Source: Vibrio ishigakensis (GTDB lineage: Bacteria; Pseudomonadota; Gammaproteobacteria; Enterobacterales; Vibrionaceae). Taken from it: a stretch of DNA of 64,000 nucleotides. The stretch spans positions 1,426,001 through 1,490,000 of the forward strand of contig NZ_AP024881.1 in assembly GCF_024347675.1 (NCBI RefSeq). The letters run 5' to 3'. Positions 1 to 64,000 of this stretch are shown piece after piece (positions within the stretch are counted from its first letter, which is position 1; every line of letters starts with the position of its first letter). The position numbers were made by a program, and so were the translations under genes. A model generated the notes under the pieces. It ran no database searches, was not told the DNA's origin, and was given only the letters and a program-made list of their open reading frames with translations.

Positions 1-450
1 TAGCCTAGTGATATACCACTCTAGCTTGAACTGAGTTACGCCGGATGGACCAAAACCTGTCACCATATCGCGAGTGGAAGTGCGAGCTAGGTTGATCAGC
101 TTCTCTTTACTGCCACCTAAGTGAGCTAGCGTTAGCCATGTCTTCTCAGCGATACGCCAGTTTTCTTCGGTAGAATCTTTTCGATACGCGCGCAACTCTG
201 TAGCAAAACGCTCAGAGTCTTCGGCTTGCTCACGAATGACTGCATTGAGCAACTGATCTACCTTGGTTCTGTCATCGGCAGACATAAACAGTGGCTCAGG
301 TATCTTTTCTATTTCCGACGCAATAGTAAGCGCAACTTCATCGACTTCTGGCTCGTCGTTGATGTCGTAGGTAAATTCTGCACGAACAGAAAATGAAACT
401 AGAAATATGAAAAGAGAAATTAGCAGGTTTGATTGCAACTTTGCTCTCAT
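1..450 (-). CDS. Exported protein of unknown function, 3' end cut by window edge
   Basis: An open frame of 150 codons runs from an ATG at 450 to the left edge without a stop, so the C-terminus is missing. The N-terminus (MRAKLQSNLLISLF, then a hydrophobic stretch ending SFSVRA before EFTYD) looks like a Sec signal peptide, so the product is probably periplasmic. The rest is charged, mostly helical-looking sequence with no motif I recognise. Two further in-frame ATGs lie upstream (474 and 480); I prefer 450 because it gives a normal-length signal peptide. It is transcribed divergently from cobB. Function unknown. Confidence 0.65.
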   Translation of the reverse strand, partial: MRAKLQSNLLISLFIFLVSFSVRAEFTYDINDEPEVDEVALTIASEIEKIPEPLFMSADDRTKVDQLLNAVIREQAEDSERFATELRAYRKDSTEENWRIAEKTWLTLAHLGGSKEKLINLARTSTRDMVTGFGPSGVTQFKLEWYITRL

Positions 451-653
451 GATTTTTTTAGGCCTGAATTTCATAAACATTGATTCAGATGCAAGTGTAG
501 TGCAGAGAGTCACAATTCTGAAATTTTTTCAGCAAAAACAGAAAATTAGATGCAACTGATTTCGTTTGAATATGCGACTTGGCTCTCTTTATTAACCCAA
601 AGAATGGGTGTTACTCTGGTGCTACAAATCTGAAACCTTGCTAGGAGGCGCGG

Positions 654-1367
654 GTGAATTTCCCTTATCGAAATATCGTAGTGTTAACAGGCGCAGGTAT
701 CTCTGCCGAGTCGGGAATTAAAACCTTTAGGGCTCAGGATGGGCTTTGGGAAAATCATCGCATCGAGGATGTGGCGACACCAGAAGGTTTTGCACGCGAT
801 CCAGACCTGGTTCAGTCTTTCTACAACAAGCGCCGCGAAAAACTGCAAACCCCTCAAGTTGAACCTAATCCAGCACACCTTGCTTTGGGTAGGCTCGAAA
901 GAGAACTGGATGGTAAGGTGACTGTGGTTACGCAAAATATCGATAACCTGCACGAGCGTGGCGGGACACAGAATATTGTGCATATGCATGGTGAGCTATT
1001 AAAAGCTCGCTGTAGCGGTTCAGGGCAGGTGTTCGACCAAACTCAAGATATCAAAACTGGTGACCTGTGCCACTGCTGTCAAATCCCGCAACAGCTTCGT
1101 CCTCATATTGTTTGGTTCGGCGAGATGCCACTGCAATTGGATTACATCTACTCAGCAATACAAGAAGCAGACCTGTTTGTCTCTATCGGTACATCTGGTG
1201 TGGTGTATCCAGCAGCTGGGTTTGTGCATGAGGCGAGGTTATATGGCGCCCATACTATAGAAATTAATCTAGAGCCGAGCGCAGTAGAGACAGAATTTGC
1301 TGAAAAACGCTATGGACGCGCAGGCGCTGAAGTACCAAAGCTTGTGGACGAGTTACTCTGCCTGTAA
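654..1367 (+). CDS. cobB: NAD-dependent protein deacylase, sirtuin (CobB)
   Basis: Class III sirtuin that removes acetyl or succinyl groups from lysine, consuming NAD+, in the cytoplasm. Visible motifs: the NAD-binding [14 protein letters not shown] (residues 13-26), TQNID (93-97), catalytic His112 in HMHGE, and zinc-ligand cysteines C120 and C139/C141/C142. Tyr57 and Arg60 (FYNKRR) match the YxxR pair that SIRT5-like enzymes use to recognise succinyl-lysine. At 237 residues it fits the short bacterial form. The start is GTG at 654, preceded by a strong AGGAGG at 642-647. Its 3' end overlaps the convergent PotD-like gene by 15 bp. Confidence 0.95.
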
Positions 1368-2453
1368 ACGAAGCTGGTTCTTAACTAAACGGAAGCTGCT
1401 TTCGTAGCTAAAGCGGTTGTTTGGCGTGGTTAGTTTGAACTGGCCTTGCTCAATCACTCGGTTTGGAATAACCACCAAAGTGTCATTGTCGATATCTAGC
1501 TCTTCAAGGTTAGGGGTTAAGCCTGTGTGTTTAGCCAATGCAAGCTGAGTTTCTTTACGAGTCAGATAATTCATCAACTCGTAGGCAAGCTCGTGATTCT
1601 CTGAGTGCTCTAGGATAGATAGGGCATACACATCTAAAATCGCACCTTCAGACGGCCATACCATATCGATATTTCCGCCTTCGATGTTCGCCTCATAAGC
1701 CTGTGCATTGGTTAACAGGCCAATAGACACACGACCTGATAGGAAGTGCATTTCAGGATCGTTATCTGCAAGGAAGGCAGTATTTGAAGCCAGCGACTCC
1801 AACCATTGGCGTGCTTCGTTCAATTCTTTCTGAGAAGCGTTGTTGATGGAATAACCAAGCTCCATCAAAGCAACGCTAAGCATAGACTGTGAGTCGTTTG
1901 GAAACATCAATTGCCCTGACCACTGTGCATCCAGTAGATCCGACCAACTCGTTACCATGGATGCTGGAAGCATATCCGCATTGGTAGCAACACCCATGCC
2001 TTCAATAAGAAGAGGCACAGAGTATTGGTTGTATGGCGCAAGGTTCGTACCCGCCAATTCTTGTTTAAACTCTTGTTTATGAGTCAACTTCTCTGGTTGG
2101 ATTGGCTGAAAATAGTGTTCAATCGTACTTTGACCTGGATAAAAGCTGTATGGCAGGATCACTAGGTCTACGCTATTTACCGCTTCACTGGTCTGTCTTG
2201 GATCGCGCACATTGTTATACACATGCTGCTCAACCTGAATGCCAGTTTCAGAGGTAAACTGGTGCAGTATCTTGACTGGAACTAGATTGTTAGGGGCGTA
2301 CAAGGTGATGGATAGAGTTTCAACTTGATTCTCCGTTGCTTCCTCAGCGTTCACTTCTTCAAATTGTGAGGTGATCTCTTCTGCAGATAGCTGAAATGCG
2401 GCCAGTGATGCGGCAATAGCAAGGGTAGGGATCAGACGTACAGCGTTTGTCAT
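1353..2453 (-). CDS. Orphan periplasmic binding protein, PotD/PotF-like
   Basis: Extracellular solute-binding protein of the spermidine/putrescine type, 366 residues from the ATG at 2453. A longer frame upstream adds 46 residues without a sensible signal. The start [16 protein letters not shown], cut near QLSA/EEITS, is a signal peptide. The mature part shows the family layout (a YAPNN.VP..IL.QF.SETGI entry strand, then [17 protein letters not shown]). No permease or ATPase gene is adjacent, so it either serves a transporter encoded elsewhere or acts as a ligand sensor, as NspS does in Vibrio. The ligand cannot be assigned from sequence alone. Confidence 0.75.
2423..2430 (+). other. KOPS-like octamer GGGTAGGG
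   Basis: Exact match to GGGNAGGG, the sequence that loads and orients the FtsK translocase in E. coli and V. cholerae. It lies left of dif and reads left to right, i.e. toward dif, as KOPS should. A single 8-mer can occur by chance, and I saw no second perfect copy. Confidence 0.35.
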
Positions 2454-2671
2454 TGTTGCTTTTATAAACTCAAATCGGATCAAAATGTGATGTAGCTCAG
2501 AATTATATCCAATAAAAGTTTGAAATGCACCTCTGATGTTACGATTTCGACACATCATATGTAACGAATTCGTTGCAACGCAAGGTGGCAAAAGGGATAC
2601 ACCTTACTCTCGATAGTGGGTATACTTGCGCGAGCCGAATTTCTTTATGTAGCAAGGACATTTACAGATAC

Positions 2672-3538
2672 ATGAGTAACCCGATAGAAAAAGATTTTAA
2701 TCTAGGCGGCAGTGTTGATAAGGCATTGGCGGGCGATTTTGAACTGAAATCTTTAGATGTAATTCGCGAAGCATGGCAACTTACCATGCAAAACCTACTG
2801 CGTTTCTCACCTGCAGTGCTTATCTTGATCGGGATCCAAGCCGTCATCTTCTTCTTTGCGCTTAAGATGCAAGTTGGAGATCTTTCAAATGTCTTGAATA
2901 TGTTCCAAGACCCAGAGACGTTAGACCCATCTATTTTCCAATCTATCTTTGTGGCTAACTTTAGCTACGAGGTGATCACAGCGCCTATCTACGCGGGCAT
3001 TGCTATGATGGCAATGAGCCATGCGGCTGGTCTTAAGACTGAGACTCGCCACATTACTAAAGGGCTTAGCTTTACTGTTCCGGTCATTCTGGTTGCGATG
3101 ATCAACCTGCTTCTACAAGCGGTTGCCGGTGCTATCTTCCCGTTCTTGTCTTTCTATCTGTCTATTGCGTTTAGTAATGCCATCTTGCTTGTATGTGAGA
3201 AGCGCATGACACCAATGAACGCGCTATGGACATCACTACGTGGGGTAAACAAGCGCCTATTTGCTGTGGCGACTATCTACCTTGTGGCTATGCTGATGTT
3301 CTTCGCTGGCCTAATGATGTATGGCCTTGGCCTTATCATTGCTGTGCCATTCTTCTTCCACGTGAAGGGCATTATCTATCGCAATATGTTTGGTATTCGC
3401 CTTCAGATTGTAGCGAAAGGGCCATCAAGCTCTGATGATTCAAACAACGACTCTGGTTCTACTCCTGAAGAAAAACCACAAGACAAGCCTGAAGAAGATA
3501 ACAACCATCGTCCAGGTTCGAATACCTTTGACGCATAA
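2672..3538 (+). CDS. Multi-pass inner membrane protein of unknown function
   Basis: 288 residues from the ATG at 2672 (MSNPIEKDFN); the frame is open 99 bp further upstream, but that part looks non-coding. Hydrophobic segments begin near FSPAVLILIG, VITAPIYAGIAMM, VPVILVAMINLLL, PFLSFYLSIAFSNAILL and LFAVATIYLVAMLMFF, suggesting five to six membrane spans. A hydrophilic C-terminal tail is rich in Ser, Asp, Glu and Pro. The stop is 9 bp before the next gene's start, so the two probably form one transcript. No family recognised with confidence. Confidence 0.75.
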   Translation: MSNPIEKDFNLGGSVDKALAGDFELKSLDVIREAWQLTMQNLLRFSPAVLILIGIQAVIFFFALKMQVGDLSNVLNMFQDPETLDPSIFQSIFVANFSYEVITAPIYAGIAMMAMSHAAGLKTETRHITKGLSFTVPVILVAMINLLLQAVAGAIFPFLSFYLSIAFSNAILLVCEKRMTPMNALWTSLRGVNKRLFAVATIYLVAMLMFFAGLMMYGLGLIIAVPFFFHVKGIIYRNMFGIRLQIVAKGPSSSDDSNNDSGSTPEEKPQDKPEEDNNHRPGSNTFDA

Positions 3539-3547
3539 GGCAGTGAA

Positions 3548-4198
3548 ATGAAAAAGATGTTAGTAGCGGCTGGGATTGCCGCTCTATGTGCAACCTCTGT
3601 TGCTCACGCTGAAGAGTATATGTTTACCTACAGCAAGCTGTACTCTCCTTTAAAACACAACCTTAAACAGCCGGATTCCGATGTTAAGGTCGGTTTGTTC
3701 TTTACTGATTTTGCTACCAAACAGCCGTGCTCAATTAAAAAGGCGTGGATGGAGAAAGAAGAGCACTACGAAGAGCTAAAGATTGCTGATAACGGTGAAG
3801 TAAACGTTCCTTTAGACAGCAATCTGCGCAGCGCGAACCCACTGGTCTATATCGTGACTCAAGGAGAGGCCCGTTGTGATTACTCTTTGGTGGTACTTTC
3901 TAAGGAGTCTTGGCAAGGAAATATAGATAAACAAACTCTTGAGACCAGCACAGAGCAGATGGATGACATGTTAGGAAACTTGGGTGGCATGTTCTCATCT
4001 TGGTTCACTCCAGAGATTTCTGGTGTGACCCTAGAGTTTAAGCCTGGCTCAATTCAGAATATCTCACTGTCTAACGGTAAGCTGATAGATGTGGATGAGT
4101 ATGGTAAAGCTATCCTGATGTTGAGTGATTTAAGTGACGGGGTCACAGCTAATATTTCTCAGCCAACTCAACGAGTTATGCCATATATTCAGAAATAA
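3548..4198 (+). CDS. Secreted DUF2987-type protein
   Basis: 216-residue protein with a signal peptide (MKKMLVAAGIAALCATSVAHA, cut before EEYMF). The mature start EYMFTYSKLYSPLK and the WMEKEEHYEELKI stretch match what I remember of Vibrio DUF2987 proteins, whose function is unknown. It sits 9 bp after a membrane-protein gene, probably co-transcribed, and a strong terminator follows. Likely periplasmic. Confidence 0.75.
   Translation: MKKMLVAAGIAALCATSVAHAEEYMFTYSKLYSPLKHNLKQPDSDVKVGLFFTDFATKQPCSIKKAWMEKEEHYEELKIADNGEVNVPLDSNLRSANPLVYIVTQGEARCDYSLVVLSKESWQGNIDKQTLETSTEQMDDMLGNLGGMFSSWFTPEISGVTLEFKPGSIQNISLSNGKLIDVDEYGKAILMLSDLSDGVTANISQPTQRVMPYIQK
4134..4146. other. Degenerate matS-like palindrome (one mismatch)
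   Basis: GTGACGGGGTCAC has both conserved matS arms, but its third spacer base is G where the consensus needs a pyrimidine. It lies inside the DUF2987 coding sequence. It could be a weak MatP site or chance. Confidence 0.3.
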
Positions 4199-4200
4199 AA

Positions 4201-4220
4201 AAGAGGACCTAGGTCCTCTT
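4201..4220. terminator. Bidirectional Rho-independent terminator
   Basis: The perfect palindrome AAGAGGACCTAGGTCCTCTT is flanked by A-rich sequence on the left and a T-run on the right (to 4224). It lies between the convergent DUF2987 gene and ttcA and can end transcripts from both sides. Confidence 0.85.
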
Positions 4221-4228
4221 TTTTATGC

Positions 4229-5152
4229 TTAGATGTTAGTCACATCTAACTGAAGCTTAGGGTCAAACTCGACTGCTTCGCTGGTCGATACCTCTGGCAT
4301 CTCTTCTTTATCGAAACCAATATCACCGCCGTTGATCACGCCTGAATCTTTATCTACCGATTTAAAGTCAAACAACTCGAAGTCCGCTAGGTGGCTTGGC
4401 ACAACGTTTTGCATCGCGCGGAACATTGTCTCGATACGACCTGGGAATTGCTTGTCCCAGCCATTTAGCATCTGTTTGATGTTTTGACGCTGCAGGTTTG
4501 GCTGAGAACCGCATAGGTTACAAGGAATGATTGGGTATTCACGCATCTCAGCGTACTTGATGATGTCTTTCTCACGGCAATACGCTAGTGGGCGAATTAC
4601 TACGTGCTCGCCGTTATCTGAAACTAGCTTAGGTGGCATAGCCTTCATCTTGCCGCCATGGAACATGTTTAAGAACAGGGTCTCGATGATGTCATCTCTA
4701 TGGTGGCCAAGAGCGATCTTAGTTGCGCCTAGCTCTTTTGCAGTGCGATACAAGATGCCGCGACGCAAACGAGAACATAGAGAGCAGGTTGTCTTGCCTT
4801 CAGGGATCTTGTCTTGAACGATGGAGTAGGTGTCTTCTTCTACAATCTTGTATTCAACACCAAGACTTTCTAGATATTCAGGCAGGATGTGGCCAGGGAA
4901 GCCAGGTTGTTTTTGGTCTAGGTTTACCGCAACCAAGGAGAAATCAATCGGTGCGCTCTTTTGTAGGCTCATCAAGATCTCAAGCATGGTAAAGCTGTCT
5001 TTACCACCAGACAGACACACCATAATGCGGTCACCTTCTTCAATCATATTGAAATCGGCAATGGCATTACCTGTGTTACGACGCAATCGCTTTTGTAACT
5101 TGTTTAAGTTGTATTGCTGCGCCTTGGTGCGCTCTTGAACTTGTTCGCTCAT
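4229..5152 (-). CDS. ttcA: tRNA 2-thiocytidine biosynthesis protein TtcA
   Basis: ATP-dependent enzyme that thiolates cytidine 32 of certain tRNAs using an iron-sulfur cluster; cytoplasmic. The 307-residue product has the PP-loop SGGKDS (residues 48-53) that binds ATP. The two CxxC pairs that hold the [4Fe-4S] cluster are C123/C126 (TTCSLC) and C211/C214 (PCNLCGSQ). Length and order are typical of gammaproteobacterial TtcA. The ATG at 5152 follows a GGAAGC ribosome site. fnr, uspE and ttcA are neighbours in the same order in E. coli. Confidence 0.95.
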
Positions 5153-5251
5153 ACTGCTTCCGGTTAATGGTTAAACTTTCGGGAGAGGTATGATACGGAT
5201 ATTCCCATCAGATTCCAGTGAAAAAGATTGCTGGCGTTTATGAGAGGCAAA

Positions 5252-5278
5252 AAAATAGCGGTGAAACACCGCTATTTT
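5252..5278 (-). terminator. Terminator downstream of uspE
   Basis: The 12-bp perfect stem AAAATAGCGGTG / CACCGCTATTTT with a 3-base loop lies 14 bp past the uspE stop. On the minus strand the stem ends in a T-run, so it separates uspE from ttcA. Confidence 0.8.
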
Positions 5279-5292
5279 CGAGGGTTTTATGG

Positions 5293-6237
5293 CTACTCGC
5301 CGTTAGGGTCGAGTGGACTGATATAGCCACTTGGTTTTAACGCTAGAACGTCACAGTTGATCTTATCTATGATGTTCTCGGCTGTATTGCCCAAAAATAC
5401 TGCTGATAAACCGGTACGACCTGAAGTACCAAGCACAACTAACCCAGCGTTTAGGTCTTCTACCGCTTTAGGGATCACATCTTGAGGTAAGCCTTGTTCA
5501 ACTATGGTTTGCTCTTCATCGATACCATACTCTTGGCGAAGGGCCTTCATACTTTTTAAGTGATGCCCGCGAACTGAATCTGAGTAAATCGTTGGGTCGA
5601 ATTCTGGAAGCTCGACAGTGATGTTTGGCGGTGTGATTGGGTAGGAGTTTACTAGGTGCGGGGTCGCATTCAGGCGCTCTGCAAGATCGAGTGTCTTACG
5701 CACCATTCTATGGTTAAGGTCTAGGTGATGTTCGTTTTCAGAACCCACGTGTACCGAAGCAACGATATGACCGTGCTCTGGGAAATCATGGTCTTTTACC
5801 AGAAGCACAGCGCAAGGGCACTTACGAAGGAGGTGCCAGTCGGTAGGGGTGAAGAGTACCGATTCAAGTACGTCGTGTTTACGAGTGGTTTTCACTACAA
5901 GCTCAAAGTCTTGCGCGAACACTTCACTGATAATGGCTTCGTAAGGACGGTTATGCCAAACCACCTTGATATCTAACTCGATATCGTCATCGTGATAAGG
6001 GGCGGCAACCTCTTTCATCCACTGCTCGCGCTGATGAATCACGCCAGCCCGCATTGCATCACGCTCATCGGATGAAAGCATGGAGGTCATTTCATAAGAA
6101 AAATCGTATATGGCAAGGAAGAAGGTAATTTTGCATGGCGATTTACTTTTTCTTCCGATTTGCATGGCTCGAGCCAGTGCTGGCTGCTGCTCTGCATCGA
6201 TATTGGCAACAACCAAGATGTTGTTGTAAATACTCAT
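5293..6237 (-). CDS. uspE: Universal stress protein E (tandem Usp domains)
   Basis: 314-residue cytoplasmic stress protein made of two Usp domains, roughly residues 3-150 and 158-305. The second contains the GTSGRTGLSAVFLGNTAENI segment, matching the G-x2-G-x9-G(S/T) nucleotide-loop motif of ATP-binding Usp proteins. The start MSIYNNILVVANID is the usual UspE opening. The ATG at 6237 has an AAAGGTGG ribosome site. It lies between fnr and ttcA, as in E. coli, where UspE supports stress survival and motility/adhesion balance. Confidence 0.92.
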   Translation of the reverse strand: MSIYNNILVVANIDAEQQPALARAMQIGRKSKSPCKITFFLAIYDFSYEMTSMLSSDERDAMRAGVIHQREQWMKEVAAPYHDDDIELDIKVVWHNRPYEAIISEVFAQDFELVVKTTRKHDVLESVLFTPTDWHLLRKCPCAVLLVKDHDFPEHGHIVASVHVGSENEHHLDLNHRMVRKTLDLAERLNATPHLVNSYPITPPNITVELPEFDPTIYSDSVRGHHLKSMKALRQEYGIDEEQTIVEQGLPQDVIPKAVEDLNAGLVVLGTSGRTGLSAVFLGNTAENIIDKINCDVLALKPSGYISPLDPNGE

Positions 6238-6380
6238 AGACCACCTTTATCTCATTTAATTAGATTACAAGACTCAATATAGCTCGAAAAAATGACTCGA
6301 GTTTGATGGAATCTTAATTCTAAGATTAGACGAAAAATTGGTGGTTTATTAGTAATTTAGAAGAATTAGAGTGGGGATTT

Positions 6381-6407
6381 TGAAGTGACTCAAAAAGAGC
6401 CACTTCA
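6381..6407 (-). terminator. Possible weak terminator or stem-loop after fnr
   Basis: TGAAGTGaCTC pairs with GAGcCACTTCA around an AAAAA loop, with one mismatch. It lies 11 bp past the fnr stop. On the minus strand only a poor AAAATC tract follows, so termination may be partial and fnr-uspE read-through is possible. Confidence 0.4.
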
Positions 6408-6417
6408 GGAGGTAGTT

Positions 6418-7173
6418 TTATTCGCAACGAGCCGCGCCAGCAAGTTTAGCTAGGGCATCATGGTCGTTGATGGTGATGTATTTACCTTTAACTGACAGGA
6501 TGTCAGACTTTTGGAAACGACCCAATAGGCGGCTGATGGTTTCAACCGTAAGACCTAGGTAGTTACCGATATCACCACGCGTCATAGTCAAACGGAACTC
6601 ACGCGGGCTGAAACCACGCTGAGAGAAACGCTCAGACAGGTTGTACAGGAATGCCGCTAGACGCTCTTCAGCGTTCTTCTTCGACAGAAGCAAGATCATG
6701 TCTTGGTCGCCTTTGATTTCGCTACTCATAAGACGCATGATTTGCTGACGAAGTTTAGGCATTTTGCCTGACAGGTCATCAAGGATTTCGTACGGGATCT
6801 CACAAACCATAGAAGTTTCAAGCGCTTGCGCGAAACTAGGGTGGGCGTGAGAGTTAATTGCATCAAAACCAACTAGGTCACCAGCTAGGTGGAATGCAGT
6901 GATTTGTTCGTCGCCTTGTTCCGTAATGGTGTAGCTTTTTATCGTCCCTGAGCGGATAGCATACAACGATTTAAGCTCGTCCCCAGCTTTGAATAGCTCT
7001 TGACCCTTTTGAATTGGCTTCTTACGCTCAATGATCTGATCTAGTTGGTCAAGTTCATTGTCGTTAAGGGTAAAAGGAATACACAGTTGTGAAATACTGC
7101 AGTCTTGGCAGTGAATTGCACAACCACCTGACTGAACACGCTTAGCTGTAGACTTCTCAGTAGTGATAATCAT
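6418..7173 (-). CDS. fnr: Oxygen-sensing transcription regulator FNR
   Basis: CRP/FNR-family regulator that binds DNA as a dimer when a [4Fe-4S] cluster is intact, i.e. under low oxygen. The N-terminal cysteines C18, C22, C25 and C31 plus internal C124 provide the cluster ligands. An effector domain follows (about 35-150), then a dimer helix and a C-terminal helix-turn-helix whose recognition helix reads ETISRLLGR. At 251 residues it matches the E. coli protein. It is flanked by uspE and by the cbb3 oxidase assembly genes, which FNR usually controls. A near-perfect FNR box sits 22 bp upstream, suggesting autoregulation. Confidence 0.96.
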
Positions 7174-7194
7174 AGGATCTCAAAATGGCTCAAC

Positions 7195-7208
7195 TTGATT
7201 TACGTCAA
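7195..7208. promoter_or_regulatory. Putative FNR box upstream of fnr
   Basis: TTGATTTACGTCAA matches the FNR consensus TTGAT-N4-ATCAA at nine of ten specified positions (G replaces A at the first base of the right arm). It ends 22 bp before the fnr start codon. That close position suggests repression by FNR of its own gene, as known in E. coli. Confidence 0.7.
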
Positions 7209-7283
7209 TATTCTACCATTTCCGGATATGAAAAGGTAGCTCAATAAATTTGAGTTATATCAGATATTTAGTATAAGTATTAT

Positions 7284-7943
7284 TTAATGAAGCAAAATAA
7301 AGATCGAATAAAATGCGTACAGAATCATAATTATGCCGAATACTTTACGACTACTTGGTTTGCGCAGAAAGGCGAGTAGACTCGATGCACCTGTGCCCAC
7401 CAATAGCATGGCGGGTAGTGTTCCCAAACCAAATGCGCCCATTATCAACAAGCCATTAATGGCGCTACCTGACATTGCCGCCCAACTGACCATGGAATAC
7501 ACCATGCCGCAGGGAATCCAACCCCAGATAAAGCCAACAGGATAGGCATAGAGAGGAGACTTTAGTGGGAGAAGCTTACCCGCAAGTGGGGATAGTTTTT
7601 TCCAAAGACCTTGCCCCAGTTTTTCCAGTTGTAAGAGCCCATTCCACCAACCAGTAAGATACAGACCTAGTACTAGGATAAACACTGCAGCGATTGCGCG
7701 CAGTACCGTTAGTCCCTGGCCAAAGCCAAACAACTGCACACCGCTTGCAACCGCTCCACCGATAATGGCGCCAATCACAAGGTAGGAACTGATGCGACCA
7801 AGGTTATAAAGAAATGACACACGCACCTTTTGTTGCGGGCCATTTAGTGCGACTGCACTTGCGATACCACCACACATGCCAATGCAGTGGCCTGCACCCA
7901 GCAGGCCAATCATAAAGGCACCGAGCCAATCAATGTTTTGCAT
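7284..7943 (-). CDS. TauE/SafE-like (DsbD_2-type) membrane protein of the cco assembly cluster
   Basis: 219-residue inner membrane protein with about six hydrophobic segments and the signature GHCIGMCGGIASA near the N-terminus. A second conserved block is PVGFIWGWIPCGMVYSM. This is the family often annotated as sulfite exporter TauE/SafE, found beside ccoS and ccoI in many proteobacteria. The paired Cys motifs (MCGG, PCG) suggest metal or redox handling for cytochrome oxidase biogenesis, but that is inference from context. Its start overlaps the end of ccoS by 14 bp, implying translational coupling. Confidence 0.85.
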   Translation of the reverse strand: MQNIDWLGAFMIGLLGAGHCIGMCGGIASAVALNGPQQKVRVSFLYNLGRISSYLVIGAIIGGAVASGVQLFGFGQGLTVLRAIAAVFILVLGLYLTGWWNGLLQLEKLGQGLWKKLSPLAGKLLPLKSPLYAYPVGFIWGWIPCGMVYSMVSWAAMSGSAINGLLIMGAFGLGTLPAMLLVGTGASSLLAFLRKPSSRKVFGIIMILYAFYSIFILLH

Positions 7944-8103
7944 CTTTGTCTGATTCTTTAGGCATGTCGTCTTCGAAAAGGATGTTGTGTCCTTGACGGT
8001 CTAGATCTTCAAACTGCTCGCTCTTAACTGCCCACAGAAACACGGCTATCGCCACTGCGACCAGAACTATGGCGATCGGAATTAGAATGTACAGGCTTTC
8101 CAT
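7930..8103 (-). CDS. ccoS: cbb3 oxidase assembly protein CcoS
   Basis: 57-residue single-span membrane protein: MESLYILIPIAIVLV, a hydrophobic helix to about residue 24, then KSEQFEDLDRQGHNILF. The FEDLD...G..IL.D pattern is the CcoS hallmark. CcoS is needed for cofactor insertion into cbb3 oxidase. The first 80 bp lie inside the 3' end of ccoI in another frame, and the last 14 bp overlap the next gene. Start and stop were read directly from the sequence. Confidence 0.92.
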   Translation of the reverse strand: MESLYILIPIAIVLVAVAIAVFLWAVKSEQFEDLDRQGHNILFEDDMPKESDKDAKH

Positions 8104-10465
8104 CAGTATTTAATAACCTCAATGAATTGGTAACAACTATGATGGAACTGGCCGACATGCCCGCAACGGCAATGTAAGGCGCAACCATACCGGCTACCGC
8201 AAGTGGCAAGATCAATAGGTTGTAACCTAAAGACCAAGCCAAGTTTTCTCTTATAATTTTACGTGTTTTTAGCGCTAATAGACGCGCTGAGATCAGTTTG
8301 TCTAGCTTGTCACCCAAAAGAACCATATCTGCCGAGGACTTAGCAACGTCTGTACCGCCACCCATGGCTACCGACAGGTGAGCTCCAGCAAGGGTTGGGG
8401 CATCGTTAATACCATCGCCAATCATCATGGTTACATCTTTGCTTGGCAAGGATTTTAGATAATCCAGTTTGCCCTGCGGAGATACGCCAGCAACCACTTT
8501 GTCGATATGCAGTTTGTCGGCTACAGGTTTTGCATTCAGCTCACTATCACCGGTTAGCAGCGTTGTTTTGATGCCAAGTGCCGACACTTTTTCTAAGAAA
8601 TCTGCGCTACTCTCGCGTAGCGGGTCGGTATAGGTAAAGGCCGCCGCCAGTTTTCCATCAATGCTCAGGTAAACCGTTTGTGGGCAGCTTTGCATATCGC
8701 TCGGAGCAACAAACTTATGACTGCCTATCTTGCACTCTAAACCTTGATACTGACCGCTAAGGCCTAGGCCTATATGATTGTCTACCGACTCAACCTTTGT
8801 CTCTGTATCAATATAGGGTTTAAATGCGCTAGCAATCGGATGGTTAGCGTGTGACTCGATACTTGCCGCGATAGCGAGTACCTGTTGTTCTGTCCAATTG
8901 CCAAAGGTTTGGGTTTCGTTCAGTGACACCTTGCCTTCGGTGAGCGTACCTGTTTTATCAACGATAAGGTGATTGATTTTGCACAGAGTCTCAATAGCAT
9001 GAGATTTTCTAAGCAAGATACCGAGGTTGCTCATGCGAGAGGTACCGCAGGTGATAGCAGTAGGCGTTGCAAGAGATAGGGCGCACGGACAGGTAGCAAC
9101 CAGAACCGCAAGCATGATCCAGAAGGCGTCTTCTGGTTGATTTTGCTGCCAATAGAAGTAGGTCGCTGCGGAGATGATCAGAATAGCAGCCACAAAGTAG
9201 CGAGCTACCACATCTGCAATCTCGGCAATCTTAGGCTTAGTAGATTGTGCCTCATCCTGCAGTCGAACTATCTTGGCGATCATGCTCTCTTGGTTTTGGC
9301 AGTTCACCTCTAATGTAAAGGTCTGCTCGCCGTTGACTGTACCAGCAAATACGGTTTCACCGATGGTCTTTTTCACGTGCAGAGATTCACCAGTCAGCAT
9401 AGACTCATCGATAAATACCTCACGGTCTACAACCAAGCCATCGGCAGGCACGTGTTCGCCGGCAAGAACGCGTACGCGATCGCCAATCTTTAGGGTTTTA
9501 ACCGGGATCTGGTCACCATTATCTAGAGACGCCATGGCTGGAACCAACTTAAGCAGGTTGGCACTGGCCGCCGCTGCTTTTCTTCGTGCACGCATCTCTA
9601 GGAAGCGACCTAAAAGCAAGAAGAAGGCAAACATAGAGATGGATTCAAAGAATACCTCGCCACTTTGGGTAAAGGTGGCAATTACACTGGCGAAATAGGC
9701 AAAAATCATTGCCAACGAAACAGGTACGTCCATGCCTAAAGTGCGAGCTTTTAGACTACGCCACGCATTCATATAAAACGGAAGTGCAGAGTAGAGCATT
9801 ACCGGAGTAGCGAAGATCAAACTGATGATTCGGAAATAATGCTTAAACTCTGGCTCGAGATTACCAAACACTTCCAAATACAGGGCAACCGCCAGCATCA
9901 TCACCTGCATGGTGGCAAGGCCTGCAATACCCAATCGATACAGGTATTGCTTCATCTGACGATAGTAGTTCTCTTCTTGCTTGTCTGCTTCGAACGGAGC
10001 GGCTTTGTAACCTAGCTTATGAATAATTCCTAGAAGCTCACTTAGCTTGGTTTGAGTGTTGTCCCAAGCAAGAACGGCACGGTGGGTCGCGGTATTTACG
10101 CGAATACGCACCACGCCTTTGCGACCGTTCATCTGCTTTTCGATAAGCCAAGCGCAGGCGGCACAAGAGACGCCATCCAGTGACAATGTCACTTCGGAGG
10201 TGTTCTCATCGTTGCGAACAAACTCGGATTGGATCTCTTCGTTATCGTAGTGGATAAGGGACTGCAGCTGCTCAGGAACTAGGTCAACACGCTCAGCTTT
10301 TTCAGTGCGATATTGGTAGTAAGAGACAAGGCCGCTGTCGACTATGGTCTGGGCTACCGATTGGCAACCCGGACAACACATGTCTCGAACCTCATCGAGG
10401 ATTTTTACCTGAAAGTTCGTGCTCTCTGGTACTTCTTCACCGCAGTGGTAACACGATTTTGTCAT
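8024..10465 (-). CDS. ccoI: Copper-translocating P-type ATPase CcoI (FixI)
   Basis: 813-residue P1B-type ATPase that moves copper across the inner membrane for cbb3 oxidase assembly. In order: an N-terminal cysteine-rich segment (CYHCGEE...MCCPGCQ), a heavy-metal domain with CAAC, eight predicted membrane segments, the actuator TGES, ion-site CPC, phosphorylation site DKTGTLTEG, the HP motif in ANHPIASAF and hinge GDGINDAP. After the usual end (NSLRLL) the frame continues for 28 more hydrophilic residues through the start of ccoS, giving an 80-bp overlap. That tail is atypical; see findings. A perfect matS site lies within codons for EVTLSL. Confidence 0.95.
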   Translation of the reverse strand: MTKSCYHCGEEVPESTNFQVKILDEVRDMCCPGCQSVAQTIVDSGLVSYYQYRTEKAERVDLVPEQLQSLIHYDNEEIQSEFVRNDENTSEVTLSLDGVSCAACAWLIEKQMNGRKGVVRIRVNTATHRAVLAWDNTQTKLSELLGIIHKLGYKAAPFEADKQEENYYRQMKQYLYRLGIAGLATMQVMMLAVALYLEVFGNLEPEFKHYFRIISLIFATPVMLYSALPFYMNAWRSLKARTLGMDVPVSLAMIFAYFASVIATFTQSGEVFFESISMFAFFLLLGRFLEMRARRKAAAASANLLKLVPAMASLDNGDQIPVKTLKIGDRVRVLAGEHVPADGLVVDREVFIDESMLTGESLHVKKTIGETVFAGTVNGEQTFTLEVNCQNQESMIAKIVRLQDEAQSTKPKIAEIADVVARYFVAAILIISAATYFYWQQNQPEDAFWIMLAVLVATCPCALSLATPTAITCGTSRMSNLGILLRKSHAIETLCKINHLIVDKTGTLTEGKVSLNETQTFGNWTEQQVLAIAASIESHANHPIASAFKPYIDTETKVESVDNHIGLGLSGQYQGLECKIGSHKFVAPSDMQSCPQTVYLSIDGKLAAAFTYTDPLRESSADFLEKVSALGIKTTLLTGDSELNAKPVADKLHIDKVVAGVSPQGKLDYLKSLPSKDVTMMIGDGINDAPTLAGAHLSVAMGGGTDVAKSSADMVLLGDKLDKLISARLLALKTRKIIRENLAWSLGYNLLILPLAVAGMVAPYIAVAGMSASSIIVVTNSLRLLNTDGKPVHSNSDRHSSGRSGDSRVSVGS
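10180..10192. other. matS site (perfect consensus), in ccoI
   Basis: GTGACAATGTCAC matches GTGACRNYGTCAC, the target of MatP, at every position. It is embedded in ccoI codons. It lies left of dif; two other perfect copies lie to the right of dif. Confidence 0.8.
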
Positions 10466-10472
10466 AGCGCTT

Positions 10473-10952
10473 CTAGTTCATTAGTGGAGCTGGGGTCGAA
10501 CTAGGGAAGTTCATACGTCCCTGGATTAACCAATGTTCGTCATGTGGAGTGAGCTCGATAAACCAAGGGCCTGAAAGAGGCTCATCCAGTTTGATTTTAT
10601 ATACGCCAGAAGCGTTTGCTGTGACCAATACACTAAAATCTTGATCTGGTAGGGTGCGGTGGGTGAAAAGCGCGTTAATTGCTGGATAGGTAAGCAGTTC
10701 GCCTTTATCGAATTCAACAATGACCTCATCACCTTCTGAATAAACCAAGGCATCTAGGTTCATTTCGTTTGCCACGTTGACCTTACTTAGGTCGACATTG
10801 ATACCTTTGCCTTTTTTATAGTAATCCTCTGAGACCAGCGAGACAGTGTGTTGAGACAGGATGTAGACCCTCAAAAGGGTGCCGAATACGGTCGTAAGGA
10901 TGAGTAAAAGTATGAACCAAGCCCAAAACTCTTTATACCAAGGCTTTACCAT
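10473..10952 (-). CDS. ccoH: cbb3 oxidase biogenesis protein CcoH (FixH)
   Basis: 159-residue protein with one N-terminal membrane anchor (FWAWFILLLILTTVFGTLLRVY) followed by the YYKKGKGIN motif typical of FixH/CcoH and a periplasmic beta-rich domain. It associates with the oxidase during assembly. The stop is 7 bp upstream of ccoI, so ccoH-ccoI-ccoS and the next gene probably form one operon. No ccoG (rdxB) gene is present between ccoP and ccoH. Confidence 0.92.
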   Translation of the reverse strand: MVKPWYKEFWAWFILLLILTTVFGTLLRVYILSQHTVSLVSEDYYKKGKGINVDLSKVNVANEMNLDALVYSEGDEVIVEFDKGELLTYPAINALFTHRTLPDQDFSVLVTANASGVYKIKLDEPLSGPWFIELTPHDEHWLIQGRMNFPSSTPAPLMN

Positions 10953-10991
10953 AAAAAACTTCTCTGATGAAAAATGAAAGGGAGTACTTTA

Positions 10992-11022
10992 GAAAAAAAC
11001 AGCCTCCAATGCAGAGGCTGTT
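10992..11022 (-). terminator. Terminator after ccoP
   Basis: AACAGCCTC (10998-11006) pairs with GAGGCTGTT (11014-11022). On the minus strand the stem runs into seven T's. It separates the structural operon ccoNOQP from the assembly genes ccoH onward. Confidence 0.8.
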
Positions 11023-11044
11023 GTCAGATTATTACTACTTGTTA

Positions 11045-12022
11045 CTATTTTTCTTGGTTGCTTAAACTCCACACATAGGCTGAAACAAGTTGCACTTTTT
11101 CTTCACCTAGTATGTCTTTCCAAGCTGGCATCACGCCTTGACGACCATTGGTAACGGTTTCCGTTACTGCCGCACGTGAATCACCATATAGCCAGTTGTT
11201 ATCGGTTAAGTCAGGAGCACCAACGGCAGGGTTACCCTTACCATCTGTACCGTGACACGCCGCACACACTGCAAAGCGAGCTTTACCTGCTGCAGCTTCG
11301 CGAGCGTTAACCTTACGGCCTGATAGGCTAAGGGTATAGCTCACAACCTCTTGAACGCCATCTTCACCGAGAACGTCAATCCAAGCTGGCATTTCACCGA
11401 TACGACCATCCATGATGGTAGTTACGATAGCTTCAGGCTCACCGCCATATAGCCATGCGTTATCGGTTAGGTTAGGGAAGCCAAGCTGACCGCGCGCATC
11501 TGAGCCGTGGCACTGAGCACAGTTTTGGTCAAATAAACCTTGACCAACTTTAAGTGCATCAGGGTTGCCGGCGATCTCTTCAATAGGGCGAAGTGATGAA
11601 CCGTCGTCAGTTTTCGCTAGGCGGCGGAACGCTTCACCAAAGTAAGCATCCGCATCACCCAGTTCTTTAGCGTACTGGTTAAGGTGCTTCTGCTCTTGAG
11701 CGCGTGCGATAGAGGCTTTCGACTCTTCTAGGCTAGTTACGGTTTGATCCGAGCTAGTCCAGCCAAGTAGGCCCTTGTAGTTACCTAGGCCAGGGTATAG
11801 AGCTAGATAAATAGCGGCAAAGAAGAAGGTGCCGATAAATAGGTAGCTCCACCATTTTGGTAGGTCATTGTTAAGCTCGCGAATACCATCGTATTCGTGG
11901 CCCATGTCATCACCAACTGGCACGCCCATTTTGTCTTTGATACACCAACGCAGGATGATGGCGATACCAATTAGGGTGCCCACAGTGATTATGGTAATCC
12001 AGAGACTCCAAAACGTAGTCAT
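11045..12022 (-). CDS. ccoP: cbb3 cytochrome c oxidase diheme subunit CcoP
   Basis: 325-residue membrane-anchored diheme cytochrome c that passes electrons to CcoN. Two membrane helices occupy the first 80 residues (FWSLWITIITVGTLIG and WWSYLFIGTFFFAAIYLALYPG). Two heme-binding CxxCH motifs follow, CAQCH and CAACH, each with the expected downstream Met ligand regions (GEMPAW, GVMPAW). The start overlaps the ccoQ stop (TAATG), so translation is coupled. Confidence 0.96.
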   Translation of the reverse strand: MTTFWSLWITIITVGTLIGIAIILRWCIKDKMGVPVGDDMGHEYDGIRELNNDLPKWWSYLFIGTFFFAAIYLALYPGLGNYKGLLGWTSSDQTVTSLEESKASIARAQEQKHLNQYAKELGDADAYFGEAFRRLAKTDDGSSLRPIEEIAGNPDALKVGQGLFDQNCAQCHGSDARGQLGFPNLTDNAWLYGGEPEAIVTTIMDGRIGEMPAWIDVLGEDGVQEVVSYTLSLSGRKVNAREAAAGKARFAVCAACHGTDGKGNPAVGAPDLTDNNWLYGDSRAAVTETVTNGRQGVMPAWKDILGEEKVQLVSAYVWSLSNQEK

Positions 12023-12195
12023 TACTTAGTCACTCCCTGATCGTTAGTTTCCTTTTTCTCTTCGTCATCAAAGATAAGGTTTGCGGCTTCGTCAAAGCGA
12101 GACTTACGGCTCTTACCGTAAGCCCACCAAACGACACCAGCAAAGCTGACGAATAGAAGCAGAGTCCAAATGCTGTGAATAGTGCTGATATCCAT
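12022..12195 (-). CDS. ccoQ: cbb3 oxidase small subunit CcoQ
   Basis: 57-residue single-span protein: MDISTIHSIWTLLLF, a helix to about residue 24 containing VVWWAYG, then KSRKSRFDEAANLIFDDEE and a charged tail. The W..YG...K..FDEAA.L.F pattern is typical of CcoQ, which stabilises the oxidase. It lies between ccoO and ccoP, 10 bp after the ccoO stop, and shares one base with the ccoP start. Start and stop were read directly. Confidence 0.93.
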   Translation of the reverse strand: MDISTIHSIWTLLLFVSFAGVVWWAYGKSRKSRFDEAANLIFDDEEKKETNDQGVTK

Positions 12196-12205
12196 TATTC
12201 ACTCC

Positions 12206-12826
12206 TTACTTCATTGCGTGACCAAGCGACTGCAGATACGCAATCAGAGCATCCATTTCAGTTTTACCTGCCACTTCTTTCTGTGCGTTTGCAACTTGCT
12301 CGTCGGTGTATGGAACACCGAAGTTGTTCTTGAAGATCTCAAGCTTACGCTGAGTGTGCTTACCGTCTAGAACGTTCTCTTCAAGCCAAGGGAAACCTGG
12401 CATGTTTGACTCTGGTACTACGTCACGTGGGTTGATCAGGTGAACGCGATGCCATTCATCAGAGTAACGACCGCCAACACGAGCTAGATCCGGACCTGTA
12501 CGCTTGGAGCCCCATAGGAATGGGTGTTCCCAAACATGCTCACCGGCAACAGAGTAGTGGCCGTAGCGTTCAGTTTCAGAACGGAAAGGACGAATCATCT
12601 GGCTGTGACATACGTTACAACCTTCACGGATGTAGATGTCACGACCTTCCATTTCTAGCGCAGTGTATACACGAAGGTTTTTAACCGGCTCTGTAGTCTG
12701 CTTTTGGAACATTAGTGGAGTGATCTCTACTAACGCACCCAAGCTGATTGCAAAGATGATTAGGATTGCCAATAGGCCTACGTTTTTCTCAACGAGCTCG
12801 TGGCGATTCTTTGGATTATTAGCCAT
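12206..12826 (-). CDS. ccoO: cbb3 cytochrome c oxidase monoheme subunit CcoO
   Basis: 206-residue membrane-anchored cytochrome c. It has one N-terminal helix ([19 protein letters not shown]), then the heme motif [15 protein letters not shown], with [13 protein letters not shown] and the Met-ligand region SNMPGFPWL. It is the second gene of ccoNOQP, 12 bp after ccoN. It passes electrons from CcoP to the CcoN active site. Confidence 0.96.
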
Positions 12827-12838
12827 GTCGAAATCTCC

Positions 12839-14266
12839 TTATGCCGGTTGAGGCGTAGCTTTTAGGCTAGCCTTAGGTGCTGTGATGGTCTTGTATGCGT
12901 TATAAGCCATCAAGAACATGCCAGATAGGAAGATTGCGCCACCAATGAATCGTACTGTGTAATACGGGTAAGACGCCTGAACAGATTCAACGAAGCTGTA
13001 AGTTAGTGTGCCGTCTGGGTTAACACTACGCCACATTAGGCCTTGCATTACACCAGAGATCCACATAGCTACGATGTACAGAACCGTACCAACTGTCGCC
13101 AGCCAGAAGTGAACGTTGATTAGGCTCACAGAGTACATGCGTTCTTGACCAAATAGGCGAGGGATCAAGTGGTATACAGAACCGATTGAAACCATAGCTA
13201 CCCAACCTAGAGCACCTGAGTGTACGTGACCTACAGTCCAGTCAGTGTAGTGAGACAGGGCGTTAACCGTCTTGATCGACATCATCGGGCCTTCGAACGT
13301 TGACATGCCGTAGAACGACAGAGAAACGATCAAGAAGCGCAGGATAGGGTCGTAGCGTAGTTTATGCCATGCACCTGATAGGGTCATGATACCGTTGATC
13401 ATACCACCCCAAGACGGAGCGAATAGAACCAGTGACATCACCATACCTAGCGACTGAGTCCAGTCTGGAAGCGCTGTGTAATGTAGGTGGTGAGGACCAG
13501 CCCAAATATACAGCGAAACTAGTGCCCAGAAGTGAACGATAGACAGACGGTAAGAGTAAACTGGACGCTCAGCTTGTTTTGGTACGAAGTAATACATCAT
13601 ACCTAGGAAGCCAGCTGTCAAAAGGAAGCCTACCGCATTGTGTCCATACCACCACTGAATCATGGCATCTACAGCACCTGAGTACATAGAGTATGACTTC
13701 ATACCGTGTACTGGCACTGCCATGCTGTTTACGATATGAAGCACCGCAACAGTTAGGATAAAGGCACCGAAGAACCAGTTCGCAACGTAGATATGTGAGG
13801 TTCTACGCTTAATCATGGTTCCGAAGAAGACGATGGCGTAGGCCACCCAAACGATAGCGATAGCGATATCGATTGGCCACTCCAGTTCCGCGTACTCTTT
13901 ACCCGATGTAAAACCGAGAGGCAGAGAAATAGCAGCGGCTAAAATGATCGCTTGCCAACCCCAGAATGTGAAGGCGACCAGAGGTCCACCGAAAAGACGC
14001 GTCTGGCACGTGCGCTGAACTACGTAATATGACGTAGCGAACAGGGCACTAGTACCGAACGCAAAGATAACCGCGTTTGTATGAAGCGGTCTTAGACGAG
14101 AGTAGGTTAACCACGGCGTATCAAAGTTAAGCTGTGGCCAAACTAGCTGAGCGGCAATCAAAACACCTACACCCATGCCGACAATACCCCAAAGAATGGT
14201 AACTAGGGTAAATTGACGAACAACGGTGTAGTTGTAGTTATGTTCAAGCTGCTTTTCCTGGCTCAT
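12839..14266 (-). CDS. ccoN: cbb3 cytochrome c oxidase catalytic subunit CcoN
   Basis: 475-residue, twelve-helix heme-copper oxidase subunit I that reduces oxygen to water with high affinity while pumping protons. Conserved histidines appear in [14 protein letters not shown] (heme b), [13 protein letters not shown] (copper ligand and cross-linked Tyr region), GPHHLHYT (copper ligands) and [14 protein letters not shown] (heme ligands). It is the first gene of the operon. I looked for an FNR box in the 257 bp upstream and found none that is convincing. Confidence 0.97.
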
Positions 14267-14523
14267 TTACATGCTTCCAATTTCTTGTATTAACTACACT
14301 TTTCCAACACAACGCCAACAATTTGGCGCAACGACAAATGTCACAAAACATAAGGAAATATAACTTTTATTGTCCTAACCCTTAAAAAATGCTTTTTAAA
14401 CTGACATTTATACGTGGAATTATACGGAATTAACATTTGAATGACAGGGACTTAACTCTAGGATTGATCGGCAAAATCCTATTTAATGTAAAAAGTTTGA
14501 AGTTTGTTACAAAGGTAAACGAT

Positions 14524-14697
14524 ATGGCCGCAGAAAAATTAACCAAAGCTAGGCTAATTCAGATTATTTTGACCTTCATTGTTTTGATAACCGCGTTTTT
14601 CTGGCGCACAGCAACGCATGAAGAATGCACAATCGATGGGGAAGTAACCAGCACATCAGATATTGAGTGTGAGGTTTTAGATTCAAAGCAAGAATAG
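14524..14697 (+). CDS. Small single-span membrane protein upstream of ccoN
   Basis: 57 residues from the ATG at 14524 (MAAEKLTKAR), with one hydrophobic helix (LIQIILTFIVLITAFFW) and a short acidic tail containing two Cys. An in-frame ATG at 14437 would add 29 residues, but that part looks non-coding. It is divergent from ccoN across about 257 bp. I have an impression that similar small proteins occur in this place in other vibrios. A link to the oxidase is inference from position only. Confidence 0.55.
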   Translation: MAAEKLTKARLIQIILTFIVLITAFFWRTATHEECTIDGEVTSTSDIECEVLDSKQE

Positions 14698-14828
14698 AAG
14701 CGAGGCAATCTATACGAAATGAGATGCGTCTCTAAGTTCATAAAAATGACAATTCAATAATCCAACGCAGTTAACATTCTACATATATTGTAAGACAAAT
14801 ATATTTATGCCGATGCTATGTTGAACTC

Positions 14829-15890
14829 ATGTTCAATGTTACAAAAAGTATCCTTATGTACAAGAGTGTTCTTACATCTGCATTGGTTTTAGCCCTCGTT
14901 GGTTGTGGCGGAAGTGGTGGATCTTCTGGACCTGGTGAGACTAACGATCCGCCTCCAGTAGAGGAATGTTCAAGTTCAACCGTTTCAACTCTACCTAGTG
15001 TTGAAAATACGCACAACGTCTCTTCTGGTCATTATGAAGATATAAGCTCTACCTCTTTAATTTCGCAGGGGCTGTGTGGTCAAGATACTTACGATTTAAT
15101 CGAAAGTGTTTTTGGCAAAGGCTCAATAGAAGCCCCAGATCTATATAGCAACAACGATCCAAATGGCGGCTCACATATTATTCAAGGCTATGATGATTTG
15201 GTGGGGAACTACTTTAAATTCATCATACATTTCGATGATGGTGATCGTGATAAAGGCCGTGACGACAGACAGCGCAATGAGATCAAGGTTTATGATAAAT
15301 CCGATGACAAGCTCAAAGGCTTCTTGGGTAAAACCTTCGAGTACAGCTGGAAATTTAAGGTTGGTGATGACCTCAAAGTCACCAAGCATTTCACTCATTT
15401 ATTCCAGTTAAAACCCGTGAAAGGTAAAGATGCGGCGGATAACATCAACGTTAGCAGTCCGCTTCTCACTATCACCGCCAATGTTAGAAGCAACAAAAGC
15501 GGTCTAGAGGTGCGTCATACACATTACGCAGACAAAACCACAGGAAAGACAGAGAACAATACATTAGCGCACACCGCCTATATGGATGATGTTTCTTGGA
15601 GCAATGATATCCAAGGTCAATGGTTAGAGGCCTTTGTTAGAGTTGATTATAGCGAAACCGGTAGCTTATATATGAGCATCACTCCACTAGGTGCAAGCAA
15701 ACCAATGATAGAGATCAACGAGTCTAATCTGGAGTTGTGGCGCTCTGGTCTAGATGGTGGAGAAGACAATTTCGTCAGACCAAAGTGGGGGATTTATCGC
15801 TCGCTCAATGCCGAAGATGAGCTCAACCAAGACCAGGATGAAGTCTACTTTGCTGACTTTAAGATAAGAGAAGTTAAGCAAATACAATAA
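14829..15890 (+). CDS. Lipoprotein with heparin-lyase-I-like fold, probable polysaccharide lyase
   Basis: 353 residues with a lipobox (ALVGC) after a short hydrophobic signal, then a Gly/Ser/Pro linker, so it is probably lipid-anchored. The ATG at 14856, nine codons in, gives a more standard lipoprotein signal and may be the true start. The body shows the pattern of beta-jelly-roll lyases of the heparin lyase I type: DRQRNEIKVYDKS, HFTHLFQLKP, VRHTHYAD and the late PKWGIYRS. Substrate unknown; alginate, glucuronan or a sulfated polysaccharide are all possible. A terminator follows. No other carbohydrate gene is adjacent. Confidence 0.65.
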   Translation: MFNVTKSILMYKSVLTSALVLALVGCGGSGGSSGPGETNDPPPVEECSSSTVSTLPSVENTHNVSSGHYEDISSTSLISQGLCGQDTYDLIESVFGKGSIEAPDLYSNNDPNGGSHIIQGYDDLVGNYFKFIIHFDDGDRDKGRDDRQRNEIKVYDKSDDKLKGFLGKTFEYSWKFKVGDDLKVTKHFTHLFQLKPVKGKDAADNINVSSPLLTITANVRSNKSGLEVRHTHYADKTTGKTENNTLAHTAYMDDVSWSNDIQGQWLEAFVRVDYSETGSLYMSITPLGASKPMIEINESNLELWRSGLDGGEDNFVRPKWGIYRSLNAEDELNQDQDEVYFADFKIREVKQIQ

Positions 15891-15894
15891 CTTA

Positions 15895-15929
15895 AAAGGC
15901 CAAGCATAGAACGCTTGGCCTTTGTTTTT
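15895..15929 (+). terminator. Terminator after the lyase-like lipoprotein gene
   Basis: The 11-bp perfect stem AAAGGCCAAGC / GCTTGGCCTTT with a 7-base loop is followed by TTTGTTTTTC. The next gene is convergent and ends at 15930, so it may serve that side as well. Confidence 0.85.
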
Positions 15930-17129
15930 CTAAACTTTCTTATCTCTTGCCGCTAAACCTGCAAACAGTGCGCATAGTGACCCTGTCACAATAACTATGC
16001 TCAATGCCCAGTTCCAACTGCCAGTTAATTCATGAATGAGACCAAGAATCGGTGGACCACAGGTCGCAATCAGGTATCCAAAACTTTGAGACATTGCCGA
16101 AAGAGCCGCAGCTTCTTCGCCACTGTTAGTGCGAAGGCCCACAAACGAGAGGCCAATAACGAAGGTCGCACAGTTACAGAAACCAAACAGTAGTGTCCAG
16201 AAAATCGCAAACTGAGGCGCGATCATCAAACCTAGAACACTTGTAACTGTGCCGACAGCAGTACTGAGAATTAATATTTGAGTGCTTTTGAGGCGAGCCA
16301 GAAAAGGAATCAACACCAAGCCTGGCCAGATGGTCGCAAACTGCAAGAAACCATAGATATAGCCAGCATCGGTTTCAGGCATGCCTGAATCAATTAGGAT
16401 TTTCGGAAGCCAAGATGAAAAGGCATAAAAGGTAACTGAGTTTAATCCGATTGCTAACGTTACTTGCCACGCTACAGCGCTTTTGAGCACACGCGTTAAA
16501 GGTAGCTTGGCTGCTTTTCCTTGCTCAGCATTCTTGTCTTTATTTAAAAGCCAAAATAGTAGTGCAGGTATGGTCAATAACAGATTAAACATCAAGGCAA
16601 ATTGCCAACCTGAGACTGTACTTGGATTCCAATGGCTTAGAGGAACCATAGTAGCGGAGGTCAAAGTCGAGCCAATGCCCATAGCAAAAGTATATAAAGA
16701 GGTAATGACCGCAATTCGGTAAGGAAATGACTGTTTAACCGCTACAGGCAACAAAACATTACCAATAGCTATGCCAATGCCAATAAAAATAGTGCCAATA
16801 CAAAGAAGGACAACATGGCCGCCAGAACGAAGCAAGATGCCAACGAAGATACTCAGCAGCGCAAAACAAATGCTTTTTTTGAGCTGTAAGTGTTTCAGAA
16901 GTGGTAATGCAAACGGAGAAACGAACGCAAAGGTAATTAGTGGCAACGAAGACAGTAAACCCAAGACAGTGGTGCTCAGATTCAAAGACTGCATGATCTG
17001 TTCAAGCAGCGGCGCCAAACTGGTAAATGGTCCACGTAGATTTATCGCCAGCAACAAGATACCGGCGAGAGCAATCCAAAGATGTCGAGACGCACTAAAG
17101 CGCGCTGTTGATTGAGAGGTAGCGTTCAC
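15930..17129 (-). CDS. MFS transporter, CynX/NimT type
   Basis: 399-residue inner membrane transporter with about twelve hydrophobic segments. The opening NLRGPFTSLAPLLEQI and the GIAIGNVLLPVAVKQSFP motif in the first half are characteristic of the CynX/NimT (cyanate/2-nitroimidazole) branch of the major facilitator superfamily. The substrate is not predictable. It stands alone between the lyase-like gene and the dif region. A one-mismatch matS palindrome lies in its 3' end. Confidence 0.85.
   Translation of the reverse strand: MNATSQSTARFSASRHLWIALAGILLLAINLRGPFTSLAPLLEQIMQSLNLSTTVLGLLSSLPLITFAFVSPFALPLLKHLQLKKSICFALLSIFVGILLRSGGHVVLLCIGTIFIGIGIAIGNVLLPVAVKQSFPYRIAVITSLYTFAMGIGSTLTSATMVPLSHWNPSTVSGWQFALMFNLLLTIPALLFWLLNKDKNAEQGKAAKLPLTRVLKSAVAWQVTLAIGLNSVTFYAFSSWLPKILIDSGMPETDAGYIYGFLQFATIWPGLVLIPFLARLKSTQILILSTAVGTVTSVLGLMIAPQFAIFWTLLFGFCNCATFVIGLSFVGLRTNSGEEAAALSAMSQSFGYLIATCGPPILGLIHELTGSWNWALSIVIVTGSLCALFAGLAARDKKV
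15977..15989. other. Degenerate matS-like palindrome (one mismatch)
   Basis: GTGACCCTGTCAC has both matS arms intact, but the first spacer base is C instead of a purine. It lies in the transporter coding sequence, 1.3 kb from dif. Possible weak MatP site. Confidence 0.3.
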
Positions 17130-17312
17130 ATGGATTCATTTAAAGAAAAGGAAGAAAGGATTATAGAGAAGTTTCGTTAAAACAAATAGGTGTAAGCATT
17201 TGATTGCAGATTTAAAAGTTTGCAAGTAATGCGCATGACGATGAGAGTTTTAAAGTAAATAGAATGAGAGAAGGGACATATATCTAAGGTTATGTAGAAA
17301 TCAATAAATCTT

Positions 17313-17340
17313 ATTTAACATAATATACATTATGCGCACT
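17313..17340 (-). other. dif: Chromosome dimer resolution site dif
   Basis: Read on the minus strand, the 28 bp consist of AGTGCGCATAA (XerC arm), TGTATA (central region) and TTATGTTAAAT (XerD arm). From memory, the E. coli dif site differs only at the first base, and V. cholerae dif1 differs at two or three positions. XerC/XerD resolve chromosome dimers here, activated by FtsK. It lies in the 245-bp gap between the NimT-like transporter and a DUF3634 gene, 348 bp from the end of matP. The rest of that gap holds nothing else I can name. Confidence 0.93.
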
Positions 17341-17374
17341 TTATTTATTGCTATTAAAGCGCTAAATCCTAGAC

Positions 17375-17677
17375 TTAGCGCTTCTTATTATGGTGTGCTT
17401 TCGAGCCTGGCAATTGCTCTCTTAGATTGTGCTTAACCTTGTTTGGAATGTTCTTTGAAAACTTGGCACTGTATTGTTTGCGACGCTTGTAAACTTTAAC
17501 TGTTCCAGAGAATGGATGTTTGCGTGCTATCTCTCTGCTGCGATTAATAAACTGTTTGTCTGTATCGCCTTTGCTACTTGCCAGTTCTCCATCTTTGAAC
17601 ACGTACACCGCTAACGGCTTGTCGTAGAAAACGATGGCAAATATCAAAATGGCCGCGATTAAAATCACATACAGCAT
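17375..17677 (-). CDS. Small DUF3634-type membrane protein
   Basis: 100 residues: an N-terminal membrane helix (MLYVILIAAILIFAIVFY), then a short basic domain with FKDGELASSKGD, PFSGTVKVYKRR and FSKNIPNKVKHNLREQLP. This layout matches my memory of DUF3634 proteins, which are common in Vibrio. Function unknown. It lies 10 bp after matP on the same strand, so the two are probably co-transcribed, and its stop is 35 bp from dif. Confidence 0.75.
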   Translation of the reverse strand: MLYVILIAAILIFAIVFYDKPLAVYVFKDGELASSKGDTDKQFINRSREIARKHPFSGTVKVYKRRKQYSAKFSKNIPNKVKHNLREQLPGSKAHHNKKR

Positions 17678-17687
17678 CGACTTCTCC

Positions 17688-18137
17688 TTAGTCTGATAGC
17701 AACTTGCTTAGGTCTTCCTTTAGTGAGCTTACTTTTTTGTTTGCTTTTTCACTGCGTGACGCCTCAGTGACTAGATACTCGATAGCATCTGACAAGGTGC
17801 AACCGAGCTCGTTGGCGCGCTGTGAAAGTTTTTCCCATACACGATAGTCAAGATCGATGGACTTTTTACGAGTGTGGACCTGTTCGGCGTTAAAGTGACG
17901 CTTGCGCTTCGCTCGGATGGCTTGCTTGAGTTTCTTATCCAACTCAAGAGACATGTGATTGTCTATCCAATCTAAAACAAGTGTTGGTTCGTGCTCAATA
18001 TTGCGCAATAACTCCACTGCAGCTGCATCTTCGCTACTATCGATGTGTCTTGTTATGGCCTCGCCTTCTTTCCATTTCTTTATCAAGTAATTCCATTTCC
18101 AGCCACATTCAAGATTTTCAAGTTGTTGATATTTCAT
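17688..18137 (-). CDS. matP: Macrodomain Ter protein MatP
   Basis: 149-residue DNA-binding protein that binds matS sites, condenses the Ter region and delays its segregation at midcell through ZapB. The start MKYQQLENLECGWKWNYLIKKWKEGE and the C-terminal ribbon-helix-helix segment (KKSIDLDYRVWEKLSQRANELGCTLSDAI) are diagnostic. Length equals that of E. coli MatP. The lonH and fabA neighbours match the E. coli arrangement. A one-mismatch matS lies 30 bp upstream. Confidence 0.96.
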   Translation of the reverse strand: MKYQQLENLECGWKWNYLIKKWKEGEAITRHIDSSEDAAAVELLRNIEHEPTLVLDWIDNHMSLELDKKLKQAIRAKRKRHFNAEQVHTRKKSIDLDYRVWEKLSQRANELGCTLSDAIEYLVTEASRSEKANKKVSSLKEDLSKLLSD

Positions 18138-18166
18138 CGATAATAACCCAGATTTTTAAGCGCACG

Positions 18167-18179
18167 GTGACAGCGTAAC
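18167..18179. promoter_or_regulatory. Near-perfect matS upstream of matP
   Basis: GTGACAGCGTAAC differs from the matS consensus at one base (A for C in the right arm). It is non-coding and starts 30 bp before the matP start codon, in the matP/lonH divergent promoter region. It may allow MatP to repress its own gene. Confidence 0.5.
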
Positions 18180-18340
18180 TGTAAATACTCTTTTTTACAA
18201 CGCGTCAAGTTTATTAATGTGTTACCAAACACATTAATTTTGCGAATAACGGAGTTCAAGCCCACTGAACTTTCAAATTTTCCAGATAATTCTAGCTCGC
18301 TTCGGTATACTGAGCAGATACAAAATTCACCGAGTACCAC

Positions 18341-19981
18341 ATGAACTCAATAGATTGGCGCCTTGCTACTCCGCAATATGACCAAGTCATCGACTCAAAC
18401 CTCTCTCTTTTTCAATACAGTGACTGTACCTTTTCAGATCTTCAGCCTCGTTTGAATGCTTCTCTAAAGCGATTCTGCGAGTTGAAACAAGCAGCACCTT
18501 TGATGGTGATAAATGGTGCAGATACTGTTTATGAACGTCGTAATCTTGCAAGTGCTTTGCAAGCTTTTACTAATTCGAAAGTTGGTTATTCGGAGTCGAT
18601 TGAAATCGATGAGATTGTGGGTAGCTATGTTGTTGATGATAATGAATGCCACACACGCATAGGCCTTCTAGAAAGTTACGACGATGGGTATCTGATCCTT
18701 TCTGCTAATTCGGTACTGGTGAATCCAAAGCTATTGGTAGCAATACGTGCCCTTATTTCAGGTGAATCGATAAAGCGCATCAATACGGGCAAACAAAACC
18801 TAGATAATCAGCAAGCATTTAATAGTAGCGTTCGCGTGATTATTGTTGGTGATCGCAATCAGCTAGGTGATCTGGATTATCTAGACCCTAGTTACAGCTC
18901 ATCACTTACCTTATTCGCTGAAATTGAGACAGATATTCGAATCACGCAATCGAGCTCTGCTCACTACCTTGGTTATGTTGCAAGCTTGGTTAGACTAAAC
19001 GGATTACCCGATCTCTCTCAAGAAGCTATCACTCGCTTTCTAACCGCTGGCGCTCGCGTATGCGAAGAACAACACTTCGCACCATTGTCACAGCAATGGA
19101 TTCTTTCGCTTATACGTGAGAGTGCTATCGAGTCTAATGGCGAGACCATTGAAGCCGATCACTTAGATAAAGCCCTTGAAGGTCGTTATTACCGCGAATC
19201 TTACCTACCAAACCGTGCCCTAGATGACATTCTTGAAGGTCAGGTTCTGATCCAGACACAAGGCCAGCAAGTTGGTCAGGTAAACGGCTTAACCGTTATT
19301 GATATCCCAGGTCATCCTGTTTCGTACGGCGAGCCTGCGCGTATCTCTTGTGTCATGCACTTTGGCGACGGTGATATTTCCGATGTAGAGCGAAAGGCTG
19401 AACTCGGCGGTAACTTGCATGCAAAAGGCATGATGATCATGCAAGCATTCCTCAGCAGCGCCTTAGATTTGGATGAGCCGCTTCCCTATTCTGCCTCTAT
19501 TGTATTTGAGCAGTCTTACAGCGAGGTCGATGGTGACAGTGCATCCCTTGCCGAACTATGCGCCCTAGTAAGCGCACTATCTGGCTATGAGCTCAAACAA
19601 AACATCGCTGTAACAGGCGCAGTAGACCAATTCGGTCGAGTACAGGCCGTAGGTGGACTAAACGAGAAGATTGAAGGCTTCTATTACGTTTGTGCGCACC
19701 AAGGCTTAACCGGTGATCAGGGTGTTGTTCTGCCGAAATCTAATCTCAGACATTTGTCACTACACAAAGACGTGATTGATGCCATCAAGCAAGGCAAGTT
19801 CCATATCTGGAGTGTAGAGAACGTCGATGAAGCACTGCCAATTATCACCGGGCAAGAATTTAGAGGCGAAGACAACGACACAATATTAAACAAGATTGCA
19901 GAGCGTATAGATCGTCTCAATCATCACGATTTGGACGAGAAATGGTTCGATCGCCTAAAAAGGACGCTATTTAGGGACTGA
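18341..19981 (+). CDS. lonH: Lon-like S16 family protease (YcbZ/LonH)
   Basis: 546-residue cytoplasmic protein. The N-terminal half is a divergent AAA-like region in which I see no intact Walker A. The C-terminal half (about 330-520) is a Lon proteolytic domain with catalytic Ser in GDSASLAE and catalytic Lys in NEKIEGF. It corresponds to E. coli ycbZ, which lies between matP and fabA. The start region MNSIDWRLATPQYDQV fits the family. The upstream ribosome site is weak. Substrates are unknown. Confidence 0.88.
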   Translation: MNSIDWRLATPQYDQVIDSNLSLFQYSDCTFSDLQPRLNASLKRFCELKQAAPLMVINGADTVYERRNLASALQAFTNSKVGYSESIEIDEIVGSYVVDDNECHTRIGLLESYDDGYLILSANSVLVNPKLLVAIRALISGESIKRINTGKQNLDNQQAFNSSVRVIIVGDRNQLGDLDYLDPSYSSSLTLFAEIETDIRITQSSSAHYLGYVASLVRLNGLPDLSQEAITRFLTAGARVCEEQHFAPLSQQWILSLIRESAIESNGETIEADHLDKALEGRYYRESYLPNRALDDILEGQVLIQTQGQQVGQVNGLTVIDIPGHPVSYGEPARISCVMHFGDGDISDVERKAELGGNLHAKGMMIMQAFLSSALDLDEPLPYSASIVFEQSYSEVDGDSASLAELCALVSALSGYELKQNIAVTGAVDQFGRVQAVGGLNEKIEGFYYVCAHQGLTGDQGVVLPKSNLRHLSLHKDVIDAIKQGKFHIWSVENVDEALPIITGQEFRGEDNDTILNKIAERIDRLNHHDLDEKWFDRLKRTLFRD

Positions 19982-20047
19982 TCGGAGTTGTAGCACCTGC
20001 ACTGATTCACATAAGATGCAATTTCTAAAAATTGGAGAACCGAGAAA

Positions 20048-20578
20048 ATGCAACAAAAACCTTGCGATATAGCAAACTCTTACGACCTGGAAGACCTGTT
20101 GGCATCGAGCCGCGGCGAACTTTTTGGCCCTAAAGGACCTCAACTTCCTGCACCAAATATGCTAATGATGGATCGTGTGACTAAGATGTCACAAACCGAA
20201 GGTGAGTTTGGCAAAGGTCTTATTACTGCAGAACTGGATATCAAACCAGACCTATGGTTCTTCGATTGTCACTTCCCAGGTGACCCTGTAATGCCTGGTT
20301 GTCTTGGTCTAGATGCAATGTGGCAGCTTGTTGGTTTCTTCCTTGGTTGGATCGGTGGCGAAGGTAAAGGTCGCGCACTAGGTGTTGGTGAAGTTAAGTT
20401 TACTGGCCAAGTTCTTCCAACAGCGAAGAAAGTGACTTATGAAATTCACATGAAGCGTGTAGTTAACCGTAAACTAGTTATGGGTATGGCCGATGGCCGC
20501 GTACTAGTAGATGGCAAAGAAATCTACGTAGCTAAAGATCTTAAAGTTGGGCTATTCCAAGATACGTCAAACTTCTAA
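20048..20578 (+). CDS. fabA: 3-hydroxydecanoyl-ACP dehydratase/isomerase FabA
   Basis: 176-residue enzyme of type II fatty acid synthesis. It dehydrates 3-hydroxydecanoyl-ACP and isomerises the double bond, opening the unsaturated branch. Catalytic His75 lies in [12 protein letters not shown] and Asp89 in GLDAMWQ. The family sequence [12 protein letters not shown] and [13 protein letters not shown] are intact. Length is slightly above the usual 171-172, with the extra residues at the N-terminus ([11 protein letters not shown]). A GGAG site at 20035 supports the ATG. It lies 66 bp after lonH. Confidence 0.97.
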
Positions 20579-20607
20579 GGCAGTACAGCTATAGAAATTA
20601 TATTGAG

Positions 20608-20631
20608 CCGCACTCTTTAGTGCGGTTTTTT
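20608..20631 (+). terminator. Terminator after fabA
   Basis: CCGCAC / GTGCGG stem with a 6-base loop, followed by six T's, 30 bp past the fabA stop. Confidence 0.8.
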
Positions 20632-20776
20632 CGTGCTCCCTCTCCCCTAAAGAATAAGTTGTGTAAGTTACGTTGGTTATGGATTTATATTTTGGTGTTA
20701 AATATATTTAGTTATAGTGCGTTAAGATATATAAAATCAGACCCCATATAGGGGTCTTACTCCGTTGTTGAGGTTG

Positions 20777-20950
20777 TTATTTAAAAAGACCAGACTCTAT
20801 GTCATCTTTCGCGTCTCTCCAACCGCCTAGCCAATATGATTTTGCATCTACTTGTTGGTAAGGACAGGTTTCGCTAGAGCGACCGTTAAGACCCGCTTTA
20901 TAACCCTGGGACTGAGCTCGTTCTAGACGATCACGCTTTTGTCTCTTCAT
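20777..20950 (-). CDS. rmf: Ribosome modulation factor
   Basis: 57 residues from the ATG at 20950 (MKRQKRDRLERAQSQGYKAG); the frame runs 45 bp further up, but the family starts at MKRQKRDR. RMF binds 70S ribosomes in stationary phase and, with HPF, forms inactive 100S dimers. The motifs GLNGRS, CPYQ and YWLGGWR are typical. It is adjacent to and convergent with fabA, as in E. coli. Confidence 0.95.
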   Translation of the reverse strand: MKRQKRDRLERAQSQGYKAGLNGRSSETCPYQQVDAKSYWLGGWRDAKDDIESGLFK

Positions 20951-21091
20951 AGTTAATTCCTCTAACATAAATACACAAATCTGAGGGCCCTGCACTTCGT
21001 CGTTTGTCGATCTAATTAGTTAGCCGTGAGAATGCGCAGCTGATTAACGACCCTATATAAGATTCGACCAAAAACGAAGATTTCTCAAGGC

Positions 21092-21134
21092 AAAAAAAAG
21101 GACAGACTTCAAAATGTGAAGCTGTCCTTTTTTT
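21092..21134 (-). terminator. Terminator after the DUF3466 gene
   Basis: GGACAGaCTTC pairs with GAAGCTGTCC (one bulged A). A-rich on the left and T-rich on the right, so on the minus strand the stem runs into eight T's. It lies 17 bp past the stop of the gene ending at 21151. Confidence 0.8.
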
Positions 21135-21150
21135 GAATAATTACTCGGAA

Positions 21151-23106
21151 CTATTTACGTCGACGATTCCACGCAACTAGGCCAAGCAAACCAAGCATCC
21201 ATGGACCGAAACTACCGCCTTGGCGTTCGATTGGGGCTTGTTCAACACTACGTGGTTCAATAGCTGGAACAGGCACAGTATCGTCTTCAGAATCCAAATC
21301 GATGGTTGGAACTAGCTTAACAGCAACGACCTTCTCAACACCTGTACCACCACCGCAATATGCGTTGTGGCCTGTATTATCGTAACCTTCTGCACAGTAA
21401 AGAGCTGTCGCAGATATCTCACCTTTTTCATTAATATCCGACGCGGCTACGATACGGAACTTGTTGTTGTTACCATCAACTTGGCCGTCGTTAGTCAAAT
21501 CATCTAACCACCAAGCTTTGTTCTGGAACTTAGCTGCGCGTGCTGCGTTAGTACCTTCGAAACTATATGGATAGATGAAACCTCTTTGACGGCGTTGTTT
21601 CCCGTTATATTCTCGAGCAGACTCTGCATCGATAACACCAACGATTTCATTGTGATTGTTAACTGCTTTTGCCTGACCGCCGGCGCTATTGAAGAAAATA
21701 GATTGTCCTGAGTCTTCAAGGAAAATCGCTTCTGGCTCACCCTCAGACGCATCAGCAACAAATAGTCGGTTATTAGCTGCACCATTCGATGGCTTATCAC
21801 CACGACGCTTAGCCTCACCGATCACTAGTAGGTTGTTGTTGATATCAGTCGCTTTAGAGTTTGAGTAAATGTAATCACCATCCTGTTCAACCTCAACGCG
21901 ACGGATGAACTTGGTATCCCACTGATCAGCTGCTACATCACTAAAGCCCTCTTTTGGATAGAAAACTGCAGCTTGCATTAGCAGATTGTTGTCATCACGA
22001 TAGGTGTTGTAACCCACAAGAACAGGCTTTTCGTCGTATGGTGTAGATGAAAGAGATGTGTCTACACTCGGATCTCGCACTACCGCTCCACGGACACTTC
22101 CCATGTAAGAAGTATCATCTCGCCAGCCTGTAGTATCATCATTATCCTTAGTATTAGGCCACGTAGAAACACTCAAACCAGAGAGTGGATCAGTAGATTC
22201 CCAAACGTAACCCTTAGTTGAAAAAGCAAAGTTTTGACATGCTTCTAAGCTGCCTGGATCGTCATCATTAAAACAACTGCTAACACTGCCACGATAATTT
22301 TTATCGCCATCGTTATAGTTAAAAGGAGTCACAGCGGCACTGCCCACTACATAGGTTCTCTCTACATTATCGGTGCCTGTGTAAGTGAACGAATCAAACG
22401 CCATGGTGCGCCCCATGAGCTTGACAATATTATCGCCGTCTTGGCGAGGTAATAAGATAGTATTACCGATGAAGCCACGCTCGCGATACGCCAACCCATA
22501 GTTACCGTTAACGTTGTAGTAGCCGCTACTCGTGCTACCAATAACGTCACCAGAAGCGCTGAATTTATTGACCGTTACATTGTTGCTATCTGCTTCTGGT
22601 GTTGCGCCACCTGAGGTATCCCCCGGCGTATAATCGCTGGTAGGATTTAGCATAATTGCGCTTGTACCAGAGAAGCCTCTAGCATTGGAGGTATAACCTT
22701 GAGTAAATGCTTCGCGCTCACGCTGCAGGCCACCAGCATTATTGATACCATTCCACTCACGGCTCGCCCAGTTTTCACAACTGTTATAGCCGCGCTCTCG
22801 ATAGCAATAGCTTTCTAGATCATCCCAATCGAGGTAATAAAAGTTGTTATCGATACCGAATGGCGCTTCTTCTCGAAATGGAAATCCATCGGTACCATCA
22901 CGCGTATCACCTGCCAGTGTGCCTTTTTCTTCGACACCACCAGTGGCAGTTAAAGTATCTGCAGGAGAAATTGCGCTTCCGTAGAATTCATTAGCTGTAA
23001 CGCTAGGACTCACCATCTCAACGTTATAAAGACTTGCATTTGCACCTAGTGACACCGTCACCAAGGTGGCGACGGTAGAAAGTTTAAAGATATTACTGCG
23101 TTTCAC
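21151..23106 (-). CDS. DUF3466 exported protein with GlyGly-CTERM-like tail
   Basis: 651 residues. A signal peptide (MKRSNIFKLSTVATLVTVSLGANA, cut before SLYNV) is followed by a large, Asp/Asn-rich beta-type domain with several stretches resembling HAF-like repeats (ATDINNNLLVIG, AVNNHNEIVG, ASDINEKGEISATALY). The C-terminus reads GGSFGPWMLGLLGLVAWNRRRK: a GG-S motif, one hydrophobic helix and a basic end. This matches GlyGly-CTERM signals processed by rhombosortase before outer-surface delivery. It lies just downstream of uup (6 bp), probably in the same transcript. Function unknown. Confidence 0.82.
   Translation of the reverse strand: MKRSNIFKLSTVATLVTVSLGANASLYNVEMVSPSVTANEFYGSAISPADTLTATGGVEEKGTLAGDTRDGTDGFPFREEAPFGIDNNFYYLDWDDLESYCYRERGYNSCENWASREWNGINNAGGLQREREAFTQGYTSNARGFSGTSAIMLNPTSDYTPGDTSGGATPEADSNNVTVNKFSASGDVIGSTSSGYYNVNGNYGLAYRERGFIGNTILLPRQDGDNIVKLMGRTMAFDSFTYTGTDNVERTYVVGSAAVTPFNYNDGDKNYRGSVSSCFNDDDPGSLEACQNFAFSTKGYVWESTDPLSGLSVSTWPNTKDNDDTTGWRDDTSYMGSVRGAVVRDPSVDTSLSSTPYDEKPVLVGYNTYRDDNNLLMQAAVFYPKEGFSDVAADQWDTKFIRRVEVEQDGDYIYSNSKATDINNNLLVIGEAKRRGDKPSNGAANNRLFVADASEGEPEAIFLEDSGQSIFFNSAGGQAKAVNNHNEIVGVIDAESAREYNGKQRRQRGFIYPYSFEGTNAARAAKFQNKAWWLDDLTNDGQVDGNNNKFRIVAASDINEKGEISATALYCAEGYDNTGHNAYCGGGTGVEKVVAVKLVPTIDLDSEDDTVPVPAIEPRSVEQAPIERQGGSFGPWMLGLLGLVAWNRRRK
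23049..23061. other. matS site (perfect consensus), in the DUF3466 gene
   Basis: GTGACACCGTCAC fits GTGACRNYGTCAC at every position. It falls in codons for the signal peptide (TLVTVSLG). Confidence 0.8.
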
Positions 23107-23112
23107 TATATC

Positions 23113-25032
23113 TTAGTCCTGTTGCATCTCTTCGAGCTCTTCCCAGCGCTCAAAGGCGATTTCCAATTCTTGCTCTTTATTCGCAAGCTCTTCTAACACT
23201 GGTTGTGTTTCCTCAACGGCTGAGGTGAAAAAGCTGGGGTCATTCACCTTCTCTTGAAGAGCTTCTATATCTTGCTCAAGTTGTTCTAACAATTGCGGAA
23301 GTGATTCTAACTCACGTTGCAACTTGTAGGATAACTTTTTGTTCGTCTTACTAGCCGACTTCACATCTGGCTTGTTATTTGACTTGGATTTCTCCGGTTT
23401 AGCCTGAACTGACACACCGCCCCTAGCCTGTTTTGCTTGAGAACGTTGCTGTTGAGCGTCGTGATATCCACCAACGAACTCTTCAATCTTGCCGTTACCT
23501 TCGAAGATCCAACTTGTGGTTACTGTGTTATCGACAAACTCACGGTCGTGACTCACCAATAACAAGGTCCCCTGATAATTGGCAAGCAAATCCTCTAAAA
23601 GTTCCAATGTTTCGATATCTAAATCGTTAGTTGGTTCATCGAGCACCAATAAGTTGTTCGATTTAAGGAAGATTCGAGCCAAAAGAAGGCGGTTTTTCTC
23701 ACCACCAGAGAGCGCTTTTACTGGAGAGCGTGCTCGTCTTGGTGAAAATAAGAAATCTTGAAGATAGCTAAGAGCGTGACGCTCTCGTCCGCCTACCATT
23801 ACTTCTTGCTTACCATCGGCTAGGTTATCGATAACCGACTTTTCTGGATCGAGCGCTTCGCGATATTGGTCAAAATAAGCCACTTCTAGCTTAGTACCAC
23901 AGTGAAGTTTGCCCTCAGATGGAGAAAGCTCCCCTAGCATGAGTTTTAAAAGCGTACTCTTTCCACAACCGTTAGGCCCGATAAGAGCAATCTTATCTCC
24001 GCGCATTACTGAGAAAGTAAAGTCATCAACAATCTTCTGACCATCGATGGCATACCCAAGATTGTTTGCCTCAAATACGATCTTGCCGCTTCTGGCCGCA
24101 TCATCGATATTCAGATTTACCTTACCTTGAACATTCAAACGCTCGCTTCGCTCTCTACGAAGCTGTTTAAGCGCTCTCACACGCCCTTCATTACGTGTAC
24201 GGCGGGCCTTAATGCCTTGACGAATCCATACCTCTTCTTGCGCAAGCTTCTTATCAAACTCGGCGTTCTGCATCTCTTCTACGCGCAACGCTTCTTCTTT
24301 GTCCACTAGGTACTGCTTGTAGTTACCCAGATAAGAAACAAGTTTGCCACGGTCAAGATCAACGATACGAGTCGCCATTGACTGGATAAAGCTACGGTCG
24401 TGAGAAATAAAGATGATTGAACCGCGGAAGTCTTTTAGGAAGGTCTCTAGCCACTCGATAGTAGTAACATCAAGGTGGTTAGTAGGCTCATCTAGAAGCA
24501 ATACATCAGGGTCTCTTACCAAAGCGCGCGCAAGGGCTGCTTTTCTCTGCCAACCACCAGAGAGGTCGGTAAGCTTGGTATGCCCGTCCAACTGAAGTGC
24601 ACCTAGAACGTTGGTGATGCGGCTTTCAAAGCGCCATGCGCCGCTATGTTCAAGCTGCTCTTGGATCTTAGCCAGCTTATTGATGTTACGGTCAGTAGGC
24701 TCAGTTGCCACAAGATCGAGCTGATCTTGATAGATCTTGAGCTGAGTGCCAATCTCGGCTAGACCTTCAGAGACATAATCAAAGACCGTACCCTCTTGGT
24801 CACGAGGTGGATCTTGTTCTAATCGCGATACAACTACATCTTGTTGGATCTGGATGCGACCATCATCCATCTGGATGTCACCAGCAATCACCTTCATCAT
24901 GGTGGATTTACCAGCACCGTTGCGCCCTACTAAACAGACGCGTTCGTTCTCTTGAAGTTGGAAGTCAGCGTTTTGCAAAAGAGGTAGATCGCCAAACGCC
25001 AATTGTCCGTTATGAATTGTTAGTAATGCCAT
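23113..25032 (-). CDS. uup: ABC-F ATPase Uup
   Basis: 639-residue soluble ABC-F protein without membrane segments, acting on ribosomes or on DNA/ribosome assembly. Two ATPase domains: the first with Walker A GRNGAGKST and signature LSGGWQRK, the second with GPNGCGKST and LSGGEKNR. Both are followed by LLLDEPTNHLD and LVLDEPTNDLD. The C-terminal 90 residues form a charged coiled coil, as in Uup. Its start overlaps the end of the glutaredoxin-like gene by 23 bp, so they are translated from one mRNA. Confidence 0.95.
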   Translation of the reverse strand: MALLTIHNGQLAFGDLPLLQNADFQLQENERVCLVGRNGAGKSTMMKVIAGDIQMDDGRIQIQQDVVVSRLEQDPPRDQEGTVFDYVSEGLAEIGTQLKIYQDQLDLVATEPTDRNINKLAKIQEQLEHSGAWRFESRITNVLGALQLDGHTKLTDLSGGWQRKAALARALVRDPDVLLLDEPTNHLDVTTIEWLETFLKDFRGSIIFISHDRSFIQSMATRIVDLDRGKLVSYLGNYKQYLVDKEEALRVEEMQNAEFDKKLAQEEVWIRQGIKARRTRNEGRVRALKQLRRERSERLNVQGKVNLNIDDAARSGKIVFEANNLGYAIDGQKIVDDFTFSVMRGDKIALIGPNGCGKSTLLKLMLGELSPSEGKLHCGTKLEVAYFDQYREALDPEKSVIDNLADGKQEVMVGGRERHALSYLQDFLFSPRRARSPVKALSGGEKNRLLLARIFLKSNNLLVLDEPTNDLDIETLELLEDLLANYQGTLLLVSHDREFVDNTVTTSWIFEGNGKIEEFVGGYHDAQQQRSQAKQARGGVSVQAKPEKSKSNNKPDVKSASKTNKKLSYKLQRELESLPQLLEQLEQDIEALQEKVNDPSFFTSAVEETQPVLEELANKEQELEIAFERWEELEEMQQD

Positions 25033-25246
25033 TTATCTCTAACCAAGAATTAAGAGTTTCAATGGTAAAGGGCCAATTGAGCTCTTCACCATTAAGATTA
25101 ACCACAGGAATAGTGACGCCGTAACGAGAAAATAGCTCGTCATCAAAGGCGATATCCACGACTTCCACATCCGCGCCCAATTCGACGAGCATGGCATACG
25201 CCTGCTCGCACAGGTGGCACCCTTCTGTGCTAAAGAGACGAATCAC
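25010..25246 (-). CDS. Glutaredoxin family protein
   Basis: 78-residue thioredoxin-fold protein with the redox motif CHLC at residues 10-13 ([16 protein letters not shown]) and a cis-proline region YGVTIPVV. It has the C-x-x-C layout of YfcK/DUF836-type glutaredoxin-like proteins rather than classic CPYC. It overlaps rlmKL by 4 bp upstream and uup by 23 bp downstream, so the three genes form a coupled unit. Partner proteins unknown. Confidence 0.85.
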
Positions 25247-27375
25247 GCCTCTTCCTCATGAGTGATCAACCAACAGTTGTGGATGTGCTTATTACGAGAG
25301 AAATCCAATGGAAGGGTCTTATCCGAAATATTGCGCGCTTTAAGGTTTAACTCAGAAAGCGCATCCATATCCATCTTGAAGTGACGCTTGTTATTTGAGA
25401 ATACGATAGTGCCACCCGCTCGAAGCAATCTCTTTAGGTTACGCATTAAAACAATGTGGTCACGCTGTACATCAAACGTCTGCTGCATACGCTTTGAGTT
25501 TGAGAATGTCGGCGGATCGATAAAGATAAGATCATAACTGCCCTGCGCTTTCTCAAGCCACTGCAAACAATCCGCCTGAACAAACTGGTGTGCACGGCCC
25601 TTATGGCCATTAATCGCAAGGTTCTCTTGCGCCCACTCTAGATAGGTCTTAGACATATCCACTGTAGTGGTAGATTTCGCACCGCCGCTTGCAGCATGTA
25701 CGGTCGCACTGCCGGTGTAAGCGAACAGGTTCAAGAAGTCTTTGCCTTGAGACATTTGACCTAGCATACGACGAGTCAGTTTATGGTCTAGGAACAGGCC
25801 AGTATCTAGGTAATCGAATAGGTTTACCTTAAGCTGAACACCATACTCGTTAACACGCATCTCTTGCTGCTTTTGCGCGAGCTTTTGATACTGATTAGTG
25901 CCCTTCTGCTTTTGACGCACCTTAAGCACAACCTTATTAGCCTCTACACCTGTTACCTGTACAGAAGCGCGGATAACGTCGGTCAATCGGCGCTTAGCTA
26001 CGTGGTCTTCAATTGATTTAGGTGCAGCATATTCTTGAATCACAAGGTGGTCACCATATACGTCGATCGCTACATTGTATTCAGGAAGGTCAGCATCATA
26101 GATACGATAGCTATCTAGATTCTCCTTCTTAGCCCACTTACCTATCTTGCCGATGTTCTTCTTAAGACGGTTGGCAAAATCTGGTGCAATCACTTGATCC
26201 TTACTCTCGCCAGTGCGTGCGCCCGAATCAGAGATTGAATAGTTCTTTTGCAGACACTTAAGTGCGCCGTTATTTACTTTATATTGCTTATCAGCACGCA
26301 TACGTAAACAGCTAAGCAGTTCATCAGAACTCGAGAAGATAGAGGCCTTCCAGCCACCAAACTCATTCTTCAGCTGTGCGCCAAATTCAGAATACAGAGC
26401 AATAAGACCTGGCTCAGTGCCCAGACGCTCACCATACGGAGGGTTACACACCAAAGCGCCTTTAAGCTCAGATTCAGGAGCTGTAACCTTGGTTGCATCA
26501 CCTAGTCGGAAATCGATTAAGTCTTCAATGCCTGCGCGTTTAGCATTCTTACGAGCGGTTTCAAGCACTCGCTTGTCGTTGTCATAACCCACAATCGGTT
26601 GATCAAACTTAGCGATACCACGGCGACCTTGAACGCGCGCTTCAGATTTAACCTCCGTCCACAGTTCATAATCAAAGTCTTTTAGATTCTCTAAGCTCCA
26701 GTCTTTACGAGCGTGACCAGGTGCGACGTTTGCTGCCCACATTACCGCTTCAATTAGCAAGGTACCGGAGCCGCACATAGGGTCTACCAGTGGAGAGGCT
26801 TTATCCCAACCACTGCGCATTACAATAGCCGCAGCTAGGGTTTCACGCAGCGGTGCACGACCTGATTCTGTGCGATAGCCACGTTGGTTAAGTGCCTGGC
26901 CGACCATGTCGATACCAAGGATTGCCTTGTCTCTATGAAGTCTTACGTGCACACGAAGATCAGGTTGATCTTTACTGATCTGTGGTCTTGGCAGGTCCTG
27001 CTTGGTAAAGCTGTCAACGATGGCATCTTTTACCTTCATTGCGCCGTACTGACTGTTACGAATTTCACGGTTGGTACCGTTGAAGTCCACAACAAAGCGT
27101 TTGCTTGAATCGAAGTGTGATGACCAACGAACCGCTGTTGCCGCGAGATACAGATCCATATCGTCCTGGCATTGGAACTCTGCCAATACGCGCACAAATC
27201 TTGAAGCTGTGCGGCTCCACAAAGAAGCACGATAAATCTGTTCTAAATCCGCCTTAAATCTCACCCCTGCTTGTACAGGTTTTGGATCGCGAATCCCTAA
27301 TTGGGTCAGCTCATCTACAAGGAGGTTTTCTAAGCCGTTTGCGGTAACCGCTAGGTATTGATGCATGTTGGTCAC
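25243..27375 (-). CDS. rlmKL: Bifunctional 23S rRNA methyltransferase RlmKL
   Basis: 710-residue fusion enzyme. The N-terminal half has a THUMP domain (about 45-155) and a methyltransferase with [13 protein letters not shown] and NPPYGERLG that makes m2G2445. The C-terminal half has a second Rossmann methyltransferase ([25 protein letters not shown]) that makes m7G2069. Length is as expected for RlmL/K. A one-mismatch FNR or other operator was not seen upstream. The 458 bp upstream hold no credible gene. Confidence 0.95.
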
Positions 27376-27776
27376 TAATCAATGAAAAATGGTGACAATT
27401 ATAAACCTTAATCGTTTGAAATACCGATATTTCTCAGATTCTTGCCTCCAAACGCCTAACTTTCCACCACAACAAATGAAGGTTTGTTACCAGTCCACTC
27501 CATACCGCCTCACTTTCTTCTTTACCTAAAAATGGCTCTTGTTTTGGAAGTGAATACTTATTCTCTTGCATTTTGGTATATACCAGAACCACTTTATGTA
27601 TGTAATTAACCTACAAATGAGCTCAAACAGGGAAATAAATGATGCAATACGGACAATTCTAGGACGAAAACTGCCCTCTAATGGGTTTAAAAAAATGAAA
27701 TTATTTTGATTTGAGCTAACAGTTTGGACACTTAGCTCTTGATGTTGGAGTACGGATAAGTTTGCAGACACAAAAA
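27376..27776. other. Intergenic region without a supported gene
   Basis: About 400 bp between rlmKL and the zapC terminator, somewhat AT-rich. An 81-codon frame (27526-27771, minus) has no ribosome site, no recognisable protein pattern and low-quality composition, so I do not call it. The rlmKL promoter must lie here, but I could not place it. Confidence 0.5.
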
Positions 27777-27811
27777 AAGAGCCGTTTCTGGGATAGTCAG
27801 AAACGGCTCTT
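27777..27811 (-). terminator. Terminator after zapC
   Basis: The 14-bp perfect stem AAGAGCCGTTTCTG / CAGAAACGGCTCTT, with seven T's following on the minus strand, lies 23 bp past the zapC stop. Confidence 0.9.
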
Positions 27812-27833
27812 GAGGGGAATTTGCAGCTTGGTA

Positions 27834-28376
27834 TTAAGAAACCAAGCGAATGTTTGTTTGTGTGTAGATAGCGTTAGCTGGGCGCATTCTATCGTGCATA
27901 ACCTTGATAGGCTGACAGAACGCTAAGGTCTTGCTTTCGGTTAAGTAGAAGTCCTCTAGATTGACCGAAACCACGATACTGGCGGTTTCTGATGCCTCTA
28001 CCACCAAAAACACCCCACTGTTGAGTCCATTGCTCAGCTCAACGATCTCACCCTCTTCGGGTTGATAGTCGTCGCCGCAGGAATCAAAGAACCAGCTCTT
28101 GGGCTGAACCGGCTTATGGAAGCGCTTGACCGTGACGGCCTTAAGGATAAGTTCCGCCTGGCGCGGAACCGAGATATCGAGCCCTCTTACCGAGTGCTGG
28201 AACATCTCATACAGATGTGCATCTTCAACTGAGAATGGTTGAGGTTTAAACGCAGACTCTACCAAAACTTTGCGTGGCAAATCGGCGCGGAAAACCATTT
28301 CCTCGCTGATCTCTAGCATCAACGAAGATTTCTCCTCGTCGTAATACCAATTCCATGTGTCGCTTAACTTAAGCAT
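27834..28376 (-). CDS. zapC: Cell division protein ZapC
   Basis: 180-residue cytoplasmic protein that bundles FtsZ filaments and stabilises the Z ring. The start MLKLSDTWNWYYDEE and the central RQAELILKAVTVKRFHKP and KSWFFDSCGDDYQPEEGEI segments identify it. It lies next to pyrD, as in E. coli. With matP in the same window it adds a second divisome-linked gene; MatP acts through ZapA/ZapB rather than ZapC. Confidence 0.92.
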   Translation of the reverse strand: MLKLSDTWNWYYDEEKSSLMLEISEEMVFRADLPRKVLVESAFKPQPFSVEDAHLYEMFQHSVRGLDISVPRQAELILKAVTVKRFHKPVQPKSWFFDSCGDDYQPEEGEIVELSNGLNSGVFLVVEASETASIVVSVNLEDFYLTESKTLAFCQPIKVMHDRMRPANAIYTQTNIRLVS

Positions 28377-28477
28377 ACCCTTCGCCCTGTCTCAAAACCT
28401 TGTTTAAGTAAGACGTTACAGCTCCCTCTGAAATCGAGGTCTACGTTACTTTTGGCTAATTCTACAAACAGGAGGCG

Positions 28478-28510
28478 AAAAAAAAAGGGGAAAACCACTT
28501 CCCCCTTTTC
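28478..28510 (-). terminator. Terminator after pyrD
   Basis: GGGGAA-type stem (AAAGGGG at 28484-28490 with CCCCCTTTT at 28501-28509), read on the minus strand as GGGGG...CCCC followed by a run of T's. It lies 30 bp past the pyrD stop and upstream of zapC. Confidence 0.7.
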
Positions 28511-28540
28511 TATAACTTATTGATTTTAAAGATTACAAAT

Positions 28541-29551
28541 CTACAGGTTTTTGACAATGTCACGAACCAGAGTTGGACCGTGATAGATGAAACCAGAATA
28601 CACTTGAACCAACTTAGCACCCGCTTGCATCTTCTCTTTCGCAGAAACGTAAGAGTCAACGCCACCTACACCAATGATTGGGATTTCTTCGCCCAATTCT
28701 TGATGAAGCTTCTTAACGACTTCGGTGCTGCGCAGTTGAACCGGACGACCGCTTAGGCCACCCATTTCATCTGCATGCTTCATGCCTTCAACAACGCTGC
28801 GGTCTAGCGTAGTGTTAGTTGCGATAACACCATCAATCTTATGCTTCAGCAAAGACTGACAGATTTGGCTGATCTCTTCATCACTTAGGTCTGGTGCGAT
28901 CTTAAGAGCTAGTGGAACATAGTTACCGTGTAACTCTTCTAGTTCAGCTTGCTTAGCTTTAAGCTCGCTCAGTAGAGAATCCAGTGCTTCACCGTATTGC
29001 AGGCTACGAAGATCTGGAGTGTTTGGAGATGAGATGTTCACCGCGATATAACCCGCGTACTGATACACCTTCTCCATGCAGATAAGATAATCGCTGTTAC
29101 CCTCTTCGATTGGGGTATCTTTGTTCTTACCAATGTTGATACCAAGCACACCATCGTAGGTCGACTTCTTCACGTTCTCTACAAGAGCATCCACACCTAG
29201 GTTATTGAAACCCATACGGTTAATGATACCTTCTGCTTCAAGCAGACGGAACATGCGAGGCTTGTCATTGCCTGGTTGCGGACGTGGTGTAACTGTACCT
29301 ACCTCGATAAAACCAAAACCCATAGCACCAAACGCTTCGATACACTCGGCGTTTTTGTCTAGGCCTGCTGCAAGGCCTACTGGGTTTTTAAAGGTAAGTC
29401 CCATACATTCCACAGGACGGTTTGGCAGTTGCTGACGATAAAATAGATCGAGCGGAGTGCCCGTCATTTTAGGAAGATATTTAATTGCAAGATCGTGCGC
29501 TGTTTCAGCGTCGAGTTGAAATATGCCAGTTCTGGCGAGACGGTAGAGCAT
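28541..29551 (-). CDS. pyrD: Dihydroorotate dehydrogenase (quinone), class 2
   Basis: 336-residue FMN enzyme that oxidises dihydroorotate to orotate in pyrimidine synthesis and passes electrons to quinone at the inner membrane. The N-terminal helices ([22 protein letters not shown]) are the membrane-associated part unique to class 2. [26 protein letters not shown] (catalytic Ser region) and [15 protein letters not shown] are intact. Length equals that of E. coli PyrD. Confidence 0.97.
28551..28563. other. matS-like sequence (one mismatch)
   Basis: TTGACAATGTCAC differs from matS only at the first base. It lies at the 3' end of pyrD. Low weight on its own. Confidence 0.25.
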
Positions 29552-29561
29552 TCTGCCTCCG

Positions 29562-29588
29562 AAAAAAAAGCCCCGAATAAACGGGGCT
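29562..29588 (-). terminator. Terminator after NAD-glutamate dehydrogenase gene
   Basis: AGCCCCG / CGGGGCT stem with a 6-base loop; on the minus strand it is followed by eight T's. It lies between the dehydrogenase stop (29596) and the pyrD start (29551). Confidence 0.85.
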
Positions 29589-29595
29589 GTATTAT

Positions 29596-32500
29596 TTACT
29601 TAGTTGCTTCACAATTCAAGTTTAAAAGCATAAGTTCTCGTAATGCCACGGAAAATTTTGCAAATTCATGCACATTACCCACTTTAAACTCCTTAAGCGT
29701 GTTCTCCCAGCGGGATAACGCCTCTTTATTGTTATGCATCCAGTTTTCTATGGTCTGCTCAACCGAATCCAGTGAATCACCACAACCGCAGTTGAGAACT
29801 TGGACTGTCAACTGGCGTTGTTGCCAATCCAGATCTTCTCTAAAGGCGGCTCGAGCCAATGCTTGCCAATGATTATCGACCACCTGATTGTTGATCTGCC
29901 ATAGGAACCAGTGAAGAGACAACTTATCACCCAAGTGGAAGTACAGTTTAGCCGCACGCTCTACTGTGGTGTTGCACTCTTTAGCCGCAATGGAGATATC
30001 ATAGCAACAATACAGGCTCGACAGTCTTGAGATATAGTTGGCAACTTCGGCATCAACGCCCTGCTCAATCCAAGCTTTCGCTTGCTCATTGTGTTGCTGA
30101 ACCTCTTCTTCAACCAGTAGTTCATCTAGCTTATCAACCACAATCGCCACATCTTTTTCAAAGCGAGCAACCAATTCGGTTACGCTACTCTTCTGTGAAC
30201 GGTTGCGCAGCATCCAACGGGTTAGTCTGCGAAGGATACGACGAATCATAAACATCAATTCGTATTGAACTGAGGTTGGTAGACGGTTGTCATGTTGGCG
30301 GATCTTCTCGAACGTTTTGTCGAAATGGAACAGCTCTTTTGACGCCGCAAATGCATTGGCTATGTCGACCACACTTGCGCCCGTCTCTTCTTGAAGTCTA
30401 GTCACGAAGTTACAGCCCATCTCGTTAACAATATCGTTAGCAAGCACGGTTGCGATCAATTCTTTACGCAATGGATACTGATGGATCTCCTTGTTAAAGT
30501 TACCACGTAACTCAGTTGGGAAGTAGTTCACTAGCAGTTTACTGTGATGCTCATCTTCACTGATGGCTTCTACCGCAAGCTGTTCTTTTAACAGCATTTT
30601 CGCGTAGGCCACCAGCACAGAAAGCTCAGGTCTAGTCAGCGCTTGCCCTTGCTTTTCGCGCTCTAGAAGCTGTTCATCATCAGGGATATATTCCAACTGG
30701 CGGTCTAGCTGGCCTGCTTTTTCCAGAGTATGAATAAAGCGCATCTGCTCTTTTACGCCAGCAACGCCCTGCGCTTCAGAGACCGAAATAGACTCAGACT
30801 GGTTGTAGGCATCTTGAAGTACGATGTCGGAAACCTCGTTCTCCATAACGTTTAGCAACTGGTTACGCTTCTTGAAGGTAAGATCGCCATTCGCTACTAC
30901 TGAGTTAAGCAAGATCTTAATGTTTACTTCGTTATCCGAGCTATCTACACCGCCTACGTTATCAACAAAGTCGGTATTTACGCGGCCGCCATGCAAAGCA
31001 AACTCGATACGCCCAAGCTGAGTCAGACCTAGGTTACCACCCTCGCCAACGATCTTCGCTTTAAGCTCATTACCGTTGATGCGCAGAGAATCATTGGCGC
31101 GGTCACCTACATCAGAATGCGTCTCTTTCGACGATTTCACATAGGTGCCGATACCACCATTCCATAGAAGATCCACTTCCATGCACAGGATGTTTTTGAT
31201 CAGTTCATTTGGCGTCATCGAATCTTTAGATACACCCAGCATCTTCTTAATTTCAGGTGACAACGTCACTGATTTAGCTTTACGAGAGAAGACACCACCA
31301 CCTTTTGAGATCAATGACTTATCGTAATCATCCCAACCGGTTCTTGGCGTATTAAACAGACGTTCACGCTCAACATAAGACTTGGCTGAATCTGGATTTG
31401 GATCGATAAAGATGTGCAGATGGTTAAAGGCGGCTTGCAGTCGAATATGTTTCGACAGCAACATACCGTTACCAAATACATCCCCTGCCATATCACCTAC
31501 ACCGATAACGGTGAAGTCTGTGGTCTGACAGTTAATGCCGATCTCACGGAAGTGACGCTTAACTGATTCCCAACCACCTTTGGCGGTAATACCCATTACC
31601 TTATGGTCGTAACCGTTCGAACCGCCAGATGCAAACGCATCTCCTAGCCAGAAACCGTATGCTTCAGAAACGCTATTTGCGATATCTGAGAAGGTCGCAG
31701 TGCCCTTATCCGCCGCAACTACGAAATACGGATCATCATCATCGTGACGAACCACATTCGCTGGCGGCACAACCTTACCTTCTACGACGTTATCTGCCAC
31801 ATCCAACAGTGAACTGATGAACGCACGGTAGCAGCGCTGACCTTCGGCAAAAATCTCATCTCGGCTAGTGAATAGATGTTGCTTCTTACAGACAAAGCCA
31901 CCTTTCGCACCTACCGGCAGAATCACAGTATTCTTAACCTGCTGCGCTTTAACCAGACCAAGCACCTCGGTGCGATAATCCTCAAATCGGTCGGACCAAC
32001 GAAGACCACCACGTGCGACCTTGCCACCGCGCAGGTGCACACCCTCAATATCCGGTGCGTATACAAACATCTCATAGTGAGGCACAGGTTGCGGGATCTC
32101 TGGAATCTCTCTTGGTGCAAGTTTAAGAGCAAGACACGCCTTAGGTTCACCCTCTTCATTCACCTGATAGAAGTTGGTACGTAAGGTCGCTCGGACCATC
32201 TCTACATAACGAGTTAGGATGCGGTCATCATCTAGACTCTCTACTTTCTCAAGCTGAGCATTGATCTGCTCGATAAGCTTAACCTGGGGCGCTTCGCTTC
32301 CCTTTTCTTTAGGATCGAATCGCTTACTAAATAGAGAAACGATATGAGTTGCCAATTTTGGATGGGTTGCCAGTGTTCCGCAAATATAGTCCTGACTGAA
32401 TGGGAAGCCTACCTGACGCATATACTTGGCGTACGCGCGAAGGATAGTTACCTCACGGCCAGTAAGACCTGCTCCAAGAACCAAACGGTTGAAGCCGTCG

Positions 32501-34443
32501 TTTTCAAACACGCCCTGCCATACACCTGCAAAGGCTTGCTGGAATCTGTCGCGCGCTTTATTAAAATCAACGGCATTGCTGCCCTTGTGCAGCATGGAGA
32601 AATCTAGGATCCAATACGTCTCGCCATTGGCTGTGGTGATCTGATAAGGAGACTCGCCGATCACTCTAAGATCAAAGTTCTCCAGCATAGGCATCACATC
32701 TGATAGATGGATCGGCCTGTCTTTGTGATACAGCTTAAGATGCACAACCTTGCTATCCACCAGCTCTTCTTGTGGACGGTAAAACAACATGCCTAGCGGA
32801 TTCTCTTCATCCAGCTTTTGCAGTCGCTCAATATCCGCAACTGCAGAGTTTGGCAGTACCGCTTCTTGGTAGGAGCGTGGGAACGCATCCATATAGTGCT
32901 TGGCTAAAGGCAGACCTTTGCTTTCACCTAAATTAGCAATGATGGCTTGTTTTAGCCTATCACCCCAAGTAGAGGAAACCTCCATCAGATTTCGCTCGAT
33001 GCTCTTGATATCAAACTCAAGATCATCGTCTTCGATACGCACAATATAGTGGGTGCGAGCCAGAGGGCTTTCAGAAAAATAGGTCGTGAACTCTACTTCT
33101 TGCTCGGTATTAAATACACGCTTGAAAATTCGCTGGGTCTGACGTCTAAGCTCGGTGTTGTATCTATCCTTGGTGACATACACCATGCAACTAAGGAATC
33201 GACCAAACGGGTCTTTGCGTACGAACAAGCGGATCATATCGCGATCCTGCATCTGGACTACGCCGATACCCGTTTGCAATAGCTCCTCTTCATCCGCTTG
33301 AAGAAGCTCATCGCGCGGATAGGTTTCCAGGATATTGTGTAGCGCTTTGAAGGCATACGAACCGTTCAGGTAAGCACTGCTTTCAAGGATACGAGCAACC
33401 TTGTTTCGTACTAATGGAATACGCTCAACGCTTTGGTTATACACCGCTGAGGTATAAAGACCAGTAAATCTATGCTCACCAATCACCTTGCCGTTCTTAT
33501 CGAAGGTCTTAACACCGATATAGTCGTTATAAGCTGGGCGGTGAATTCGTGATGGACGATTACCCTTGGTTAGGATCAGAATGTACGGCTTGTTCGCCTC
33601 ATTGCGCGCGGACTCTGAAAACTCAGAGAGCTTAGTGGCGCGAACGCGCGATGGATCAGCAAGTAGGCCAAGTCCCTTTTCTTCTGTAGGCTCAAGAAGC
33701 TGATCGTCTTTTTGATCAACAAGGCGATACTCTTTGTAGCCCATAAAGGTAAAGTTGTGGTCACCAACCCAGTTCAGAAAGTCGATGGCCTCTTGGATAT
33801 GCTCGTTGTCGATGCTCTTGATTTTCTCAAGAGATTTTACTTGTTTAACGACATCATTCAGCGCCTTCGACATAGGCTGCCAATCGTTGACCACCGCCTG
33901 CACATCACCAAGCACGCTAAACAGTTCGCTTTCAAGCTCTTGCATCTGCGCTTTATTGCTCAGCCTATCCACCTCAAGATGGAAAACTGAAAGAAGCTCA
34001 GTGCCTGTTTTACCGGCGTTGATATCTTCAATCTTACCCTGCTTGTTTACATTGATTTGCGCAGGACCATGCAACATCACATGGCTAGATAGTCCAAGAC
34101 GTGAGAGCGTCATCTTAATAGAATCTACCAAGAATGGACTGTCCGGTAGCAAGATCTCTACTATGGTGTGAGTAGATTGCCAGCCGTGTCGGCTAAGGGT
34201 TGGGTTAAATACACGCACCGATAATTCTTGGTGCGGCGTCTCTTTCATATGCTGCCAAAGACTCACAACCGCACCATAAAGATCCGATTCGTTGCGTGAG
34301 ATAAGGTCGTCGTGGGAGATATGACTGAATAGGTGTTTTGCGAGTTGAGTTACTACCTTTTGATGTTCGGCAGCAACCTTGTCCTGAATTAAGTTATACA
34401 CTTTCTCGAGAAGGACTGGGACTAGGGGTTCACGTGCGTTCAT
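29596..34443 (-). CDS. gdhB: NAD-specific glutamate dehydrogenase, large type
   Basis: 1615-residue cytoplasmic enzyme of the GDH-180 type, which deaminates glutamate to 2-oxoglutarate with NAD+, mainly for amino-acid catabolism. A long N-terminal regulatory region (about 1-700) with ACT-like segments precedes the catalytic domain, marked by [32 protein letters not shown] and [13 protein letters not shown]. Length is typical (about 1600). It lies upstream of pyrD and downstream of pepN, a common order in vibrios. A perfect matS lies inside codons for KSVTLSP. Confidence 0.95.
31257..31269. other. matS site (perfect consensus), in the glutamate dehydrogenase gene
   Basis: GTGACAACGTCAC fits GTGACRNYGTCAC at every position. 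It is the third perfect copy in the window and the second to the right of dif. Confidence 0.8.
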
Positions 34444-34621
34444 TGGAACACTCCATCTAGATTTTATTGTTCTAAGTATGGGGCAGATATCTCTATCTGT
34501 TGCGCGTATTGTAAGGTTTTTATTTCAACTCTGTTAACCCATTAAAGTCACAAATCTCGAAAATCTCCAATATGTGTGAAGCATCTGTTAATAAGTAGGA
34601 TTAGTCCTTGAACTTAAAACT

Positions 34622-34651
34622 AAAAAAGGCTTGGTACAAACCAAGCCTTTT
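34622..34651 (-). terminator. Terminator after pepN
   Basis: AAAAGGCTTGGT / ACCAAGCCTTTT, a 12-bp perfect stem with a 4-base loop, 17 bp past the pepN stop. A's on both sides make it usable on the minus strand. Confidence 0.85.
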
Positions 34652-34667
34652 GCTCAAAAATTAACAC

Positions 34668-37271
34668 TTACTTAAGTGCGGCCTCTACTTTTTCAAATAG
34701 ATCTTTCGCCAATTTAGGATTCGCACGCAGAGTTTCTAGCTCTTTGCGCATCATGCCCTTACGCGAGTCATCGTAACGAGCAAATTTAAGCAATGGGTCT
34801 ATCAAACGCGATGCAACTTGAGGGTTGCTTTCGTTAAGCTTCTCCAAGATTTCACCAGCAAACTTATAACCTGAACCATCTTTGGCGTGGAACGCGTATG
34901 GATTAGACAAGAAGCTGCCTACTAGGCTGCGGATACGGTTTGGGTTTTGCAGACTAAACGCCTCATGCTGCATAGAAGCGTGCACCTTATCCAAAGCCTC
35001 TTCAGTTGGGTAAGTCCCTTGCAGAGCAAACCACTTATCCATCACCAATCCATCGTGCGACCACTTATCACTGTACGACGTCATTAGGTCTTCGCGAGCC
35101 TTAACCGAACCACAGTTTGCCGCTTGAAGCGCGCCCATGGTATCGGTCATGTTATCACTGTCCGCATATTGAGCCTCAATAAGCCCATCATGATTCTCGG
35201 TCAGAGAGAGATAACGCAGGCATAGATTACGCAGTTTGCGATTAGCCATGCTCGAATGAGAGATATCGTAGTCGCTAGCAGTAAGCGCTCGGTATACCTC
35301 AACCAACTCGCTTTCTAGACTAGTAGCGATATTCAAACGAAGCGCATCCAGCGCATCTAATACGGCATCCACATCGATAGTTTCATACCAACCGGAAACC
35401 TCGTTGTATGGAGGTGGAAGCAATGCCTCAGCAACCAATGACTTGTCCGCACTCTTATCCAGTAGAAGAGATTTCAATGCATTGACTACTTCATCACTGA
35501 GCGCAACCTTCTCTTTCTGCTCGACCATCTTCTTAATATACAGCCCCATTAGAGACTGAGACGCATCCCAACGCGCAACTTCGTTGGTGGCGCAGGCAAT
35601 AAGTAGCACCAGTTGCTCTTCACTGTAGTCATACTCAAGTTTTACTGGCGCGGTAAATTCACGTAGCAGCGATGGCGTTGGCTTTTCATCTACATTTTCA
35701 AACACGAAGGTTTGGCTATCTTGAGTAACATGAAGAAGAGAGCCCTGCTCCTTACCATCAGAAATAAGCGGGATCACACTGCCGTCTTGACGATATAGTT
35801 CGATATCAAACGGGATGTGCAGTGCGTGCTTCTCTTTCTGTGTTGCCGTCTCTGGGGTGTGCTGCTTGATAGTCAGGCTGTAGGTCTTGGTAGTCACGTC
35901 ATAGCTGTCTTCAACATTCACCACTGGTGTGCCTGATTGGCTGTACCAAAGCTTGAATTGAGAAAGATCGACACCTGAGGCATCTTGCATTGCCGCCACA
36001 AAATCGTCGCAGGTTGCCGCCGTACCATCGTGACGCTCGAAGTAGAGCGTCATACCTGCCTGGAAGTTCTCTTCACCAAGCAAGGTATGGATCATACGGA
36101 TCACTTCACTGCCTTTTTCATAAACAGTTAAGGTGTAGAAATTATTCATCTCGATCACCTTCTCTGGGCGGATCGGATGAGACATAGGGCTAGCGTCTTC
36201 TGCAAACTGAGGACCGCGAATAATGCGTACATTGTTAATGCGGTTCACTGCGCGAGAGCCAAGATCGGACGAGAATTCTTGATCGCGGAATACAGTTAGG
36301 CCCTCTTTTAGACTCAATTGGAACCAGTCACGGCAGGTAACACGGTTACCGGTCCAGTTATGGAAATACTCATGACCGATCACCGCTTCGATACCAAGAT
36401 AATCGGTATCTGTAGCACTTTCTTGATCCGCAAGCACGTACTTGGAGTTAAAGACATTCAGGCCCTTGTTCTCCATCGCACCCATGTTGAAAAAATCCAC
36501 TGCAACGATCATATAAATATCAAGATCGTATTCAAGATCAAAACGATCCTCATCCCACTTCATCGAGTTCTTAAGGCTCAACATAGCGTGATGCGCGCGG
36601 TTTAGATTGCCTTTATCGACAAAGATCTCAAGGTCAACCCTACGGCCAGATCGCGTGGTGTATCTATCGACGAGCTGATCAAAGTCCCCTGCTACCAAGG
36701 CAAATAGATAGCTTGGCTTTGGATGCGGGTCTTGCCACTTCACCCAATGACGACCATTTTCTGCCTCACCAGAATCAATCTTGTTACCGTTGCTGAGCAA
36801 GAACGGGAACGCCTTTTTGTCCGCTTCTACAGTTACTGTGTATTTAGCCAGTACATCAGGTCTATCCAAGAAATAGGTAATACGTCTAAATCCTTCTGCC
36901 TCACATTGAGTACAGAATGCACCGTCTGACATATACAAACCCTCAAGGGCTGTATTGGCAGATGGGTCAATTTCGGTGGTGATCACCAATTCAAATTCAG
37001 ATGGAAGGTTTGAAATCACCAGGCCATCTTCTTTTTGTTCAAAGTCGGTCCACTGTTGCTGGTTAACCAGAATGCTAGTTAGAGAAAGTTGTTCGCCATG
37101 AAGTTCAAGGGTGTTTGCCTCCCCTTGCGCTTTTACTTGAGAAGTTGCCACTACCTTGGTTGCTGACTCATGTAAGTCAAAGTTAAGGTCTACGTGAGAG
37201 ATAGTATGTGAAGGTGGCTGATAGTCTTTGCGATATTTGGCGGTTGGTTGAGCAGAGGTTGCGTCTTTCAT
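34668..37271 (-). CDS. pepN: Aminopeptidase N
   Basis: 867-residue zinc metallopeptidase (M1 family) that removes N-terminal residues from peptides in the cytoplasm. The substrate-binding GAMEN appears in MGAMENKGLNVFNSKYV, and the zinc site HExxH in GHEYFHNWTGNR with the distant Glu in LKEGLTVFRDQEF. I chose the ATG at 37271 (MKDATSAQPTAKYRKDYQPP) because the family begins just before AKYR.DY and an AAGGAAAAGGA ribosome site precedes it. The frame is open for 39 more codons upstream without similarity. Confidence 0.95.
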   Translation of the reverse strand: MKDATSAQPTAKYRKDYQPPSHTISHVDLNFDLHESATKVVATSQVKAQGEANTLELHGEQLSLTSILVNQQQWTDFEQKEDGLVISNLPSEFELVITTEIDPSANTALEGLYMSDGAFCTQCEAEGFRRITYFLDRPDVLAKYTVTVEADKKAFPFLLSNGNKIDSGEAENGRHWVKWQDPHPKPSYLFALVAGDFDQLVDRYTTRSGRRVDLEIFVDKGNLNRAHHAMLSLKNSMKWDEDRFDLEYDLDIYMIVAVDFFNMGAMENKGLNVFNSKYVLADQESATDTDYLGIEAVIGHEYFHNWTGNRVTCRDWFQLSLKEGLTVFRDQEFSSDLGSRAVNRINNVRIIRGPQFAEDASPMSHPIRPEKVIEMNNFYTLTVYEKGSEVIRMIHTLLGEENFQAGMTLYFERHDGTAATCDDFVAAMQDASGVDLSQFKLWYSQSGTPVVNVEDSYDVTTKTYSLTIKQHTPETATQKEKHALHIPFDIELYRQDGSVIPLISDGKEQGSLLHVTQDSQTFVFENVDEKPTPSLLREFTAPVKLEYDYSEEQLVLLIACATNEVARWDASQSLMGLYIKKMVEQKEKVALSDEVVNALKSLLLDKSADKSLVAEALLPPPYNEVSGWYETIDVDAVLDALDALRLNIATSLESELVEVYRALTASDYDISHSSMANRKLRNLCLRYLSLTENHDGLIEAQYADSDNMTDTMGALQAANCGSVKAREDLMTSYSDKWSHDGLVMDKWFALQGTYPTEEALDKVHASMQHEAFSLQNPNRIRSLVGSFLSNPYAFHAKDGSGYKFAGEILEKLNESNPQVASRLIDPLLKFARYDDSRKGMMRKELETLRANPKLAKDLFEKVEAALK

Positions 37272-37413
37272 TCCTTTTCCTTGGTTTTGCAAAGTAGAAG
37301 AAGCTAGATTCCTCCTTTCTACGAAAAAATACAAGCTTGAGCGGAGTGTGTGATTGAAAAGTGTGCGTAAATAAGAAAAGGCGCCCATAGGCGCCTCAAC
37401 CGATTGAATATAT

Positions 37414-38067
37414 TTACCGCACCCGAGCGAGTTCGGCTTGCATGTCTACCCCTTCTCCCGACAAGGTCAAGGTATCGTCGACCAATGAATAACTTGAGGA
37501 AGTTTCCCCGTTTTCATAAAGAAGAACTAATTGATCGTTCTCTATATAGTAGATACCACGCTTAATAGTTTCTTCGCCATCGTCACCACTGGCTCTAAAC
37601 ATAAATACAAAATCAGGCTGAAGGATAAGATCAAGCTTCGCCACCTTGCTGGCAAGAATGTCGTCACCGGACAGTGACGTGCTCGACCAAATGCCCGCAA
37701 TTGGCATGCTCAGGGATTTTACAAAGGTAATACCGTTAAGGTTAAGTTTGTTGTGCGTAGTTTTGTACTCGTAGATTTGTGGAGTCGAGGTGTTAAGACC
37801 CAGCACTAAGGTATCATCGCTCGCGTTGTATGTTCCTTGCCAATGCTCTAGCGAGTAATCGAGTTTTTGAACATCTATCTTAAACACAAAGTTTGAGTCG
37901 AACTGAATTCGAATAGCACGAAAAGCGGCGTTTTCATCTGGGTTAGGGTTATTTACATACCACTCACCCAACAAGAACGGATATTGAAACTGTGGCTTTA
38001 GTTTATCTTCTGCCACACTGCCAAAAGAGATGGCAGCTAGAATAATGGTCATTATTAGTTTGCGCAT
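37414..38067 (-). CDS. Secreted protein with two lipocalin-like repeats
   Basis: 217 residues with a signal peptide (MRKLIMTIILAAISFGSVA). The mature part looks like two copies of an approximately 95-residue beta unit. The first has GEWYVNNPN, FVFKIDVQ, GTYNASDDTLVLG; the second has GIWSSTSLSG, FVFMFRAS, GIYYIENDQLVLLYE and DDTLTLSGEG. Each begins with G-x-W and has the G.Y....D.L.L strand pair seen in lipocalin-like stress proteins. Location is periplasm or outer surface. Function unknown. It stands alone between prc and pepN. Confidence 0.65.
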   Translation of the reverse strand: MRKLIMTIILAAISFGSVAEDKLKPQFQYPFLLGEWYVNNPNPDENAAFRAIRIQFDSNFVFKIDVQKLDYSLEHWQGTYNASDDTLVLGLNTSTPQIYEYKTTHNKLNLNGITFVKSLSMPIAGIWSSTSLSGDDILASKVAKLDLILQPDFVFMFRASGDDGEETIKRGIYYIENDQLVLLYENGETSSSYSLVDDTLTLSGEGVDMQAELARVR

Positions 38068-38210
38068 CGTGTATCCCTCACTCCCTGAACATTTTTAAGC
38101 TTAGGTAGACTTGTACGATAACGCGAAAAAATTTGACCAAAATCACATTTTTATTCGGTTATATCACTAGCTTATCAAGGAATAAATGAGCAAATGCACT
38201 GCTTAACAAC

Positions 38211-38245
38211 AAAAAAGCCCCAATGTATTTCTACATCAGGGCTTT
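38211..38245 (-). terminator. Terminator after prc
   Basis: AAAGCCC (38214-38220) pairs with GGGCTTT (38239-38245), with inner pairing ATGTA/TACAT. On the minus strand it is followed by TTTTTTG. It lies 20 bp past the prc stop. Confidence 0.75.
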
Positions 38246-38265
38246 AAAACAGTCAGCTTAAATTA

Positions 38266-40269
38266 TTAGCTTTGCGTGTCGTTTAGCATGTCCACCATGA
38301 TGGCGATGGATTCATCAAGATAAGCATCCGGCGCTTCGTAATCCTTTGGAATGTCATCCAAAGTCTTAAACGGTTTTTCACCGTGTGCCTTTTGTCTCTC
38401 ATTGATGCGCTCTAAACGTTCAGCTTCTTTTTCATCCGCTTCTTTCTCACGCGCAGCACGGCTCAAAGATAATAGATTGTTATCTTTCTCCGCTTTATAA
38501 CGAGTGATGTCGTCTTGGATAAATTTGAATTCTAGATCTTTCGCAACGCGAGCTTCATGTTGCTTGGTCAGTTCACTTATCAATGCAGTTTCATCGTTAA
38601 GCTTTTTATAGCTTGCCGCCTCGATACTATCCCAAGGTAGTGCATTGTCCTCTACGCTCTCACCGGTTTCAGCCGGATCGATTGGCGTTGGATACTGAAT
38701 ATCTGGGACTACACCCTTGTTCTGAGTACTACCACCATCGATTCGATAGAATTTTTGAATGGTGTACTGCACGTAACCTAATTCTTTATCGAACAGATCG
38801 TAGATATGATTTAGCGAGCGGTGCTGTTGAACCGTACCTTTACCAAATGAGTTTTCACCCAGGATAATGGCTCGACCGTAATCTTGCATTGCAGCGGCAA
38901 AGATCTCAGATGCAGAAGCACTGTAGCGGTTGATCAAGACCGTAAGCGGGCCGTCATAACTGATGCTATCACCGGTATCGGCGTTAACATTAATGCGACC
39001 ATAGCTATCACGCACCTGTACTACTGGACCATTTACAATGAACAGACCAGAAAGTGCGGTCGCTTCAGATAGTGCACCACCGCCGTTGTTTCGAAGGTCA
39101 ACCAAGATGCCATCAACGTTTTGCTCTTTAAGCTCGCTGATCAACTTATCTGTATCCTTTGAAAGACCCACATAGAAGCTAGGTACTTCTAGTACGCCAA
39201 ACTTCTTGCCATCTTTTTCAATGACCTCAGACTTAACTGCGCGGTCTTCTAGGCGAACCTTGTCACGTACAATAGTGACGCTGCGGCTTTTCGCATCCTT
39301 GCCTTCAGGCAAGATCTGCAAAATCACCTTGGAACCTTTCGGTCCTTTAATAAGGTCAACCACATCATCTAGACGCCAGCCGATAACATCAACAACCTCG
39401 CCACCTTCTTGGGCAACACCGATAATGCGATCGCCTTCACCCAGCTCTTTACTCTTAGCTGCAGGACCACCCGCTACTAGAGAGCGAATAACAGTGTAGT
39501 CATCAGACATCTGCAATACCGCACCAATTCCTTCAAGAGAAAGATTCATCTCAGATTGGAACGTATCTGCGTTACGCGGTGACAAATAGCTAGTGTGTGG
39601 ATCCACTGAGCGCGCAAAGGCGTTCATATAAAGCTGGAACACATCTTCACTTTGAGTCTGTGAGATGCGCTTCATGGCATTGTTATAACGCTTAGTGAGA
39701 ACCTCTTTGATCTCTGGCCACTCTTTATCAGTAAGTGCCAGATTCAACGCATCGTATTTTACACGCTTGCGCCACAACTCATCGATTTCAGCTTCGTTTT
39801 TCGGCCAAGCTGCTTCACTTCTGTCGAGCTCGATAGATTCATCTTTATCAAACTTGATCTCATTATCCAGAAGCTCCAACGCATAGTCGAAACGCTCGAA
39901 ACGTTTGCGCATGGACTGAGTATAAAGCTCGAATGCGATGGTATTATCACCCGCTTTCAGGGCATCATCTAATTGAGTGCGCCATTTTTCAAACCCGTCT
40001 ACTTCCGCTTGAGTAAACAAGTTGCGGTTGTAGTCGAGCATATTCAGATAGCGATCGAAGATTTGCTCTGAGAACTGATCGTCTAGTTTGAATTGCTTGT
40101 AGTGAGAGCGGGTAAAACGTGATGTAACACGCTTTGCCGAAGTTTGATGCTGAACCTCTGGAGTCAAGGTCGGCAGGTTTTCGAGAGAAAGGTTTGCTTC
40201 TACCGCATTTGCAGAAGCGGCTAGCATGACGCTAGCCGCAATCAGCGTAATCTTTGCACGCATTTTCAT
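38266..40269 (-). CDS. prc: Carboxy-terminal processing protease Prc (Tsp)
   Basis: 667-residue periplasmic S41 protease that degrades proteins with non-polar C-termini, including ssrA-tagged ones, and processes FtsI. Signal peptide MKMRAKITLIAASVMLAASANA. A PDZ domain (about 225-320) precedes the protease core with catalytic Ser in RYSASASEIFA and Lys in NSFGKGTVQ. The C-terminal charged helical tail is as in Tsp. It follows proQ by 18 bp, the same operon as in E. coli. Confidence 0.95.
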   Translation of the reverse strand: MKMRAKITLIAASVMLAASANAVEANLSLENLPTLTPEVQHQTSAKRVTSRFTRSHYKQFKLDDQFSEQIFDRYLNMLDYNRNLFTQAEVDGFEKWRTQLDDALKAGDNTIAFELYTQSMRKRFERFDYALELLDNEIKFDKDESIELDRSEAAWPKNEAEIDELWRKRVKYDALNLALTDKEWPEIKEVLTKRYNNAMKRISQTQSEDVFQLYMNAFARSVDPHTSYLSPRNADTFQSEMNLSLEGIGAVLQMSDDYTVIRSLVAGGPAAKSKELGEGDRIIGVAQEGGEVVDVIGWRLDDVVDLIKGPKGSKVILQILPEGKDAKSRSVTIVRDKVRLEDRAVKSEVIEKDGKKFGVLEVPSFYVGLSKDTDKLISELKEQNVDGILVDLRNNGGGALSEATALSGLFIVNGPVVQVRDSYGRINVNADTGDSISYDGPLTVLINRYSASASEIFAAAMQDYGRAIILGENSFGKGTVQQHRSLNHIYDLFDKELGYVQYTIQKFYRIDGGSTQNKGVVPDIQYPTPIDPAETGESVEDNALPWDSIEAASYKKLNDETALISELTKQHEARVAKDLEFKFIQDDITRYKAEKDNNLLSLSRAAREKEADEKEAERLERINERQKAHGEKPFKTLDDIPKDYEAPDAYLDESIAIMVDMLNDTQS

Positions 40270-40287
40270 TCGCAGGATAAACTCCTT

Positions 40288-40920
40288 TTAAGCGCGAAGA
40301 TGCTCCGCTTTAACAACCATTTGCAGGCCGTTATTTAGTTGCACTCGCACGTCGTCCTTGTTGACTTCAACTATGGTAGCGGCCATGTTGCCTTTACCCA
40401 TGTTGACATTAACGTTGTTTCCTACAGCAATTTCGTCGCTGTTAAGCGCTCGAGTTTCTACAGGTGCTTTTGGTTTTTGCTCAGTACGTGGCTTAGACTT
40501 GCGAGCCGGTACCTTTTTACTCTTGTTAGCAGCGCGTTTTGCTTTTTGCTCTTCACGTGCCTTATCAGCTTGTTCTTTACGACGAGCCGCTACGCGAGCT
40601 TTGCTCTCAGCCAGGGCTTGTTGAGCGTGGTCTACGTGCTCTTGCTCTAGCTCACCGCATTCGTTGCCGTCTAGGTCAACACGAACTGCACCAGGTTTAA
40701 CACCGTGCAGATAACGCCAAGATGACGTGTACTGACGAAGCGCTTGACGAAGCTGAGTCTTGCTTACTTTTTCATCTTCGTTTAGACGCTCGGCTAAATC
40801 CTGAAAAATACCAATTTTCAGTGGCTTAGCTTCGCCTTCTAAAGTAAAGCATTTAGGGAAGCATTCGGCAATGTACGCAATCACTTCTTTGGTAGTTTTT
40901 AGTTTTTCGGTGTTTTCCAT
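40288..40920 (-). CDS. proQ: RNA chaperone ProQ
   Basis: 210 residues from the ATG at 40920 ([25 protein letters not shown]); an AGGAACC site precedes it. The N-terminal FinO-like domain (1-120) contains [22 protein letters not shown] and binds small RNAs and mRNA 3' ends. A basic linker rich in Lys, Arg and Ala follows, then a Tudor-like C-terminal domain ([20 protein letters not shown]...). It forms an operon with prc. The upstream in-frame extension (to 41007) is not supported. Confidence 0.95.
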
Positions 40921-41021
40921 GAGGGTTCCTGATTGAGACGCGGCCCTTCCGCGTGTTTCATCAACAATAATGGTCGTTATTATAAAGGCATGCGATTGAA
41001 AAACCACACCCGAACATCATT

Positions 41022-41495
41022 TTACTTAGAGTTAGCTTGAGTATTGAGCAGTTCTTCTACTTTTTTCATCACCAAAACCAGACCTTCTTGGTCTGTTTCG
41101 CTGAATCGGTCGAAGTTAGGGCTATCAATATCCAGCACGCCAGCCACTTTGCCATTGATTGAAAATGGAATAACGATCTCTGAGTTACTGGCTGCGTCAC
41201 AGGCGATATGCCCTTCAAACTGGTGTACATCCTTAATGCGCTGAACGGTATTCGTTGCCGCTGCAGTGCCACATACACCCTTACCCCAATTAATGCGCAC
41301 GCACGCCGGCTTACCTTGGAAAGGACCTAATACCAGTTGATCACCCTCAGTAAGATAGAATCCTACCCAGTTGATATCACCTAGCTCCATATTAAGAATG
41401 GCGCTGACATTAGAAAGGTTGGCAATCATGTTTGATTCGCCGCTTAACATAGCTTCAACTTGAAGCGTAACTCTTTGATAATCTGAAAGGTTCAA
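41022..41495 (-). CDS. msrC: Free methionine-(R)-sulfoxide reductase
   Basis: 157-residue GAF-domain enzyme that reduces free methionine-R-sulfoxide in the cytoplasm. The conserved cysteines sit in GKPACVRINWGKGVCGTAA and HIACDAASNSEIVIPF, the pattern of E. coli YebR. It lies upstream of proQ (about 100 bp) on the same strand and divergent from letA, as in E. coli. Confidence 0.93.
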   Translation of the reverse strand: MNLSDYQRVTLQVEAMLSGESNMIANLSNVSAILNMELGDINWVGFYLTEGDQLVLGPFQGKPACVRINWGKGVCGTAAATNTVQRIKDVHQFEGHIACDAASNSEIVIPFSINGKVAGVLDIDSPNFDRFSETDQEGLVLVMKKVEELLNTQANSK

Positions 41496-41676
41496 CTGAT
41501 ATCCCCGTCAAAAATTTTGTAACTAAATCTGTAGTAAACCTATACAGTAACACCTTCACGATGCAGGATTATTCGCTGCTAGGCTAAGCTATTGTTAACT
41601 CAGTACTTGAATTTACCTCATAACTTGTTGAATCTAAACCGCGAATTTTAAAATGTCGGGTTAAAAGTAGGTCAGA

Positions 41677-42915
41677 ATGCAGGATACATGTCAGTCAGAA
41701 CCCCCATCACCTCAGTTACGACTCTGTCAAGGCTGCGGACTGGCTGTCGAGTTTGTTAAGCTCGAAGAGAAACACGATGCCTATTGTCCTCGTTGCTCAA
41801 CCCAACTCTATCGCGGACACTCACACTCTTTTTCTGGGGATGTCGCGCTTGCAGTAACTGCACTCATGCTGTTCATCCCCGTTGCCATCTATCCCTTTCT
41901 GTCAATAAGACTGTTCGGTGAGATAATCTCCGCAACCATGCTCGATGGTGTTCGTCTACTCATAGATGAAGGCTACCCTTTTGTTGCATTTCTTGTTTTG
42001 CTGTGCGGTTTTTTACTGCCTCTTTTGCACTGCGTTTCTGTGCTCGCGGGCAATGTGGCGTTGAAAAAACGAAGTATCTCTGTGATGCGTTGGAGTATGT
42101 TTGGCGTACATCACCTCAAACATTGGATGATGATTGATGTCTATATCGTTAGTATCGCCATCTGCTGCTTTAAACTTACCGACTACAGTGACCTGCTGTT
42201 TGGCGCTGGCCTCCCCATATTAGTGATACTGCAGTTGGTTTGTTTAGTACTGGTTGCGAGAGTCAGTCCGCGTCGCTACTGGGCAAGGTGGGATGAAATC
42301 AACAATGAGCAGCGGCAGTACTGCTTCTCTGACCAAAGTCAGATTGAAGATTGTCACCATTGCCATCTAGTACAGAAAAAGACAACCCGATGCATTCGCT
42401 GCCATCACAAGATGAAGCCGGGAGAGTCTCGCTCTCTGCAGGCGACTTGGGCCAATCTGATTGTGGCCACTATTGCACTGATACCGGCCAATGTTATCCC
42501 TATCTCCATTTTGTATGCCAACGGCGTGCGTATAGAAGACACCATATTTTCCGGCGTCATATCTCTGGTCAACAACGACATGTTGGTCATCGCCATCATC
42601 ATCTTTATTGCCAGTATCGTAGTTCCAGTAGCCAAGATATTGGGGATTTTGTATCTTCTACTCTGTATTCACTTCAAGCGTACTGTCTTCCATAAGCAAC
42701 GTATGATGTTGTTTTACATAGTGAAATGGATAGGAAAATGGTCCATGGTGGACATCTTTGTTATGTCAATCATGCTAACCTTAGTCGACAGAGGGCAGAT
42801 ACTGAACTTCACACCCGGCTATGGCGCCGTCGCCTTTGGCGTGGTTGTGGTCTTCACCATGTTCGCAGCAGACACCCTTGATCCCAAATTGATTTGGAAA
42901 AATTACTCAAAATAA
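41677..42915 (+). CDS. letA: PqiA-family membrane protein LetA (YebS)
   Basis: 412-residue inner membrane protein with two related halves, each starting with a zinc-ribbon-like segment (LCQGCGLAVEF...YCPRCST; DCHHCHLVQ...CIRCHHK) followed by four hydrophobic helices. LetA partners with LetB to move lipids between inner and outer membranes. It is 9 bp upstream of letB, and the msrC-letA-letB-rsmF order equals E. coli yebR-yebS-yebT-yebU. The ATG at 41677 follows AAGTAGGTCAG. Confidence 0.92.
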   Translation: MQDTCQSEPPSPQLRLCQGCGLAVEFVKLEEKHDAYCPRCSTQLYRGHSHSFSGDVALAVTALMLFIPVAIYPFLSIRLFGEIISATMLDGVRLLIDEGYPFVAFLVLLCGFLLPLLHCVSVLAGNVALKKRSISVMRWSMFGVHHLKHWMMIDVYIVSIAICCFKLTDYSDLLFGAGLPILVILQLVCLVLVARVSPRRYWARWDEINNEQRQYCFSDQSQIEDCHHCHLVQKKTTRCIRCHHKMKPGESRSLQATWANLIVATIALIPANVIPISILYANGVRIEDTIFSGVISLVNNDMLVIAIIIFIASIVVPVAKILGILYLLLCIHFKRTVFHKQRMMLFYIVKWIGKWSMVDIFVMSIMLTLVDRGQILNFTPGYGAVAFGVVVVFTMFAADTLDPKLIWKNYSK

Positions 42916-42924
42916 GTAAAAACA

Positions 42925-45567
42925 ATGGCAGAAAATAGTAATTCATCCCCCTCACAACCAGAAGTAAAGCGAGCAACCGGCCTGTCTCCAATGTGGGCGT
43001 TGCCTATCTTGGCCCTGCTGCTTGGCGGTTGGCTTATGTACAAAAACATAAGTGAGTCTGGGGATCATATTCGCATTCACTTCCCAGACGCCGCTGGCCT
43101 TATCGCTGGCCGAACCACACTAAGGTACCAAGGCTTAGAAGTGGGCATGGTGCGTAAACTCGATCTGGCCGAGGATCTCAAAGGTATCTATGTGGACGCC
43201 GAAGTCTATCCTTCAGCAAGGCAGTTACTCGGTAAAGATACGCAATTTTGGCTAGTTAAACCCACAGCGAGCTTAAGCGGGGTTTCGGGTCTGGATGCTC
43301 TGGTCTCGGGTAACTACATCGCCATTCAAGGTGCAAGCAAACAATCAAATAATCTACCTGATGTCTATCAGGCGCTGACCAAGACACCGCAAGACCTGCA
43401 CAGCTCTAACCCGAATGGACTTCGCATCACTCTAAGAAGTAAAGACCTAGGTTCGGTCAACATAGGCTCTAAGATCCTATTTCGTAAAATACCTATCGGC
43501 GAGATCTACAGCTTTAACCTAGATGATGATGGACGCTCAGTCGTACTCCGCGCTTATATCGACGAGGAATATGACCACATTATCACCAGCGAAAGCCGTT
43601 TTTGGAACGTTTCAGGTATCAACGCCAGCGTAGGTTTTGATGGCGTGGATGTGAGCGTAGAAAGCTTAGCCGCATTAATTGGTGGCGGAATAGCGGTCGA
43701 TTCTCCTGCCAAGGGTGACAGTGTGGAGCCAGATACTGAGTTTAAGCTCTACCCTGATCTAGCGACGGCTGGCCGAGGCATTCCTATCAACATCAAACTT
43801 CCGGACGATAACAATATCAGCCCAGGAGGAGCACCCTTGGTGTATCGCGGTATTGAGGTGGGCCAAATCACCGGGGTTCGACTGAGCCGAGACAGACAAG
43901 ACATCATAGCACAGGCGACTGTTGAGCCTGCTTATCAAGATATGCTGACAACGGGCTCTCAGTTCTTGCTAGAAGAGGCCTCTCTTTCCCTTGCCGGCGT
44001 AGATAATCTGTCTAACTTCATTCGTGGTAACTTCCTTACTCTATTACCTGGCAGCGGTGAGCCAACGCGTGATTTCAGGGCGGTGAAGCAAGATGAGCTC
44101 AACACTCAAACTAGTGGGAACCTCTCTATTTCTCTACTTGCAGATCAAAGCTTTGGCCTAGAGTCTGGGGCTGCGGTCCTCTATAAAGGCATTAGTGTTG
44201 GACACGTTACGTCGTCACATCTTGCAGGAGAAAAAGTTAAGATAAACCTTCTAATCGACTCCCAGTACAGAGAGCTTATTCGCTCACAAAACAAGTTCTA
44301 TATCGCCTCTAGCGTCTCTGCCAACTTTGATGCAGCCGGACTTGACGTGAAGGTGCCACCGCTTCAGCATCTTCTAACGGGTAGCATCAGCTTCTACAGT
44401 GCGGGCAGCAATAAGATACATAACGAATATCCACTCTATTCAAGCAAAGAGTTGGCACAATTGGCTCAGTTTGATGGCGCGAACAAACAGGTTCTTACCC
44501 TGCTTTCACCAAATCTACCTCCGGTATCAAGTGGCACTCCGCTTTACTATAGAAACCTGCCAGTAGGACAAGTGCTGGATTATCAGCTGGGACATTCCGG
44601 TATGGAAGTCAAGGTGCTAATAGAGAAGCAATTCAGTCACCTTATCAACAAAGATACCGTGTTTTGGAATCATTCGGGTGTAGAGATTGATGCCGGTTTA
44701 AGTGGCGTGAAGGTCAACGCTGAGCCCCTATCTCGAGTACTTTCCGGCGGTATTGCCTTTGATACCATACCCGGAGTTGAGAACAAAACCGGTCGTTTCT
44801 ACAAGCTGTACGACAATCAAGATGCCGCTCGCCAGTTTGGTGAGATGATCACCTTAGTAGCAGATGACAGCAACGGTCTTAAAAAAGGCGCAGCCATTAA
44901 TTTTAAAGGTGTAAAGGTGGGTGAAATTACTCTAGTTTCTCCACAGTTTGCTCAATCTGAGGTGGAGTTTAAGGCGCGCATCTATCCTGAATATGCTAAG
45001 ACTATCGCCCGTGAAGGCGCTCAGTTCTGGTTGGTTACTCCAGAGATTGGATTAACTGGCATCAAAAACCTTTCCAGCGCGATTGCCCCTGCCATAGAGG
45101 TAATGCCGTCTGGCAAGGGCAAAGCAAAGACCCAGTTCCAACTTGCATCAAACAAGCCATTAGCCAGTGGTTATGAGTTTGTACTACAGGCTGAAACCAA
45201 GGGGTCAGTCGCTGTCAACACCCCTATCCTATATCGCGAGATTGAGGTTGGTCGCGTGACCGATGTGCGACTTGGTGAGCTCGCCGATAGAGTGATTATC
45301 AAGACCCTTATCGATCCTGACTACGCTTACTTGATTCGCGAAAATACCCTGTTCTGGAATGTATCTGGCCTAGATGTGTCCATTGGCCTAAGCGGCGCCA
45401 ACGTTAAAGCTGGCACCGTTGAGAGTCTTCTTCGTGGTGGTATTGCTTTCGCCACACCAGAAGATGGCAATCTACTCCCGGCCGCCAAAAACGGTCGTGC
45501 TTTCTATTTGTACAAACAGGCTGATCCGAGTTGGTTAGAGTGGCGCACTGCCATACCTAAGCCTTAA
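42925..45567 (+). CDS. letB: MCE-domain lipid transport protein LetB (YebT)
   Basis: 880-residue protein with one N-terminal membrane anchor (MWALPILALLLGGWLMYKN) and seven MCE domains. Each is visible through a G....YRGI.VG.I/V-type line: LRYQGLEVGMV, LFRKIPIGEI, VYRGIEVGQI, LYKGISVGHV, YYRNLPVGQV, NFKGVKVGEI and LYREIEVGRV. In E. coli the seven rings stack into a tunnel spanning the periplasm. Length and domain number agree with E. coli LetB (877 residues). Confidence 0.95.
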   Translation: MAENSNSSPSQPEVKRATGLSPMWALPILALLLGGWLMYKNISESGDHIRIHFPDAAGLIAGRTTLRYQGLEVGMVRKLDLAEDLKGIYVDAEVYPSARQLLGKDTQFWLVKPTASLSGVSGLDALVSGNYIAIQGASKQSNNLPDVYQALTKTPQDLHSSNPNGLRITLRSKDLGSVNIGSKILFRKIPIGEIYSFNLDDDGRSVVLRAYIDEEYDHIITSESRFWNVSGINASVGFDGVDVSVESLAALIGGGIAVDSPAKGDSVEPDTEFKLYPDLATAGRGIPINIKLPDDNNISPGGAPLVYRGIEVGQITGVRLSRDRQDIIAQATVEPAYQDMLTTGSQFLLEEASLSLAGVDNLSNFIRGNFLTLLPGSGEPTRDFRAVKQDELNTQTSGNLSISLLADQSFGLESGAAVLYKGISVGHVTSSHLAGEKVKINLLIDSQYRELIRSQNKFYIASSVSANFDAAGLDVKVPPLQHLLTGSISFYSAGSNKIHNEYPLYSSKELAQLAQFDGANKQVLTLLSPNLPPVSSGTPLYYRNLPVGQVLDYQLGHSGMEVKVLIEKQFSHLINKDTVFWNHSGVEIDAGLSGVKVNAEPLSRVLSGGIAFDTIPGVENKTGRFYKLYDNQDAARQFGEMITLVADDSNGLKKGAAINFKGVKVGEITLVSPQFAQSEVEFKARIYPEYAKTIAREGAQFWLVTPEIGLTGIKNLSSAIAPAIEVMPSGKGKAKTQFQLASNKPLASGYEFVLQAETKGSVAVNTPILYREIEVGRVTDVRLGELADRVIIKTLIDPDYAYLIRENTLFWNVSGLDVSIGLSGANVKAGTVESLLRGGIAFATPEDGNLLPAAKNGRAFYLYKQADPSWLEWRTAIPKP

Positions 45568-45624
45568 TTTTTAATTGGGGTGCTGTTACACTTGCGGCGC
45601 CCCATCTCTTCGAGGAACTCTCAA

Positions 45625-47052
45625 GTGCATCCAAACGTTTTCATCCCTCAAGCCTTTATCGATCTTATGCAAGAGCAGATGCCCTCGCATCTTAACCTCG
45701 ATGAATTGCTTGATGCCTGTCGTCGCCCTCTCAAGCGCAGTATTCGTGTAAACACACTCAAGATAAGTGTGGAAGAGTTTAAAAAACATGCCGATGAGCT
45801 TGGTTGGCAACTCACTCCTATTCCGTGGTGTGAGGAAGGTTTTTGGCTAGAAAACGAAGATGAAAACGTCTCCTTAGGTAACACCAGCCAGCATTTGTCT
45901 GGACTTTTCTATATCCAAGAAGCGAGCTCTATGGTGCCAGTTACTGCTCTATTTTCAGATCTTAAGATAGATAGTGATATGCGCCTTTTAGATATGGCGG
46001 CAGCCCCTGGCTCTAAGACGACTCAGATCGCAGCTAAACTCGGCGGCGAAGGTCTGTTAGTGGCCAATGAGTATGCTGCGAGTCGCGTTAAGGTGCTGTT
46101 TGGTAATCTTATGCGCTGTGGCGTGGGCAACATGGCGCTAACTAACTTTGATGCGCGAGTTTTTGGTGGTTGGCTTCCTGAGCGCTTTGATGCCATCTTG
46201 TTAGACGCCCCTTGCTCTGGTGAAGGCTCTTTACGTAAAGATGCCGATGCAATGAAAAACTGGAGCCTAGACTCTATTGCTGATATCGCTTCCACACAGA
46301 AAGACCTTATCGAGAGCGCATTCCACGCTCTTAAAGCCGGCGGTACGCTAGTTTACTCAACCTGTACCCTGAATCATGAAGAGAACCAAGGTGTCGTTTC
46401 ACATCTTCTGGAGACCTTTGGTGATGCAATCGAACCTGTATCTTCTGAGGGTTTGTTCGAAGGCTCTGAAAAGTCACTCACAAGCGATGGTCATATCCAC
46501 GTCTACCCTCAGATCTATGATTGCGAAGGCTTCTTTATTGCCAAGTTTAAAAAGCTTGAATCGGTAGAAGCACCAAAGGTTAAGAAACGCCTTGGCAAGT
46601 TCCCGTTCTCTCCTTTGACTCGCAAAGAATGTGACGCGGTAACTAAATCATTGAAACAGAGTTTGGATATCGAGATCCCAGATAGTTTTACCCTGTGGCA
46701 GCGCGACAACGAGGTGTGGCTGTTCCCTGCTCTTATCGAGCCAATGCTTAAAGAGCTTAAGTTTCAGCGCATCGGTATTAAGCTTGCTGAGACACACAAG
46801 AAAGGTTATCGCTGGCAGCATCAAGCAATCACGTCACTGACTAATAATCAGGAAGAAAACGGTGTTGAGCTTAATATTGATGAAGCTCGCGAGTGGTTTA
46901 TGGGTCGAGATGTGCGCCCAGAATCCAATAACAAACACGGGGAAGTTTTAGTGCGTTATCAAGGCTTTACTATAGGTCTTGGAAAGTGGGTTGGTAGCCG
47001 AATCAAAAATGGCTTGCCGCGTGAGATGGTACGCGATACCAATCTATTTTAG
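45625..47052 (+). CDS. rsmF: 16S rRNA m5C1407 methyltransferase RsmF
   Basis: 475 residues from a GTG at 45625, chosen because GAGGAA (45612-45617) sits 7 bp upstream and the family begins near FIPQAFIDLMQ; an ATG at 45580 is in frame but has no ribosome site. The S-adenosylmethionine site is MAAAPGSKTTQ. The two catalytic cysteines are in DAPCSGEGSLRKD and YSTCTLNHEENQ. A C-terminal PUA-like domain follows. It is the third gene of the letA-letB-rsmF unit. Confidence 0.93.
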   Translation: MHPNVFIPQAFIDLMQEQMPSHLNLDELLDACRRPLKRSIRVNTLKISVEEFKKHADELGWQLTPIPWCEEGFWLENEDENVSLGNTSQHLSGLFYIQEASSMVPVTALFSDLKIDSDMRLLDMAAAPGSKTTQIAAKLGGEGLLVANEYAASRVKVLFGNLMRCGVGNMALTNFDARVFGGWLPERFDAILLDAPCSGEGSLRKDADAMKNWSLDSIADIASTQKDLIESAFHALKAGGTLVYSTCTLNHEENQGVVSHLLETFGDAIEPVSSEGLFEGSEKSLTSDGHIHVYPQIYDCEGFFIAKFKKLESVEAPKVKKRLGKFPFSPLTRKECDAVTKSLKQSLDIEIPDSFTLWQRDNEVWLFPALIEPMLKELKFQRIGIKLAETHKKGYRWQHQAITSLTNNQEENGVELNIDEAREWFMGRDVRPESNNKHGEVLVRYQGFTIGLGKWVGSRIKNGLPREMVRDTNLF

Positions 47053-47106
47053 CCCTTGCTGGAAATGGAGCCGTGCTGTACTAAACTTAGACCATTAGTT
47101 AGCGCA

Positions 47107-47125
47107 GGCTCCTTAACATGGAGCC
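47107..47125 (+). other. Extra stem-loop after rsmF
   Basis: GGCTCC / GGAGCC with a 7-base loop and no T-run, 55 bp past the rsmF stop and just before the true terminator. It may stabilise the mRNA 3' end. Confidence 0.4.
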
Positions 47126-47134
47126 ATTCCCCTA

Positions 47135-47166
47135 AGCCTAGGTCAGGATAGCCTAGGCTCTTTTTT
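47135..47166 (+). terminator. Terminator after rsmF
   Basis: AGCCTAGG / CCTAGGCT stem followed by CTTTTTT. The cvfB gene comes from the other side and ends at 47182. Confidence 0.8.
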
Positions 47167-47181
47167 GGGCGGTACCTAGAC

Positions 47182-48018
47182 TTACTTTACTAGGTGAATA
47201 CCGTCTTTCTCGATTGTGATCTTACCCTGCTTGTACAAGCCACCAATGGATTTCTTAAAGGTGCCTTTACTGGTTCTAAACAGGCTAAAGATGGTCTCAG
47301 GGTCTGATTTATCGTTAACCGGTAAGAAACCCTCTTTCTTTTGCAGAAGCTTAAGAATTTTTTCTGCAAGGTCGTCCATTTTAGCTACGCCAACCTTTTG
47401 CAGAGACAAGTCAATCTTACCGTCTTCACGCACCTGCTTAACAAAGCCTTTTAGGCGCTTACCCACAAAGATCTTACCGATTACGTCAGAACTGAAGATC
47501 ATACCCCAGTGCTCGCCATTGATGATGGCCTTGAAACCCAGGTCACTGCGCTCAGCAATGATTAGGTCTACCTGCTCGTTTGGCTTGTAGTGTTTAGGGG
47601 TCTTATCTAGCCACTTGTTGAATTTGGTAGTACCTACAATACGGCCGCTGGCTTTATCGCTATATACATAAACAAGTAGGGTCTGGCCTTCACGAAAACG
47701 CGCACGCTGCTCACTATATGGGATAAGCAGGTCTTTCTTCTCGATACCCCAATCCGCAAATGCACCCGTGCTATTGATGTTGGTGATCTTCATCAAGCCC
47801 CACTCACCTACTTGAGCGATTGGGTTTTCACGTGTGGCACACAGCTCATTATCAGAATCGAAATACAAGAATACCTTTAGGTAGTCACCCTCGGACACGT
47901 CCTCTGGTTGTTGTTTCTTAGGTAGCAATACAGAACCGTAATCGTCTGCATCCAAAAACACCCCAAATTCTTCAACTTGAGTAACTTTTAAGTTGTTGAT
48001 AGTTCCAACTTTGATCAT
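47182..48018 (-). CDS. cvfB: S1-domain RNA-binding protein, CvfB/YitL family
   Basis: 278-residue cytoplasmic protein with tandem S1-like RNA-binding domains: MIKVGTINNLKVTQVEEFGVFLDA, QVGEWGLMKITNINSTGAFADWG and the third around GKRLKGFVKQVREDGKIDLSLQ. A C-terminal winged helix (GFLPVNDKSDPETIFSLFRTSKGTFKKSIGGLYKQGKI) completes the CvfB layout. Known family members influence virulence-gene expression in Firmicutes; the role in vibrios is unclear. Confidence 0.88.
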   Translation of the reverse strand: MIKVGTINNLKVTQVEEFGVFLDADDYGSVLLPKKQQPEDVSEGDYLKVFLYFDSDNELCATRENPIAQVGEWGLMKITNINSTGAFADWGIEKKDLLIPYSEQRARFREGQTLLVYVYSDKASGRIVGTTKFNKWLDKTPKHYKPNEQVDLIIAERSDLGFKAIINGEHWGMIFSSDVIGKIFVGKRLKGFVKQVREDGKIDLSLQKVGVAKMDDLAEKILKLLQKKEGFLPVNDKSDPETIFSLFRTSKGTFKKSIGGLYKQGKITIEKDGIHLVK

Positions 48019-48086
48019 TGTATTTCTCTAAACTGTGATTTCGGGGTGATTGTAGTGCGCAGAGCAAACTTTACAAGCTCTTTCGC

Positions 48087-48947
48087 TTAGCCTTTCAGTA
48101 CAACGTCTGTGCCAATGTGCTCGTTCAGAAGTTCGGTCAGCTTGCCAGAGGCAATCTCAGTGCCCGGAAGAAGCAACACATGAGACTTACGCGCCACCTG
48201 TGCATAGCCAAATACGTGGCTCACGAGCTCGATTACTGCCTCGTTATCTAGGCTAAACGCCTGAGACACACGCTCGTTAGCCATGTCCACACCTAGGGTC
48301 AACTGAGCTAGAGTCTCAAGGTCGATGGCGACGCCGTCGAAATACTTCAATAGACGTTCGCTCAAAAGCGCAGAAGAAGGTGTGTCTGCACCAAACAGAA
48401 CCTTAAGGCCATTTAGACCGCGAGGCAGACCTTGTTCAGCAAGGGCATCGATAACACGTGCAGCATCGCTAAGGGTTTTCACAAACGGCACTACGATTTC
48501 AACATCGAAGCCTTGCTCACGAAGAGACTTGATAAACTCACACTCTAGAATGAATGCACTCTTGTTGTCGGCATCGGTAAAGCGAGACACGCCGCGAAGA
48601 CCGAGCAGCGCATTATTTTCTTGAACTTCGAAGTCACCACCAATCAGCGATGCCAGCTCGCTGCTGTCACAGCTATTTAGCTGAACCCGAATACGTTGTT
48701 CTTTATTTAGAGCCAAAGACTCAACCACACCAGCAAGGACTTGCTGGTAAAACTCTTGAACGCTTCGTCCCTCAAGGATGGCATCGAGCGCCATTTGATC
48801 GGCTTCATCTAGAGGTTCACGCTCTAGAAGTAGGCTTGGGTGAAAGAAGAGTCTTTCTTGTAGAAGGTCACCAAGTGAAAGGAAAACGTGTTCCGCTTGA
48901 GCGGCTTGATATTGTAGGGAGGTACCTAGCTTAATAGATTGAGACAT
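48087..48947 (-). CDS. Degenerate PEP-synthase C-domain protein (putative PEP-binding)
   Basis: 286 residues resembling the C-terminal PEP-binding barrel of phosphoenolpyruvate synthase: LRGVSRFTDADNKSAFILECEFIKSLRE, EIVVPFVKTLSDAARVIDALAEQGLPRGLNGLKV, PSSALLSERLLKYFDGVAID and LAQLTLGVD. The lines where PpsA has metal ligands (CEIPSNA, SNDMTQ) read GADTPSSA and LETLAQ here, and the catalytic CGQ segment is absent. The swivelling and ATP domains are missing. It is therefore probably catalytically dead. It is divergent from a DAHP synthase gene, which uses PEP. A regulatory role is conjecture. Confidence 0.75.
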   Translation of the reverse strand: MSQSIKLGTSLQYQAAQAEHVFLSLGDLLQERLFFHPSLLLEREPLDEADQMALDAILEGRSVQEFYQQVLAGVVESLALNKEQRIRVQLNSCDSSELASLIGGDFEVQENNALLGLRGVSRFTDADNKSAFILECEFIKSLREQGFDVEIVVPFVKTLSDAARVIDALAEQGLPRGLNGLKVLFGADTPSSALLSERLLKYFDGVAIDLETLAQLTLGVDMANERVSQAFSLDNEAVIELVSHVFGYAQVARKSHVLLLPGTEIASGKLTELLNEHIGTDVVLKG

Positions 48948-49130
48948 GGGCTTCCTTGATATCTCGTTTAAATAGAAACAGTTACCCTCAACATACCATT
49001 AATAAAGGAAAAAAGGCGCATAAAACTTACCCAAATGAACCCGGTTTAAGATAAAAATGCGTTTACAAGTTTATTCGTGATAACAATTCCGCTATCTTTA
49101 GCCAGATTTAACGAATTAAAGAACTCTGTT

Positions 49131-50183
49131 ATGCCACTACAAACTGATGAGTTGCGTACCCAACCACTAGGTCCGCTACCGACTCCAACCGAGCTATCAA
49201 CTAATCATCCTCTTACCGATGACGTAGCAAAACACATTGACGAATCACGCGGTCAGATTGAAAAAATCCTAACCGGTAAAGATAAGCGCCTTCTTGTTAT
49301 CGTTGGTCCTTGTTCAATCCACGATACCGATGCGGCTATCGACTACGCTAAGCGTCTTGTTTCGGTACAAAAGAAATACAAAGACCAACTGTTTATCGTG
49401 ATGCGCACCTACTTTGAAAAGCCGCGCACTATTATCGGTTGGAAAGGTCTGATTACTGACCCTAACCTAGACGGTTCTTACGCACTAGAAGCTGGCCTAA
49501 ACAAGGCACGTAAACTGCTTCTTGATATCAATAAGCTAGGTCTGCCTACCGCAACCGAGTTCCTTGATATGATCACAGGTCAGTACATCACAGACCTTAT
49601 CTCTTGGGGTGCTATCGGCGCACGTACCACTGAGTCTCAGATCCACCGCGAGATGGCCTCAGCTCTTTCTTGCCCAGTGGGTTTCAAGAACGGTACTAAC
49701 GGCAGCGTTAAGATTGCTATTGACGCAGTGCGCGCTTCAAAAGCATCACACTACTTCTACTCTCCAGACAAAAACGGCCGCATGACGGTATACCGCACAT
49801 CAGGTAATCCATACGGTCACGTCATTCTGCGTGGTGGTGATACTGGTCCTAACTATGATGCGCAATCTGTTGAGAAAGCGTGTAAATCTCTTGGTGAAGT
49901 AGGTTTGCCAGAGCGTCTTATCGTAGACTTCAGCCACGCAAACTGTCAGAAACAGCACCGTCGTCAACTAGACGTTGCTAAAGACATCGCAGGCCAAATC
50001 AAATCTGGTAGCCAATACGTTGCGGGCATCATGGCTGAGAGCTTCATCGAAGAGGGCAACCAGCCAATGGATGACCTAACAGCTCTAGAATATGGTAAAT
50101 CCATCACAGATCCGTGTCTAAGTTGGGAGCACACAGTAGAAATGCTTGATATCCTATCTGACGCTGTAAAAACACAACAATAA
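49131..50183 (+). CDS. 3-deoxy-7-phosphoheptulonate (DAHP) synthase
   Basis: 350 residues from the ATG at 49131 ([22 protein letters not shown]); the frame extends 18 codons upstream, but the family starts at this Met. It condenses PEP and erythrose-4-phosphate in the first step of aromatic amino acid synthesis. Motifs include [44 protein letters not shown] split across the barrel, and [15 protein letters not shown]. It resembles AroH and AroG of E. coli about equally by eye, so the feedback type is not assigned. I saw no clear TyrR or TrpR operator upstream. Confidence 0.93.
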
Positions 50184-50193
50184 GGAAGACCAG

Positions 50194-50676
50194 ATGCCTT
50201 CATTTGACATCGTTTCAGAGATTGAAATCGTTGACGTTCGTCATGCGGTAGAGAACGCAAACCGCGAACTCGCAACCCGCTTTGATTTTCGTGGCGTTGA
50301 AGCGAGCTTTGAGTTTAAAGACGATCAAGTAAAGCTTGCGGCACAAGCTGAATTCCAGTTAAAGCAGATGCGTGACATCCTACGTGGCAACCTAACTAAG
50401 CGTGGCGTTGATGTGAATAGCATGGAATCTCAAAAAGAAGACGCGTCAGGTAAGAACTGGTATCAAACCGTGCTATTCAAGCAAGGCATTGATAAGGATA
50501 TGGCTAAGAAGATCGTTAAACTGGTTAAAGACAGTAAGATCAAGGTTCAAGCGAGTATCCAAGGTGACAAGGTTCGTATCACAGGTAAGAAACGTGATGA
50601 CCTACAAGCGACTATGGCGCTTGTGAAGAACGGCGAGCTTGGCCAACCGTTCCAGTTTGAAAACTTCCGCGACTAA
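50194..50676 (+). CDS. yajQ: YajQ family nucleotide (c-di-GMP) binding protein
   Basis: 160-residue cytoplasmic protein with two ferredoxin-like domains. The start [22 protein letters not shown] and the segments [52 protein letters not shown] and the end PFQFENFRD identify it. Family members bind c-di-GMP and act as regulators in Xanthomonas. It lies 10 bp after the DAHP synthase gene, so they share a transcript. Confidence 0.95.
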
Positions 50677-50696
50677 TCTCGCACAAGCATTGAGTG

Positions 50697-50726
50697 ATAC
50701 CGGGCGCCTTAGCCCGGTATTTTTTT
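50697..50726 (+). terminator. Terminator after yajQ
   Basis: The 9-bp perfect stem ATACCGGGC / GCCCGGTAT followed by six T's. The convergent siroheme-synthase-like gene ends at 50725, in the T-run. Confidence 0.9.
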
Positions 50727-51666
50727 ACAGGCTTTTCAAAAGCGTTATCTCGCCAAAGCCTAATTCAAGCTCAGTCTGCAGTGCTTGAGTTAAACGAGGT
50801 AGCAATACCACTACAGAGCTTAGTTTCTGTTTCTCTGCATCTAATAGCGGCTTTAATTCCGCTAGCGTCTGCCAAGATGCCCTTTCTGCATCTCGCCTTA
50901 CCCCATCGATAAACACTGGCGCTATACCGTGATGATGCAATACCATCTCGGCGCTTTGCATTAACCTCAAAGCCTTCAGGCTGAGAAGCTCGAAATCCTC
51001 TCCTGTCTCGACCCAAGTTACCGCGTAACTAGGCTCAAAGTCTTGCTCTGTGATAAGGGTTTGATAGCAAGACTCGAGCTCTGCACTACTGCTCGCTTGT
51101 ATCACCTCACTCTTATCGAAAAAGGCTTCCCAGAACAGTCGGCGATTGCGCACGTTGGGCAACTTCTGTTTGATGTCATCTCTTTTACTGGCGGCAAACT
51201 CTGCTTGTAGAGATAAGTTCTGCGGTAACACTGCTTCGAAGGTTTTTCTTAGATTACGAATAAGTACGGGAGATCCGCCGCCACTTGAGAAGGCGATCTG
51301 TATCTTGCCTCGATTGATCATGGAGGGCGTAATGAAATCACAATAAGGGGTGTCATCAACCACGTTGACCATGATCCCCGCCCGCTTCGCATCATGGTGG
51401 ACCCTGTGATTCAAATCTGGATTATCTGTAGTAGCCCAGATCTGCACAAAATCATCGATAAGTTCGCTCTGATAAAAACCCTTAATCCAAGTAATTCCAC
51501 CTTCTTCATACTGCTGCTCTAGAAAACTATCCAAGCTCGGTGATACGACTGTCACTAGAGCCCCAGCCTTTAACAAACTTTCAACCTTACGGCAGGCAAC
51601 CTCACCCCCTCCAACGACCAAAACAGGTTTGTGATTGAGATCATAAAACAGAGGAAAATATCGCAT
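50725..51666 (-). CDS. Siroheme synthase N-domain protein with SUMT-like remnant
   Basis: 313 residues from the ATG at 51666 (MRYFPLFYDLNHKPVLVVGGGEVACRK); the frame continues 20 codons upstream without support. The N-terminal 200 residues match the CysG/Met8 precorrin-2 dehydrogenase-ferrochelatase module, with the NAD motif VVGGGEVACRK, ATTDNPDLN, FSSGGGSP and the dimerisation segment RRLFWEAFF. The last 100 residues carry a shortened echo of uroporphyrinogen methyltransferase (WVETGEDFELLSLKALRLMQSAE, FIDGVRRDAERA), but the GAGPGD loop is changed and the rest missing. The first half probably makes siroheme; the tail is probably inactive. Confidence 0.8.
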   Translation of the reverse strand: MRYFPLFYDLNHKPVLVVGGGEVACRKVESLLKAGALVTVVSPSLDSFLEQQYEEGGITWIKGFYQSELIDDFVQIWATTDNPDLNHRVHHDAKRAGIMVNVVDDTPYCDFITPSMINRGKIQIAFSSGGGSPVLIRNLRKTFEAVLPQNLSLQAEFAASKRDDIKQKLPNVRNRRLFWEAFFDKSEVIQASSSAELESCYQTLITEQDFEPSYAVTWVETGEDFELLSLKALRLMQSAEMVLHHHGIAPVFIDGVRRDAERASWQTLAELKPLLDAEKQKLSSVVVLLPRLTQALQTELELGFGEITLLKSL

Positions 51667-52104
51667 AATGTTCCTTCTTTGTAACATGCGTAAGGTGTCG
51701 ATATGCAACCAAAACGGTGCAGACATAAAACAGTAATCTAGGTCACAAAAGATTAATACTCTAAAATATCCTTCAGACCCATATATAAATTTGGTTATTT
51801 GATTTCAGTTAGTTACAAGCACTAAGTGAACGCCGTTCATTAAGAAGTAATACCGTTTCACCATGTAAGTGCACTGTTGCACTATTTACAAACACTTAAC
51901 ATTTAGTCATTCTAAAGCCGTGGTTTGCGAGTATCTAACAAATTCTAATTAATTGAGATACTTAGCATCTTCTACTACTTTGTAAACGGGTCGTAAAAAT
52001 ATGCCCCACTTTGGTGATTCAAACAACTGGTTTCGACTCACCGGGACAAAGATGTACTCAGTGATATTGGTCACTATGGAAATTACAGACAAGGATACGA
52101 AGAG
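51667..52104. promoter_or_regulatory. Divergent promoter region of aapJ and the siroheme gene
   Basis: 438 bp with no gene. Two dyads may be operators for aapJ: TGAACGCCGTTCA at 51827-51839 and AGTGCA-CTGT-TGCACT at 51868-51883. I cannot assign either to a regulator. The aapJ ribosome site is AAGGA at 52092. Confidence 0.4.
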
Positions 52105-53133
52105 ATGGCAAAAAAACTCACCATTCTAGCTTCAGTAGTAGCGGCATCAACTGCTGTCATGGCAAGTTCAGCATCAGCAGCTGACAGCACGTTGGACAAA
52201 GTCTTAGCCGCTGGCTCACTAACCTGTGGTGTGAGCACCGGCCTTCCTGGCTTCTCGAACCCTAACTCAAAGGGTGAATGGGAAGGTATTGATGTTGAGT
52301 ACTGTCAAGCTCTGGCAGCAGCAGTACTGGGCGACAAAACCAAAGTTAAATATGTTCCACTAACTGCAAAAGAGCGTTTCACCGCACTTCAATCGGGTGA
52401 AATCGACGTTTTATCTCGTAACACAACTTGGACTCAGCACCGCGATACCGCTCTTGGTTTGAACTTCGTTGGTGTTAACTATTATGATGGTCAGGGTTTC
52501 ATGGTTAAGAAAGACCTTGGCGTTAAGAGTGCAACTGAACTAGACGGCGCAGCGGTTTGTGTTCAATCTGGTACAACAACCGAGCTTAACCTTGCGGACT
52601 ACTTCCGTGCATCAGGTATGAGCTACAAGCCAGTAGTATTCGATACAGCAGCACAAACCTCAGCGGGTTTCGATGCAGGTCGCTGTGACGTACTAACTAC
52701 TGACCAATCTGGCCTTTACGCACTGCGTCTAAACCTTAAAGATCCAACTTCTGCAGTGGTACTTCCAGAAATCATCTCTAAAGAGCCTCTAGGCCCTGTT
52801 GTTCGTCAAGGCGATGACAAGTGGTTTAACGTGGCTAAGTGGACACTAAACGCGATGGTTAACGCAGAAGAGTACGGCATCACATCGAAAAATGCTGATC
52901 AGATGCTGAAATCTACCGATCCAAACGTGAAGCGTATCCTAGGTGTTGATGGTCCTAAAGGTACGGCTCTTGGTCTGAAAGACGACTGGGGCTATCAGAT
53001 CATCAAACAAGTAGGTAACTACGGTGAGAGCTTTGAGCGTACCGTTGGTACAGGTTCTCCACTTCAGATCAACCGTGGTGTGAATGCACTATGGAACGCT
53101 GGCGGCTTCATGTACGCGCCACCAATGCGTTAA
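52105..53133 (+). CDS. aapJ: General L-amino acid ABC transporter, binding protein AapJ
   Basis: 342-residue periplasmic protein with a signal peptide (MAKKLTILASVVAASTAVMASSASA, cut before ADSTL). Mature motifs: GSLTCGVSTGLPGFSNPN, GEWEGIDVEYCQALAAAVLG, RFTALQSGEIDVLSRNTTWT and LPEIISKEPLGPVVRQGDDKWFN, as in AapJ/BztA proteins, which bind many L-amino acids. It is the first gene of aapJQMP and is separated from aapQ by a strong stem-loop. Confidence 0.95.
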   Translation: MAKKLTILASVVAASTAVMASSASAADSTLDKVLAAGSLTCGVSTGLPGFSNPNSKGEWEGIDVEYCQALAAAVLGDKTKVKYVPLTAKERFTALQSGEIDVLSRNTTWTQHRDTALGLNFVGVNYYDGQGFMVKKDLGVKSATELDGAAVCVQSGTTTELNLADYFRASGMSYKPVVFDTAAQTSAGFDAGRCDVLTTDQSGLYALRLNLKDPTSAVVLPEIISKEPLGPVVRQGDDKWFNVAKWTLNAMVNAEEYGITSKNADQMLKSTDPNVKRILGVDGPKGTALGLKDDWGYQIIKQVGNYGESFERTVGTGSPLQINRGVNALWNAGGFMYAPPMR

Positions 53134-53170
53134 TACTTTTTCCTTTGCAGGAAACACTTATGTAGGAACC

Positions 53171-53193
53171 GAAGGGCGGCACCGCCGCCCTTC
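53171..53193 (+). terminator. Stem-loop between aapJ and aapQ (attenuator or mRNA stabiliser)
   Basis: GAAGGGCGGC / GCCGCCCTTC, a 10-bp GC-rich stem with a 3-base loop and no good T-run. Such elements after the first gene of ABC operons leave the binding-protein mRNA more abundant than the permease part. Confidence 0.6.
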
Positions 53194-53223
53194 CGTTTAT
53201 ACGGATGTAAAATAGGAAGTAGT

Positions 53224-54426
53224 ATGAATCCAACCAAGGTTTCCAAAGACGAAGGCCAAGGTGCCTCTCGCAAAACCAACCTCCTCTACAACCCTACCTT
53301 CCGCGCTGTTGCCTTCCAAATCATTGCCGTTCTGGCTCTTGTATGGTTTTTCTACACCATAGTAAACAATGCCCTAGGAAACCTAGAGGCACGTGGTATC
53401 GCAACAGGTTTTGATTTTCTATCAAAAGAAGCTGGGTTTGGTATTGGCCTCCATCTTGTTGCCTACGATGAGACCTATAGTTATGGTCGCACCTTTATAG
53501 TAGGCCTTTTGAATACCGCACTGGTTTCTGTGCTTGGTATTTTCTTTGCAACGATTTTGGGCTTTGTTATGGGTATTGCCCGACTTTCTAGCAACTGGCT
53601 AGTGAGTCGTTTGGCGGCTGTCTATATTGAAGTATTCCGAAATATTCCTCTGCTCTTGCAGATCTTCTTCTGGTACTTTGCGGTACTTCAAGCCCTACCT
53701 TCGCCTCGCCAAAGCTTGAGCTTAGGTGAAGCCATCTTCTTGAACGTGCGCGGCCTTTATTTCCCTGCACCTGTGTTTGAAGCGGGAAGCGGCTTTGTAA
53801 TCGCAGCCTTTGTTGTCGGTATTGTTACCACTATCTTTATCAGCATCTGGGCACGCAACAAGCAGCGCCTCACCGGTCAGCAAACCCCTATGGGACGTAT
53901 TGCACTGGGTTTGGTCTTAGGTCTTCCGCTTGTGGTTTACTTCCTTGCAGGTATGCCAATCTCAGCAGAGATGCCTGAGCTTAAAGGCTTTAACTTCCGT
54001 GGTGGTGTCAGCATCATCCCAGAACTCGCAGCTCTGACTCTAGCGCTAAGTATCTACACAGCATCGTTCATCGCTGAGATCGTACGCTCCGGTATCAACG
54101 CTGTTAGCCATGGCCAAACAGAAGCGGCGATGTCTTTAGGTCTGCCTCGCAGTCGTACCCTGCGCCTTGTGGTTATTCCACAAGCACTGCGTATCATCAT
54201 TCCGCCACTGACCAGTCAGTATCTAAACCTGACCAAGAACTCCTCTCTTGCGATGGCGATTGGTTATCCAGACTTGGTATCGGTGTTCGCAGGAACCACC
54301 CTAAACCAGACGGGTCAGGCTATCGAGATCATCGCGATGACAATGGCGGTATACCTCACATTGAGCTTGTTGACCTCACTGATTATGAACATCTACAACC
54401 GCAAGGTTGCTCTGGTAGAAAGATAA
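53224..54426 (+). CDS. aapQ: Amino acid ABC transporter permease AapQ
   Basis: 400-residue inner membrane protein with about eight hydrophobic segments. An unusually long N-terminal part precedes the permease core, typical of AapQ/BztB. The ABC-binding loop reads EAAMSLGLPRSRTLRLVVIPQALRIIIPP. It pairs with AapM in the membrane. It starts 30 bp past the intercistronic stem-loop. Confidence 0.95.
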   Translation: MNPTKVSKDEGQGASRKTNLLYNPTFRAVAFQIIAVLALVWFFYTIVNNALGNLEARGIATGFDFLSKEAGFGIGLHLVAYDETYSYGRTFIVGLLNTALVSVLGIFFATILGFVMGIARLSSNWLVSRLAAVYIEVFRNIPLLLQIFFWYFAVLQALPSPRQSLSLGEAIFLNVRGLYFPAPVFEAGSGFVIAAFVVGIVTTIFISIWARNKQRLTGQQTPMGRIALGLVLGLPLVVYFLAGMPISAEMPELKGFNFRGGVSIIPELAALTLALSIYTASFIAEIVRSGINAVSHGQTEAAMSLGLPRSRTLRLVVIPQALRIIIPPLTSQYLNLTKNSSLAMAIGYPDLVSVFAGTTLNQTGQAIEIIAMTMAVYLTLSLLTSLIMNIYNRKVALVER

Positions 54427-54438
54427 GGAAGAGTAAGC

Positions 54439-55536
54439 ATGAAAGTACATCAATTTCAGCCCGATCTTCCGCCACCGGCAAACTCGGTGGGTCTGGTAGG
54501 TTGGCTTAGAAAGAACCTATTTAATAGCCCGGTTAACTCAGTCTTGACTGTTATCTTGGGTTACCTCGCATTCACAACCATTCTTAGCATCATAGATTGG
54601 GCCTTTATCAACGCTGATTGGATTGGGACTACCCGTAACGACTGCACCAGTGCCGGCGCATGTTGGGTCTTCATCAGCGTACGTTGGGAGCAGTTCATGT
54701 ACGGCTTCTATCCAGAAGCTGAGCTTTGGCGCCCTCGCCTATTCTACGCAACGCTGGCTGTGTTTATCGTCGCACTCATGTACGAGAAAACACCAAAGCG
54801 TACATGGATCTGGCTATTCTTCGTAAACGTCTATCCGTTTATCATCGCGGCTCTGCTGTACGGCGGTGTATTTGGTCTGGAAGTGGTTGAGACTCACAAA
54901 TGGGGCGGTCTACTAGTAACCCTAATTATTGCCCTTGTCGGTATCGTGGTCTCGCTACCTATCGGTGTGGCTCTGGCTCTGGGTCGCCGCTCTGAGATGC
55001 CAATCATCCGCAGTATCTGTACCGTCTATATCGAGGTATGGCGTGGCGTTCCTTTGATTACCGTGCTGTTCATGGCATCGGTAATGCTGCCGCTTTTCCT
55101 TGCTGAAGGTACTGAGACAGATAAACTTATTCGCGCCCTCATCGGTGTGGTAATGTTTAGTGCAGCTTACATGGCGGAGGTTATCCGTGGCGGTCTGCAA
55201 GCAATTCCAAAGGGTCAATATGAAGCGGCGGATGCTCTCGGGCTCACATATTGGAAGAAAATGCGTTTAATCATTCTTCCTCAAGCGCTTAAAATCACCA
55301 TTCCTTCGATCGTAAACACCTTCATTGGTCTCTTTAAAGATACCAGTCTGGTGCTTATCATAGGTATGTTTGACGTACTGGGCATTGGACAATCAGCAAA
55401 CACCGACCCTGAGTGGCTTGGTTTTGCTATCGAAAGCTATGTATTTGTCGCGTTAGTGTTCTGGGTATTTTGTTTTGGCATGTCGAGGTATTCGATTTGG
55501 CTAGAAAACAAATTGCACACAGGTCACAAACGATAA
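54439..55536 (+). CDS. aapM: Amino acid ABC transporter permease AapM
   Basis: 365-residue inner membrane permease, partner of AapQ. The coupling loop reads [30 protein letters not shown] cluster of hydrophobic segments starts at [15 protein letters not shown]. It begins 12 bp after aapQ and is followed 16 bp later by aapP. Confidence 0.95.
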
Positions 55537-55552
55537 TTATCAAGGACGTATT

Positions 55553-56302
55553 ATGACGCAACAACAAGACTACATGATCCAGCTGAAGGACATGAACAAA
55601 TGGTACGGTGAGTTCCACGTACTAAAGAACATTAACCTTGAGGTTAAGAAAGGCGAAAAGATCGTTATCTGCGGCCCATCAGGTTCGGGTAAGTCGACCA
55701 TGATTCGCTGCATCAACCGCCTTGAAGAACATCAGCAAGGTCAAATCATAGTGCAAGGCACAGAATTGACCGAAGACCTTAAGAACATCGAAGCGGTGCG
55801 TAAAGAAGTGGGTATGTGTTTCCAGCACTTTAACCTCTTCCCTCACCTAACGGTTCTAGAAAACTGTACCCTAGCGCCTATCTGGGTTAAGAAGATGCCT
55901 AAAGAGGAAGCTGAAGCGGTAGCGATGAAATATCTAGAGCGCGTTAAGATCCCAGACCAAGCTGAAAAGTATCCTGGACAGCTTTCCGGTGGTCAACAAC
56001 AGCGTGTAGCGATTGCTCGTTCTCTATGTATGAACCCTCAAGTAATGCTGTTTGATGAACCAACCTCAGCGCTCGACCCAGAGATGGTACGTGAGGTACT
56101 GGACGTTATGGTTGAGCTTGCTGAAGAAGGCATGACCATGCTGTGTGTAACGCACGAAATGGGCTTTGCAAAAGAGGTGGCCGATCGGGTTATCTTCATG
56201 GATGCTGGTGAAATTATTGAAGAGAACAATCCGGTGGATTTCTTCGAGAACCCACAATCGGATCGTACTCAGAACTTCCTTGCACAGATCCTTCACCACT
56301 AA
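55553..56302 (+). CDS. aapP: Amino acid ABC transporter ATPase AapP
   Basis: 249-residue ATPase of the polar amino acid uptake family. Walker A is GPSGSGKST, signature LSGGQQQR, Walker [15 protein letters not shown], and the H-loop is in VTHEMGFA. It energises AapQ/AapM. Last gene of the operon. Confidence 0.96.
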
Positions 56303-56337
56303 TCGTTAACCATTAATTGCTAGATGGCTAACACTTT

Positions 56338-56357
56338 GGGGCAGCTTAAGCTGCCCC
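56338..56357 (+). terminator. Terminator after aapP
   Basis: The perfect 20-bp palindrome GGGGCAGCTT / AAGCTGCCCC followed by a weak TATTCGTTT tract, 35 bp past the aapP stop. Confidence 0.6.
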
Positions 56358-56549
56358 TATTCGTTTGATTTCGCGTACAATTAGTTGTGTAACGTTAAAA
56401 GTGTGTCACTGATTGTTACAATTAGAGATTCACTCCAGAAGCACTTTTACTTAAAATCAAGTTTGGCTTTGGCGACGGTCAGGCTTGAAAAATGGAACTT
56501 TTCGCCCCATATAATTACTAAACAATTAAAGGTCTATCTGAGGAAAACT

Positions 56550-57212
56550 ATGAACAGTCCAATGGTTTCTCGTACTCGCTCTCAAGAGAGTGTATTACAA
56601 ACAAATAAGGTGCTTCGTAACACCTACTTCTTGTTATCTCTAACCCTGCTTTGGTCTGCTGTTGTTGCCGCTTTCTCAATGGCAATGAATCTGCCACGTC
56701 CAGGTCTAATTCTTATGCTAGTTGGCTTCTATGGCCTGCTATTCCTAACTGAAAAGAACCGTAACAACAGCATGGGTCTGGTGTTTACCTTCTTGTTCAC
56801 TGGCTTCTTAGGCTACACCACAGGCCCTATCCTAAACATGTACATTGGCGCGGGTATGGGCGATGCCATCGTTACTGCTCTTGGCGGTACAGCGCTAGCC
56901 TTCATGGGTGCGTCAGCTTACGCTCTTACTACTAAGCGTGATCTGTCTTTCCTAGGCGGTGTGCTAATGGCTGGTTTCGTGGTTCTGCTAATCGGTATGG
57001 TTGCAAACATCTTCCTACAGATGCCAATGCTTCACCTAGCAATGAGCAGCATGTTCATCCTGTTCTCAACAGGTGTAATCCTACTAACGACTCAACAGAT
57101 CGTTCGTGGTGGTGAAACTAACTACATCTCAGCAACAGTGAGCCTGTACGTTTCTATCTACAACCTGTTCATCAGCCTACTAAGCATCTTGGGTATCATG
57201 AACAACGACTAA
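56550..57212 (+). CDS. yccA: Bax inhibitor-1 family membrane protein YccA
   Basis: 220 residues from the ATG at 56550 (MNSPMVSRTRSQESVLQTNKVLRNTYF), preceded by GAGGAAA; the longer frame from 56385 is not supported. Seven hydrophobic segments. The family signature is FLFTGFLGYTTGPILNMY. In E. coli YccA binds the FtsH/HflKC protease complex and can inhibit it when the Sec translocon is jammed. yccA, tusE, acylphosphatase and rlmI are neighbours in E. coli too. Confidence 0.93.
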   Translation: MNSPMVSRTRSQESVLQTNKVLRNTYFLLSLTLLWSAVVAAFSMAMNLPRPGLILMLVGFYGLLFLTEKNRNNSMGLVFTFLFTGFLGYTTGPILNMYIGAGMGDAIVTALGGTALAFMGASAYALTTKRDLSFLGGVLMAGFVVLLIGMVANIFLQMPMLHLAMSSMFILFSTGVILLTTQQIVRGGETNYISATVSLYVSIYNLFISLLSILGIMNND

Positions 57213-57235
57213 TAGGTCGACATTCAACACCTTTA

Positions 57236-57267
57236 AAAGCTCGCACTGGTTGCGAGCTTTTTTATTT
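57236..57267 (+). terminator. Terminator after yccA
   Basis: The 10-bp perfect stem AAAGCTCGCA / TGCGAGCTTT followed by TTTTATTTTT, 23 bp past the yccA stop. Confidence 0.9.
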
Positions 57268-57307
57268 TTATCGATAATTCAATTAACTAAATCGATGAGA
57301 CATCACC

Positions 57308-57637
57308 ATGTTTGAGTATCAAGGCAAACAAATTGAAACCGACGCCGAAGGCTATCTACTGAATTACCAAGAGTGGGAAGAAGGTATGATTTCGGTACTA
57401 GCTGAAGAAGAAGGCATTGAGCTAACCGAAGCGCACCTAGAGGTTGTCCACTTTGTTCGAAACTTCTACCTAGAGTTCAACACCTCTCCTGCCGTGCGAA
57501 TGTTGGTTAAAGCAATGGAAAAAGCGCACGGTCCAGAGAAAGGCAACAGCAAGTATCTATTCAAGCTGTTCAAACAAGGCCCAGCTAAACAAGCGACTAA
57601 GCTTGCAGGCCTGCCAAAGCCAGCTAAGTGCTTATAA
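57308..57637 (+). CDS. tusE: Sulfur transfer protein TusE
   Basis: 109-residue cytoplasmic protein that accepts persulfide sulfur from TusBCD and passes it to MnmA for 2-thiouridine in tRNA. The acceptor cysteine is the penultimate residue (GLPKPAKCL), as in E. coli TusE. DsrC fold. Its 3' end overlaps the convergent acylphosphatase gene by 6 bp. Confidence 0.94.
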
Positions 57638-57901
57638 GATCCTAAAATCTGAATAGTGTGTAAACTGCATCGGCTCACTCTCCCAAGTGTTTACTGATGC
57701 AGTCCTTGGTCCCTGTTTCAGCCACTCTCCAAGTTGCTCTACTTGAGCCTCGGTTCCACAAGCCACAATTTCGACACTGCCATCATTCAAGTTTTTGGCA
57801 TAACCCGTTAACCCCAACTTATTCCCCTCATGGGCCGTGTGATAGCGAAACCCAACCATCTGCACTATACCTGTGACCCTGAATTTACAACAATAACTCA
57901 T
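57632..57901 (-). CDS. yccX: Acylphosphatase
   Basis: 89-residue enzyme that hydrolyses carboxyl-phosphate bonds. Catalytic Arg19 is in [12 protein letters not shown] and Asn37 in [13 protein letters not shown]. The usual VQGVGFR has Met instead of the first Gly, a small departure in the phosphate loop. Convergent with tusE and divergent from rlmI, as in E. coli. Confidence 0.92.
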
Positions 57902-58027
57902 AGCACATCCCTCTGTTAAACCGGTTGTGATGAGTATATACCCAAGCCGATATCCAGTTTGTGTTTAGCATTTGCTTTTGCCCTGGCCTTCACCCACAAT
58001 GTCACAAATTTTCTAATGAGATCCCAA

Positions 58028-59215
58028 ATGAGTGCATCAATTACCCTAGCCAAAGGACGTGATAAGTCCGTTCGTCGTCGTCATCCATGGATATTTTCCC
58101 GTGGTATTGAGAGCGTTAAAGGCGACCCACAACTTGGTGAGACCGTTGATGTGTTAGCTCATAATGGACAGTGGCTAGCTAAAGCGGCCTACTCTCCTAA
58201 ATCTCAAATCCGTGCTCGCGTTTGGTCTTTTACCAAACAAAACATCGATAAAGCCTTCTTCGTAAACCGTATTCAAAGCGCACAACTTCTGCGTGAGGAA
58301 TGCATTGAGCAAGGTGGTTTAACTGGCTATCGTCTTATCGCCGCAGAGTCTGATTCCATGCCGGGCGTGACTATCGATAAGTATCAAGACTATCTTGTGT
58401 GTCAGTTCCTAAGCGCAGGCGCAGAGTTCCACAAACAGAACATAGTAGATGCGCTAGTCGAGTGTTTCCCTAATTGCTCTATCTATGAGCGCTCAGACGT
58501 TGCAGTACGCAAGAAAGAAGGGCTTGAAGAAGTAACCGGTCTTTTGCATGGCTCTGAGCCAACTAAGCCGATAGTTATCGAAGAGAACGGCGTGAAAATT
58601 CAGGTGGACATTCCTAACGGACACAAAACCGGCTTCTATCTTGACCAGCGTGACAGCCGTCTGCATGCAATGAAGTATGTAAAAGACAAGCAAGTACTTA
58701 ACTGCTTTAGCTACACTGGCGGTTTTGGCTTGTACGCACAAAAAGGTGGCGCTGAGCGCGTTATCAACGTAGACGTATCTCAGCCTGCGCTCGACATTGC
58801 AAAGCAGAATGCTGAACTAAATGGTTTCACTCCAAAACAAGCGGTATTCCTAAACGCTGACGTATTTAAGATCCTGCGCGAGTACCGAGACCAGGGCACT
58901 AAATTTGATGTGGTGATCATGGATCCACCTAAGATGGTGAGCTCAAAGCAGAATCTAAACAGCGGTGCACGCGGTTATAAAGACCTTAACATGCTGGCGA
59001 TTCAAATCCTTAAACCAGGTGGCACCCTATTGACCTACTCTTGCTCTGGCCTAATGGAGAGTAACCTATTCCAGAAGATCATCGCCGACGCAGCGCTAGA
59101 TGCTGGCCGAGAGGTGAAGTTCATTGAGAGCTTTACGCAAGCTCAAGACCACGTTGTTGACAGCGCCTACCCTGAGGGCCTGTACCTGAAAGGCTTTGCA
59201 GCTAAAGTGCTATAA
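58028..59215 (+). CDS. rlmI: 23S rRNA m5C1962 methyltransferase RlmI
   Basis: 395 residues from the ATG at 58028 ([26 protein letters not shown]); the frame is open for 23 codons upstream, but homologues start here. An N-terminal PUA domain (1-75) and EEHL-like segment precede the Rossmann methyltransferase with [15 protein letters not shown] and IMDPPKMV. Catalytic Cys is in TYSCSGLM. Length is close to E. coli RlmI (396). Confidence 0.95.
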
Positions 59216-59220
59216 ACAAC

Positions 59221-59241
59221 AAGGCGCCCAATGGGCGTCTT
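59221..59241. terminator. Short hairpin between rlmI and the adhesin gene
   Basis: AAGGCGCCC pairs with GGGCGTCTT (one G-U pair) around AAT, followed by AGTTTT. It lies between two convergent genes only 30 bp apart and may serve both. Confidence 0.55.
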
Positions 59242-59245
59242 AGTT

Positions 59246-62200
59246 TTAGGTGTCGTTGAGATTGACTATGGTATCCAGATTATTAATGAGTTCTGAACCA
59301 GACACTCCCTCAAATTCGATAGTAACGCTCTTACTGTCCTTCTCCACAGTAATCGAAGAGGTACCCGCATTGTCTTGAACGCTGTCTTCAATATTCTGCA
59401 GTATCGCATCTATCTCATTCTGATCAGTTACATCACCAAAGATATCGCTAAGGTCTATGGTGTCACCCTCATTGATAGAGAAGTCGGTAATGGTGTCTGT
59501 TTCTGGTGAGTCAGTAAGATCCGCCTCGGTCCAGATAAAGGTATCAGCATCCGCGCCACCAGTTAGCGTATCTTCTCCTAAGCCACCAACAAGTAAATCG
59601 TTACCGGCCCCCCCAACTAGTATGTCATCTCCACCTTGACCGAACAGAATGTCATCACCTGTGCCTCCATCTAGGTCGTCGCCCTTGTCGTTCTCGGTTG
59701 ATAGATTAAATTCAGCCACATTTTCTTCGATGTATTCGAACAGATCACGAGGATAAACATTCGCCTCTAGCTCACCCAATTGCTGGGCAACGTATTTTTG
59801 AATCGCTGCAACACCTTGCTCTTCGATACCATCAAACTGAACTCCGTCACCGAATAGGATATCTTCACCACCAGCAGAGCTTATCTCGTCTTGTCCCGGC
59901 AGTAGTGATGTCTTCTTACCTAAAATCACCTCTTCGAGTTCAGATACATCGATGTTTGGCTCTACTACGCCGTCACTATCAAACTTAACCAAGGTATCTA
60001 TGTCTACTCCGCTACCGAGGCCAATCGCATCTACATTAGATATCTCATTTAAGATGGCAAAGTAGTGCTCACCTTGGCGAACTTCTTGCTCATCATTATC
60101 CCAGCGATCGGTAAATAAGAATTCCCCATTTTCTTCAGTTAAGACTCCTAAACGAACACCTGTGTACGGAGAGTATATTCTAGCCACATCACCATCATTT
60201 CGCTGTTCAACTACCAGTTGACCATTAAAATAAACATCGTCAGCATCTTCATCTATTTCGAAACCTTCAGGTAAAAGGTCCAGAAGTGAAAGTAAGCCGT
60301 CTTCTGGCGTATAGGCCATAAGAAATTGATCAGCACTTGCGTCATCAAGCTCTACTGCACGAGTCGGTTCACCGTCAGTAATAAAGAAAGTCTGATTGTT
60401 AGCTCCTGTGATGCCATTATCCACAAACCAGTCGATAGCCGTTTCAAAAGCACCTTCATAGTTAGTCGAGTTCTCTGCATTCAAAGCACTAACTGTTGTA
60501 GCAAACTGAGACTTAGCTTCTTCAGCGGAAAGTACGCTAAGATCTAATTCAACAACTATCTGGGATGTGCTAGCAAACTCTGACAACATGATTCGCACCA
60601 TGCCAGAGTTCTCTTGCACAGCAGAATCAATAATCTGATCTACAGCTGAGATAATTTCTGTCTTTGCGGTTTCAATGATGTTACGCATACTACCCGAGGT
60701 ATCTAGGATAAACGCAATGTTGTAATCCTCACCCGCGACTATCTGGAAGCCCTGCACATCACCAACAATAAGCTCGTTGGCTTCTGTGCCATCGATAACA
60801 TCATCACCAAATGAGCCTGTTTTTAGCTGATATCCTCTATCTTCGATAACTAACGGTAGTTCAACGGATTTGCTAGCTTGGTCACCATTACTCGTTTCAG
60901 TAGCGGTAGCGGTTACAGTGACGGTATACTCGCCGGATACTGGCACATTTGCTTTTAATGTCGCAATATCCAATGCAGTGATATCAACGATGCCATCTGC
61001 GCCAGCAACAACCTCTACGCCATTGCCATCTTTGATTATGGTGCCTTCAGGAAGCCCCGCCATGGTCACCACCAAGGTTTCACTACCATCGGTATCGGCT
61101 AGGCTCGCACCCAAGTCCCACAAGTCTACAAAGGTATCTTCAAAGCCTCTCGCATCCGAAGATTCAAGCACAAGGTTATCAACGATGGCACCATAGCTGT
61201 TTGCGTCAGTCGATTGCACCAACAAGCGATAGTTACCGTCCATATCAGACGGCAAAGTTATCTGAATATCTCGCTCCCATCCGTTATCTTCTGGGCGGAA
61301 TTGATACAGGGTCATCGCCTCATCCATGATTGGATTGCCTTGATCATCAAGGCGAACCCAAATCACATCGAGGTCACTATCTCCATTCTCCCAACGACGC
61401 GCTGCAACATCAAAAGTAAAGCTGTAATAGCGCCCCTCTTTTACTGAGATGTCTGTGTAGATAGAGTTATCACCATTGTCGCCCTCGATTTCGAGAATCA
61501 GGTTTGCATCACTCGCACCCGAGCGATAGATCGACTCTCTGCCAATCTCTACCTTATTGTCATCATTGGCATACCAAGTACCTAAGGTGTTATCACCCAG
61601 TACCTGACTAACATCGATATCTGAGCTCCAATCTTTATCGGCGCCAAGTAGCACCTCCGCATCTTGGAAATCAATAGACGCCTCTTTTTGCTCATTATCA
61701 ACCCACAAATTAGGTTCATCAGCAACTGCAACGATATCGATATCGAGTGTGTCGCTAACGCCAGTATCAGTAGTGTAAGTAATGGTAGGCACAGTACCTG
61801 AGAAGTTTGTAAATGGTACGAACTCATAACTACCATCGCCGTTCAGTGTGACAGTACCAATACCTGAGATATCAACAGAATCGCCAGCAACATACTCAGT
61901 GTTGTCTCCAAATACTTTGAATGTTGCTACGCTAAGCGGTCCATCCACATCAGAGTCATTGCTCAGCACACCGTTTGCTGCGCTGACAGTCAGGGTTGTA
62001 TCTTCGTTGGTCTGGTTTGAATCTGAGGCAGTAATTGTTGGGTCAGCCTGAGGGGTTACATCAATATCTAACGTATCTGATGCCCCTGTATTCGTAGTGT
62101 AAGTAATGGTTGGCACATCACCGTTGAAGTCCGCTGCAGGCACAAACTCATAGCTACCGTTGGCGTTTAGGGTAATGCTACCTATACCTGCAATAATGGC

Positions 62201-64000
62201 TGTCACCCCTGCATTGTATGTTGTGCCGTCACCTGCGACCTTAAAGGTCGCTACAGTTAGGGTGTCATCTGCATCCGAGTCATTGCTCAGAACCCCATTG
62301 GCAGCATTTACTGTCAAAGTGCTGTCTTCATTGGTTTGATTGGTGTCAGATTGAGTAACCGTCGGGTCGTTCTGAGCCACCACATCAATGTCTAGGGTAT
62401 CGCTGGCACCCGTGTTGGTGGTGTAGGTAACGGTTGGTACATCACCATTGAAATCCGCCACAGGCACAAACTCATAGCTACCGTTGGCGTTTAGGGTAAT
62501 GCTACCTATACCTGCAATAATGGCTGTCATCCCTGCATTGTATGTTGTGCCGTCACCTGCGACCTTAAAGGTCGCTACAGTTAGGGTGTCATCTGCATCC
62601 GAGTCATTGCTCAGAACCCCATTGGCAGCATTTACTGTCAAAGTGCTGTCTTCATTGGTTTGATTGGTGTCAGATTGAGTAACCGTCGGGTCGTTCTGAG
62701 CCACCACATCAATGTCTAGGGTATCGCTGGCACCCGTGTTGGTGGTGTAAGTAACTGTAGGCACGTCCCCGTTAAAGTTCGCCGCAGGTACAAACTCATA
62801 ACTGCCGTCAGCGTTTAACGTGAATTCACCTACACCGTCGATATCAGCAGTCTCGCCAAAGTTATAGGTGGTGTCATCACCTGCTACTTTGAAAGAGGCA
62901 ACCGTTAGCGTGTCATCTACATCCGAGTCGTTGCTCAATACGCCATTGACTGCATTGACAGTCAGCGTGGTGTCTTCATTGGTTTGATTGGTGTCAGATT
63001 GCGTTACCGTTGGATCGTCTTGCGCCACTACATCGATATCCAACGTATCGCTCGCACCCGTGTTGGTGGTGTAGGTAATGGTCGGCACATCACCGTTAAA
63101 GTTAACCGCAGGTACAAACTCATAACTGCCGTCAGCGTTTAACGTGAATTCACCTACACCGTCGATATCAGCTGTCTGCCCAAAGGTATAGGTGGTGTCG
63201 TCACCCGTTACTTCGAAGGTGGCAACCGTTAGTGTGTCATCAACATCCGAGTCGTTGCTCAATACGCCATTGACTGCATTGACAGTCAGCGTGGTGTCTT
63301 CATTGGTTTGATCGGTGTCAGATTGGGTAACGGTTGGGTCGTTTTGCGCCACAACATCAATGTCTAGCGTATCGCTGGCATTGGTATTAGTGGTGTAAGT
63401 AATGGTCGGAACATCACCGTTAAAGTCCGCCGCTGGCACAAACTCATAGCTGCCGTCGGCATTCAAAGTGAACTCACCCACGCCATCAATGGTGGCGGTA
63501 TCACCAAAGTTATAGGTGGTGTCATCGTCGGCCACTTTGAAGGTCGCAACGGTCAACGTGTCATCCACATCGCTGTCGTTACTCAATACACCGTTCGCAG
63601 CATCTACCGTCAGCGTGGTGTCTTCGTTAGTTTGGTTAGTATCAGAAGCCGTTACCGTTGGATCGTTTTGCGCCACAACATCAATGTCTAGCGTATCGCT
63701 GGCATTGGTATTGGTGGTGTAAGTAATGGTCGGAACGTCACCACTAAAGTCCGCCGCTGGCACAAGCTCATAGCTGCCGTCGGCATTCAAAGTGAACTCA
63801 CCCACGCCATCAATAGTGGCGGTGTCACCAAAGTTATAGGTGGTGTCATCGTCGGCCACTTTGAAGGTCGCTACGGTCAACGTGTCATCCACATCGCTGT
63901 CGTTACTTAATACACCGTTCGCAGCATCTACCGTCAGCGTGGTGTCTTCGTTAGTTTGGTTAGTATCAGAAGCCGTTACGGTTGGATCGTTTTGCGCCAC
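59246..64000 (-). CDS. Giant type-I-secreted repeat adhesin, C-terminal 1585 residues
   Basis: The frame enters from the right edge (64000 is mid-gene; the first codon is an internal GTG), so the N-terminus is missing. In order: seven 108-residue cadherin/tandem-95-type repeats with calcium-binding DSDVDDTL; a roughly 150-residue domain with [10 protein letters not shown] and LVLESSD that I cannot assign; an Ig-like segment; a von Willebrand A domain with MIDAS parts DTSGSM and ITDGEP; RTX nonapeptides ([27 protein letters not shown]); and a secretion end with DTITDF, DLSDIF. The layout is that of LapA/BpfA-type adhesins exported by a type I system. A LapG site and retention module would lie outside the window. 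Confidence 0.9.
59534..59680 (-). repeat. RTX nonapeptide coding repeats
   Basis: Codons for [40 protein letters not shown] and GGADADTF in tandem. Such GGxGxDxLx repeats bind calcium outside the cell and precede type I secretion signals. Confidence 0.9.
61733..64000 (-). repeat. Seven tandem 324-bp repeats in the adhesin gene
   Basis: Exactly 7 x 324 bp (7 x 108 codons) fill this stretch up to the window edge, with unit boundaries at 62057, 62381, 62705, 63029, 63353 and 63677. The array probably continues beyond 64000. Units 5 and 6 share a block of about 280 bp (62137-62420 and 62461-62744) that differs at a single base. Confidence 0.92.

Follow-up and report, generated by a model that had tools for sequence, protein, structure and literature searches.

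The window analysed here, a 64,000-nucleotide stretch of the Vibrio ishigakensis genome (C1:1426001-1490000), almost certainly carries dif1, the predicted XerCD recombination site of the main Vibrio chromosome, at positions 17313-17340 of the minus strand. Within the family this site is unusual in two ways: it carries A10 and A17 together, and it has no inverted partner, a term that we use for a recurring inverted site found on the opposite strand, roughly 100 bp beyond the XerD arm of dif, at most Vibrionaceae loci. The elements dif, KOPS, matS and MatP as such are already known in Vibrio from the accessible parts of earlier work (PMC4177673, PMC6549158, PMC8826520).

The 28-mer AGTGCGCATAATGTATATTATGTTAAAT matches the window exactly at 17313-17340 and is the single site of this kind in the whole genome at up to 3 mismatches, while 100 dinucleotide shuffles of the window yielded zero matches at the same limit. 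As the initial annotation had proposed, an 11-bp XerC arm is followed by a 6-bp centre and an 11-bp XerD arm, which is the layout of a gamma-proteobacterial dif. The same annotation held that the first base differs from E. coli dif; this was too cautious, as the one E. coli dif compared is identical at 28/28 bases. Across 5426 E. coli genomes, 712 contain 28 or more of the 30 queried bases as one exact stretch, and a 42-base query with a loose limit found some match in 5380. The site had also been placed outside any gene, in agreement with the lack of overlapping ORFs of at least 70 aa, though a mechanical 34-aa ORF (17332-17436, plus strand) shares 9 bp with it. The features of the region are as follows.

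2423..2430, plus strand: last KOPS (GGGTAGGG) before dif1 on the left arm, pointing to dif1
10180..10192: matS site GTGACAATGTCAC
15930-17129, minus strand: MFS gene, one neighbour of dif1
17313..17340, minus strand: dif (dif1), predicted chromosome dimer resolution site; exact and unique 28-mer at the skew and KOPS polarity switch
17313..17323, minus strand: XerD arm TTATGTTAAAT, from the sequence
17324..17329, minus strand: dif1 central region TGTATA, from the sequence
17330..17340, minus strand: XerC arm AGTGCGCATAA, from the sequence, with A at position 10
17375..17677, minus strand: gene for a DUF3634 protein between matP and dif1 (Pfam PF12321, 1.4e-21)
17688..18137, minus strand: matP, encoding the Ter macrodomain protein of 149 aa (Pfam MatP 1.7e-41, MatP_C 7.5e-30)
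23049..23061: matS site GTGACACCGTCAC
31257..31269: matS site GTGACAACGTCAC

The genome comprises two contigs, C1 with 2,969,692 bp and C2 with 1,816,305 bp, and C1 is assigned to chromosome 1 because of its size, the presence of matP, and dnaA at C1:394, where the contig begins. On C1, dif1 sits at 48.6% of the length. GC skew in 34 sampled 20-kb stretches of this contig is positive in 16/16 before 1.44 Mb and negative in 18/18 from there. Over the contiguous 1.30-1.60 Mb, cumulative skew, which had been suggested as a check near 17.3 kb of the window, peaks at 3031 at window position 20788, 3.5 kb from dif1; at dif1 itself it stands at 3017, 14 units below the maximum, and we take this gap to be noise. 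KOPS turn at the same place: among the matches listed for C1 1,030,183-1,845,482, GGGNAGGG occurs 25 times on the plus and once on the minus strand left of dif1, and once on the plus and 26 times on the minus strand right of it, while relaxed KOPS in 1.30-1.60 Mb are distributed 34:6 on the left and 4:49 on the right. The best KOPS polarity switch, C1:1,432,001-1,450,501, encloses dif1 and leaves out a second dif-like site of C1. Exact matS sites number nine on C1, all within 1.21-1.78 Mb, and seven on C2; three of those on C1 fall less than 14 kb from dif1, all inside the window. Finally, the genome encodes XerC, a second, lower-scoring XerC-family match below the cut-off of that family, which we take to be XerD, and one FtsK gamma domain. 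The site therefore has the attributes of a gamma-proteobacterial dif, i.e. a single copy at the replichore junction, converging KOPS, and a host with XerC, presumptive XerD and FtsK gamma. With skew, KOPS and matS all turning or clustering at dif1, the initial annotation of the window as the replication terminus stands, and the replicon yielded no better dif, the other C1 site being weaker.

By analogy with the E. coli and V. cholerae systems, FtsK would load on the KOPS that point to dif1 from both arms and, at the septum, gather the two dif sites that a chromosome dimer contains. The FtsK gamma domain would then activate XerD for the first strand exchange, after which XerC would carry out the second and convert the dimer into two monomers. 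MatP bound to the matS sites around dif1 would hold the terminus region at mid-cell. The window resembles the E. coli dif/XerCD-FtsK system in sequence, KOPS polarity, Ter position and matS, and differs from it in that the host has two chromosomes and that matP lies beside dif. In E. coli, matP is about 570 kb from dif.

The distance from matP to dif1 in the window is 348 bp, with dif1 downstream of the gene and oriented like it, as is typical of Vibrionaceae dif1. MatP was detected in 148/150 genomes of the family sample, and dif lies downstream of matP in 114/115 genomes where this was examinable. The underlying tally covers the 146 MatP genomes with a listed position, 108 of which have dif on the matP contig; in 107/108, dif follows downstream with matching orientation, at 0.5-48 kb counted from where the MatP domain match ends. 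Genome G026 was dropped as an exception to this linkage after a 3-mismatch site had been found 6.3 kb downstream of matP. For 38 genomes no dif was recorded on the matP contig; six of the seven looked at have a site 0.6-19 kb downstream. In G002 there is no dif site within 40 kb of matP. Similarly, 46 of 80 named Vibrio loci contain dif, always downstream of matP (376-9436 bp) and in 45/46 cases in the same orientation; the other 34 have no dif in the sequence covered, much of which is truncated. Outside the family, the five genomes of the order sample with matP and dif on one contig (G158, G167, G177, G188, G194) have no dif within 50 kb downstream of matP. The literature searched yielded no paper stating such a linkage.

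The first peculiarity of the window dif1, A10 together with A17, makes it a consensus, E. coli-type site. At position 10, all 46/46 dif sites among the 80 named Vibrio loci have T. A10 next to matP is rare, though not exclusive to the window, as it recurs in G131, G011, G015, G004, G104 and G017. According to the accessible text of Val et al. 2008 (PMC2533119), T10 and G17 are the bases by which FtsK control over recombination at V. cholerae dif1 is maintained. With V. cholerae XerCD, FtsK-independent recombination rose when A17 was the single change, did not rise when A10 was, and with the two combined was as high as for E. coli dif. The large-chromosome site described in that text shares with the window dif1 the arms, the 6-bp centre and the skew and KOPS switch, and differs in having T10, G17 and a partner at 69 bp (by a TLC record taken as V. 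cholerae), whereas the window has A10, A17 and no partner. Hence, FtsK might control the window dif less tightly than other Vibrio dif1 sites by virtue of this pair of bases. We regard this as a tentative idea, somewhat on the doubtful side, since the effect in the available account (PMC2533119) was measured with V. cholerae recombinases rather than the XerCD of the window's own host, and no matching change in XerC was found: G121 (T10) and G127 (A10) have almost the same XerC protein. Joint evolution of XerC and dif base 10 was likewise rejected because of this pair, which differs at base 10 despite near-identical XerC, and because the several alignment columns that separate the groups follow the tree. 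Co-variation of base 10 between dif1 and dif2 is not claimed either: A occurs at both sites in G000 (the window genome), G131, G011, G015 and G001, but G124, G007, G072, G104 and G017 are mixed.

The second peculiarity concerns the partner. Its survey consensus is ATTTACCATAA-AATA(G/C)(C/A)-TAATAAnCAnn, and membership was judged by ATTTACCATAA-AATASM-TAATnAnCAnn on the XerD side of dif, mostly 69-120 bp away. The partner is a real conserved element. With a 15-base core and up to 2 mismatches, it was found in 111/141 distinct Vibrionaceae dif loci versus 4/2820 shuffled flanks, a tally that leaves out L092 and L093 (both with partner) and the window (without). Its distance from dif is 69-120 bp in 106/111 loci. 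Bases beyond the selected core are conserved as well, TAAT with 1.7-2.0 bits and CA with 0.7 and 1.2 bits in 17 representatives whose flanks are dissimilar; most of the spacer and outer flank reach 0-0.5 bits in these representatives, and an A/T-rich stretch 5-15 bp before the partner up to 1.0 bit. The XerC-side flanks surveyed contain no partner at up to 2 mismatches. Outside the family, the partner was present in 2/20 loci (G172 with 1 mismatch, G179 with 2), and the E. coli dif locus has none. No report of the partner was found in the literature searched, motif letters included, with subscription papers mostly outside the coverage; according to the accessible text of Val et al. 2008 (PMC2533119), no conserved motif was seen directly adjacent to dif1 and dif2.

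The spacing between dif and partner is phased. Spacings peak at 79-80, 89-90 and 100-101 bp, and the best period is 10.3-10.4 bp (123 loci, plasmid loci included). Phasing amounts to R = 0.59 in 73 representatives, with 0/5000 smoothed nulls as high, and to the same R = 0.59 in 18 stricter representatives, with 19/5000 nulls as high; off-phase spacings occur, e.g. 74, 85, 87, 116 and 135 bp. Two arrangements stand apart. In G001 (2.6 Mb), both contigs carry an inverted, strong Xer-like pair of dif and partner 48 bp apart (C1:1362398 and C2:300542; L268, L269), the partner having a perfect XerD arm, which makes this the least degenerate pair seen. A 3.23-Mb contig of G026 (C38) carries two dif sites, at 98770 and 1510431, with 1.41 Mb between them; both have a partner 89 bp away that shows 2 mismatches. 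This is either a fused chromosome pair or a wrong assembly join.

The partner extends to other replicons. Among 28 genomes with both dif1 and dif2, it accompanies both sites in 17, neither in 8 and one in 3 (up to 2 mismatches in 16), a joint presence or absence with a Fisher p of 0.0001 that is not corrected for species relatedness. A 30-base partner consensus matches 32/72,556 plasmid records, 31/32 from Vibrionaceae, several of which are megabase-sized and may be second chromosomes. Eleven of the 32, chosen rather than drawn at random, were inspected: ten have the partner 74-163 bp past a dif-like site, which is weak on pAWOD_1 (5 arm mismatches) and V. pelagius p_1 (4), while a Shewanella plasmid has no dif-like site near the match. 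Three dif-like sites on two plasmids of G089 are without partner.

In the window, the XerD-side flank (17183..17312) holds, the dif arm aside, no partner match at up to 3 mismatches; the best has 4 mismatches to the 16-mer, with an unrecognisable XerC-side half, and is taken as chance or decay. A degenerate dif pattern at up to 2 mismatches matches this genome at two positions on each contig. Of those on C2, the dif2 candidate AGTACGCATAATCAATGTTATGTTAAAT at C2:1483993-1484020 (minus strand) lies where the C2 skew changes sign; its arms are conserved bar one base, its centre, TCAATG, is unlike that of dif1, and nothing near it is better than 7 mismatches to the partner. A dif with conserved inverted partner is thus absent from both chromosomes. 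The lineage of the window is not the sole one in this state. Its neighbours in the XerC tree (G121, G127, G131) are also without partner, as are the loci of V. comitans, V. superstes, V. breoganii and V. inusitatus, where dif is 376-380 bp from matP compared with 348 bp here, and loci L064, L075, L091, L111 and L168. Both chromosomes are without it in G030, G074, G080, G121, G131, G149 and G000, and by the 2-mismatch rule in G042. It is missing at one chromosome only in G012, G020 (3 mismatches) and G062, and at dif2 of G042, G080 and G089 just the XerD half can be recognised. In the XerC tree of 30 genomes, the window lineage (the G000 XerC, L200, with G121, G127 and G131) sits on a long stem of 0.41 changes per column.

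A protein acting at the partner in trans, XerCD or another, is suggested by the phasing together with the concordant occurrence on the two chromosomes. From its layout, the partner is likely an Xer site. Read on the other strand, it has the 11-6-11 arrangement, with a XerD arm (TTATGGTAAAT) matching at 10/11 positions and a XerC arm that keeps TG...ATTA and loses CGC; 0/400000 random 28-mers come as close. We propose that, by looping onto dif, it may serve as a brake or filter topology. In full, the Vibrionaceae dif would be a two-site module, a reading to which we give about an even chance. The partner would be a second, inverted and degenerate XerC/XerD site on the same helical face and on the XerD side of dif1, dif2 and several plasmid sites. 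XerCD bound there could loop back to dif and form a pair that is non-productive, as the centres differ, until FtsK arrives, and this loop could tighten FtsK control or filter topology. CTX-type phages may have copied the pair as attP1/attP2, and the lineage of the window may have lost the partner on both chromosomes and been left with a plain E. coli-type dif. A precedent for extra cis sequence in fixed geometry beside an Xer core is the plasmid site cer, as far as the accessible text of PMC5357621 goes; cer differs in its use of ArgR and PepA, while the partner is itself similar to an Xer site and is positioned on the XerD side.

Alternatively, an unrelated dimeric DNA-binding protein could have its operator at the partner, near dif by chance. 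In favour of this, the core CTATTT-N6-AAATAG of many copies is itself an inverted repeat, and Xer binding at the partner is presumptive. We nevertheless consider this unlikely. A chance neighbour would hardly combine a 10/11 XerD arm with a XerC arm containing TAAT and mostly CA at exactly 11-6-11, a match that none of the random 28-mers equalled. It would also have to be phased to dif, to stay on the XerD side and never occur on the XerC side at up to 2 mismatches, and to recur on chromosomes and plasmids with different neighbours.

The Xer-site reading also has to be weighed against a relic of CTX-type filamentous phages, which integrate at dif. The attP of CTXphi consists of two inverted dif-like sites (attP1/attP2) separated by 90 bp in the available portions of two papers (PMC4246890, PMC5357621), which is the geometry of the dif-partner pair. 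By record listing, 26 of the 33 motif-bearing records of a phage collection are CTXphi, and 19 IMG/VR stretches carry the exact motif, 18 of them with dif and the core at 60-163 bp (up to 1 mismatch) and the nineteenth with dif and, on the opposite strand at a distance of 108 bp, a partner-like site. A phage origin of the chromosomal sites is nonetheless improbable: across the family, the partner hardly varies beside dif1, dif2 and plasmid sites although the flank around it is mostly unconserved, and a relic would not be kept in this way. In addition, in the TLC-Kn1 phage junction record the partner follows a dif carrying T10 and G17 at a distance of 69 bp, beyond the annotated 'left dif' and thus on what is read as the chromosomal side. 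We infer that this dif is V. cholerae dif1 from TLC, the note 'similar to VC1465' and the two bases. As far as the same two papers are accessible (PMC4246890, PMC5357621), the CTXphi attP differs further in that a folded single strand serves integration, whereas the chromosomal pair is conserved across kinds of replicon and is lacking in the window.

The identification of the window site itself as dif1 has one competitor, the second dif-like site of C1, AATGCGGATAATCGCTATTATGTTAAAT at C1:1518155-1518182 (plus strand; L036:18155-18182), outside the window and 75 kb from dif1. That this were the true chromosome-1 resolution site, and the window dif a leftover copy from an integrated element, is barely conceivable despite its perfect XerD arm, its 9/11 XerC arm and the lack of any site at up to 5 mismatches in three shuffles of the 300-kb stretch, as skew and KOPS rule it out as terminus: cumulative skew there is 1055 versus 3017 at dif1, and the KOPS between the two sites already point the other way (1 plus, 21 minus). 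The site adjoins an AAA_25 helicase/primase-like gene and small genes, two with weak phage-family matches. Its XerC arm has 2 mismatches and 3/6 central bases are changed. Because of the adjoining AAA_25 and small phage-like genes, it is probably the single Xer site of a mobile, plasmid-derived or cryptic integrated element. Its neighbourhood has no match among plasmids, no relative among viral contigs and two weak protein matches to phages; three viral contigs carry a site similar to it.

Taken together, the window dif is itself ordinary and fixes where chromosome 1 ends. The partner, in turn, is a cis element about as conserved as dif among the loci surveyed, and in the V. cholerae-type record it stands beside the best-studied dif1. 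If XerCD or another factor acts at it, models of dimer resolution in two-chromosome bacteria would so far be without one component, and CTX-type phages would gain a chromosomal model for their inverted double attP. The absence of the partner from both chromosomes in the lineage of the window offers a natural comparison.
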